Origin: Bacteroidales bacterium
GTDB lineage: Bacteria; Bacteroidota; Bacteroidia; Bacteroidales; UBA932
Assembly (NCBI GenBank): GCA_024398125.1
Contig: JAKSJO010000026.1
Coordinates: forward strand, 1-35,706
Direction of reading: 5' to 3'
Length of the DNA stretch: 35,706 nucleotides
The position numbers were made by a program, and so were the translations under genes. The notes under the pieces are model-generated. The model saw only the letters and a program-made list of their open reading frames with translations, was not told where the DNA came from and ran no database searches. Positions 1-35,706 of this stretch are shown in pieces. Position 1 is the stretch's first letter. The number at the start of each line of letters is the position of its first letter.

Positions 1-18
1 CTCCAAGGAATCGAATGA

Positions 19-30
19 CCTTCAGGGGTT
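19..30 (+). repeat. Terminator-arm repeat at left edge
   Basis: The 12-mer CCTTCAGGGGTT here is identical to 7986-7997, which is the 3' arm of the terminator hairpin behind the right fimbrillin operon. It is followed by TTACT. The matching 5' arm is not in the window and would lie left of base 1. Inference: this is the end of a plus-strand terminator, so a gene with the same kind of terminator may end just outside the window. Confidence 0.4.
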
Positions 31-62
31 TTACTGTATATTATATCTTTATTGGAGGGAAA

Positions 63-829
63 CTATAGAGCCTCCACAGCCTCCAGTTCGAGCCCCGTAC
101 ATCTCGCGATGATGTCGAGCGCAAATCCTTCGGCCTTCATATTCTTGGCCACCTCACGCCTCGACTCCTCAAGACCTTCCTCTCTGGCGGCCTCGCGGGC
201 TTCCTCAATGTTGGCATAGTACTCGTACTCGCCAAGCACCGACATCATGTAGTTCTCTTTCTCTTCCATACTCATTCGCAATCTATCTGCTGCCTTCCTG
301 CGAATTTAGGCAATTCGACAAAGATTTGCAAAAGCTTGTCATTCCTGACGATAGTCGTCACCTCGTCGATATCGCAAAGCGACAGTCTCACAGGAGTCCT
401 TTCTACATCCTTGAATAAGGGATCGCCCAGAAAGGCCAGAAAGATGGTCCTGCTTATCTTGTATCTCTTTCTCTTCAGTTTCGAGTTCACATGGTGTTCG
501 AGTATCGCAGCAGCCGTGTAGACGATCGATCGGTCCAGGAAGGACTTATCGGTGTAGTTCTGCATCTCGATCACGACGTTGCTGCCGTCCTGGAGCCGGC
601 AGAACACATCGAATCTCATGTCCTTCATGTTCCCCACAGGGATGGTTATGTCACGGGGTAGATATTCGATGCTTTCAATATTCAGTTCGGGCAGTAGCCT
701 CTGAAGGACACCAAGAAGGATATCCTTGTTCTTCTCGGTTCCGAAGATGTGCTTGAAACCCCAGTCTGAGGTAGGATAAACGAATCTCTGGTTCTCGTCA
801 TAGACGATAGGGCGGTATTTTCTTGCCAT
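63..829 (-). pseudogene. PD-(D/E)XK (Rpn/YhgA-like) nuclease-transposase, internally deleted and frameshifted
   Basis: Two overlapping minus-strand frames make up one broken gene. The upstream frame (829 down to 272, 185 aa) carries the N-terminal nuclease core: a conserved start with FKHIFG near residue 26, then RFDVFC and VVIEMQ, giving the PD-(D/E)XK residues D74, E88 and Q90. It runs well to LPKF (173-176), then reads a short non-family tail and stops. The downstream frame (about 305 down to 63) resumes with KAAD and the Glu/Lys-rich C-terminus ending in a small helical motif (IARCTGLELEAVEAL). About 45-50 family residues between LPKF and KAAD are missing, so an out-of-frame deletion near 300 is inferred. 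The family (recombination-promoting nuclease/putative transposase) is normally about 300 aa. The nuclease core looks intact, so a truncated product is possible. Confidence 0.8.
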
Positions 830-877
830 AGCGCATGTTTGTTTTGATGGTTGAACATGGCCGCAAGGTCAGGAATG

Positions 878-940
878 AAAACATATCTTTCGGTAAAAAA
901 CGGAAAAACTTTCGGTTACGTTTTTAGAAAGATATGTTTT
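878..940. repeat. 14-bp perfect inverted repeat upstream of the left Rpn gene
   Basis: AAAACATATCTTTC at 878-891 is the exact reverse complement of 927-940, with a 35-bp A+T-rich spacer. The right arm lies within the 47-bp block shared with 8111-8157; the left arm is absent from the right copy. It could be a hairpin in the leader, an operator, or part of a small mobile-element end. Confidence 0.5.
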
Positions 941-947
941 TTACCTT
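901..947. repeat. Island-flanking inverted repeat, left copy
   Basis: These 47 bp match the reverse complement of 8111-8157 with one mismatch (position 927). Each copy lies immediately upstream of an Rpn-type remnant in that remnant's own orientation. The simplest reading is a conserved 5' region of the same element. Because the copies are inverted and 7.2 kb apart, they are also potential substrates for inversion of the whole fimbrillin island. Confidence 0.8.
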
Positions 948-988
948 TCAAAAACAACCGAGCCGCGGCGGTTGGTGCTGCGGCTCGG
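945..988 (-). terminator. Terminator of the left fimbrillin operon
   Basis: A 9-bp perfect G+C-rich stem (958-966 with 980-988, CCGAGCCGC) encloses a 13-nt loop. Read on the minus strand it is followed by TTGTTTTTG. It sits 37 bp downstream of the last left fimbrillin stop codon, as expected of a Rho-independent terminator. Confidence 0.75.
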
Positions 989-1025
989 ATTGCGTATTAT
1001 TGTTGTGTTAAATCAACGGCTCGAT

Positions 1026-3059
1026 TTAGGGTGTTGGAGGAATGAACGATACCGGATAGATTGTCCATGTATTATTGCTATTAGTTCCCGATGTTTCAAC
1101 ATTATCTCCATTCCACCTTAAATACTTAGTGCCCCAATTACTATATGAGAACTTAAGACCCTTTGCTAAAGTCCAGTTTTGACTATTGCCAAGCGATAGA
1201 TCGTTTCTCAAATACTTAGCTTCATCTGCTTTCTTTATAGCTGTGCTATTTGAGTTTGCAGTGAACTCCCATAAGCAGTTTATACCATATTCAGCGGAAG
1301 CTGTACGTTCATGTTTGATATACTTATTATCACTTGAGGCAATAACGTATATCTTCGAAGTGTCATATCCAATGTCATTAATACCGCTGCCGAGGCTTAT
1401 GCCATAAACCTTAACGTCAACTGTGTTATCGGCGTCCAAATCTGAACCGTCGGTGAACTGAACATTAACGGTCAATTGATGTGTTTCACCTATAGTTTTA
1501 TTGCTGTTTGTAAGGCTGTGCGCCGTAGTTGTGCGGTATGCTGAATAGCCTGTTACATCGTCACCAGAAACCCTTTCACAAGCCCAGCCGTTAAGAGTAA
1601 CCGCAGCAAATTCATCAAGCTCATCGCCAGTCTTATCAAGCCAGAACTCAATCTTGCCCTCCTGACCGTGTACTAGCCATTTGTTTCCTCCTGTATAGTC
1701 ACGTGCCTGGTCGCTGACCTTAGCGGTACCGGTACCGCTTGGCACTGTACCGACACTGATGCTGTATGGAGTTGCGTATATTCTCGACTTTGACGAAGTC
1801 TCATCGGAGAAATCGGTAGCGGAGAGATGTACGTAGCCATCGCCAGCCGTGGTAGGCATAATATCAAGTACAAATCCGTTTGTCTTCTCTGCAGCATCCA
1901 CCTCATACTCCCATTCGGTGTAGAGATTGCCATCTCCATAGTCAACATTATCTTTTCTGTTGCTATAGCGAGACACATTTGCACCGGTTGGCTCAAAGCC
2001 GATGAGGCCGACCTTTATCGTGCTGAGGTTGTCTATTGCATCTTGAACACCACCAAGATCGAAGGATACCTGAGTCGCAACATCCTTTGTCGTCCTTGAA
2101 GGAAGACTGATGTTGTTGAAGTGGCCGGTTGCACCGGCAGGGACCTCAAGGCGACCGAGTGTGATGGTCACGGCATTTCCAGTTGATACATTGCTAAGTG
2201 AAATGTTATCCTTATAAAGAGTCATCTCTGTGTCGCTGATACGACAGTGTACGGAGGCTTTTACTTTCACGTTCATATACGAATGTTTAAACGCAAAAGC
2301 AAAAACTTTAAGCATTTCTGTAGTCTTTATCGTCGTAGGCTCAAACTCTACGACAATGGTATTTGATCCAGTATTATCAATCACCTCACCTGTCTGGATA
2401 TCGCTATCACAGTCTCCTGCCACATTCTCATTGAAATCCAAGGTGATTCTGTCGATCACTGCCGGCACAGACTCGGGCGATTGAATTTCAAAAATGAATG
2501 CATTAACACATGGGAAGAAGTTCAGCGTCGCTCCAGAAGAATTTACACTTGCATTGTAAGAACGGATGAAAAGGCTATTTGGATCATACACAACATGGTT
2601 GTTCCCATTTTTCTCCACTACGCCATGTTGCACAGAAGGCAAAGTGAGACTGATTTTTCCGTTGTATCTTCCCGTTTTGTAATCAACATTATAGCTCTTC
2701 ACTGCCTGTCTCGGATAATATGCATAGAAAGTATGAGGATTTGTTCCCCACTTTATTTCAGGGCATGCAAAATCAGTAGAATTTCCATCACTGAGCGCGG
2801 TGAAAGTCATTTCATTATTTGCAGTTAACTGCTTGCTATAGAAAAAAACCTGATCACCTTGCTTCCATGAAGCCGGATATCTGCCGCCACTAACAACATC
2901 AGACAGCGTCACCTTTGTTTCAGATGGGAATTCCGACATTATGACACCTTTAAACAAATGATCTGAAGTCCCTATGATGTCGATCTCTTTATTGCACGAT
3001 GAGACACCGCAAATCAAGGCAATAAAAAATGATAATAGTGTGTATATATTCTTTTTCAT
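1026..3059 (-). CDS. Fimbrillin-family lipoprotein, large, left operon (677 aa)
   Basis: This is a predicted surface lipoprotein of the Bacteroidales fimbrillin (Mfa-like/type V pilus) superfamily. The chosen start (3059) gives a lipoprotein signal, MKKNIYTLLSFF..., with lipobox VSSC and lipidated Cys22. A longer reading from 3080 would overlap the upstream gene and put polar residues before the signal. The N-terminal half has family hallmarks: a SWKQGDQVFFYS segment and FYAYYP near residue 110. The C-terminal half is unlike the right operon's large protein and ends in a W- and Y-rich stretch (KYLRND, NWTLAKG, KYLRWNG) that may be a ligand-binding module. It starts 5 bp after the stop of the preceding fimbrillin gene, so the two are co-transcribed. 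The size and divergent C-terminus suggest a tip or accessory adhesin, but this is inference. Confidence 0.8.
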   Translation of the reverse strand: MKKNIYTLLSFFIALICGVSSCNKEIDIIGTSDHLFKGVIMSEFPSETKVTLSDVVSGGRYPASWKQGDQVFFYSKQLTANNEMTFTALSDGNSTDFACPEIKWGTNPHTFYAYYPRQAVKSYNVDYKTGRYNGKISLTLPSVQHGVVEKNGNNHVVYDPNSLFIRSYNASVNSSGATLNFFPCVNAFIFEIQSPESVPAVIDRITLDFNENVAGDCDSDIQTGEVIDNTGSNTIVVEFEPTTIKTTEMLKVFAFAFKHSYMNVKVKASVHCRISDTEMTLYKDNISLSNVSTGNAVTITLGRLEVPAGATGHFNNISLPSRTTKDVATQVSFDLGGVQDAIDNLSTIKVGLIGFEPTGANVSRYSNRKDNVDYGDGNLYTEWEYEVDAAEKTNGFVLDIMPTTAGDGYVHLSATDFSDETSSKSRIYATPYSISVGTVPSGTGTAKVSDQARDYTGGNKWLVHGQEGKIEFWLDKTGDELDEFAAVTLNGWACERVSGDDVTGYSAYRTTTAHSLTNSNKTIGETHQLTVNVQFTDGSDLDADNTVDVKVYGISLGSGINDIGYDTSKIYVIASSDNKYIKHERTASAEYGINCLWEFTANSNSTAIKKADEAKYLRNDLSLGNSQNWTLAKGLKFSYSNWGTKYLRWNGDNVETSGTNSNNTWTIYPVSFIPPTP

Positions 3060-3064
3060 ATTCC

Positions 3065-4120
3065 CTAAAGTCTTTCCCAAGGATATGTGGTATTATTTGA
3101 AAGGTCCTTATCATTAGGATCATCTACTATGCCCATCATTGCGGTGCTGAAGGCAAGCCCAGATTCAGAAGCTGTTGGAAGATCACTGAATGGAGAGGCC
3201 TTAAGATATATTTTGCTTCCAGCAGTGATGGTGACATTGTCGACGGTCGCAAAATATGTCTTGTCTTTGTCATCCTTGTCCTTACAGAATACCTTCACTT
3301 GAAGAGGATTTGAATTGCTTATTTCAGTGAATGGAAGGAATACCGTGAAGGTTGCCGTTTCGGCATGCTCCTCATCTGCTGCGCCATTAAGGGTGAGAGC
3401 TGATGTTGGAGCCCAGGTTACGGTCTTCTCGGAAGGTGCCGCATAAGCAGTATTGCTTGCAGGCAGATATGAAAATGTTCCGTCTCCGTTGTCTGGCATC
3501 CTGGTCTTGAAGGCAACACTGTTCACTATTCTTCTTCCTGCATCAGTCGCATCGTCAGCCTTTCCTACCAGAGTGATGACAAGTGTTGTCATGATAGGCT
3601 TAAAAGCCAGCGACACGACATGGTCTGGCGCGGTTTCGTATGTCAAACCAGAAGCAGAGGCTACCATGAATGCGTTTTTCATGTAGTCACTGGCATTATT
3701 CTGGGTGTAAGGGATGGGAAATGTTACCCTATGGTTGTTATATGTGCCCTTGGCTTTAGGATATGATGCATAGAAGTCGTGCGAAGTTGTCCTATCATAC
3801 CATTTGAGAGATGTACTCTCAGCACTAAGGCTGCACTCCCAAGGCTGCGATGTATTTATTGCAGTTACTGAATAAGCGGCCGACTCTAGCTGAGGGTCGG
3901 AATGTTCGTCATCAAAGCTACTGAAAAGGTCAATTTTGTCGCCATCCTCCCAAATAAGCTGGAAGGAATTCGTATTTGAATAATTGGCCTTGGTGCTATA
4001 TCCATCGGCCTTGAAAATGATTTCATGCTTGTCTGCGTTACCAAGCACATCACATGAACATATCATCGATGCGACTACAAGCGCATAAAACATTGTCTTA
4101 ATAATACTGAGTCCTTTCAT
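3065..4120 (-). CDS. Fimbrillin-family lipoprotein, left operon (351 aa)
   Basis: Start 4120 is chosen because it gives a clean lipoprotein signal (MKGLSIIKTMFYALVVAS, Cys23 in MICSC) and leaves a 16-bp gap after the small leader gene; an in-frame upstream ATG at 4186 lies inside that gene. Fimbrillin hallmarks include LIWEDGDKIDLFSSF, FYASYPKAKG and AFKPIMTTLVITL. It is a clear paralogue of the right-operon 339-aa protein: TFPIPYTQNNASDYM matches TFPVPINQSNADGFM, and AFKPIMTT matches SFKPIMTT. Expected fate by family knowledge: lipidation, transport to the outer membrane and assembly into or anchoring of a fimbria. No internal promoter was seen; expression should depend on the promoter segment at 4389-4917. 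Confidence 0.8.
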   Translation of the reverse strand: MKGLSIIKTMFYALVVASMICSCDVLGNADKHEIIFKADGYSTKANYSNTNSFQLIWEDGDKIDLFSSFDDEHSDPQLESAAYSVTAINTSQPWECSLSAESTSLKWYDRTTSHDFYASYPKAKGTYNNHRVTFPIPYTQNNASDYMKNAFMVASASGLTYETAPDHVVSLAFKPIMTTLVITLVGKADDATDAGRRIVNSVAFKTRMPDNGDGTFSYLPASNTAYAAPSEKTVTWAPTSALTLNGAADEEHAETATFTVFLPFTEISNSNPLQVKVFCKDKDDKDKTYFATVDNVTITAGSKIYLKASPFSDLPTASESGLAFSTAMMGIVDDPNDKDLSNNTTYPWERL

Positions 4121-4136
4121 AAGATTTCGTGTCAGT

Positions 4137-4313
4137 TTAGTCCCAACTAAACTCAAACGGGTCCGCTTCGCTGAGACCTGTACCATTGTTTGCCTGTTCC
4201 TGAATGGTCACCGCTGTAGCTGAAGAGGTCACCTCAAGTGATCTCACCACCATGATAGGCTCAGACGAAACTGTGTATTCAACAAGTTCTGGGGTTATGT
4301 AATATTTTTTCAT
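4137..4313 (-). CDS. Small leader protein of the left fimbrillin operon (58 aa)
   Basis: A short complete reading frame begins MKKYYITPELVEYTV and ends ADPFEFSWD, with TAA at 4137-4139. It has no signal peptide or membrane segment. It is the first gene of the left operon, 16 bp ahead of the 351-aa fimbrillin and 34 bp downstream of the inverted repeat at 4348-4388. The mirror position in the right operon holds a similar protein (59 aa, MKRKTAYLSPSIEIY...TDPFAIDGWD). Shared features are a basic start, a T/S-P motif near residue 8-10, an acidic C-terminus and a terminal DPF...WD tail. Short proteins of this look are common ahead of Bacteroidales surface-protein genes, but I know of no assigned function. 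Conservation across the two cassettes supports a real gene. Confidence 0.75.
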   Translation of the reverse strand: MKKYYITPELVEYTVSSEPIMVVRSLEVTSSATAVTIQEQANNGTGLSEADPFEFSWD

Positions 4314-4347
4314 ATATGTGTGACGGATGTCCTTTGCTATATTTCCG

Positions 4348-4388
4348 GTTTATATATCATTCTTCCGCGCTTCGAATCCCCGCAGGAT
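4348..4388. repeat. Inverted repeat IR-L of the putative invertible promoter
   Basis: These 41 bp are the reverse complement of 4918-4958 with a single mismatch. The copy lies 34 bp upstream of the left small leader gene. Similarity fades quickly at the inner edge (only GCAGGAT shared) and weakly continues at the outer edge. Such near-perfect identity next to strongly diverged genes suggests a recombination site or recent gene conversion. Confidence 0.85.
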
Positions 4389-4774
4389 TGGTTGAACAGC
4401 ATTTTAAACGACTGTATTACATCTGCTTGGTTATTTGGCTTGACATGTCCGGCCCAATGTTTTCCCAAAACAAGCTGTCACCTTTCGCTAAATCTATTCC
4501 CCGTAAAGGATTGGCAAGGAGACAAATCCCCAGATGGTCATAATACTAGTTTAGTTTTCCCCACAGATATCCCATATCCCTAGAAAAAGGTGGCACGAAT
4601 TATTGTTTATACCTTCCAAAGACGCCGAAAGTATGGGAAAAACCAGTAAAAAGAATCAGAATTGGTCCGGAGTACAATAGGAATATTCTGAAGAATAATA
4701 GTAAAAAACGGACACTTATATATATAATGATTAGATTTTTGCAAAAATTCGTATGAATAAACACATCCTTGTTT

Positions 4775-4782
4775 TAATTTTG
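4775..4782 (+). promoter_or_regulatory. -7 promoter box TAATTTTG, right-facing
   Basis: A perfect TAnnTTTG match. The -33 region is weak (TTCG at 4748-4751, 23 bp upstream). Transcription would start near 4790, giving a leader of about 175 nt that passes through the hairpin and IR-R before the small leader gene at 4966. Confidence 0.6.
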
Positions 4783-4815
4783 TATTTGGAAAAGTTGTGC
4801 GACGCTTTCAAGCAA

Positions 4816-4839
4816 GCCTGATTGACAAGATAATCAGGC
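4816..4839 (+). promoter_or_regulatory. Leader hairpin downstream of the invertible promoter
   Basis: A perfect 8-bp stem (GCCTGATT 4816-4823 with AATCAGGC 4832-4839) with an 8-nt loop lies in the predicted 5' leader and moves with the invertible segment. There is no long T tract after it (CGTTGTTTGGTG), so it may be an attenuator, a protein or RNA binding site, or part of recombinase recognition. Confidence 0.5.
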
Positions 4840-4917
4840 CGTTGTTTGGTGTTATACAGCAAATTGCAAAACGAACAGATAATCAAAACAGCAACAATAG
4901 TAAAGTCGAGACTTCTG

Positions 4918-4958
4918 ATCCTGCGGGGATTCGAAGCACGGAAGAATGATATATAAAC
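4918..4958. repeat. Inverted repeat IR-R of the putative invertible promoter
   Basis: This is the partner of 4348-4388, matching at 40 of 41 positions in inverted orientation. It ends 7 bp before the ATG of the right small leader gene, so the promoter's transcript would cross it. Confidence 0.85.
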
Positions 4959-4965
4959 GGAGAAT

Positions 4966-5145
4966 ATGAAAAGAAAAACAGCATACCTCTCGCCAAGCAT
5001 CGAGATATATCCACTCTACCTGAGCGGCAGCTGCTGCCTGCAAGGGTCGGAGGTTTCTGCTGTCAACAAGGAGAAAAAAGTTGAAGTCATCAAGCAAGAT
5101 GACCTTAGCGATACCGATCCATTCGCCATCGACGGATGGGATTGA
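4966..5145 (+). CDS. Small leader protein of the right fimbrillin operon (59 aa)
   Basis: A short reading frame begins MKRKTAYLSPSIEIYPLY and ends TDPFAIDGWD, with stop TGA at 5143-5145. It has a Cys-Cys pair near residue 23 and a Lys/Glu-rich middle. It occupies the same place in its operon as the 58-aa protein at 4137-4313 and shares the S/T-P motif, acidic tail and terminal DPF...WD. Its stop overlaps an ATG at 5145 in the next frame, which suggests translational coupling to the downstream fimbrillin. Function unknown; coding status is supported by the paired, conserved architecture. Confidence 0.75.
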   Translation: MKRKTAYLSPSIEIYPLYLSGSCCLQGSEVSAVNKEKKVEVIKQDDLSDTDPFAIDGWD

Positions 5146-5171
5146 TGAACAACATGATTACAGAAAGGATT

Positions 5172-6191
5172 ATGAACAATAGGATAAGCATATTAGTTCT
5201 TGGGGCTGCGGTTCTGCTTTCAGCGTCATGCGAGAAGATCCAGTCAGGAAGAGGAAATGCCGTGTCATTCTCAACCGGCATCAGTTCCACCAAGACATCA
5301 TACAATAGCTCTGACGTCTGGCTCATCGAGTGGATTGAGAATGATAAGATAAAAGTGCATTCAGAGGAGTGTTATGGTCCCCTTGAAAAAGAAGCGACTT
5401 ACAAGATAGCGCCCGGTACTATCTCGAACGAGTCAGACAGATCCAAGGGAGACTTCCTGCCTGAGGATGAAAACGCCCAGCTCTACTGGGATGCTGATCC
5501 GGAGGCCAACCACACATTCTCGGCGGTCTACCCGGCTGGCAAAGGCGTCTGGTCCAGCGGAGACATTTTCACTTTCCCTGTACCTATTAATCAGAGCAAC
5601 GCCGATGGTTTCATGGAAAACTGCTATCTCGTTGCAAGAAATACAAATGTGAAGAATACTCTTGCAAAGGGATCTGTGCTGCTTTCCTTCAAGCCTATCA
5701 TGACGACCATTGAAGTCACTGTCCAGGGAGCGACGGAAGATGCTTCGCTCAATCGCACCCTCAGCCACATAGATTTCACAACAGCAATGCCTTGTGATGG
5801 AGAGAATAAGTTTGCGTACAATACGGCATCTGAAACCGCGACAACGGCAACGAAATCAACAACAATCGTCTGGACCCCTACCGATGACACCAAGAGCATA
5901 GCCGGCAGTGCTACTGCAGAACCAAACAAACTTAAGTTCAACGTATTCATCCCGTATGTGGAAATCAGCTCGTCAAACAAGGTCCAGATTGATATCTATT
6001 TCAAGGACGAAACGGATGCTGACCAACACTATACCGCAACACTGAACCCAAGCAGTCCTATTTCGGCAGGCGCCAAGAAAAAAATCGTTCTTCCTACCCT
6101 TATGAAGAAGTCGTATATCGGCGAACAGAATCTTGAACCTTTCCAGGGAGAGGAGAGCGACACAAATGACGATTGGAAGGAAACACTTTAA
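5172..6191 (+). CDS. Fimbrillin-family lipoprotein, right operon (339 aa)
   Basis: The chosen start at 5172 gives a standard lipoprotein signal, MNNRISILVLGAAVLLSASC, with Cys20 followed by EK. In-frame ATGs at 5136, 5145 and 5154 are alternatives; 5145 overlaps the stop of the leader gene. Family signs are LIEWIENDKIKVHS, FSAVYPAGKG, TFPVPINQSNADGFM and SFKPIMTTIEVTV. It is a paralogue of the left 351-aa protein, with similar order and spacing of motifs. The likely role is a structural or anchor subunit of a type V-like fimbria, exported as a lipoprotein. It is followed 10 bp later by the large fimbrillin gene. In the drawn orientation this operon is the one served by the promoter at 4775. 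Confidence 0.8.
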   Translation: MNNRISILVLGAAVLLSASCEKIQSGRGNAVSFSTGISSTKTSYNSSDVWLIEWIENDKIKVHSEECYGPLEKEATYKIAPGTISNESDRSKGDFLPEDENAQLYWDADPEANHTFSAVYPAGKGVWSSGDIFTFPVPINQSNADGFMENCYLVARNTNVKNTLAKGSVLLSFKPIMTTIEVTVQGATEDASLNRTLSHIDFTTAMPCDGENKFAYNTASETATTATKSTTIVWTPTDDTKSIAGSATAEPNKLKFNVFIPYVEISSSNKVQIDIYFKDETDADQHYTATLNPSSPISAGAKKKIVLPTLMKKSYIGEQNLEPFQGEESDTNDDWKETL

Positions 6192-6201
6192 TAGTATAGA
6201 C

Positions 6202-7911
6202 ATGCGAAAATCAAATATATTCTTGCTATTTGCCATTTTCTCAGCATCACTTTTTTCAGGATGCGACAAGGCTATCATATCTCCTGATCCAGAGTCGCAG
6301 GAGGAAGAAGTATGCTTCACAGCTGAATTGGCTAGCCCTGTCGAGATAGATGCCCTTACGCGCGTCGCGGTAGGATCGTCCCCTAGTATAGTATGGTCAA
6401 CAGGAGACAAGATCGGTGTGTTCAACAGTTCTGCACAATCTGAGTTCACATTAACAGAAGGAGCTGGAGAAACTCATGGAAAGTTCAACGGTTTCATCGA
6501 CAATGGCTACGGTAACGGACCATTCTTCGCCTATTATCCATACAGTGCAAGCGTCTCAAAAGCTGGCAGCAAGATCAGTGGCCTTTCGGTTCCTCATTTC
6601 CAGAATGCAACAGCTGGTTCATACGATCCAGCCGCAGCTCCAATGGTTGCATACACAGTAGACAAGACTGTATATTTCAAGCATGTCTGCTCATTTGTCA
6701 AGATTACTGTAGCTAATAATAATGAGGACTTCAAGTATCTTTCCAGAATCACCATCAAGTCCAAGAACGGGGAGACCATAGCCGGCACTTGCAGCGCTAC
6801 AGTCGGGACAGACAACTCGGTTTCTGTCGGTGATTATAGTGACGATTCAGACATGATTGTTCTCTCCGCTCCAAGTGGAAGTTCAATTGCACCAGGAACC
6901 TACTATATAGCCGTCCTGCCTGCAACTTTGACAAATGGTTATGAAGTCATCTTTGACACTTCAAAATACACTTACAGAAGAATTCTCAAAGACGGATTGC
7001 CAGCAAGAGTTTTCGAGAGGGCTCATGTAAGAAATCTAGGCAGCTTTGCCAAGGATTGGACCTGGACAGACGTAAAAGACCAGGAAATCCTTTATGGTGG
7101 AGACTATAGCAACTCTGGAGGAAAACGCATTTATTTTTCCAAGGGAAACCTTCAGGCTATCATGGGTGGACCAACATCGGTCAAACAGTGGAGATTTGCT
7201 CAAAACCAGTATGATGTCATAAAAGATGCATCCGGAAACGCGAAGCTTAAAAGCAGGGATTACGATTTTGTGGATGGGGATGTAGTCGACTTATTTGCTT
7301 GGCAGGATGATGCAATTGGTGCTACTGATCCATTAAAGAAATATGGTATCAACAACATGCCGGCGGGTAAGACAAGCGGGCAATGGTTGTATTTCGACAA
7401 TAACACCAAAACAAATTCAAATGCATCAAGTGCACAATGTACTTCATGGGAAGAGGCAATAAATGCCGGAAATGTTCATGAGTGGAGTATGCTTTCTACT
7501 TTTGAGATGAACTGGCTGATGGGAAGTAGATCAAATGCACGAGGTGGCTCATTCTGTACCATCACATTGCCCGATGGAACGACCACTGTTGTCGGATACT
7601 GGCTTTACCCGGCAGGGTCGATCAAATGGTCAGGTTCGGTTCCAACAGTATTAGACCTTTCAACAGAAGACGGAAGAAACACTTATGATGAGTTTGAAGC
7701 GAAAGGAACTGTTTTCATTCCTAGGGGAGGATATATTTCCAGCACCAATTATCAAGCTGCCCATGCGCGATATTGGTCAAAAGGTGTCCAACTCACCGGT
7801 ACATCTGGAGGTGGCTCTGTGTATAATCCAACTTGTATTACTAATTCTACTGTGGGAACAGCTGCTGCTAACTGTCTTCAAAATGTTCGACTGGCAATCG
7901 TTGAGAATTAA
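6202..7911 (+). CDS. Fimbrillin-family lipoprotein with C-terminal KGNLQ-type domain, right operon (569 aa)
   Basis: Start 6202 gives the signal MRKSNIFLLFAIFSASLFSGC with Cys21 and an acidic stretch after it (DPESQEEE) of the kind linked to surface export in Bacteroidetes. Residues about 30-290 are fimbrillin-like (IVWSTGDKIGVFNSS, FFAYYPYSASVSK, FKHVCSFVKITV, GTYYIAVLPATL). From about residue 305 comes a domain common in Bacteroidales surface proteins (RIYFSKGNLQ, QWRFAQNQYDVI, VDLFAWQDD, EWSMLSTFEMNWLM, IPRGGYIS...RYWSKG, NVRLAIVEN), resembling the formylglycine-generating-enzyme/lectin-like fold; that fold assignment is tentative. A two-domain layout fits a tip adhesin. The left operon's large protein has a different C-terminal half, so a switch would change the exposed adhesin. 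Confidence 0.82.
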   Translation: MRKSNIFLLFAIFSASLFSGCDKAIISPDPESQEEEVCFTAELASPVEIDALTRVAVGSSPSIVWSTGDKIGVFNSSAQSEFTLTEGAGETHGKFNGFIDNGYGNGPFFAYYPYSASVSKAGSKISGLSVPHFQNATAGSYDPAAAPMVAYTVDKTVYFKHVCSFVKITVANNNEDFKYLSRITIKSKNGETIAGTCSATVGTDNSVSVGDYSDDSDMIVLSAPSGSSIAPGTYYIAVLPATLTNGYEVIFDTSKYTYRRILKDGLPARVFERAHVRNLGSFAKDWTWTDVKDQEILYGGDYSNSGGKRIYFSKGNLQAIMGGPTSVKQWRFAQNQYDVIKDASGNAKLKSRDYDFVDGDVVDLFAWQDDAIGATDPLKKYGINNMPAGKTSGQWLYFDNNTKTNSNASSAQCTSWEEAINAGNVHEWSMLSTFEMNWLMGSRSNARGGSFCTITLPDGTTTVVGYWLYPAGSIKWSGSVPTVLDLSTEDGRNTYDEFEAKGTVFIPRGGYISSTNYQAAHARYWSKGVQLTGTSGGGSVYNPTCITNSTVGTAAANCLQNVRLAIVEN

Positions 7912-7959
7912 CCTTTTCCCATAATTCAATACAACGCCAAATCACGCAATATACGATCC

Positions 7960-8000
7960 AATAACCCCTGAAGGTCTTGTTTAATCCTTCAGGGGTTATT
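7960..8000 (+). terminator. Terminator of the right fimbrillin operon
   Basis: A 15-bp perfect stem (7960-7974 with 7986-8000) has an 11-nt loop and lies 49 bp after the stop of the large fimbrillin gene. There is no long T tract, but the 3' arm ends in TTATT. Part of its 3' arm recurs at 19-30. Confidence 0.75.
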
Positions 8001-8110
8001 GCAACTTAACCTTTATAGAATAGAAACAATAAAGGCATCCATCGCCTCGAAATACAGACCGGCACATATCGCACCAGGTAATCGTCGTTAGAGGTAAAAA
8101 ATCTTCACGG

Positions 8111-8157
8111 AAGGTAAAAAACATATCTTTTTAAAAACGTAACCGAAAGTTTTTCCG
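8111..8157. repeat. Island-flanking inverted repeat, right copy
   Basis: This is the inverted partner of 901-947 (46 of 47 positions). The match ends abruptly at 8157, where coding sequence from the middle of an Rpn-type gene begins, marking a deletion junction. The block contains TATCTTTT, a 7/8 match to the -7 consensus. Confidence 0.8.
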
Positions 8158-8531
8158 AGTGCGAGACTTTCGAGGAAAAGCTATACTTTTGTATGCGGCA
8201 CATGTTCAAGCTGGAGAGCCGTCCCGAGAATCTTAGGGGAGAATACTTCGACAATCTCTTCAAGGCGGCTGATACCGCGAACATGACCGCAAAGGAACAC
8301 GAAGCATACATATTAGCCATGGCATCAGAACGCGACATAAGAAACCAGATCAGGTACGGCCGAATTCAGGGTCACAGGGAAGGTCACAAGGAGGGCCTGG
8401 AAGAGGGACTCGAGAAAGGCAAAGCCGAGGGAAAGTTTGAAACAGCAAAGAAGTTAAAGGCTGCTGGCATCGCCCTCGATACCATTGCAGAGTGCACCGG
8501 CCTCGATATCGAGATGGTCAAGGCTCTTTGA
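8158..8531 (+). pseudogene. PD-(D/E)XK (Rpn-like) nuclease-transposase, 5'-truncated remnant
   Basis: The open frame lacks the entire nuclease core and encodes only the C-terminal part: ECETFEEKLYFCMRHM, then ENLRGEYFDNLFKAADTANMT and a repetitive Gly/Glu/His/Lys stretch (GHREGHKEGLEEGLEKG), ending IAECTGLDIEMVKAL, like the left copy's tail. The first in-frame ATG is 8193, but homologous coding extends upstream to about 8158, where it is fused to the conserved 47-bp block. This points to a deletion from the 5' region to mid-gene. It keeps exactly the middle portion that the left copy lacks. Its TGA (8529-8531) abuts the convergent stop of the U32 gene at 8532. A truncated 112-aa product is possible but is unlikely to be a nuclease. 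Confidence 0.78.
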
Positions 8532-10397
8532 CTACTTCACAACCATCTCGCAGGAGGCGCAGTCGAATACAAGCTCGAAGCGGCGGCCGTTATTGAGGAG
8601 ATAGAGGGGGCCGGAAGGCTTTGCCCCCTGGTGGACAGGGCACATGCCAAGCTCATGGCGTATGCAGTATCTGGTACGCATGAGTTCCACACCTTCCTTA
8701 TGTGACAGCTCATATGCAGGCTCGATGCCGTCGCTGCCATGAGCCTCGTGAAGCTCACGGGCAAGCCTGTTGGCGATATTAAGCCGGTAGCCGCTGTGCG
8801 AACATTTCTCTCCATCGTGCCTTGCGCCCGTTGCAAGCGGTCTGGCTTTGATCTTGAGAGCATCGATATCCTCGGCAACAAGGCGTCTTATGCTGTTCAA
8901 GGTTGATGCACTGAGCAGCGGAACTGCCGCGCCAGGCTTGTCGGTATGGATATCCGTCACCTTGAAATTATAATGCAGGGCGCGCTTGGAAAGCTGTTCC
9001 TGCATCATCGCGATCTGGCGGACACGGTTTTCCGCAGCCTCGACATCCATATTGAACGGGCTTAGAATCTCGCGTCCGTCCTCACTCACGGCATGGACGT
9101 CCATCTCGAAATTGCCGCTGATGCTGATGTCGACAGCGACCGCAATCTCGCGCTTCGGCATGTTCCTGTCGAGTTCACGCTCGAATGATGCGTTGATATT
9201 GCGGAAGACCTTCATTCCCGGAACGAGCCCGTCCATAGGCTTGGTCTCGATGGTCATGCCCATACAGACATCACCACGGAAACCCAACAATTTCGCGCCA
9301 GCCTTGCCCTTCGGCAGGGCACAGAAACCGTCTCCATTGCTGAAAGCGACATCAGGGCTGACCGGCTCGATGTCGACGAACATCGAATAGACTCCGCGTC
9401 CCTTCGGCTTGCGGACTGCAGCGATCTTGCCGACGAACTCCCCTATCGACTTCGGTGCGTCCATAGACGACCACTGGCCGCGCTTTCCGTCCAGATAAAG
9501 CTCGGTATAGCCTCGGTTGAAGGTTCTGTCCAGTTCAGGCCTGAAGCCGCCGCAGACACGCCCGAACGATGCACGCACATACTTTTCGGGGTTTGCAGCG
9601 ACAAGCTCATCGATAGCCTCGGAATAGGCCCTGACGCAGTTCTTGACGTATGACGCGTTCTTGAGACGCCCCTCGATCTTGAACGAACATACTCCGGCGT
9701 CAGCCAGATCGCCAAGACGGTTGATGAGGCAGTAATCCTTCAGCGACAGCAGCGCCTTGTTCTTCACCAATACCTTTCCTTCCTCGTCCACCAGGTCGTA
9801 GAGCGAGCGGCATGCCTGGATACAGGCGCCACGGTTCGCGCTTCTTCCGGCGATGGCCTCGGACATATAGCAGTTGCCGCTGTAGCAGACACAGAGTGCT
9901 CCATGCACGAAGAACTCCAGCTCGCACTGCGGCACAGCTTCATGTATCTCCCTTATCCGCTCCAAAGTCATCTCGCGCTCGAGCACGATGCGGCCGCAGC
10001 CCAGGGACTCATAGAAGCGCGCATTGCCGGCATCGCGGATTGCGCACTGGGTCGAGGCGTGCAGAGGCACAGTTATGTCGTCCCACGAGAATATGGCGGT
10101 ATCCTGGACGATGAAGGCGTCGATGCCCGCTTTCTGGGCACGGAGCATCATCTTGTGCGCCGACTCCAGTTCCTCGTCATAGATTATAGTATTGACAGTC
10201 ATATATACCCTGGCGCCATAGCGATGGGCGTAGCTGCACAGTTCAGCCACATCTTCCATTGGGTTACCGGCGTCCTTGCGGGCACCGAAGCCGTCGCCCC
10301 CGATATACACGGCATCGGCACCGCAGGCGATTGCCGCGATGCCGATTTCCTTGTTTCTCGCAGGAGCGAGCAATTCAAGTTCCTGCATATATTTCAA
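8532..10397 (-). CDS. Peptidase U32 family protein, RlhA-like (621 aa)
   Basis: U32 family members are now known mainly as Fe-S proteins for RNA or ubiquinone hydroxylation; RlhA (long form, over 600 aa) modifies 23S rRNA. The N-terminus has ELLAPARNKEIGIAAIACGADAVYIGG, the usual TIM-barrel start. The family's cluster-binding cysteines are visible at C169, C176 and C192 (FFVHGALCVCYSGNCYMSE, NRGACIQACR) and C237 (AGVCSFKIEGR), the spacing seen in UbiU. The C-terminal region carries extra cysteines (RYCIRHELGMCPVHQ, FDCASCEMVV) that could bind a second metal. Peptidase activity is not implied. It begins 5 bp after the TPR gene and is probably co-transcribed with it from 11377. MKYMQ at 10397 or the ATG 9 bases downstream are both possible starts. 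Confidence 0.88.
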   Translation of the reverse strand: MKYMQELELLAPARNKEIGIAAIACGADAVYIGGDGFGARKDAGNPMEDVAELCSYAHRYGARVYMTVNTIIYDEELESAHKMMLRAQKAGIDAFIVQDTAIFSWDDITVPLHASTQCAIRDAGNARFYESLGCGRIVLEREMTLERIREIHEAVPQCELEFFVHGALCVCYSGNCYMSEAIAGRSANRGACIQACRSLYDLVDEEGKVLVKNKALLSLKDYCLINRLGDLADAGVCSFKIEGRLKNASYVKNCVRAYSEAIDELVAANPEKYVRASFGRVCGGFRPELDRTFNRGYTELYLDGKRGQWSSMDAPKSIGEFVGKIAAVRKPKGRGVYSMFVDIEPVSPDVAFSNGDGFCALPKGKAGAKLLGFRGDVCMGMTIETKPMDGLVPGMKVFRNINASFERELDRNMPKREIAVAVDISISGNFEMDVHAVSEDGREILSPFNMDVEAAENRVRQIAMMQEQLSKRALHYNFKVTDIHTDKPGAAVPLLSASTLNSIRRLVAEDIDALKIKARPLATGARHDGEKCSHSGYRLNIANRLARELHEAHGSDGIEPAYELSHKEGVELMRTRYCIRHELGMCPVHQGAKPSGPLYLLNNGRRFELVFDCASCEMVVK

Positions 10398-10402
10398 GTG
10401 GA

Positions 10403-11332
10403 TTACTTGCTGAGTGCGTCGATGTACTGCTTTGCGTCAGTACCAAGCTCCTGTGCCTTCTTGTAGAACTCGAGAGCCTTTGCATTGTTCTTGTCACCCT
10501 GGTAGAGAGCACCTACGGTAAGAGCGATAGCACCTGCGTTCTTTGCGCTTGGTGAAAGCTCGAGGTACTTCTCGAATGCTGAGATAGCGTCAGCGTTCTT
10601 CTTGAGCTGCTGTGAAGCCTGACCGAGAACGAGGTAAGCCTGTGCATTGTCGCCGTATTCGTTAGCCTTCTTTGCTGCATCTGCTGCTGCTGCATAAGCC
10701 TTTGCCTTGAGCTGAGCTGCTGCGTCCTTGAGGTAGATGGAAGCAATCTGCTTGTTGGCGTTAGCCTCCTGGCCGAGAGCCGCTGCCTGCTCGTAAGCTG
10801 CGATTACGTCAGCCTGTGCTGCGCCGCTGTTTGCGAGAGCCATTGCAAGACGGAGTGCAGAAGCGCCGTCCTCAGCGTCGAGGGTAAGAACCTCCTTGTA
10901 TGCATCGACTGCAGCTGCATAGTCCTTCTTGTCATAGAGAGACTTTGCCCAGAGCTTCTTTACCTGTGGGAGGAGTTCAGCTGCCTCGGTTGCAACCTCC
11001 TCGGAAGCGTACTCACCAGCTACCTTGACAGCCTCGTCGATCTTTGCGAATGCTGCAGTATAATCAGCCTCCTTTACGAGGTCCTTTGCCATAGAGAGAA
11101 CGATTGAAGGGATGACACCCTTGCAGTTTGCGATGATCTCCGATCCTTCTTCTCCGCAAGCCTCAGCCTCCTTGATGGCCTTGGTGAAAAACTCGAGTGC
11201 GGATGCCTTCTCACCGTTTGAGAGAGCTGCTGCGCCGCTGTTGTAAGTGTCTGTTGCCTGGGCCATGTCCTGAGCCGATGCGAAACCAACTGAAAGGGCC
11301 AGAGCGATCAAGGAAAGGATGATTTTCTTCAT
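10403..11332 (-). CDS. Periplasmic tetratricopeptide-repeat protein (309 aa)
   Basis: A cleavable signal peptide (MKKIILSLIALALSVGFASA before Q) precedes an alanine-rich chain of helical pairs. TPR signatures include SALEFFTKAIKEAEA near the N-terminus, DYAAAVDAYKEVLTLDAEDG, NADAISAFEKYLELSPSAKNA and NNAKALEFYKKAQELGTDAKQY. No enzymatic domain is visible, so a scaffold or protein-interaction role in the periplasm is inferred. Codon choice is strongly biased (few codons per amino acid), suggesting high expression. It is the first gene of an operon with the U32 gene. A perfect -7 box lies 45 bp upstream (11377-11384). Confidence 0.85.
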   Translation of the reverse strand: MKKIILSLIALALSVGFASAQDMAQATDTYNSGAAALSNGEKASALEFFTKAIKEAEACGEEGSEIIANCKGVIPSIVLSMAKDLVKEADYTAAFAKIDEAVKVAGEYASEEVATEAAELLPQVKKLWAKSLYDKKDYAAAVDAYKEVLTLDAEDGASALRLAMALANSGAAQADVIAAYEQAAALGQEANANKQIASIYLKDAAAQLKAKAYAAAADAAKKANEYGDNAQAYLVLGQASQQLKKNADAISAFEKYLELSPSAKNAGAIALTVGALYQGDKNNAKALEFYKKAQELGTDAKQYIDALSK

Positions 11333-11376
11333 GGTATAAACTTTGTTTTAGTGATTCTCGTAAAATGTGTCGAATG

Positions 11377-11384
11377 CAAATATA
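11377..11384 (-). promoter_or_regulatory. -7 promoter box for the TPR-U32 operon
   Basis: Read on minus this is TATATTTG, a perfect TAnnTTTG, with a TTTG -33 box (plus 11407-11410) 22 bp upstream. It is back-to-back with the plus-strand box at 11397, only 12 bp away. Confidence 0.75.
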
Positions 11385-11396
11385 CTTAATAAATTC

Positions 11397-11404
11397 TATA
11401 TTTG
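11397..11404 (+). promoter_or_regulatory. -7 promoter box for the M16-like operon
   Basis: TATATTTG, a perfect -7 match, puts the transcript start near 11411 and supports the ATG at 11424 over an in-frame ATG at 11367. The two divergent promoters must share their upstream elements. Confidence 0.75.
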
Positions 11405-11423
11405 CACAAAGTCAAGAAAAGTG

Positions 11424-13745
11424 ATGAGAAAACGCGTTCTGTGCATATACATACAGCTTTTGCTCATACTTTCCGCCATTACGGCGGGAGCACAGAGGCC
11501 GGCATCCCTGCCACAGGCCTCGCAGTTCGTAGTGGACTCGATTGCTCCGGATCTCATGTCTTACATGGTCCGCAGCCCGTTTCCGGGCGCCAGGGTTGAA
11601 ACTGCACTGGCCGCGTACGAGCCGCTCGGCACTTCACCTTACCAATATCTTGCCAAACTCGAAAAATCGCGCAAAGGGATAGTAGCGGACAGCACCCTCA
11701 CTTCCCTCCTGGAAGGAATCAGGACCGTATCCGGCAAGCGCGCGATCATAATCTGCGGCGACATCGACATCAAGAATACCAGAGATTCGCTCAAGGCTTT
11801 CGCATCCCGCATGGTGGCTGCGGACAGCATGGCGTTCAGCAATGCCGGCGGCCATCTCCCGGCAGCGGCGGAAGCGGACGGACCTGTCCTCAAAGACCGC
11901 CCCTGCAGCATTGTCATGACCAGCGCCCGCCTGGCCAGGGAGGATGTCGGCAGCACAGTGGCACGTGTAAGCGCCCGCTATTCAAACTGGCTCGGCGCAG
12001 AATATGTCCGAAGGTGCAGGCGTGCCCTCAGAGACGCAGGGATAGCGTTCGGCAGCGTGGGATACGACTATTATCCATCATACCGCCATGGCGGCGACGA
12101 GACGCTTGTCGCATACGCCTCCGTAGCCGGCGAGGACATTGAAAATGCAAGACAGGTTATGAGGCTCTGTCTCCTCGGAGCCGTTGACGGAGGATACAGG
12201 AACTGGCCGCCAGCGGATGACATCGAAGATATGCGCAGCCCTATGGAGCGCGGCCTGGATGCATTTCTCTATGGCGCGGATCTCGCGTCGAACGAGATTG
12301 CTGCGGACTGGTTCAGCAAGCACAGCCTTGGGAAGAAGAACGAAATCGAGTACGTCAAGGCCTTCGCGAAAGAATACGTCTCGGGACTTGGCCAGGAGGC
12401 GTCAGCCATCGACAGGCAATGGTTCAGCAAGATTCCGCTGATGCTCGAAAAGCCGGCGATGAAAGATACAGCCCGGCTTAATCTGCCCGTTTCGAAGATA
12501 CGTCTCAAGAATGACGATACGGAAAAGCTCACCGGCGGATCCATGTGGTCGTTCAGCAACGGCATGAAGGTCCTCTACAAGGAGACGAAGACACGTCGCC
12601 TCGAGTATTCAGTCATCTTCAACGGCGGCGCAGGCGAGTTCCTTGCCGAGCGTGAGCTGCCCCTTGCCGAAGACGTCCTTCTCAGCGGACGTCTGGGCGG
12701 CATGGACGGGCATGACTTCATGGACATGATCAATGCCTGGGGTGTCACCATGGGGATAGAGGTCGGCGCGACTGAGACAATCATTCGCGGACATGTCGAG
12801 AATTCGGATCTGGAAAAGCTTCTAAGGGTCCTCAACGTCCTTGCAAACGCGCGCAGGCCGGCCAATACGGAAAGCCTCGAAGCGCTCAGGCGAAGCATTG
12901 CCATGGAAGAAAAGGACTGGCGCACAAGCATGCAGGGGCTGGAGTCCGCCATGGACAGCCTCATGTCGCCAGGCTTCGCCTTCAGCGGCAGACTGGATGC
13001 GTCTTCGATTCAGGATGACCTTCCGCAGCGTGTAGAAGGTTATTTCCGCAGCTGTTTCGAACGCTTCGACGACGGCATGATCATACTTGCAGGCAGCCTT
13101 CCTGCGGACAGGGCAAAGAGACTGCTTACCCGTCATCTTGGATTGTTCGGCACAGGCGGCGATCCAGCGCCTCGCAGCTATGTCAGCTGGGTTCCGAGAA
13201 GCGGTTCGTCCGAGATTTCGGAAATAGCCGGAATAAACGTGCCCGATGGCAGCATACATGTCGGGATAAGCTCCACAGCAAACTATTCACGCCAGAGAGA
13301 GATAGCTTTCGAGGCGGCCGAAATGATCATCCGCGACTCGCTTGAGCATGTACTTGCCGGTAGCGGCTACAAGGTAGAGATCAACTCCAGGCTGGAGATA
13401 CGTCCCGTTGAAAGGATGGTGATGAACATCCACTGCGTTCCTTGCGGCGAGACTACCATGAGCCCACGCATGGTCCAGGGAATCATAGATTCCATGCTTG
13501 ACGGCATCGGAGCCATGGGCGAGGTCAGTCTGGACGGTTTCAAGAGCCTCAAGGATTCCGAGTTCACAAAGACTTCCAAGGAGCCTGCCGTGATAATCAA
13601 GGCAGCTACTGCGCGATACGGATTCGGAAAGGATATCCTCGGCAGCGCGGCGCAGATAAAGAGCCTGCGCTGGGATGACATAAAGAATGCATTGAATACG
13701 ATCCAGGATGCCCCACGCCTGGTTCTTATAGACGAGAAACAATAA
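11424..13745 (+). CDS. Secreted M16 peptidase-like protein lacking the zinc site (773 aa)
   Basis: Start 11424 gives a signal peptide (MRKRVLCIYIQLLLILSAITAGA before Q). The M16-type fold is suggested by a SFSNGMKVLYKETKTRRLEY strand pair near residue 376 followed by GGAGEF and a long helical segment, which matches the start of an M16 domain, and by repeated M16-like C-terminal segments (GMIILAGSLPADRAKRLLTRHLG; MVQGIIDSMLDGIGAMGEVS). The HxxEH zinc motif of active M16 enzymes is absent. Non-catalytic M16 domains usually pair with an active partner, but none is encoded nearby. A periplasmic scaffold or chaperone-like role is inferred. It is followed 4 bp later by the DUF3109 gene. Confidence 0.7.
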   Translation: MRKRVLCIYIQLLLILSAITAGAQRPASLPQASQFVVDSIAPDLMSYMVRSPFPGARVETALAAYEPLGTSPYQYLAKLEKSRKGIVADSTLTSLLEGIRTVSGKRAIIICGDIDIKNTRDSLKAFASRMVAADSMAFSNAGGHLPAAAEADGPVLKDRPCSIVMTSARLAREDVGSTVARVSARYSNWLGAEYVRRCRRALRDAGIAFGSVGYDYYPSYRHGGDETLVAYASVAGEDIENARQVMRLCLLGAVDGGYRNWPPADDIEDMRSPMERGLDAFLYGADLASNEIAADWFSKHSLGKKNEIEYVKAFAKEYVSGLGQEASAIDRQWFSKIPLMLEKPAMKDTARLNLPVSKIRLKNDDTEKLTGGSMWSFSNGMKVLYKETKTRRLEYSVIFNGGAGEFLAERELPLAEDVLLSGRLGGMDGHDFMDMINAWGVTMGIEVGATETIIRGHVENSDLEKLLRVLNVLANARRPANTESLEALRRSIAMEEKDWRTSMQGLESAMDSLMSPGFAFSGRLDASSIQDDLPQRVEGYFRSCFERFDDGMIILAGSLPADRAKRLLTRHLGLFGTGGDPAPRSYVSWVPRSGSSEISEIAGINVPDGSIHVGISSTANYSRQREIAFEAAEMIIRDSLEHVLAGSGYKVEINSRLEIRPVERMVMNIHCVPCGETTMSPRMVQGIIDSMLDGIGAMGEVSLDGFKSLKDSEFTKTSKEPAVIIKAATARYGFGKDILGSAAQIKSLRWDDIKNALNTIQDAPRLVLIDEKQ

Positions 13746-13749
13746 TCAC

Positions 13750-14367
13750 ATGGGACATAAGAGAAGATTCGGAACAATAGTACAGATAGGCGACGTGCTC
13801 GTATCTGAGGACGTTTTCATGGAGTGCTTCAGCTGCGATTACGAAAAGTGTCGCGGCAAGTGCTGCATAGTCGGAGAATGCGGTGCTCCGCTGGAGGAAT
13901 ATGAACTTGACGAGCTTGAAAGGGTCTATCCGGTATGTTCCCCTCTCATGAAGCCCGAAGGCTGTGCGGCAGTGGATGCAAAGGGATTCTTCGAGATTGA
14001 CTTCGAAGGAGACATAGTCACCCCGCTGACGGAAGGCACCCAGGAGTGCGCCTTCTGCCATTTCGACAATGACGGAAACTGTCTCTGCTCGATCGAGATG
14101 AAGTTCCTCAAGGGTGAATGCGATTTCCGCAAGCCGATCTCATGCAGCCTCTACCCTATCCGCATCACCAAGCTCACAGGAGGCGGCCAGGCTCTCAACG
14201 TGCACCACTGGGACATCTGCAAGGATGCCTTTGAGAAAGGCAAGCGCGAGGGTGTCAGGGTATACCAGTTCCTCAAGGAACCGCTGACAAGGCTGTACGG
14301 AGAAGAGTTCTACGAGGCCCTTTGTGCAGCGGCTGTCCAGGTCGAAGCTTCACTGAACGAAGACTAG
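13750..14367 (+). CDS. DUF3109 family Cys-rich protein (205 aa)
   Basis: This matches the Bacteroidetes DUF3109 family. A dense cysteine cluster lies near the N-terminus (CFSCDYEKCRGKCC, about residues 26-39), followed by CAFCHFDNDGNCLCSIE, GECDFRKPISCSLYPIR and WDICKDAF. The pattern resembles YkgJ-type zinc or Fe-S binding proteins. There is no signal peptide, so it is cytoplasmic. No reaction is established for the family. It is co-transcribed with the M16-like gene (4-bp gap) and converges on the lipoprotein gene at 14369 with a single base between the stop codons. Confidence 0.88.
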   Translation: MGHKRRFGTIVQIGDVLVSEDVFMECFSCDYEKCRGKCCIVGECGAPLEEYELDELERVYPVCSPLMKPEGCAAVDAKGFFEIDFEGDIVTPLTEGTQECAFCHFDNDGNCLCSIEMKFLKGECDFRKPISCSLYPIRITKLTGGGQALNVHHWDICKDAFEKGKREGVRVYQFLKEPLTRLYGEEFYEALCAAAVQVEASLNED

Positions 14368-14368
14368 C

Positions 14369-15529
14369 CTATTCAAAGGTAAAGCTGAGCTCGACATCAC
14401 CGAAATGACCTTTCACGATGGAGTCCTTCTCGAAATAGCGTCTTGAGAGCAGGCCTCTCCATACCACGTCATCCGATGTCCTGAAAGGAATCTCCATGTC
14501 GAAACCATAGCTCTTGGATTCGATCTTGGCCATGCATGAGCACTTCCATGAAGTCTTCGTGCCGCCGTCATCTTCCACTATCATGAACGCGAAATTGTCC
14601 AGCTGGTCCGTCCATTCCGAGACGAGCACGGCATTGAAGTTCTGGTTATATCCAGCCGCTCCGCGTCTCACCACCACCATGAAATCCGTTATCTGGGGGC
14701 TGTAGAGCTTCATCTCGGCCTCGGTGCTGGCCGTGAAGCTTTCGACCGCACCGCATTTCACGAAAAACTCGCTGGCGCCGGCGAACCATGGGTCGTAGTT
14801 GCGCTTCATGCGGAAGGTCTTAAGGATAAGGGTTCGGCATGCATTGTTCGTCGCCTTGGTACCGTTAGGCTTTACCGTGACATTGCCACCCTGGGCCCAG
14901 TCGGGGTCTTCACGGCGGAGCATCTCGATGGACTTGAAGGCCGCATCATCGTTTCGGTTGACCACCCAGACAGGACGTTCCATCGCCAGTTCCTCGTCTA
15001 CAAGGATTGTCTTGACGCCCTCGGATGTCATTTCATAGCCATAGTTGACGCCGGCTCCAGTCCCGGGATCGAAGGTGATCACAGGGGCGGTCCTGCCATC
15101 CCAGTTTTCGGAGTACGGCCAGTAAATCTGGACATCGGAGGCCTTCAAGCCTTCGATGAACACCTCGGGATCTTCTATCGCCATGGCGTCTCCACCCTTT
15201 GTCTTTGATGCGAAATAGTCATCTATCAGCGACCTGATAGGTTTCGGATAGCCGGAAGCCTTGGTTTCGGCCGCGGTCTCGCCTACCCCTTGGCCGGGGC
15301 ATTCGAAAAGCGAGGCCATGGTGTATTCTTCGTCGTAGCCGTTGCCCGAAGAGGAACTTACAGCATCATATACCTCACGGAACTGTTCTGCGGCAAGCGG
15401 GAGCTCCGACAGGAGGCTTGCTACTTCGCTCAGTTCCATGGATCCGGATGCGATAGGTTGTTCATACGGCGAGACAGGATCACATGAAATCGCCAGGGCC
15501 AGTGCGGCAAATGACATAAGTTTTTTCAT
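14369..15529 (-). CDS. Unrecognised lipoprotein (386 aa)
   Basis: Start 15529 gives MKKLMSFAALALAISC, a lipoprotein signal with Cys16; the longer open frame upstream (to 15856) only overlaps the prmC coding region. I recognise no domain. Visible features are an early Ser/Glu-rich segment, QIYWPYSENWDGRTAPVITFDPGTG near residue 140, VVNRNDDAAFKSIEM, and a beta-rich C-terminus with FMIVEDDGG and SRRYFEKDSIVKGHFGDVELSFTFE. WPYSENWDG-type segments suggest a conserved extracytoplasmic family of Bacteroidales. It is monocistronic. A weak -7 box on minus (TCACTTTG, 15547-15554) is a possible promoter. Confidence 0.7.
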   Translation of the reverse strand: MKKLMSFAALALAISCDPVSPYEQPIASGSMELSEVASLLSELPLAAEQFREVYDAVSSSSGNGYDEEYTMASLFECPGQGVGETAAETKASGYPKPIRSLIDDYFASKTKGGDAMAIEDPEVFIEGLKASDVQIYWPYSENWDGRTAPVITFDPGTGAGVNYGYEMTSEGVKTILVDEELAMERPVWVVNRNDDAAFKSIEMLRREDPDWAQGGNVTVKPNGTKATNNACRTLILKTFRMKRNYDPWFAGASEFFVKCGAVESFTASTEAEMKLYSPQITDFMVVVRRGAAGYNQNFNAVLVSEWTDQLDNFAFMIVEDDGGTKTSWKCSCMAKIESKSYGFDMEIPFRTSDDVVWRGLLSRRYFEKDSIVKGHFGDVELSFTFE

Positions 15530-15597
15530 ATTCGTTCTCTTTTTTGCAAAGTGAGCGAATAAGAGCCGTTTAACCTCATGAAACACGGCTAATTGAA

Positions 15598-15621
15598 AAT
15601 CACGCCCCGAGGAGCGTGATT
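15598..15621 (-). terminator. Terminator of the PBP1A-Ddl-PrmC operon
   Basis: An 8-bp stem (AATCACGC 15598-15605 with GCGTGATT 15614-15621) lies 5 bp beyond the prmC stop. On minus it is followed by TTCAATT. The T tract is short, so efficiency may be modest. Confidence 0.6.
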
Positions 15622-15626
15622 CACAG

Positions 15627-16529
15627 TTATTTAGAATAGAAGATAAATCGTGTCTTGTCGTAAAAGTCCCTGACCTTCTCGGTCTGGCGGAAACCCATGT
15701 TGCGGAAAAGAGCCTCCGTTTCACGTCCAAGGAGGGAGTTGATCTCCGTAAGGCACTTGCCTTCCGCGGTGAGGAAGCGTTCTGACCAGCGGGCGATGGC
15801 CCTGTAGTAGAGAAGAGGATCCTCGTCCGGGACGTAGAGTGCAGTTGCGGGCTCATAGTCTACGACGTTCTTGCGGAGCGAAGGCTTCTCGGACTCCATT
15901 ATATATGGAGGATTGCTGAGGATGAGGTCGAACGGACCGTACTTGAAGTCCTGTTCCGTATCAAGGATGTCGGCATTGACGAAAGTCGGCGCGATGGCCT
16001 GAAGTTCCTTGAGTTTCTGGGCGAAAGGCTGGGTGCGTGCGACCTTGAGGGCGACCTCGGAATTGTCCACGGCTGTGACCTGGCAACCCGGGACTGAAAG
16101 CGCAAGCAGCCATGCTATGCAGCCTGAGCCTGTACAAAGATCGAGGATGCGGACAGGTGTGGCGTTCTTGCCGTATGGAATGCGCATGCGGCGGATGCGG
16201 GAGGCTATCTTGATCGCTTCGCGGACGAGCATCTCGGTCTCGGGGCGCGGAATCAGCACGGCAGGGTTGACATTGAAGGTGTAGTCGCAGAATTCGGCCG
16301 TTCCGATGACGTACTGGATAGGTTCACCCTGTTCCAGACGCTGAAGGCTTTCCTTGAGCTTTGGCATCTTCTTCTTGTCGACCTGGCATTCCGGCTCGAC
16401 GATATGGGTATAGCTCTTCGTTCCAAGTATGGCCTCGCAAAGCATCAGAACGATGGTGCGGGCTTCCTTGGTAGGATAGAGGGCCTCGAGCGAGGCTGTG
16501 CTTTCGCGTATGAACTCAGTTAGAAGCAC
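15627..16529 (-). CDS. prmC: Peptide chain release factor N5-glutamine methyltransferase
   Basis: PrmC (HemK) methylates the GGQ glutamine of release factors using S-adenosylmethionine, in the cytoplasm. The sequence has the N-terminal helical RF-binding domain, the linker motif FNVNPAVLIPRPETEML (IPRPETE 93-99), the SAM-binding ILDLCTGSGCIAW (about 128-140), the acidic AVDNS loop and the catalytic NPPY (206-209). Its 300 aa is close to the usual 280-290. A basic insertion (RIRRMRIPYGKN) precedes motif I. It starts 3 bp after ddl and is the last gene of a three-gene operon with cell-wall enzymes. Confidence 0.95.
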   Translation of the reverse strand: MLLTEFIRESTASLEALYPTKEARTIVLMLCEAILGTKSYTHIVEPECQVDKKKMPKLKESLQRLEQGEPIQYVIGTAEFCDYTFNVNPAVLIPRPETEMLVREAIKIASRIRRMRIPYGKNATPVRILDLCTGSGCIAWLLALSVPGCQVTAVDNSEVALKVARTQPFAQKLKELQAIAPTFVNADILDTEQDFKYGPFDLILSNPPYIMESEKPSLRKNVVDYEPATALYVPDEDPLLYYRAIARWSERFLTAEGKCLTEINSLLGRETEALFRNMGFRQTEKVRDFYDKTRFIFYSK

Positions 16530-16532
16530 CGG

Positions 16533-17543
16533 TTATGAATTTTCTATGATGATATTGAGGAATTCCGTCATGTCCATGCCTGCGGTGCGTACCATCTTTG
16601 GCACGAGCGAGGCACTGGTCATTCCAGGGATGGTGTTGACTTCGAGGAACCAGAGCCTGTCGCCAAGGATATAGTCGACACGGACGAGGCCCTTGCAGCC
16701 AAGCTGGCGGTAGATGCGGGCTGTGGTGTCTTCAATCCTGGCCTTTTCCTCTGCGCTTACAGGTGCGGGACAGATCTCCTGGCTGTTGCCATTGTATTTG
16801 GCGTCGTAGTCGAAGTACTCGTTGCTGGTCACAATCTCGATGATAGGGAGGGTCTTCACCTCGTCTCCGTCGATATAAGCGGCACAGGTAAGCTCACGAC
16901 CGGTCACGCCCTGCTCGATGATGACGGTAGAGCTCTCGCGGTATGCACAGTTGATTGCGGACTCGAGTTCTTCCTCGCTCTTCACCTTCGTGATTCCGAA
17001 ACTTGAGCCGGAATCGGTAGGCTTTACGAAGACGGGAAATTTAAGGTTGGCGCTTACCTTTGCTGCCACATCCTTGAGATCGACTCCCATGCGGATGAAC
17101 ATGTCGGGAGCACAGCTGACGAAGTCCACGTCGCGGAGATATGTCTTGCAGGAGAACTTGTCGAAGGTCACGGCCGAAACGAAGGCGTTGCAGCTGCTGA
17201 ATGGAACTCCAAGCATCTCGAGATAGCCCTGGAGAAGTCCGTTCTCGCCTGGACGGCCGTGCTGCATGATGTATGCATAGTCGAACTTGACTTTCTCTCC
17301 GAGTATGCTGACCGAAAAGTCGGTCTTGTTTATCTCAGGGCGTGAGCCTTCAGGGAAGGTCACTCTCATGGAATTGCACTTGCGTACCGCCACGACCGAC
17401 CACTTGCCGAAACGGGCAAAGATCTCGTAGACGTCATATTTCTCATCGATGCGGGATGCGGTGAACTCTCCGCTGCGACATGCGACTTCCCACTCGGAAG
17501 AGTCGCTGCCGTATATTACCGCTATGCTTTTATAGTTGCTCAT
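16533..17543 (-). CDS. ddl: D-alanine--D-alanine ligase
   Basis: This ATP-grasp enzyme makes the D-Ala-D-Ala dipeptide for peptidoglycan precursors. Motifs: N-terminal IAVIYGSDSSEWEVACRSG, YIMQHGRPGENGLLQGYLEMLGVPF, the ATP-grasp segment FPVFVKPTDSGSSFGITKV, the omega-loop FDYDAKYNGNSQ with the Lys-Tyr typical of D-Ala (not D-Lac) specificity, and the metal-binding LEVNTIPGMTSASLVPKM. Length 336 aa is in the normal range. The gene lies 6 bp downstream of the PBP1A gene and 3 bp upstream of prmC. Coupling of a precursor ligase with a polymerising PBP makes functional sense. Confidence 0.95.
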   Translation of the reverse strand: MSNYKSIAVIYGSDSSEWEVACRSGEFTASRIDEKYDVYEIFARFGKWSVVAVRKCNSMRVTFPEGSRPEINKTDFSVSILGEKVKFDYAYIMQHGRPGENGLLQGYLEMLGVPFSSCNAFVSAVTFDKFSCKTYLRDVDFVSCAPDMFIRMGVDLKDVAAKVSANLKFPVFVKPTDSGSSFGITKVKSEEELESAINCAYRESSTVIIEQGVTGRELTCAAYIDGDEVKTLPIIEIVTSNEYFDYDAKYNGNSQEICPAPVSAEEKARIEDTTARIYRQLGCKGLVRVDYILGDRLWFLEVNTIPGMTSASLVPKMVRTAGMDMTEFLNIIIENS

Positions 17544-17549
17544 AGTTTA

Positions 17550-19907
17550 TTAGAAATCGAAGTATTCTTCCTCTTCGGCCGCAGCCTTCTTCATGGCTGC
17601 GTCTTCGTCTCCTCCGCTGCAGCTCAGGTCAAGCACCATGCCGGCCGGCGCCTGGAACTTGTCAGCCTCGCTGATGCCGAGAGTTCCATCCTTGAGGACC
17701 TTTTTCATGAAGATACCCCAGATAGGAAGCGCCATGTTGGAACCGCCACCGAGAGCGAGGGACTGGAAGTGGACCTGACGGTCCTCTGCGCCGACCCAGA
17801 CACCTGCGGTAAGGGATGGAGTGTAGCCGATGAACCATCCGTCGGAGTTGTCGTTGGTCGTACCTGTCTTGCCGGCAATCTCGCCACGGAGGGCATAAGT
17901 GCCGCGCAGACGTGAACCTGTACCGGCGTTGACCACTCCCTGCATGAGGTTGGCCATGAGGTATGCGGTCTCTTCGCTGATAGCCTCGCGCTTGCGGTTG
18001 GTAAACTCGGAAATGACGTTGCCCTGGTTGTCCTCGATGCGTGTCACGAACATAGGGGTGACGTAGACGCCCTTTGAAGGGAAGGTGTTGTATGCGGATA
18101 CCATCTCATATACCGAGATGTCGGCGGATCCTACACAGAGAGCCGGAACGGCGTCTACATAGCTGCTGATACCCATGGCTCGCATCATGCCGAGCATGGC
18201 CTGCGGTCCAAGCTGGGACATGAGGTATGCGGAGATGTTGTTCGAACTGTTCGCAAGACCCCACTTGAGGGTCACGGTGCGGCCGATGTACTCTGCCTTG
18301 TCGGTGCTTCGCGGCGTCCAGACATCCTCGCCCACGATGAAGGACTGAGGGACGTTCACCACCTGGGTGCAAGGGGTCATGCCGCTCTGCATTGCGAGGG
18401 TGTAGAGGTATGGCTTGATGGTCGAGCCGACCTGACGCTTGCCCTGACGGACATTGTCATACTTGAAGTAGCGGTAGTTCGGGCCGCCGACATAAGCCTT
18501 TATGTGGCCTGTGCCCGGCTCAACCGCCATGAAGGCTGCGCGAAGGATGGACTTGTAGTACTTGATCGAGTCATCCGGGGTCATGAGGGTGTCGATGTAA
18601 CCCTTGCCGTCCCACGAGAAGATACGCATGTTAACCGGCTCCTTGAAGCTCTTGAGGATCTCGCTCTCGGACGATCCGCTGTTCTTCATCATGCGGTAGC
18701 GGTCGCTCCAGCGGCGTGCCTGGGACATGAGACGGTTGCGTGTATCTTCGTCGACATCGTTCGAGAACGGACGGTTCGGCTTGCGGCGCAGGTCGTTCTC
18801 GAAGCTCTTCTGGAGGTTCTTTCCAAGGTACTCGGCAACCGCCTCTTCGGCGTACTTCTGCATCTTGTAGTTGATGGTGGTATAGATGCGGAGGCCGTCG
18901 CGATCGAGGTCGTAGCTGCTTCCGTCGGCTTTCTTGTTCTTGTTCAGCCAGCCATAAAGGTCATCTGTCGCCCATGCGAGCGAGTCTGCGGAGTAATCCT
19001 CGCGGTTCTGGTATGAGGAGCGCTTTGGCTTCTGGGCGTTCATGGTCCTGCGGAGCATGTCCCTGAAATATGGAGCATGGCCGGCGTTGTGGTCCTGGAC
19101 CTGATAGTCGAGTGTGATCGGAATGGCCTGGATGGAGTCGCGCTCAGCCTTGGTGAGATAGCCGGCGCGGGCCATCTTGCCGATGACGAAGTTGCGGCGG
19201 GTAAGAGCCTTGTCCGGATTGATGGCAGGATTGTAGCGGGTTGGCTTGTTGACCATGCCGACCAGCATGGCGGCCTCCTCGACGGTCAGTTCGGCAGGGA
19301 GCTTCGCAAAGAAGGTCTCCGAAGCGGACTTGACACCGAATGCACCGCCACCGTAGAAGATGGAGTTGAGATACATGTTCATGATCTCGTCCTTGGTGTA
19401 GTTCCTTTCGAGTTTGACCGCGGTGATCCATTCCTTGAGCTTGGTCCATACCATTACCACCTTGGACATGCCAGGAATCTTGCTTTTGACCTCGCGACGA
19501 GGATAGAGGGTCTTGGCGAGCTGCTGGGTGATGGTACTTCCACCTCCCTGGCTGGAGTTGCGCATGAGCAGCGTCTTGACAGCGACGCGGGCAAGGCTTC
19601 GCATGTCGATGCCGGAATGGCTGTAGAAACGCTCATCCTCGGTAGCCACGGCTGCGTGCACAAGATGCTCGGAGAGCTCGTCGTACGACGCGAACGTGCG
19701 GTTCTCGATATGGAAGGTCGCAAGAGTCTCACCGTCCTCGGCGATGACCTGGGTCGCGAGCTTGCTGTCAGGGTTCTCGAGTTCCTCGAAGGATGGGATC
19801 TCGGCGAAGAGCCATACCATCACGAGGAGTATCATGATCAGTGCCACCGGTGCGGTGACGAGTATCCAGAAAATCTTTCCAAGCTTGTTTTTCGAAGTCT
19901 CTTTCAT
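17550..19907 (-). CDS. mrcA: Bifunctional penicillin-binding protein 1A
   Basis: This class A PBP polymerises glycan strands and cross-links peptides outside the inner membrane. Residues 11-34 form the single membrane anchor. The GT51 domain follows: VATEDERFYSHSGID with catalytic Glu90, GGSTITQQLAK (122-132) and LERNYTKDEIMNMYLNSIFYGGGAFG. The transpeptidase domain has STIK with the active Ser about 495, SSNN, and KTGTT at about 680. It ends in an acidic tail (EEEEYFDF). Length 785 aa is typical. It is first in the operon with ddl and prmC. A perfect -7 box on minus (19958-19965) lies about 50 bp upstream. Confidence 0.95.
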   Translation of the reverse strand: MKETSKNKLGKIFWILVTAPVALIMILLVMVWLFAEIPSFEELENPDSKLATQVIAEDGETLATFHIENRTFASYDELSEHLVHAAVATEDERFYSHSGIDMRSLARVAVKTLLMRNSSQGGGSTITQQLAKTLYPRREVKSKIPGMSKVVMVWTKLKEWITAVKLERNYTKDEIMNMYLNSIFYGGGAFGVKSASETFFAKLPAELTVEEAAMLVGMVNKPTRYNPAINPDKALTRRNFVIGKMARAGYLTKAERDSIQAIPITLDYQVQDHNAGHAPYFRDMLRRTMNAQKPKRSSYQNREDYSADSLAWATDDLYGWLNKNKKADGSSYDLDRDGLRIYTTINYKMQKYAEEAVAEYLGKNLQKSFENDLRRKPNRPFSNDVDEDTRNRLMSQARRWSDRYRMMKNSGSSESEILKSFKEPVNMRIFSWDGKGYIDTLMTPDDSIKYYKSILRAAFMAVEPGTGHIKAYVGGPNYRYFKYDNVRQGKRQVGSTIKPYLYTLAMQSGMTPCTQVVNVPQSFIVGEDVWTPRSTDKAEYIGRTVTLKWGLANSSNNISAYLMSQLGPQAMLGMMRAMGISSYVDAVPALCVGSADISVYEMVSAYNTFPSKGVYVTPMFVTRIEDNQGNVISEFTNRKREAISEETAYLMANLMQGVVNAGTGSRLRGTYALRGEIAGKTGTTNDNSDGWFIGYTPSLTAGVWVGAEDRQVHFQSLALGGGSNMALPIWGIFMKKVLKDGTLGISEADKFQAPAGMVLDLSCSGGDEDAAMKKAAAEEEEYFDF

Positions 19908-19957
19908 ATATTTTTCTCAACTATGTTGAGGGCTTTTTTATAAAGGTATAATTCTCG

Positions 19958-19965
19958 CAAAATTA
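19958..19965 (-). promoter_or_regulatory. -7 promoter box for the PBP1A operon
   Basis: Plus CAAAATTA reads TAATTTTG on minus, a perfect TAnnTTTG. Expected transcript start is near 19950, with a leader of about 43 nt that includes a small hairpin (CTCAAC/GTTGAG, 19917-19931). Confidence 0.7.
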
Positions 19966-19974
19966 CCGAAAATG

Positions 19975-20007
19975 TTTGGATAATTGCCGAGTTTGATGTT
20001 TTCTTTG
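19975..20007 (+). promoter_or_regulatory. Promoter of topA
   Basis: A TTTG -33 box (19975-19978) is followed after 21 bp by TTTCTTTG (20000-20007), one mismatch from the -7 consensus. The leader would be about 20 nt. It lies just beyond the divergent PBP1A promoter, so the two may compete. Confidence 0.55.
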
Positions 20008-20032
20008 CACCATAAATTCAATTTTTGAACGC

Positions 20033-22342
20033 ATGGAGGGGAATTTAGTCATCGTGGAGTCTCCGGCCAAGGCCAAGACAATCCAGAAGTTCCTCGGAGA
20101 CGGTTTCGTGGTAAAATCGAGCCACGGTCACATCAGAGATCTCCAGGAAAAGAAGCTCAGCATTGATACAGAACACGGTTTCATACCTGAATATGTAATC
20201 TCGGACGACAAGAAGAAGCTTGTCAGCGATCTCAAGAAGGCTGCAAAGAATTCCGAGACCGTATGGCTTGCATCCGATGAGGACCGCGAGGGAGAGGCCA
20301 TCTCATGGCATCTCGTAGAGGCTCTGGACATCGATCCGGAGAAGACCAAGCGTATCGTTTTCCATGAGATTACAAAGACAGCCATCCAGAAGGCCATCGA
20401 GAATCCAAGGACGATCGACATGAACCTTGTCAACGCCCAGCAGGCCAGACGCGTGCTTGACAGACTCGTCGGCTTCGAGCTTTCACCTGTTCTTTGGCGC
20501 AAGGTCAAGAGAGGTCTTTCGGCCGGCCGCGTCCAGAGCGTCGCTCTCCGTCTTGTGGTCGACCGCGAAAGAGAGATCAATGCCTTCAAGGCTGAGCCTT
20601 TCTACCGCATCCAGGCTGTATTCCACCCACAGGGAACCGAGGCCGCAGTCAAGCTGAAGGCCCGTCTCGACAATCGCTTCAACGGTATCGAGGAGGCACG
20701 CGAATTCCTCAACGACTGTATCGGAGCATCGTTCAAGGTCGAGAGTGTGGACAGCAGCGACGGCACACGTCATCCGGCACCGCCGTTCACGACATCCACT
20801 CTCCAGCAGGAGGCTGCCCGCAAGCTCCACATGTCGGTAAGCTCGACCATGCGCATAGCCCAGGGTCTTTATGAGCGAGGTCTCATCACCTACATGAGAA
20901 CCGACTCCACCAACCTGTCGAACCTCGCGCTCGGCACAGCCAAGGAATACATCACCGAGACATACGGAAGCGAGTATTCGCACACCCGCCAGTTCAGAAC
21001 CACCAGCAAGGGCGCCCAGGAGGCACATGAGGCGATACGTCCTACATTCATCTCCAACACGGACATCGACGGAACTTCCCAGGAGAAGAAGCTCTACAAC
21101 CTTATCTGGAAGCGCACGGTAGCATCCCAGATGGAGGACGCCAAGGTAATGAACACCACCGTCCGCATCGGCAATGACCGCAGAAGCGAAAAGTTCAGCG
21201 CCCAGGCTGCGACCATTCTCTTCGATGGCTTCCTCAAGGTATACGCAGAAGGCATCGATGACGAGAGCGACGAGAGCGAGGAGGCAATGCTTCCAGAGAC
21301 CAGAGTAGGAGCAATCATGGATGTGAAGAGCATCGGAGCAGAGTGCAAGTACACCCAGGCACCGCCTAGATTCTCCGAGGCTACGCTCGTAAAGAAACTC
21401 GAGGAGCTCGGAATCGGCCGTCCATCGACATACGCTCCTACCATCAGTACCCTCATGACCCGCGAGTACATCTTCAAGGGCGACCATAAGGGCACCGAGA
21501 CCGAGGTTGTCAACCTGACCCTCAAGGGAAGCGTAATCAGCGAGACGGCGAAGGTCGAGACATACGGCAACGAGAGAGGCAAGCTCCTTCCTCAGGATTC
21601 CGGAATGCAGGTCTGCGACTATCTCTGCGGCAACTTCAGCGACATCATGGACTATGAATTCACAGCCAATGTCGAGAAGGAATTCGATGACATCGCGGAG
21701 GGCAACACCATCTGGAACGAATACATCGGACGCTTCTACGGACCGTTCCACAGCAAGGTGGACGGAGTTCTCAAGGACAGGGAGTTCGTCGACGTCACAA
21801 GGGAGGTCGGCATCGACCCGTCCGACGGCAAGATGATCATCGCAAAGCGTGGCCAGTATGGTCCGTACGTCCAAAAGGGCGAGGGTGAAGGCCGCCAGTA
21901 CGCCAGCCTTTTGAAAAACCAGCTTATCGAGACCATCAGCCTTGAAGAGGCAGTGAAGCTTTTCCAGCTTCCACGCACAGTCGGCCAGATTGAAGGCGCA
22001 GACGTCATCGTGCTCAAGGGCCGCTTCGGACCGTACATCAAGTTCAACGGCAGCAACTACTCACTTCCCAAGGGCGCGGATCCACTTTCGATCAGTCTCG
22101 AGGAATGTGCAAAGATCATCACAGCCGTTGCCGAGAAGCCTGTGAATGATGTCATGGCGGAGTTCCCAAGCGGAATCCAGCTGCTCAACGGACGCTATGG
22201 TCCGTATATCAAATACAACGGATCAAATTACAAGATACCTAAGGGTACAGAGGCCTCTACGCTGGATGAGGCGGCTTGCCAGGACATCATTAACAATTCG
22301 CAACCTACTTCCAGAAGAGGCTCCAGAGCAAGGAGATCTTAA
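20033..22342 (+). CDS. topA: DNA topoisomerase I
   Basis: This type IA topoisomerase relaxes negative supercoils by single-strand passage. The N-terminal TOPRIM domain shows LVIVESPAKAKTIQKFLG and the acidic WLASDEDREGEAISWHL. The catalytic tyrosine is Tyr287 in GLITYMRTDST. Further family segments are GLSAGRVQSVALRLVVDRERE, EAHEAIRPT and LEELGIGRPSTYAPTI. The usual C-terminal Cys4 zinc fingers are absent; instead there are three repeats of the G-x-(Y/F)-GPY type (GQYGPYVQ, GRFGPYIK, GRYGPYIK) and a basic tail (SRRGSRARRS). That arrangement is normal for Bacteroidetes. Length 769 aa. Confidence 0.96.
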   Translation: MEGNLVIVESPAKAKTIQKFLGDGFVVKSSHGHIRDLQEKKLSIDTEHGFIPEYVISDDKKKLVSDLKKAAKNSETVWLASDEDREGEAISWHLVEALDIDPEKTKRIVFHEITKTAIQKAIENPRTIDMNLVNAQQARRVLDRLVGFELSPVLWRKVKRGLSAGRVQSVALRLVVDREREINAFKAEPFYRIQAVFHPQGTEAAVKLKARLDNRFNGIEEAREFLNDCIGASFKVESVDSSDGTRHPAPPFTTSTLQQEAARKLHMSVSSTMRIAQGLYERGLITYMRTDSTNLSNLALGTAKEYITETYGSEYSHTRQFRTTSKGAQEAHEAIRPTFISNTDIDGTSQEKKLYNLIWKRTVASQMEDAKVMNTTVRIGNDRRSEKFSAQAATILFDGFLKVYAEGIDDESDESEEAMLPETRVGAIMDVKSIGAECKYTQAPPRFSEATLVKKLEELGIGRPSTYAPTISTLMTREYIFKGDHKGTETEVVNLTLKGSVISETAKVETYGNERGKLLPQDSGMQVCDYLCGNFSDIMDYEFTANVEKEFDDIAEGNTIWNEYIGRFYGPFHSKVDGVLKDREFVDVTREVGIDPSDGKMIIAKRGQYGPYVQKGEGEGRQYASLLKNQLIETISLEEAVKLFQLPRTVGQIEGADVIVLKGRFGPYIKFNGSNYSLPKGADPLSISLEECAKIITAVAEKPVNDVMAEFPSGIQLLNGRYGPYIKYNGSNYKIPKGTEASTLDEAACQDIINNSQPTSRRGSRARRS

Positions 22343-22373
22343 CAATTGTCAGTAAATCAGCAGATTTAATAGC

Positions 22374-22421
22374 ATTTGGCATGACAAAACGGATAAATTC
22401 CGTATATTTGTCATGCCAAAT
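22374..22421. promoter_or_regulatory. Palindromic operator overlapping the Lrp-family gene promoter
   Basis: Fifteen-bp perfect arms (ATTTGGCATGACAAA 22374-22388 and its complement 22407-22421) enclose a second inverted pair, ACGGA/TCCGT (22389-22393, 22399-22403). A perfect -7 box TATATTTG (22403-22410) overlaps the right arm, 34 bp before the regulator's start. This fits negative autoregulation, typical of Lrp/AsnC proteins. The same symmetry could also act as a terminator hairpin for topA, 32 bp upstream. Confidence 0.7.
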
Positions 22422-22443
22422 TGCTTTTAAATCATAACCAGAT

Positions 22444-22947
22444 ATGCCACAGTACAACCTAGATGCAATTGACAGAAAGATTCTCTCTTTCCTTGTCAAC
22501 AACGCCCGAATGCCATTCCTTGAGATCGCACGCGAGTGCGGAGTCTCCGGAGCAGCCATCCACCAGAGAGTCAAGAAGCTCGAACTCAATGGAGTCATCA
22601 GCGGCTCGCGCCTTCTGGTAAAGCCTCAGGCGATAGGTCTCAACGTATGCGCATTCATCAGCGTGTCCCTTTCGGAAGCCAACAAGTATCCTGAGGTTAT
22701 CGCAAGCCTCAAGCACATCCCGGAGATCGTGGAGTGTCATTTCGTAACCGGAAAAGCGTCTCTCCTGCTGAAACTTTACTGTTATGACAATGACCATCTT
22801 ATGGACATCCTCCTCAACACGATCCAGAAGATTCCTAACATCCAGTCGACCGACACCATGATTTCCCTTAACGAAGCGTTCGAGCGCCAGGTATGGGTCA
22901 AGGATGCTCCAAGGGACAGCCAAAGCTTCTCCAATAGCGGAGAATAG
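22444..22947 (+). CDS. Lrp/AsnC family transcriptional regulator (167 aa)
   Basis: Residues about 5-50 form the AsnC-type helix-turn-helix (LDAIDRKILSFLVNNARMPFLEIARECGVSGAAIHQRVKKLELNG, cited as its span), followed by the small-ligand-binding RAM domain (CAFISVSLSEANKYPEVI, ECHFVTGKASLLLKLYC, NIQSTDTMISL). Such regulators respond to amino acids and bind as dimers or octamers. The palindrome at 22374-22421 is the obvious self-operator. The gene precedes a fused aromatic amino-acid pathway gene, which suggests, without proof, a link to aromatic amino-acid supply. Its last codons form a terminator stem. Confidence 0.92.
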   Translation: MPQYNLDAIDRKILSFLVNNARMPFLEIARECGVSGAAIHQRVKKLELNGVISGSRLLVKPQAIGLNVCAFISVSLSEANKYPEVIASLKHIPEIVECHFVTGKASLLLKLYCYDNDHLMDILLNTIQKIPNIQSTDTMISLNEAFERQVWVKDAPRDSQSFSNSGE

Positions 22948-22958
22948 GCTTTTTTTTA
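22927..22958 (+). terminator. Terminator overlapping the Lrp-family stop codon
   Basis: A 6-bp stem TTCTCC (22927-22932) with GGAGAA (22939-22944) is followed by TAGGC and a run of eight T. The stem is inside the coding sequence and the TAG stop immediately follows it. It would separate the regulator from aroDA, whose ATG is only 14 bp further. Confidence 0.6.
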
Positions 22959-22971
22959 CTAATTTCGCTAC

Positions 22972-25035
22972 ATGATTTGTACGACAATCCAAAACAGGAA
23001 CCTGGACGAAATCCAGGCTCTCCTGGACAGCGGAGACATTGAAATGGCGGAGATCCGCCTGGACCGCTGTCCGGACCTTAGCGAAGAAGACATAGAAACA
23101 GTTTTTTCGACCACCGACATTCCTCTGGTCGCGACTTGCCGTATCTCTGACATAAGGGCATCGGTAGCGACTGAACGCGAAGCGGTATCCATTGCCGAGA
23201 AGAAGCTCAAGATCGCCATCGAGGCGGGAGCGAAGTACATGGACCTCGAGACAGAGGCCCCTGCGGCTATGGGAAAGAGGCTGCGCCGTATCGCGAAGCT
23301 CAACGGAACCATCTTCATCCGCTCATTCCACGATTTCAACGGCACCTCGGACAATGTAGCCGAGGAGCTTGAGCGCTGCCGTCAGTATGGTGCAGACCTG
23401 ACCAAGATCGTGACCACAGCCGTCAAGGATGGCGATGTAAAAAAGACCATGTCCCTGTACAGCCTCGTGCCAGAGGGACAGCTGATCGCTTTCTGCATGG
23501 GCGAGAAGGGTCGCGAAAGCCGCATGCTTGCCCTCAAGATGGGCGCGCCTTATACCTATGCCGCACTGGATGAAAGCGAGGCGGCGGCTCCTGGACAGTG
23601 GGCGACCGCAGACATGGTGAAGGCGCTGTACAGCGGTTCCCAGGACTTCCATCTCGGCGAGGTCCGCATGCCTGCTTCGAAAAGCTATGCCCAGCGTGCA
23701 ATCATCGCGGCAGCGCTTGCAGAAGGCACATCTCACCTCCGTGGCTACTCCCCTTGCGCCGACACAGAATCGGCTGTACGCGTGGCCCGTGCCCTTGGCG
23801 CAGAGGTCATCGAGGACGAGGTTCTTGTCATCAAGGGCGTCGGTCCTGTAGGCCCCGGCTGCAATCCATTCGGCATGAAGGAGCTTCATACCGGCGAATC
23901 GGGACTGCTTACCCGCCTTATGATTCCGCTTATGGCGATGCTTAACGGCGAGGACGTTGTCGTAACAGGCGAAAAGACTCTCGTGAACCGTCCTCTCAAG
24001 GGCGCGAACGACATAATGGCGGCCTTCGGAGTCGTGCTTACCAACGCGGTCGCACGCGAGAAGAACGTCAAGGAAATCTACATCCCTGCCAAGGTCAGCG
24101 GCAAGCTCATTCCGGGCAAGGCCGACATCTCAGGCAAGGGAGGCTCACAGCTCATTTCGGGTCTGCTGATGGCCCTGCCTATGGCCGATGTCCAGAGCAC
24201 AATCTACATCAGCGAGCCTAAGAGCATCCCATACATGTTCATCACCGAGGACGTGCTCCGCAAGTTCGGAATCAAGATCGTCAGCGAGATGGAGGGAGGC
24301 GAGGACCTGATCGAGACCCAGGACTGGGGACAGTGCACAGGCATGACCTTCAAGATCCCCGGCGGCCAGAAATACAAGGCTGCGGACATCGATCTCGAAG
24401 GCGACTGGAGCAGCGCGGCCAACTTCCTTGTGGCTGGAGCAATCTTCGGCAGCGCCCAGATCACCGGACTGGACATGATGTCGCTCCAGGCCGACATAAC
24501 CATCATGGATGTGCTCGTCGAGGCTGGCGCAAGCATTTCGCAGATCGACACAGACTATATCGACTCAGTCGCAGAGGCCGCCACTCTTGCCGGTGTCGCT
24601 CCGCGCACAGGCAATGTCTGCGTGGCCAAGGCTCCGCTCGAGCCTTTCGAGTTCGACCTCAACAACGCTCCGGACCTGTTCCCTATCGCTGCCATTCTTG
24701 CGGCATTCTGTCCTGGAACCAGCCGTATCGGCGGAACCGGCAGACTTTCGAACAAGGAATCTGACCGTGGAGCGGCGATTGTAAACACCCTCGACCAGAT
24801 GGGCGTTCCTGCACGCATCGAGGGTGACGACATGATAATCGAGGGCCACTCGCTCAGCTGGCGCCTCGCAAACGGAAAGCTTCTCAAGGGTGGCGAGTAC
24901 ACCTCATATCACGACCACCGCATGGTCATGGCCCTCAAGGTGGCTTCGCTCGGTGCAGACAGCCCTATCGTCATCGACGACGAGAAGTGTGTATGCAAGT
25001 CCTTCCCGGACTTTCTGACTATCTTTGAATCATGA
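22972..25035 (+). CDS. aroDA: Fused 3-dehydroquinate dehydratase (type I) / EPSP synthase
   Basis: One continuous 687-aa frame joins two shikimate-pathway enzymes. Residues 1-220 are type I dehydroquinase: AEIRLD (Glu27), SFHDF with catalytic His120, LTKIVTTA with Schiff-base Lys145, and FCMGEKGRESRMLA. Residues about 225-687 are EPSP synthase: MPASKSYAQRAI (Lys237), GESGLLTRLM in place of the more common NAGTAxR, LVNRPLKG, SGKGGSQLISGLLM, GDWSSAANF, NNAPDLFPIAAIL with the catalytic Asp, NKESDR (Glu596) and YHDHRMVMAL. Both active sites look complete. The two reactions (steps 3 and 6) are not consecutive. It overlaps aroC by 4 bp (ATGA). A possible -7-like box (TAATTTCG, 22960-22967) lies so close that its transcript would be nearly leaderless. 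Confidence 0.93.
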   Translation: MICTTIQNRNLDEIQALLDSGDIEMAEIRLDRCPDLSEEDIETVFSTTDIPLVATCRISDIRASVATEREAVSIAEKKLKIAIEAGAKYMDLETEAPAAMGKRLRRIAKLNGTIFIRSFHDFNGTSDNVAEELERCRQYGADLTKIVTTAVKDGDVKKTMSLYSLVPEGQLIAFCMGEKGRESRMLALKMGAPYTYAALDESEAAAPGQWATADMVKALYSGSQDFHLGEVRMPASKSYAQRAIIAAALAEGTSHLRGYSPCADTESAVRVARALGAEVIEDEVLVIKGVGPVGPGCNPFGMKELHTGESGLLTRLMIPLMAMLNGEDVVVTGEKTLVNRPLKGANDIMAAFGVVLTNAVAREKNVKEIYIPAKVSGKLIPGKADISGKGGSQLISGLLMALPMADVQSTIYISEPKSIPYMFITEDVLRKFGIKIVSEMEGGEDLIETQDWGQCTGMTFKIPGGQKYKAADIDLEGDWSSAANFLVAGAIFGSAQITGLDMMSLQADITIMDVLVEAGASISQIDTDYIDSVAEAATLAGVAPRTGNVCVAKAPLEPFEFDLNNAPDLFPIAAILAAFCPGTSRIGGTGRLSNKESDRGAAIVNTLDQMGVPARIEGDDMIIEGHSLSWRLANGKLLKGGEYTSYHDHRMVMALKVASLGADSPIVIDDEKCVCKSFPDFLTIFES

Positions 25036-26000
25036 ATTCTTTCGGAAGAAACATAAGGGTTTCCATCTTTGGCGAGTCGCACGGAGCCGGCATCGGTGTC
25101 ATCATCGATGGCGTTCCTGCCGGTGTGGAGCTCTCCGAGGCTGATTTCGACACAGACATCGTCCGTAGAGCGTCCGGCGCACTCGGAACGACTCCGCGCA
25201 AGGAGGCTGACAGACCTGAGGTCCTCAGCGGACTCCTCAACGGACATACCACCGGAACCCCTCTTACAATCATATTCCGCAACGGCAACACCCGTTCGGG
25301 AGACTACAGCCAGTTCATGGACCTTCCACGTCCAGGCCACGCAGACCGTGTTGCAGCAGTGAAGTGGAACGGTTTCAACGATCCTCGCGGAGGCGGTCAT
25401 TTCAGCGGCCGCATCACACTGCCGGTTGTAGCAGCCGGAGTCGTAGCCAAGAAGATTCTTGGCGACATCTCCATCAAGGCAGAGCTTACCGAGATCGGTG
25501 GCGAGACCAACCGTGACAACTGGAAGGACCTTCTCAACAAGACCATCGCCGAGGGCGATTCCCTTGGCGGTATCATAGAGTGCCGTGCAAACGGTCTCCC
25601 TGTCGGTCTCGGCGGTCCTTTCTTCGACTCGATGGAGTCGCTTCTCTCGCATGCGATGTTCTCCATCCCGGGAATCCGCGGCGTGGAGTTCGGTGACGGT
25701 TTCGCGGCTTCACGCATGAAGGGGTCGGAGCATAACGACCCGTACGTGGACGGTCGTCCGGCAAAGAACGGTGCCGGCGGCATCAATGGAGGTCTCACCA
25801 ATGGCGAGGAGCTTGTCTTCCGCATCGCCGTGAAGCCTACCGCAAGCATAGCCAGGGCCCAGAGCACCTGGAATTTCAAGAACGGCAGCATGGATACGCT
25901 GGAGGTCAAGGGCAGGCATGACGTCTGCTTCGCTCTGCGCACTCCCGTCATCGTAGAGGCGATGACCGCTCTCGTTCTCGCCGATCAACTCGTCAAGTAA
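25032..26000 (+). CDS. aroC: Chorismate synthase
   Basis: It converts EPSP to chorismate with reduced FMN, immediately after the EPSP synthase step encoded by the overlapping upstream gene. Signature segments: [70 protein letters not shown] and [23 protein letters not shown]. The FGESHG and basic FMN-site residues are present. At 322 aa it is somewhat shorter than the usual 350-360, mainly in the middle. Translation is probably coupled on both sides: ATGA with aroDA and TAATG with sufB. Confidence 0.95.
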
Positions 26001-27439
26001 TGGCAGCACAGGAAGAACTCAAAGACCTGATCAAGCAGGAATATAAGGAAGGTTTCGTCACCGAGGTCGAGCAGACCTACGTGCCGAAGGGCCTCAACGA
26101 AGATATCATCCGTACAATCTCGAAGATCAAGGAGGAACCGGACTGGATGCTGGAGTTCCGTCTCGACGCTTTCCGTAAGTGGGAGAAGATGGAGCAGCCT
26201 CAGTGGGCTCATCTCGACCTGCCGAAGATCGACTATCAGGACATCATCTATTATGCGGCGCCGAAGAAGGACAGCGAGCGTCCGAAGGAGATCGACCCGA
26301 AGCTGGCCGAGACCTTCGAGAAGCTGGGCATTCCTATCAAGGAGCGTGACGTTCTCGCAGGCGTCGTGGCGGTCGATGCGGTGTTCGACTCTGTGTCCGT
26401 GACCACCACCTATCGCAAGACCCTGGCCGAGAAGGGCATCATCTTCTGTTCCTTCTCGGAGGCCATCAAGGAGCATCCGGATCTGGTGCGCAAGCATCTG
26501 GCAAGCGTCGTTCCCGTGGGTGACAACTATTTTGCGGCTCTCAATTCGGCTGTCTTCAGCGACGGCTCTTTCGTGTACATCCCCAAGGGCGTGAAGTGTC
26601 CTATGGACCTGAGCAGCTATTTCCGTATCAACGCGAGCGGTACCGGCCAGTTCGAGCGTACCCTTATCGTGGCTGACGAGGGCTCGACTCTGAGCTACAT
26701 GGAGGGCTGCACAGCACCTATGCGTGACGAGAACCAGCTTCATGCAGCCGTAGTAGAGATTGTTGTCGAGAAGGATGCCGATGTGAAGTATTCGACTGTC
26801 CAGAACTGGTATCCCGGCGATGAGAACGGCAAGGGCGGCATCCTGAACCTCGTGACAAAGCGAGGCATCTGCAAGGGCAGCGGCAGCCATCTGTCGTGGA
26901 CCCAGGTGGAGACCGGCTCGGCCATCACCTGGAAGTATCCAAGCACCATCCTCATGGGCGACCATTCGTCGTCGGAGTTCTATTCCGTGGCGCTTACCAA
27001 CAACTGGCAGCAGGCCGATACCGGTACAAAGATGATCCATATCGGCCGCGACACCCGCAGCCGCATCGTCAGCAAGGGTATTTCCGCCGGCCACAGCCAG
27101 AACAGCTATCGCGGCCAGGTGCGTATCAACAAGGGGGCTGAGCATGCACGCAACTATTCTCAGTGCGACAGCCTTCTGATAGGTTCCCAGTGCGGAGCCC
27201 ATACATTCCCGCTCATCCAGAGCGCCAATCCTGGTGCAGTTGTGGAGCATGAGGCGACGACCTCGAAAATCAGCGAGGATCAGCTTTTCTACTGTACCCA
27301 GCGCGGTATCGCAAAGGAGGATGCTGTGGGTCTTATCGTGAACGGCTATGCGCGTGACGTACTGTCCCGCCTGCCTATGGAGTTTGCCGTCGAGGCACAG
27401 AAGCTGCTCTCCGTTTCCCTTGAGGGGGCAGTCGGTTAA
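26000..27439 (+). CDS. sufB: Fe-S cluster assembly scaffold protein SufB
   Basis: SufB forms the SufBCD scaffold on which Fe-S clusters are built in the cytoplasm. Family segments: [84 protein letters not shown] and [47 protein letters not shown]. The last holds the functional Cys and Glu region. Length 479 aa is standard. No sufC or sufD is adjacent, so they must lie elsewhere. Its ATG overlaps the aroC stop, so it is expressed with the shikimate genes. Confidence 0.96.
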
Positions 27440-27466
27440 TTGATAAAAGCAATCTTAGTCAGTAGT

Positions 27467-28048
27467 ATGTTTTGGGATATAATTGCGTCCGTTCTCGGAC
27501 TCACCTGCGTTTTTCTCGCGGGTCGCAACAGCAAGTATAATTTCTGGGTGGGCTACCTGTATACCACGGCACTTTTCGTGCTGTTCATGCAGAAGAACCT
27601 TGTAGCTTCGCTCATACTCCAGCCCGTTTCGTTGTGCATCAACATGATCGGCCATTGGCGCTGGACCCATCCGAGGGAGGAGGAGAAGAGTTCGAAGGAT
27701 TCCTCTGCTCTTCGCGTGAGCGGCATGGGATGGCCTGAGCGTATCATGGCGGTCGTGACCGTGTTTGTCGTTGCCGGCCTCTGGGGCTGGCTTCTTGACA
27801 GGCTTTTCCCTCTGGATCCTCATCCTTACCTCGATTCCTGCGTGACCGTGCTGATCCTTGTGGCTCAGTATCTGTCGGCGCAGAAGAAGTGGGAATGCTG
27901 GATCGCCTGGCTGGTCGTCAACATCTCCCAGATGGCGCTGCACCTCAGCGTGGGCAACTATTTCATGCCTGTCGTCTGCGGCCTCTACCTCATCAACGGC
28001 ATCATCTCTCTCCGCAACTGGTCCAAGCTTTACCAGAACAAGGCGTAG
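27467..28048 (+). CDS. pnuC: PnuC-type nicotinamide riboside transporter (193 aa)
   Basis: This is an integral membrane protein with about seven hydrophobic segments. PnuC features include FLAGRNSKYNFWVGYLYTTALFVLFMQKNLVASLILQ, the MIGHWRW segment and the conserved KKWECWIAWLVVNISQMALH containing the substrate-site Trp and Asn. Length fits the family. I chose ATG 27467 (MFWDIIASVLG); a TTG at 27440 directly after the sufB stop would add nine residues. Substrate could also be another vitamin (PnuT/PnuX types), as no vitamin-pathway gene lies next to it. Confidence 0.85.
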   Translation: MFWDIIASVLGLTCVFLAGRNSKYNFWVGYLYTTALFVLFMQKNLVASLILQPVSLCINMIGHWRWTHPREEEKSSKDSSALRVSGMGWPERIMAVVTVFVVAGLWGWLLDRLFPLDPHPYLDSCVTVLILVAQYLSAQKKWECWIAWLVVNISQMALHLSVGNYFMPVVCGLYLINGIISLRNWSKLYQNKA

Positions 28049-28170
28049 CTTTATTATTGCAATTTACAAAGATTAGATAACGCAGTCCTTTACGAAGATG
28101 ATATAGGACGCATGCAAAGATTTCATATAGAGCGCGACTAAACGAATCTAACAATCTCAACTTTCTATCG

Positions 28171-28178
28171 TATTTTTG
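28171..28178 (+). promoter_or_regulatory. -7 promoter box for the 152-aa unknown gene
   Basis: TATTTTTG is a perfect match. The transcript would begin near 28185 and start with a small hairpin (CTCTCA/TGAGAG, 28189-28207). The rest of the 28049-28238 gap holds no gene that I can see. Confidence 0.6.
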
Positions 28179-28238
28179 CAACAACAGACTCTCAGAAGAA
28201 TTGAGAGCCGTACGAAGACCATTCAACGCCCTTGGAAT

Positions 28239-28697
28239 ATGATTTACGAAAAGAATAACGAGATGGATTTCATGAGGGAGCTCCGCGAGACGATATTGAC
28301 CGGGAACCTGTCGAGGCTGTCGATGGGGACAATGCTCTTCCATGAGAGCGGCGTGATAGTGACCGATGATGTCGAGGAAGAGTATATCAATCCTGACAAG
28401 AACGAGACTGTCGTCGAGACCGGACATGCATCGGAACTGAGCTGGATGCTGTACCAGATCAAGGCGAACATGCACGGAACCATGCTGGATTATACCAGAG
28501 ACGAGTTCTTCGGCATGCTGGCTGACGCCGCCAACATGGCCATTGCCCGTACAGATGACAGGACGGCGATCCTGCTGGCGGTCTTCCTGGAGCTGTCTTT
28601 TCTTGCCCTCAATTCAAAGCAGGTCCGTATGGACAGGATCAAGGATGAGGCCCTTGCCTGTGCGGCCAGCCTCGCCGACCTCGCTGAAAAGATGTAG
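28239..28697 (+). CDS. Unknown cytoplasmic protein (152 aa)
   Basis: I do not recognise this protein. ATG 28239 (MIYEKNNEMDFMREL) is favoured because the promoter box lies at 28171; MDFMREL a few codons later is an alternative. It has no signal peptide or membrane segment. It appears largely helical and acidic, with a short hydrophobic helix near the C-terminus (RTAILLAVFLELSFLAL) and Met-rich middle segments (MLYQIKANMHGTMLDY). The gene stands alone between its own promoter and a terminator, so context gives no functional clue. Confidence 0.65.
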   Translation: MIYEKNNEMDFMRELRETILTGNLSRLSMGTMLFHESGVIVTDDVEEEYINPDKNETVVETGHASELSWMLYQIKANMHGTMLDYTRDEFFGMLADAANMAIARTDDRTAILLAVFLELSFLALNSKQVRMDRIKDEALACAASLADLAEKM

Positions 28698-28715
28698 CGA
28701 CCGAGAAAAAAATAA

Positions 28716-28745
28716 AGAGCCTGGCCAAAATCATGGTAAGGCTCT
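28716..28745. terminator. Terminator between convergent genes
   Basis: A 7-bp stem AGAGCCT (28716-28722) with AGGCTCT (28739-28745) has a 16-nt loop. A-rich sequence on the left and T-rich sequence on the right (CATTCTATTTT) make it potentially bidirectional, serving the 152-aa unknown and the metalloprotease-like gene. Confidence 0.6.
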
Positions 28746-28788
28746 CATTCTATTTTCCTGTACGGATTCGTCTGTTCCGAAGGAAGGA

Positions 28789-29649
28789 TTACTCGGTCCA
28801 GTTGTACTCGTTGACGTACTTGTGGCAAGAGATCTTGTCCTTTGGCTCTGGGAAGAACTCGGCGATGATGTCGTAGAGGTATGGGTCGTATCTCTTCATC
28901 TCTTCGCGGGTGTTGATCCAGTTGTGCTTGCCGTTTCCGTTCTTCTCTGGAACCTCAGCGTTTACGTTGAACCAGTTCTGAACGCCCTCTGCCCAGTATT
29001 CCTCGATGTTGGTTGCTGCGTAGGTGTTCTGGTACTTGCCGGCTGCGAGTGCCTGGTCGAGGCCCTTCTGGAGACGCTCGTTGATGTCAGGACGTGCGGT
29101 TACGAGACCTACGAGATGGATTGAGTGCGAGAACTCGTGGATGAGGATATCCTCTGCGTGATACTTGTCAATCTGGTATCCGAGCACGTTCTCCTCTGCA
29201 CAAGAAGTGACAGGATCATACTTGGTACCGCCGAGACCGCGGGCGCGGAGATCCCAGTTGAGGGTTGTGTCATTGACGAGGAATCTGTGCTCAGGGACGT
29301 CTGTGGTACCTTCGTAGCGACCCATGCAGGTAACGCGTGTCTTATAGCGTACGAGTGAATCGTGAACGTCCTTTGGAAGATAGTTGGTCATGTAGTAGAT
29401 GGTACGGTATGCAGCGACAAGGGCACTGTCAGGGCAACGCCATGATGATGCGAGTCCGATACCGTTCACATCGACGTACTTCTTGTACCATGGGTCAAGG
29501 CCAAGCTCTGCAGGAGGTGCAGTGATGGTGAATTCAGGAATCTCAGCGAATGGCTGATCGTTCATGTCGACGGCCTTCTTTGGGCCGTTCTGGCTGCAAG
29601 ATGCGACTGCACCAAGGGTGATTGCCGCTGCGAGAAAGAATTTTTTCAT
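28789..29649 (-). CDS. Putative zinc metalloprotease lipoprotein (286 aa)
   Basis: Start 29649 gives a lipoprotein signal, MKKFFLAAAITLGAVASC with Cys18. The HExxH zinc motif is at 171-175 (ILIHEFSHSIHLVG). A candidate third ligand lies in NIEEYWAEGVQNWFN, probably Glu221, as in gluzincins. Other notable segments are NYLPKDVHDSLVRYKTRV, WDLRARGLGGTKYDP and RYDPYLYDIIAEFFPE. A secreted or outer-membrane-anchored peptidase is inferred; substrate unknown. The codon bias is strong, suggesting good expression. A perfect -7 box on minus (29674-29681) lies 25 bp upstream. Confidence 0.75.
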   Translation of the reverse strand: MKKFFLAAAITLGAVASCSQNGPKKAVDMNDQPFAEIPEFTITAPPAELGLDPWYKKYVDVNGIGLASSWRCPDSALVAAYRTIYYMTNYLPKDVHDSLVRYKTRVTCMGRYEGTTDVPEHRFLVNDTTLNWDLRARGLGGTKYDPVTSCAEENVLGYQIDKYHAEDILIHEFSHSIHLVGLVTARPDINERLQKGLDQALAAGKYQNTYAATNIEEYWAEGVQNWFNVNAEVPEKNGNGKHNWINTREEMKRYDPYLYDIIAEFFPEPKDKISCHKYVNEYNWTE

Positions 29650-29673
29650 CTGTCTATTGTTTTGTTTGCGTCC

Positions 29674-29681
29674 CAAAAGTA
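29674..29681 (-). promoter_or_regulatory. -7 promoter box for the metalloprotease-like gene
   Basis: Plus CAAAAGTA reads TACTTTTG on minus, a perfect match. The leader would be about 17 nt, supporting the start at 29649. Confidence 0.65.
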
Positions 29682-29753
29682 CAAAAAAAACGCTTTCGCC
29701 TTATCATCAGGCAAATCAAAATGGACAACAGCACGTAAAAATGGACTATTCTG

Positions 29754-30509
29754 CTAGTCGAAGCAGAAAGAAGCTCCTCGGAAATTCGAAATGCAGCGCG
29801 GCGTCAGCTCTGGGACCTCCTCATCGACTGCATTGCAAATAGTTTCTGCGATGAGCTGATGGCCTTTCTCGTTCGGATGGATTCCATCAATGCACATGTA
29901 CTCCCTAAGGTCTCTCTTCTCAAGGAACGGAGATGTGATATCTATGAGGCGGACACCCTCGCGGCGAGCGAGCTTCATGATCTCAAGATTATACATCTCG
30001 TGGTAGTTGATGATGCACTTTGTCTGGCCACCGAGCCAGTTCATGACATTCGCCTTCTGGTCCTGGGTGAAGTCACGGCTGACATAATCCAGATAAAGAT
30101 CCGGCTCGAGCGGGAGGATGGAAAGAAGGACGGGAGTCTTGCCTCTTGCCTTGAGCATTCTCACGACCTCACGGTACTTCTCGTAAAAGATGTCCAGCGG
30201 GGTGTTGGGTCTTATGTTCCTGTCCGGATTGTCAGCGATGGTCTTCCAAGGGAAGTCGCTGTCGTTGCCACCGTATTTAAGGATTACGTAATCGCTTCCG
30301 TCGATTGCCGGAAGACGGCGTGTAATCTCCGACAGCGCGTGGGTGATAGTGTTGCCGAAGCGCGCGAAGTTCTCGAGATTGATTCCGAGTCTTTCGGTGC
30401 AGATATTGGTAAAGCTCATGTCCGTGAGCTCGTATCTTGATTCATTATTATCATTGTTGAAGACGATGCCCTTGAGGACCGAGTCTCCGAAACCGACTAC
30501 ATTTTTCAT
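29754..30509 (-). CDS. SGNH/GDSL-type hydrolase (251 aa)
   Basis: The four SGNH blocks are visible: block I GFGDSVLKG with nucleophile Ser10, the Gly in FARFGNTI, block III GGND with Asn82, and block V DGIHPNEKGHQLIAE with the catalytic Asp and His near residue 218. These enzymes hydrolyse esters of lipids, carbohydrates or acylated polymers. There is no signal peptide, so action is probably cytoplasmic. It is monocistronic with its own promoter (30532-30539) and is divergent from the LytTR gene. Confidence 0.88.
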   Translation of the reverse strand: MKNVVGFGDSVLKGIVFNNDNNESRYELTDMSFTNICTERLGINLENFARFGNTITHALSEITRRLPAIDGSDYVILKYGGNDSDFPWKTIADNPDRNIRPNTPLDIFYEKYREVVRMLKARGKTPVLLSILPLEPDLYLDYVSRDFTQDQKANVMNWLGGQTKCIINYHEMYNLEIMKLARREGVRLIDITSPFLEKRDLREYMCIDGIHPNEKGHQLIAETICNAVDEEVPELTPRCISNFRGASFCFD

Positions 30510-30531
30510 GTTCTTGTGTGTTTGGTCGATG

Positions 30532-30539
30532 CAAAAGTA
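30532..30539 (-). promoter_or_regulatory. -7 promoter box for the SGNH hydrolase gene
   Basis: Plus CAAAAGTA reads TACTTTTG on minus, a perfect match 23 bp upstream of the ATG at 30509. No clear -33 box was found. Confidence 0.65.
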
Positions 30540-30604
30540 GAGGGTCGGAATCGGCCGGGAAAATAAGTGTGATAGGTATGGGCAAATAGTGACGAAAATG
30601 ACTG

Positions 30605-30657
30605 TTTTGTGACAAAATTACGTTATTTGGGATAAAAAAAGCTTTTACTTATCTTTG
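30605..30657 (+). promoter_or_regulatory. Promoter and candidate operator of the LytTR regulator
   Basis: A well-formed promoter: TTTG (30626-30629), 20-bp spacer, TATCTTTG (30650-30657). Just upstream lies a perfect palindrome TTTTGTGACAAAA (30605-30617). GTGAC or GTCAC recurs near 30590, 30609, 30658 and 30670, flanking the promoter. Such repeats are candidate binding sites for the LytTR protein or another regulator. Confidence 0.65.
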
Positions 30658-30681
30658 TCACACCATTACAGTGACAGAGAG

Positions 30682-31503
30682 ATGAACGAATTCAAGATAG
30701 TTTTCAGGCCGTTTTCGACACAGGTTCTTCACATTGTGATACTGCCGGTCTTCTTCTATGTTTTCAACCTGGCCTACCGCCCGTTCAGGGTAGACCAGTT
30801 CCTTACCATGGGAAGGCTGAACTATGTATTCCACCTGACCATGCTCGCTTGCATACTTCTCGTTTGCATCGCGATCGCCAGGGTGTCGCTGCACTTCATC
30901 AAGGATCTCACCTCGGAGCACGGGACATACGAATTCAGCCTTTCGACATACATCGCATGGTGTTTTCTCGAGATACTGTTCGCGTCGCTGTTCATGGGAC
31001 TGTACATCTGGCTGTTCAAGAAGAGCGGCCCGGTCTACTTCAACATGGTCCTCAAGTCTATCCAGCTGATCACATTCAGCTGCGTGTATCCATACGTGAT
31101 CCTGGAGCTCGCGCTGACGTCCTATAGCCGCGGCCACAGGAAAATGGATTCCAAGGAGGACGAGATGCTGCGATTCCACGATGACAAGAACAATCTCAAG
31201 TTCGTCATCGCGGCAAAGTCCATACTCTACATTACCGCAGAGGAAAACTATATCAGGGTATGGTATATTGACGGAAGCAAGGAGAAGGACTATGTCATCC
31301 GCAATACGATGAAGTCAATAGTGGACCTCTGTGCCGAAGGCGGGCTCGTACGCTGTCACAGATCCTACTATATCAATCCAAGCCACGTCAAGGTGCTCGG
31401 CAAGGACGGTGACGGCATGCTGCATGCAGTAATGGACGACACCAAGGCATCGTCCATTCCGGTCTCGAAGAGATATTACGAAGAACTCCTCGCTCTTATT
31501 TAG
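30682..31503 (+). CDS. Membrane-anchored LytTR-domain transcriptional regulator (273 aa)
   Basis: ATG 30682 suits the promoter at 30650. About four membrane segments occupy residues 15-155 (QVLHIVILPVFFYVF; FHLTMLACILLVCIAIA; YIAWCFLEILFASLFMGLYIWLF; LITFSCVYPYVILELAL). A cytoplasmic LytTR DNA-binding domain follows at about 170-273: KSILYITAEENYIRVWYIDG, YVIRNTMKSIVDL, LVRCHRSYYINPSHV and SIPVSKRYYEEL. There is no receiver domain, so any signal must come through the membrane part or protein level. This 4TM-LytTR arrangement is found in Bacteroidetes. It is convergent with mtnN. Confidence 0.88.
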   Translation: MNEFKIVFRPFSTQVLHIVILPVFFYVFNLAYRPFRVDQFLTMGRLNYVFHLTMLACILLVCIAIARVSLHFIKDLTSEHGTYEFSLSTYIAWCFLEILFASLFMGLYIWLFKKSGPVYFNMVLKSIQLITFSCVYPYVILELALTSYSRGHRKMDSKEDEMLRFHDDKNNLKFVIAAKSILYITAEENYIRVWYIDGSKEKDYVIRNTMKSIVDLCAEGGLVRCHRSYYINPSHVKVLGKDGDGMLHAVMDDTKASSIPVSKRYYEELLALI

Positions 31504-31527
31504 GCCGCTCTGAAATCCGAGCCGCAT

Positions 31528-32205
31528 CTAGATTGCCGAAGGAAGCGATTCAAGCACGGCCTTGAGGGTCGCCGTCGAGCGCTCGCTCACGTTTTTCCAG
31601 AAATCATTGTAAGCCTGTTCTCTGTCGCTGTCAGCCACGGAGTCGCTGATCACGCGCATGGACATGAACGGCACGCCGGCAAGGTGACAGGTCTGCGCTA
31701 TCGCAGCAGATTCCATATCCACGGCCAAAGCCTCAGGGAAATTGTTGAGAACCTTTCCAGCAGCCTCCCCGGCCTCAAGGAACTGGTCTCCGGTGCAGAT
31801 AAGGCCGACATGTATGCCTTCCTTGCCCTCAGAGGCCTTCAGAAGGCTCTGTGATGCCTCGAAATAAAGAGGAAGACCCTGGACCTGGCCATAGTCGTTA
31901 GGCTGGCCGCACCAGACATCATGATAGGCGGTCTTCGCAGCAACGACAACGCTCATCACATGGACATGCGGAGCAAGGCCTCCGGCACAGCCACTGCTGA
32001 TGATGCAGTCAGGGCGGCGGTCACGGATAAGATCGGAAGCACGAAGGGCGGCATTCACTTTACCGATACCACTTCTCACAAGCACAATCTCGTTTACTCC
32101 GAGAGTTCCTTCAACCATATTATCGCCGATTGCGGCTGCGTTCTCGAGAGCTGCGGACAATGCCTTGAATTCGCTCTCCATTGCTACAATAAGTCCTACT
32201 TTCAT
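31528..32205 (-). CDS. mtnN: 5'-methylthioadenosine/S-adenosylhomocysteine nucleosidase
   Basis: This enzyme cleaves adenine from MTA and SAH, recycling methylation and polyamine by-products. Family motifs: MKVGLIVAMESEFKAL at the start, VRSGIGKVNAALRASDLI, ISSGCAGGL, GLICTGDQF, AVDMESAAIAQTCHLAGVPFMSMRVISDSVAD with the ribose-binding Met-Glu and catalytic Asp, and C-terminal ATLKAVLESL. Length 225 aa is typical. It is monocistronic, downstream of the tRNA-Gly unit on the same strand and convergent with the LytTR gene. No strong -7 box was found. Confidence 0.94.
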   Translation of the reverse strand: MKVGLIVAMESEFKALSAALENAAAIGDNMVEGTLGVNEIVLVRSGIGKVNAALRASDLIRDRRPDCIISSGCAGGLAPHVHVMSVVVAAKTAYHDVWCGQPNDYGQVQGLPLYFEASQSLLKASEGKEGIHVGLICTGDQFLEAGEAAGKVLNNFPEALAVDMESAAIAQTCHLAGVPFMSMRVISDSVADSDREQAYNDFWKNVSERSTATLKAVLESLPSAI

Positions 32206-32266
32206 GTTTTGGTCTGTGTTTGACGGGGCTCAAACCACCGTAACGATGGCAACGGCTCCCGGATAC

Positions 32267-32292
32267 GAAAAAAGCCGATCTTTCGATCGGCT
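32267..32292 (-). terminator. Terminator of tRNA-Gly
   Basis: A perfect 8-bp stem AGCCGATC (32273-32280) with GATCGGCT (32285-32292) and a TTTC loop is followed on minus by six T. It begins 2 bp after the tRNA 3' end. Confidence 0.85.
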
Positions 32293-32293
32293 C

Positions 32294-32369
32294 TGGAGCG
32301 GAAAACGGGGCTCGGACCCGCGACCTCAACCTTGGCAAGGTTGCGCTCTACCAACTGAGCTATTTCCGC
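32294..32369 (-). tRNA. tRNA-Gly (anticodon GCC)
   Basis: The minus strand folds as a full cloverleaf: acceptor GCGGAAA/TTTCCGC, D-arm GCTC/GAGC, anticodon stem CAACC/GGTTG with loop TTGCCAA (anticodon GCC at 32334-32336), variable AGGTC, T-arm GCGGG/CCCGT, discriminator T and an encoded CCA (32294-32296). The T loop reads TCCGAGC, so the usual T at position 55 is C in the gene. Confidence 0.95.
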
Positions 32370-32400
32370 GTTGAGTACCCTTGCTTATCGCTTGGGATTA

Positions 32401-32431
32401 CAAAGGTACGCCTATTTTTTAATTCTGCAAA
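32401..32431 (-). promoter_or_regulatory. Promoter of tRNA-Gly
   Basis: On minus, TTTG (32428-32431) is separated by 19 bp from TACCTTTG (32401-32408), a perfect -7 box. Transcription would start near 32394, about 25 nt before the mature 5' end. The sequence between this and pheS is A+T-rich with A and T runs that could end pheS transcription. Confidence 0.8.
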
Positions 32432-32465
32432 CTTTTTCGAAAATTTTTTTCAAAAAAAATTGCAA

Positions 32466-33500
32466 TTAGACCTCAATGCTCGAATTGAACTCCTTGAGGA
32501 AACGCATGTCGTTCTCGAAATAGTGGCGGAGATCGTTCACTCTCCACTTGAGCATTGCGATTCTCTCAAGGCCCATTCCGAATGCAAAGCCTGAATACTT
32601 TTTCGAGTCGATGCCTGAAGCCTCAAGGACATTAGGATCCACCATACCGCAGCCGAGAATCTCGAGCCAACCGGTACCCTTGCAGATGTTGCAGCCCTTT
32701 CCGTGACAGATGTTGCAGCTTACGTCAACCTCGGCCGAAGGCTCGGTGAATGGGAAGTATGAAGGACGCATGCGGATTTCTGTCTCCGGTCCGAACATTT
32801 CGCGGGCGAAAAGAAGGATTGCCTGCTTGAGGTCAGCGAAGGTTACATTCTCGTCGACATAAAGGCCCTCTACCTGATGGAAGATACAGTGCGCACGCGC
32901 GCTGATGGCCTCGTTACGGAACACACGACCAGGGCAGATGACACGGATAGGGAGCTTCATGCTCTCCATGGCGCGTACCTGAACAGATGATGTGTGGGTT
33001 CTGAGAAGGAGCGGATTCGGATGGCCTGCGCTTACGAAGAAGGTGTCCTGCATGTCGCGTGCAGGATGGTTTGGAGGGAAGTTGAGCGCCTCGAACACAT
33101 GGTAGTCGTCCTCGACCTCAGGACCTTCCGCAACATCATAGCCAAACTTGCGGAAGATGTCAACTATCTCCTGGCGCACGATGCTGACAGGATGGCGTGA
33201 ACCGAGCTCGAATGGATCGCCCGGCATTGAAAGGTCAGCCGAACTGTCTGCGGCTGCAGCATCGTCTCCGAGGTTCTCCTTCAGCGACTCGATTTTCTCC
33301 TGAGCCTTCTGCTTGAGCTCGTTGAGAGTCTTTCCGAACTCTCTCTTCATATCCTTGTCGACGGTGCGGAACTCATCGAAGAGAGCGGTGATCTCACCCT
33401 TCTTTCCAAGAAGCCTTACCCTGGCCTCTTCGACCTCCTTTGCGGTCTTGCACTTCAGCTCTTCGAGCTCAGCAAGAACCTTCTCGATCTTCTGTTTCAT
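32466..33500 (-). CDS. pheS: Phenylalanyl-tRNA synthetase alpha subunit
   Basis: This catalytic subunit charges tRNA-Phe as part of the alpha2-beta2 enzyme. The N-terminus is a coiled-coil tRNA-binding arm (residues 1-85, Glu/Lys-rich). Class II motifs follow: HPVSIVRQEIVDIFRKFGYDVAEGPEVEDDYHVFEALNFPPNHPARDMQDTFF (given as a span, about 102-155), VICPGRVFRNEAISARAHCIFHQVEGLYVDE, PSYFPFTEPSAEVDV and the motif 3 segment GFAFGMGLERIAML. A CNICHGKGCNICKGTGW insert (two CxxC pairs) replaces the short loop of the E. coli enzyme and may bind zinc; similar inserts occur in other Bacteroidetes. It starts 6 bp after the small periplasmic gene. pheT is not nearby. Confidence 0.96.
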   Translation of the reverse strand: MKQKIEKVLAELEELKCKTAKEVEEARVRLLGKKGEITALFDEFRTVDKDMKREFGKTLNELKQKAQEKIESLKENLGDDAAAADSSADLSMPGDPFELGSRHPVSIVRQEIVDIFRKFGYDVAEGPEVEDDYHVFEALNFPPNHPARDMQDTFFVSAGHPNPLLLRTHTSSVQVRAMESMKLPIRVICPGRVFRNEAISARAHCIFHQVEGLYVDENVTFADLKQAILLFAREMFGPETEIRMRPSYFPFTEPSAEVDVSCNICHGKGCNICKGTGWLEILGCGMVDPNVLEASGIDSKKYSGFAFGMGLERIAMLKWRVNDLRHYFENDMRFLKEFNSSIEV

Positions 33501-33506
33501 ATATCT

Positions 33507-33923
33507 TTACTTGTTTTTCTTTGCAAAATACTTTTCTCTCGACTTCTTGTCCTTCGCCGCGCCTCTCTTGAGATACTTCGCCCACTGGGACTCGTCGAAG
33601 ACTTTCTCGAGAGCATAGTAGATCTCGTCGAGCTTGCTATACTGGAGATCCTGATAGATGTCGCGATTGCTGACCTTCTTCGCAGAAAGGTCCGCGAAGC
33701 CAGCCTGAAGGGACAGATAGTTCGCGGTGAGAATGGAATCCACATAGAACACCTGCCAGTCTTCCAAATCCAGGTCCCTGGTCATCTGCTCGACCTGATG
33801 GTCGACGTTCTCAAGCATCTTCTTTACATCGTCTTCGGCGACTCCTCCCTGACTCTGGGCAGAAGCGGAGAATCCGAAAGCGAGCATTGCAAGCACAAGC
33901 AGAAGGTTTCCAGTGTTTCTCAT
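33507..33923 (-). CDS. Small secreted protein, Spy/CpxP-like in appearance (138 aa)
   Basis: Start 33923 gives a signal peptide, MRNTGNLLLVLAMLAFGFSASA before Q. The mature part is helical and charged, with LDLEDWQVFYVDSILTANYLSLQAGFADL and YYALEKVFDESQWAKYLKRGAAKDKKSREKYF. The L..WQ.....I and ..QW..YL elements recall the LTxxQ repeats of Spy/CpxP-type periplasmic chaperones, but the match is by eye and tentative. It is the first gene in an operon with pheS, from a perfect -7 box at 33955-33962 (minus). An in-frame frame extension upstream to 34163 overlaps the C69 gene and is not real. Confidence 0.75.
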   Translation of the reverse strand: MRNTGNLLLVLAMLAFGFSASAQSQGGVAEDDVKKMLENVDHQVEQMTRDLDLEDWQVFYVDSILTANYLSLQAGFADLSAKKVSNRDIYQDLQYSKLDEIYYALEKVFDESQWAKYLKRGAAKDKKSREKYFAKKNK

Positions 33924-33937
33924 TAGCGAATAATTCT

Positions 33938-33945
33938 TATATTTG
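33938..33945 (+). promoter_or_regulatory. -7 promoter box for the C69 dipeptidase gene
   Basis: TATATTTG, a perfect match, 41 bp before the ATG at 33987. It lies left of the minus-strand box at 33955, so the two divergent promoters interlock and their polymerase footprints overlap. Confidence 0.7.
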
Positions 33946-33954
33946 TAAGACTGA

Positions 33955-33962
33955 CAAAAGTA
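33955..33962 (-). promoter_or_regulatory. -7 promoter box for the Spy-like gene and pheS
   Basis: Plus CAAAAGTA reads TACTTTTG on minus, a perfect match 31 bp upstream of the start at 33923. It interlocks with the plus-strand box at 33938. Confidence 0.7.
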
Positions 33963-33986
33963 ATCATTTAATAGCAAAACAGCAAA

Positions 33987-35705
33987 ATGAACGCCAAATC
34001 CTTCCTGTCCGCAGCGACCGCTGCCATGCTGTCCATGACAGCAAGCCTGGAAAGTGACGCATGCACCAATGTCATAATCACCCCTGGAGCCAGCGCGGAC
34101 GGCTCGTCCATGGTTTCTTATGCAGCTGACTCTCACGCCCTTTTCGGCGAGCTCTACTTCCATCCGGCAGCTGACTGGAAACTCGGATCAAGACTTCGCG
34201 TAGTGGACTGGGATTCCCAGAAATACCTCGGCGAGATCGCCCAGGCACCACACACCTACAAGACTGTCGGAAACATGAACGAGCACCAGCTCGTCATAGG
34301 AGAGACCACATACGGCGGCCGCGAGGAGCTTTACAACCCCGAAGGCATCGTGGACTACGGTTCACTGATCTATATAACTCTCCAGCGCGCAAAGACTGCA
34401 CGCGAAGCCATCCAGGTCATCGTCAGTCTGTGCGAAGAGTACGGATATGCCTCCGAGGGCGAATCATTCTCCATCGCCGATCCTAAGGAGGCGTGGGTGA
34501 TGGACCTCATCGGCAAGGGGCCCGGCCGCAAGGGTCTCCTGTACGTCGCAAGACGCATTCCGGACGGCTACATCTGTGCCCACGCAAACCAGGCCCGCAT
34601 ACGCCAGTTCCCTCTCGACGACCCCGAGAACTGTATCTACGACCCCGAGGTCATCAGCTTCGCACGCAGCAAGGGCTGGTTCAGCGGCGCCGACAAGGAT
34701 TTCAGCTTCTGTGACGCATACTGCCCTATCGACTTCGGCGAGGTCCGCGGCTGCGATGCACGAGCATGGAGCGCATTCAACATCCTCTGTGACGGCAAGT
34801 TCACCTACATCGACGACAACGGCCGCGAAGTCACCGCCGACGCCGACAACTGGCTCGACTACGCGATGGGCTACAACCTCGGCCACCGCATGCCGCTTTT
34901 CGTGAAGCCTTCCCGCAAGATCACCGTCAAGGACGTTGCCGACGTGATGCGCGACCACTATGAAGGAACTCCTATGGACATGACCACAGACATCGGAGCA
35001 GGCGGCAACGCCCTTCCATACCGCTGGCGCCCTATGGGCTTCGAGCATGACGGCAAGAACTACCTCAACGAGCGCGCGATCGCGACCCAGCAGACAGGTT
35101 TCTGGTTCGTCGGCCAGAGCCGTTCATGGCTTCCCGACGTGGTCGGAGGCGTGATCTGGTTCGGCACAGACGATGCCGCCACCTCATACGTAACCCCTAT
35201 CTATACCAATACCGACGCCGTTCCGGAGTGCTTCCGCGAGGGCAACGGAGACATGCTCCACTACTCGCCTACCTCGGCGTTCTGGATGTGCAACCGCGTC
35301 ACCAACGCATGCTACAAGATGTACAACCAGATGGCTCCGGTCGTACGCGAGAAAATCGATGCTTTCGAAAACGACCAGATGAACGTTAAGCTCAAGGCCA
35401 ATGACGAAAAACTCATGGCGCTTTACGGCAAGGGAGGCAAGGCTGCGGAGAAGAAGGTGCGCAAGGCTGCCACTGCGTATTCAGTGGAGACTGCCCAGAA
35501 GCAGTTCGCGGACTGGGTAGCCCTCGAAGAGATGCTTCTCGTCAAGTTCATCGACGGAAATGTCAAGGGTCAGAACCCTGACGGCAGTTTCAAGCACTCG
35601 GAGCACTCGAAGGGTCTCCCTGGCGAGATCATCCAGCCAGGCTACACCGATAAATGGAAAGAAGCGGTCGCAAAGGACCATGGTTCAGTAATCGAAGAAA
35701 AATAA
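33987..35705 (+). CDS. C69 family dipeptidase (572 aa)
   Basis: C69 (PepD-type) dipeptidases are Ntn hydrolases whose N-terminal Cys becomes the nucleophile after removal of the leader. Here a 25-residue hydrophobic leader (MNAKSFLSAATAAMLSMTAS...) ends at Ala before Cys26 in ACTNVIITPGASADGSSMVSY, exactly as in the family, so signal cleavage and enzyme activation coincide. Further family segments are MNEHQLVIGETTYGGREEL, ESFSIADPKEAWVMDLIGKG, VARRIPDGYICAHANQARI, ERAIATQQTGFWFVGQSRSW and VIWFGTDDAATSYVTPIY. Location is periplasmic or secreted; the role would be peptide degradation for nutrition. The stop codon (35703-35705) is one base from the window end, so the gene is complete. Confidence 0.93.
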   Translation: MNAKSFLSAATAAMLSMTASLESDACTNVIITPGASADGSSMVSYAADSHALFGELYFHPAADWKLGSRLRVVDWDSQKYLGEIAQAPHTYKTVGNMNEHQLVIGETTYGGREELYNPEGIVDYGSLIYITLQRAKTAREAIQVIVSLCEEYGYASEGESFSIADPKEAWVMDLIGKGPGRKGLLYVARRIPDGYICAHANQARIRQFPLDDPENCIYDPEVISFARSKGWFSGADKDFSFCDAYCPIDFGEVRGCDARAWSAFNILCDGKFTYIDDNGREVTADADNWLDYAMGYNLGHRMPLFVKPSRKITVKDVADVMRDHYEGTPMDMTTDIGAGGNALPYRWRPMGFEHDGKNYLNERAIATQQTGFWFVGQSRSWLPDVVGGVIWFGTDDAATSYVTPIYTNTDAVPECFREGNGDMLHYSPTSAFWMCNRVTNACYKMYNQMAPVVREKIDAFENDQMNVKLKANDEKLMALYGKGGKAAEKKVRKAATAYSVETAQKQFADWVALEEMLLVKFIDGNVKGQNPDGSFKHSEHSKGLPGEIIQPGYTDKWKEAVAKDHGSVIEEK

Positions 35706-35706
35706 T

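Follow-up and report, generated by a model that had tools for sequence, protein, structure and literature searches.

Promoter inversion is a known means by which Bacteroidales vary their surface. In the portions of the published texts that were available, the B. fragilis tsr19 (BF2766) recombinase is described as acting on a local and also on a distant site (PMC4747536), and recombinases are said more generally to be sometimes encoded apart from their sites (PMC5903667). The same portions report that fimbrillin genes are enriched beside invertons (groups 137, 112 and 122; PMC11892184), and describe a phase-variable B. fragilis locus whose product had earlier been described as fimbrial, for which the authors could not then show fimbriae (PMC12632263). 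The Bacteroidales -7 promoter consensus is given there as TANNTTTGY, paired with a -33 element (PMC12632263). A narrow search of the literature found no two-way single promoter between divergent operons.

We analysed a stretch of 35,706 bases (hereafter, the window), which is the whole of contig C19 in an assembly of 2.34 Mb and 49 contigs that is 97.6% complete. The initial annotation had proposed that an invertible promoter lies between two opposed fimbrillin operons of this contig. Inversion is the best-supported, and most likely the correct, reading of the 629 bp at 4339-4967 (50-bp arms included), for which we infer the flip itself and the enzyme; we put the probability that the segment is invertible at all at roughly 0.6. 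This part of the proposal is supported by the arms and by reversed segments in another genome of the same genus, but the promoter part fared less well, as the promoter boxes are not above chance. The features are collected in the table.

Table. Features at and around the proposed invertible segment, in window coordinates.
Feature	Positions	Strand	Remark
Outer repeat, left copy, before a PDDEXK_2 (Rpn) gene	901..947	.	Dispersed repeat
Left large lipoprotein-like protein, distantly fimbrillin-like	1026..3059	-	BLAST
Left fimbrillin-like lipoprotein, 351 aa	3065..4120	-	Mfa_like_1 above cut-off, E 9e-16
58-aa ORF, first of left operon, ends DPFEFSWD	4137..4313	-	No Pfam match
Left arm, inner inverted repeat	4339..4388 (41-bp core 4348-4388)	.	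40/41 core, 46/50 full
CTTG-18-TAGATTTA, left-pointing promoter-like pair, one -7 mismatch	4489..4518	-	Chance-compatible
Interior, proposed invertible segment, 529 bp	4389..4917	.	No Rfam match; short ORFs reach in
TAATTTTG, sole exact TAnnTTTG of the interior, 135 bp from right arm	4775..4782	+	Chance-compatible
9-bp hairpin with weak T-rich tail, between right-pointing box and right arm	4816..4839	+	Fold z -1.85
Right arm, inner inverted repeat	4918..4967 (41-bp core 4918-4958)	.	Repeat comparison
59-aa ORF, first of right operon, DPFAIDGWD at end	4966..5145	+	No Pfam match
Right fimbrillin-like lipoprotein, paralogue of left	5136..6191	+	Homology; no own Mfa_like_1 match
Right large fimbrillin-like protein	6202..7911	+	Mfa_like_1 E 2e-4, below cut-off
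Outer repeat, right copy, before a piece of a PDDEXK_2 gene	8111..8157	.	Dispersed repeat

Operons of comparable kind lie on both sides of the segment, each reading away from it, with their ORFs open, and the fimbrillins point to a member of the Bacteroidales. The two proximal lipoproteins are 31% identical over 324 aligned positions (E 2e-38), and the two distal proteins 23% identical over 228 (E 1.7e-4). By BLAST, the left distal protein (queries spanning 1026-3080 or 1026-3053) matched only the right distal protein and the neighbouring subunit at 3065-4120 (E about 2e-4), and it matched no fimbrillin family; the ORF of the right distal protein is open from 6133, where its query started. None of the NCBIfam models matched the four large proteins at E <=0.01, and a search for solved-structure relatives gave nothing convincing, its one match being to a ribosomal protein (E 0.05). 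Lipoprotein signals were predicted by eye from the N-termini. By these matches, the subunits at 3065-4120 (Pfam) and 5136-6191 (homology) would be classed as type V pilus (fimbrillin) lipoproteins; the description of the locus as two opposed fimbrillin operons thus holds for the subunits, but weakly for the distal genes.

The arms proved to be as first described when recomputed: their 41-bp cores are inverted copies of each other, match at 40 of 41 positions and enclose 529 bp. At the extended length of 50 bp, 46 positions match (92%). Counted from the inner edge, the exact-match blocks measure 20, 20, 1, 0 and 5 bases; as no exact block exceeds 20 bases, it is unlikely, we reason, that the assembler mixed up the two arms. 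A 31-base core pattern, allowing <=3 mismatches, was matched twice in the window and never in 100 dinucleotide shuffles. In a sample of the same genome (351 kb in 20 stretches; gap <=2.5 kb), a single pair was equally strong (57/61), and the best pair with a gap of <1 kb was 21/21. The former is a 61-bp inverted repeat at 3571-3631 and 6063-6123 of locus L125 (contig C47), its copies 2431 bp apart; the latter is a perfect 21-bp inverted repeat at 3140-3160 and 4031-4051 of locus L107 (contig C3), its copies 870 bp apart. Across 197 kb of loci selected because they hold fimbrillins, recombinases or the outer repeat, only L060 was equally strong (443/447 and 96/99). No internal dyad above chance was found in the arm, 203 of 300 shuffles being as good. 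The repeats had also been placed just ahead of the first gene of each operon, which is where they lie: 25 nt separate the left arm from the start codon of the 58-aa ORF (5' end 4313), and the right arm shares 2 bases with the start codon of the 59-aa ORF at 4966.

The two arms are the only copies of this sequence in the assembly, which holds 28 fimbrillin matches, so that the 41-bp block does not stand upstream of many unpaired fimbrillin genes genome-wide, an outcome that the initial annotation had named as one that would count against inversion. The arm core (<=3 mismatches) is absent from 399 other genomes of the genus and from 397 other genomes of the family (237 from other genera and 160 from the window's genus, most of which are also among the 399), and the whole segment has no relative in 100 other genomes of the genus. 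Exact 22-base patterns gave 0 matches in the viral_contigs and genome_contigs sets, from which the window's own and very near genomes may be excluded. Of the 399 genomes, 18 hold relatives of the subunits (E <=1e-12); at the 19 loci around these relatives, several of which are cut by contig ends, no long bracketing repeat was found, the only repeats being 19/19 in L091 and 16/16 in L103. A protein scan of genome_contigs returned 116 pattern matches, 0 of which were confirmed. The flipped arrangement that had been suggested as a check was sought in related genomes, and neither a flipped copy nor a relative of the segment was found in the genomes and contig sets searched.

It had been noted that the repeats could be conserved 5' leaders of duplicated cassettes, a view considered less attractive. 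Across 333 aligned codons of the paralogous lipoprotein genes, identity is 48%, 54% and 28% at positions 1, 2 and 3, so that silent positions are near background. In 25-base bins counted from the inner edge, the arms hold 24 and 22 matches, the next bins outward 7, 5 and 6, and the bins inward of the arms 8, 9 and 3. Since the arms stand at 40/41 while their neighbours are at background, they have been preserved by something acting on the arms alone. Leftover identity from a cassette duplication is thereby out, given third positions at 28% against arms at 40/41 and the sharp drop outside them, and the absence of other copies of the block in the assembly further disfavours it.

A static arrangement of divergent promoters, in which the arms are a shared 5' untranslated or operator block and nothing inverts, fares best among the alternatives, and we consider it unlikely. 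It would account for each arm standing immediately ahead of the start codon that opens its operon, for promoter-like pairs that point left together with one box that points right, and for the failure of our searches to find a cognate recombinase or a flipped form. A shared leader would, however, hardly be expected to be missing from the rest of an assembly so rich in fimbrillin matches, nor to lie at unequal spacings from the two start codons (25 nt on the left, a 2-nt overlap on the right). Moreover, a sharply bounded block of 41 bases at 98% identity would make a long operator.

Inversion beside fimbrillin genes could be followed in another genome of the genus, G013. Motif searches there found six segments of 109-110 bp between 17-bp arms, the arms 126-127 bp apart, at loci L146, L147, L148, L150 and L258. 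Five of the six are followed by a fimbrillin match at a distance of about 0.4-1.2 kb; copy b has no fimbrillin within 4 kb downstream among the matches listed. Each interior contains one exact box. That of copy a, TATCTTTG, borders directly on the arm and is directed towards the gene, and in copies b-f it points away. Compared with copy a, the interiors of copies b-f score 45 to 69 in inverted orientation and -13.5 to -7 in direct orientation, shuffled interiors scoring <=18 (200 shuffles); each of the ten flanks, by contrast, scores better in direct orientation. For the upstream 200-base flanks of b-f, the direct scores are 40.5, 104.5, 102.5, 19 and 60 (inverted, -20 to -27), copy e being weakly alike to copy a here; for the downstream 150-base flanks they are 61, 140, 142, 77.5 and 65.5 (inverted, -21 to -32). 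One of the six interiors is thus reversed relative to the other five, between flanks that are colinear. This comparison of paralogues within one genome shows that segments at fimbrillin genes invert in the genus.

The arms in G013 gave no alignment with those of the window, and the 17-bp motif has 0 copies at <=2 mismatches in the window's own genome. The motif was matched in 33 other genomes of the genus; at the surroundings of four of these 33, no second arm was found at the G013 spacing (<=5 mismatches), and most such single matches may be due to chance, as a reversed-pattern control also scored in several genomes. A repeat scan of 60 fimbrillin upstream regions from 29 genomes, hand-picked among the matches listed, found no arms of at least 19 bp; besides L146, it matched L129 (18/17), L158 (18/18 and 15/15) and L171 (17/16). 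Of the five G013 copies that the motif search later located in these regions, the scan had overlooked four, so that its failure to find more counts for little.

The interior of the window segment had been called gene-free. It has no Pfam match over the cut-off, but ORFs of 87 aa (4320-4583, plus strand), 89 aa (4731-5000, minus strand) and 81 aa (4852-5097, minus strand) reach into it. Two of the three had no Pfam match at E <=1, and the below-cut-off match of the other to Ycf66_N (E 0.0025) was taken as spurious. No known RNA family was found in the arms or the interior by Rfam, whose sole match in the window is a tRNA located elsewhere.

The argument for a switch had also leaned on a single perfect TAnnTTTG box pointing right with no equivalent pointing left. 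The exact count stands (plus strand, one; minus strand, none), but it is compatible with chance: over 1000 shuffles of the interior, a strand carries 0.40 boxes on average, at least one box is present on 34% of strands, and in 46% of shuffles just one of the two strands has any. Two weaker pairs point left: among TTG-box pairs with an 18-22 base gap and <=1 mismatch, the plus strand has 0 and the minus strand 2 (chance mean 0.70 per strand). Taken as a -7 candidate, TAATTTTGT in the interior has no TTG at the -33 spacing. With one-strand boxes so common in shuffles and no -33 TTG, the box carries no weight as an argument for the switch. In 205 upstream regions of the same genome, drawn with a crude ORF finder from slightly overlapping loci, 100 boxes are gene-directed and 63 opposite, and 19 of 94 have a TTG at gaps of 19-21. 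Terminator-like sites number 2 in 1.1 kb against a shuffle mean of 0.9. The sequence does not decide the direction of transcription from the segment.

If the segment does invert, its arms would be recombined in trans by a site-specific enzyme, probably a tyrosine recombinase, and the 529-bp interior would thereby flip. A one-way promoter within the interior would drive the right operon as assembled and, once flipped, the left operon. That it acts as a two-way promoter switch between both operons, as proposed at the outset, falls a little short of an even bet. More tentative still is the fuller model, in which the promoter toggles the cell between two diverged pilus operons, so that it would always make one pilus and never be bald, with the enzyme supplied from elsewhere. 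The segment might instead invert without being two-way, carrying interior promoters in both directions or in neither, so that a flip would swap promoters or change expression levels. The right-pointing TAnnTTTG and the left-pointing CTTG-18-TAGATTTA lie within the same 529 bp, an interior longer than the 109-110-bp one-box segments of G013, and both observations suit this alternative; but no box beats chance and the sequence hence favours neither version, and we regard the alternative as decidedly unlikely.

A recombinase with co-occurring sites had been proposed as a further thing to look for. Five Phage_integrase matches, one of which is interrupted by stops, were found in the genome; there was no Resolvase match, and the window's contig has neither. 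We read the integrase on contig C12 as XerD, from Pfam score and length only, and that on C23 as XerC, its best NCBIfam model, which it matches below the cut-off; the others are a 436-aa integrase on C28, a 325-aa recombinase on C34 and the broken copy on C1. No arm-like sequence was found near the five integrase loci, where the best ungapped scores were 9-10 against 9-12.5 for shuffled arms (a control of only 6 shuffled arms per locus). It is possible that a recombinase acts in trans, or that its gene is missing from the assembly. As tsr19 acts on a distant site too, according to the available part of its description (PMC4747536), a missing neighbouring recombinase is not fatal to an inverton in the window.

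The block of two operons is itself bracketed by an outer inverted repeat (46/47), of which contigs C2, C29 and C39 carry further copies close to their ends; being dispersed in this way, the outer repeats were rejected as a second specific switch. Outward-facing pieces at 272-829 and 8193-8531 correspond to N-terminal (over the Pfam cut-off) and C-terminal (below it) parts of PDDEXK_2/Rpn. Proteins of the PDDEXK_2 (Rpn) family are putative transposases or recombination-promoting nucleases. Elsewhere in the genome, at 3322-3684 of L060, a stand-alone ORF has a start nearly identical to that of the 8193-8531 piece and no outer repeat upstream. A small transposon or MITE with terminal repeats was tried and rejected, as the candidate is single-copy and has no target-site duplication (2-12 bp, at the two boundaries tested). 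That the arms are a relic without present function, whether they are the termini of a small non-autonomous mobile element or arose recently when a leader was duplicated in inverted form or copied by gene conversion, is very unlikely: the dispersed repeat and PDDEXK_2 pieces around the block do place mobile DNA nearby, but the arms are single-copy in the assembly, lack a 2-12 bp target-site duplication and differ in sequence from the outer repeat.

The 325-aa tyrosine recombinase of contig C34 lies between two outward-facing genes (L060, 6267-8624), which encode proteins of 989 and 983 aa with DUF4988/collagen-like N-termini (below cut-off) and whose 5' ends form the 443/447 inverted repeat. 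This locus is likely to be a recombinase-bearing two-way surface switch, judging from its arrangement, and paired surface-gene switches thus probably exist in the background of the window's own genome. Relatives of the recombinase occur in 22 of 249 other genomes of the genus (E <=1e-25), and at 2 of 11 relative loci, some of which are cut by contig ends, the gene is bracketed by repeats of at least 24 bp (L217 and L222). At L217 (7867-9399) and L222 (8254-9806), both arms hold CATTTATTCC and AATAAAT, a possible candidate for the recombination site of this recombinase family. No link was found between the C34 system and the window arms.

Were the two-way reading true, two different pili would be tied to one switch, giving forced alternation instead of loss, and two adhesion types would be predicted to coexist in one clone. 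The G013 result provides genome-level evidence for inversion of promoter segments at fimbrillin genes in a species-rich genus, and makes the inversion question testable from existing reads.

Among the systems available for comparison, the C34 pair resembles the window in that inverted repeats lie between two genes that face outward and look like surface-protein genes, but it carries a tyrosine recombinase inside the repeats, and its main repeat of 447 bp includes coding sequence. The G013 segments come from the same genus and are likewise repeat-bounded and intergenic with a fimbrillin downstream (five of six); they differ in their unrelated 17-bp arms, their 109-110-bp interiors, a box that abuts the arm, a one-way ON/OFF arrangement and the presence of both orientations among paralogues. 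The E. coli type 1 fimbrial switch is an on/off switch for one operon, with short repeats and adjacent recombinases, and type 1 fimbriae are unrelated to the fimbrillin type of the window. It shares with our reading the inversion of a fimbrial promoter. The switch is named in the available parts of PMC11868660 and PMC5903667. The B. fragilis tsr19/BF2766 invertons, as far as the available text of PMC4747536 describes them, are like the window in having inverted repeats that flank a promoter region upstream of surface-structure operons; unlike them, the window has like operons on both sides and arms of 41-50 bp, and neither a recombinase nor a second site was found for it. Inverton arms are given as 10-40 nt in the accessible portion of PMC11892184, which places the 41-bp core at the top of the range, and as typically 10-20 nt in that of PMC5903667, against which 41 is long. 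What is unusual at this locus is the combination of two complete operons with long, private arms.
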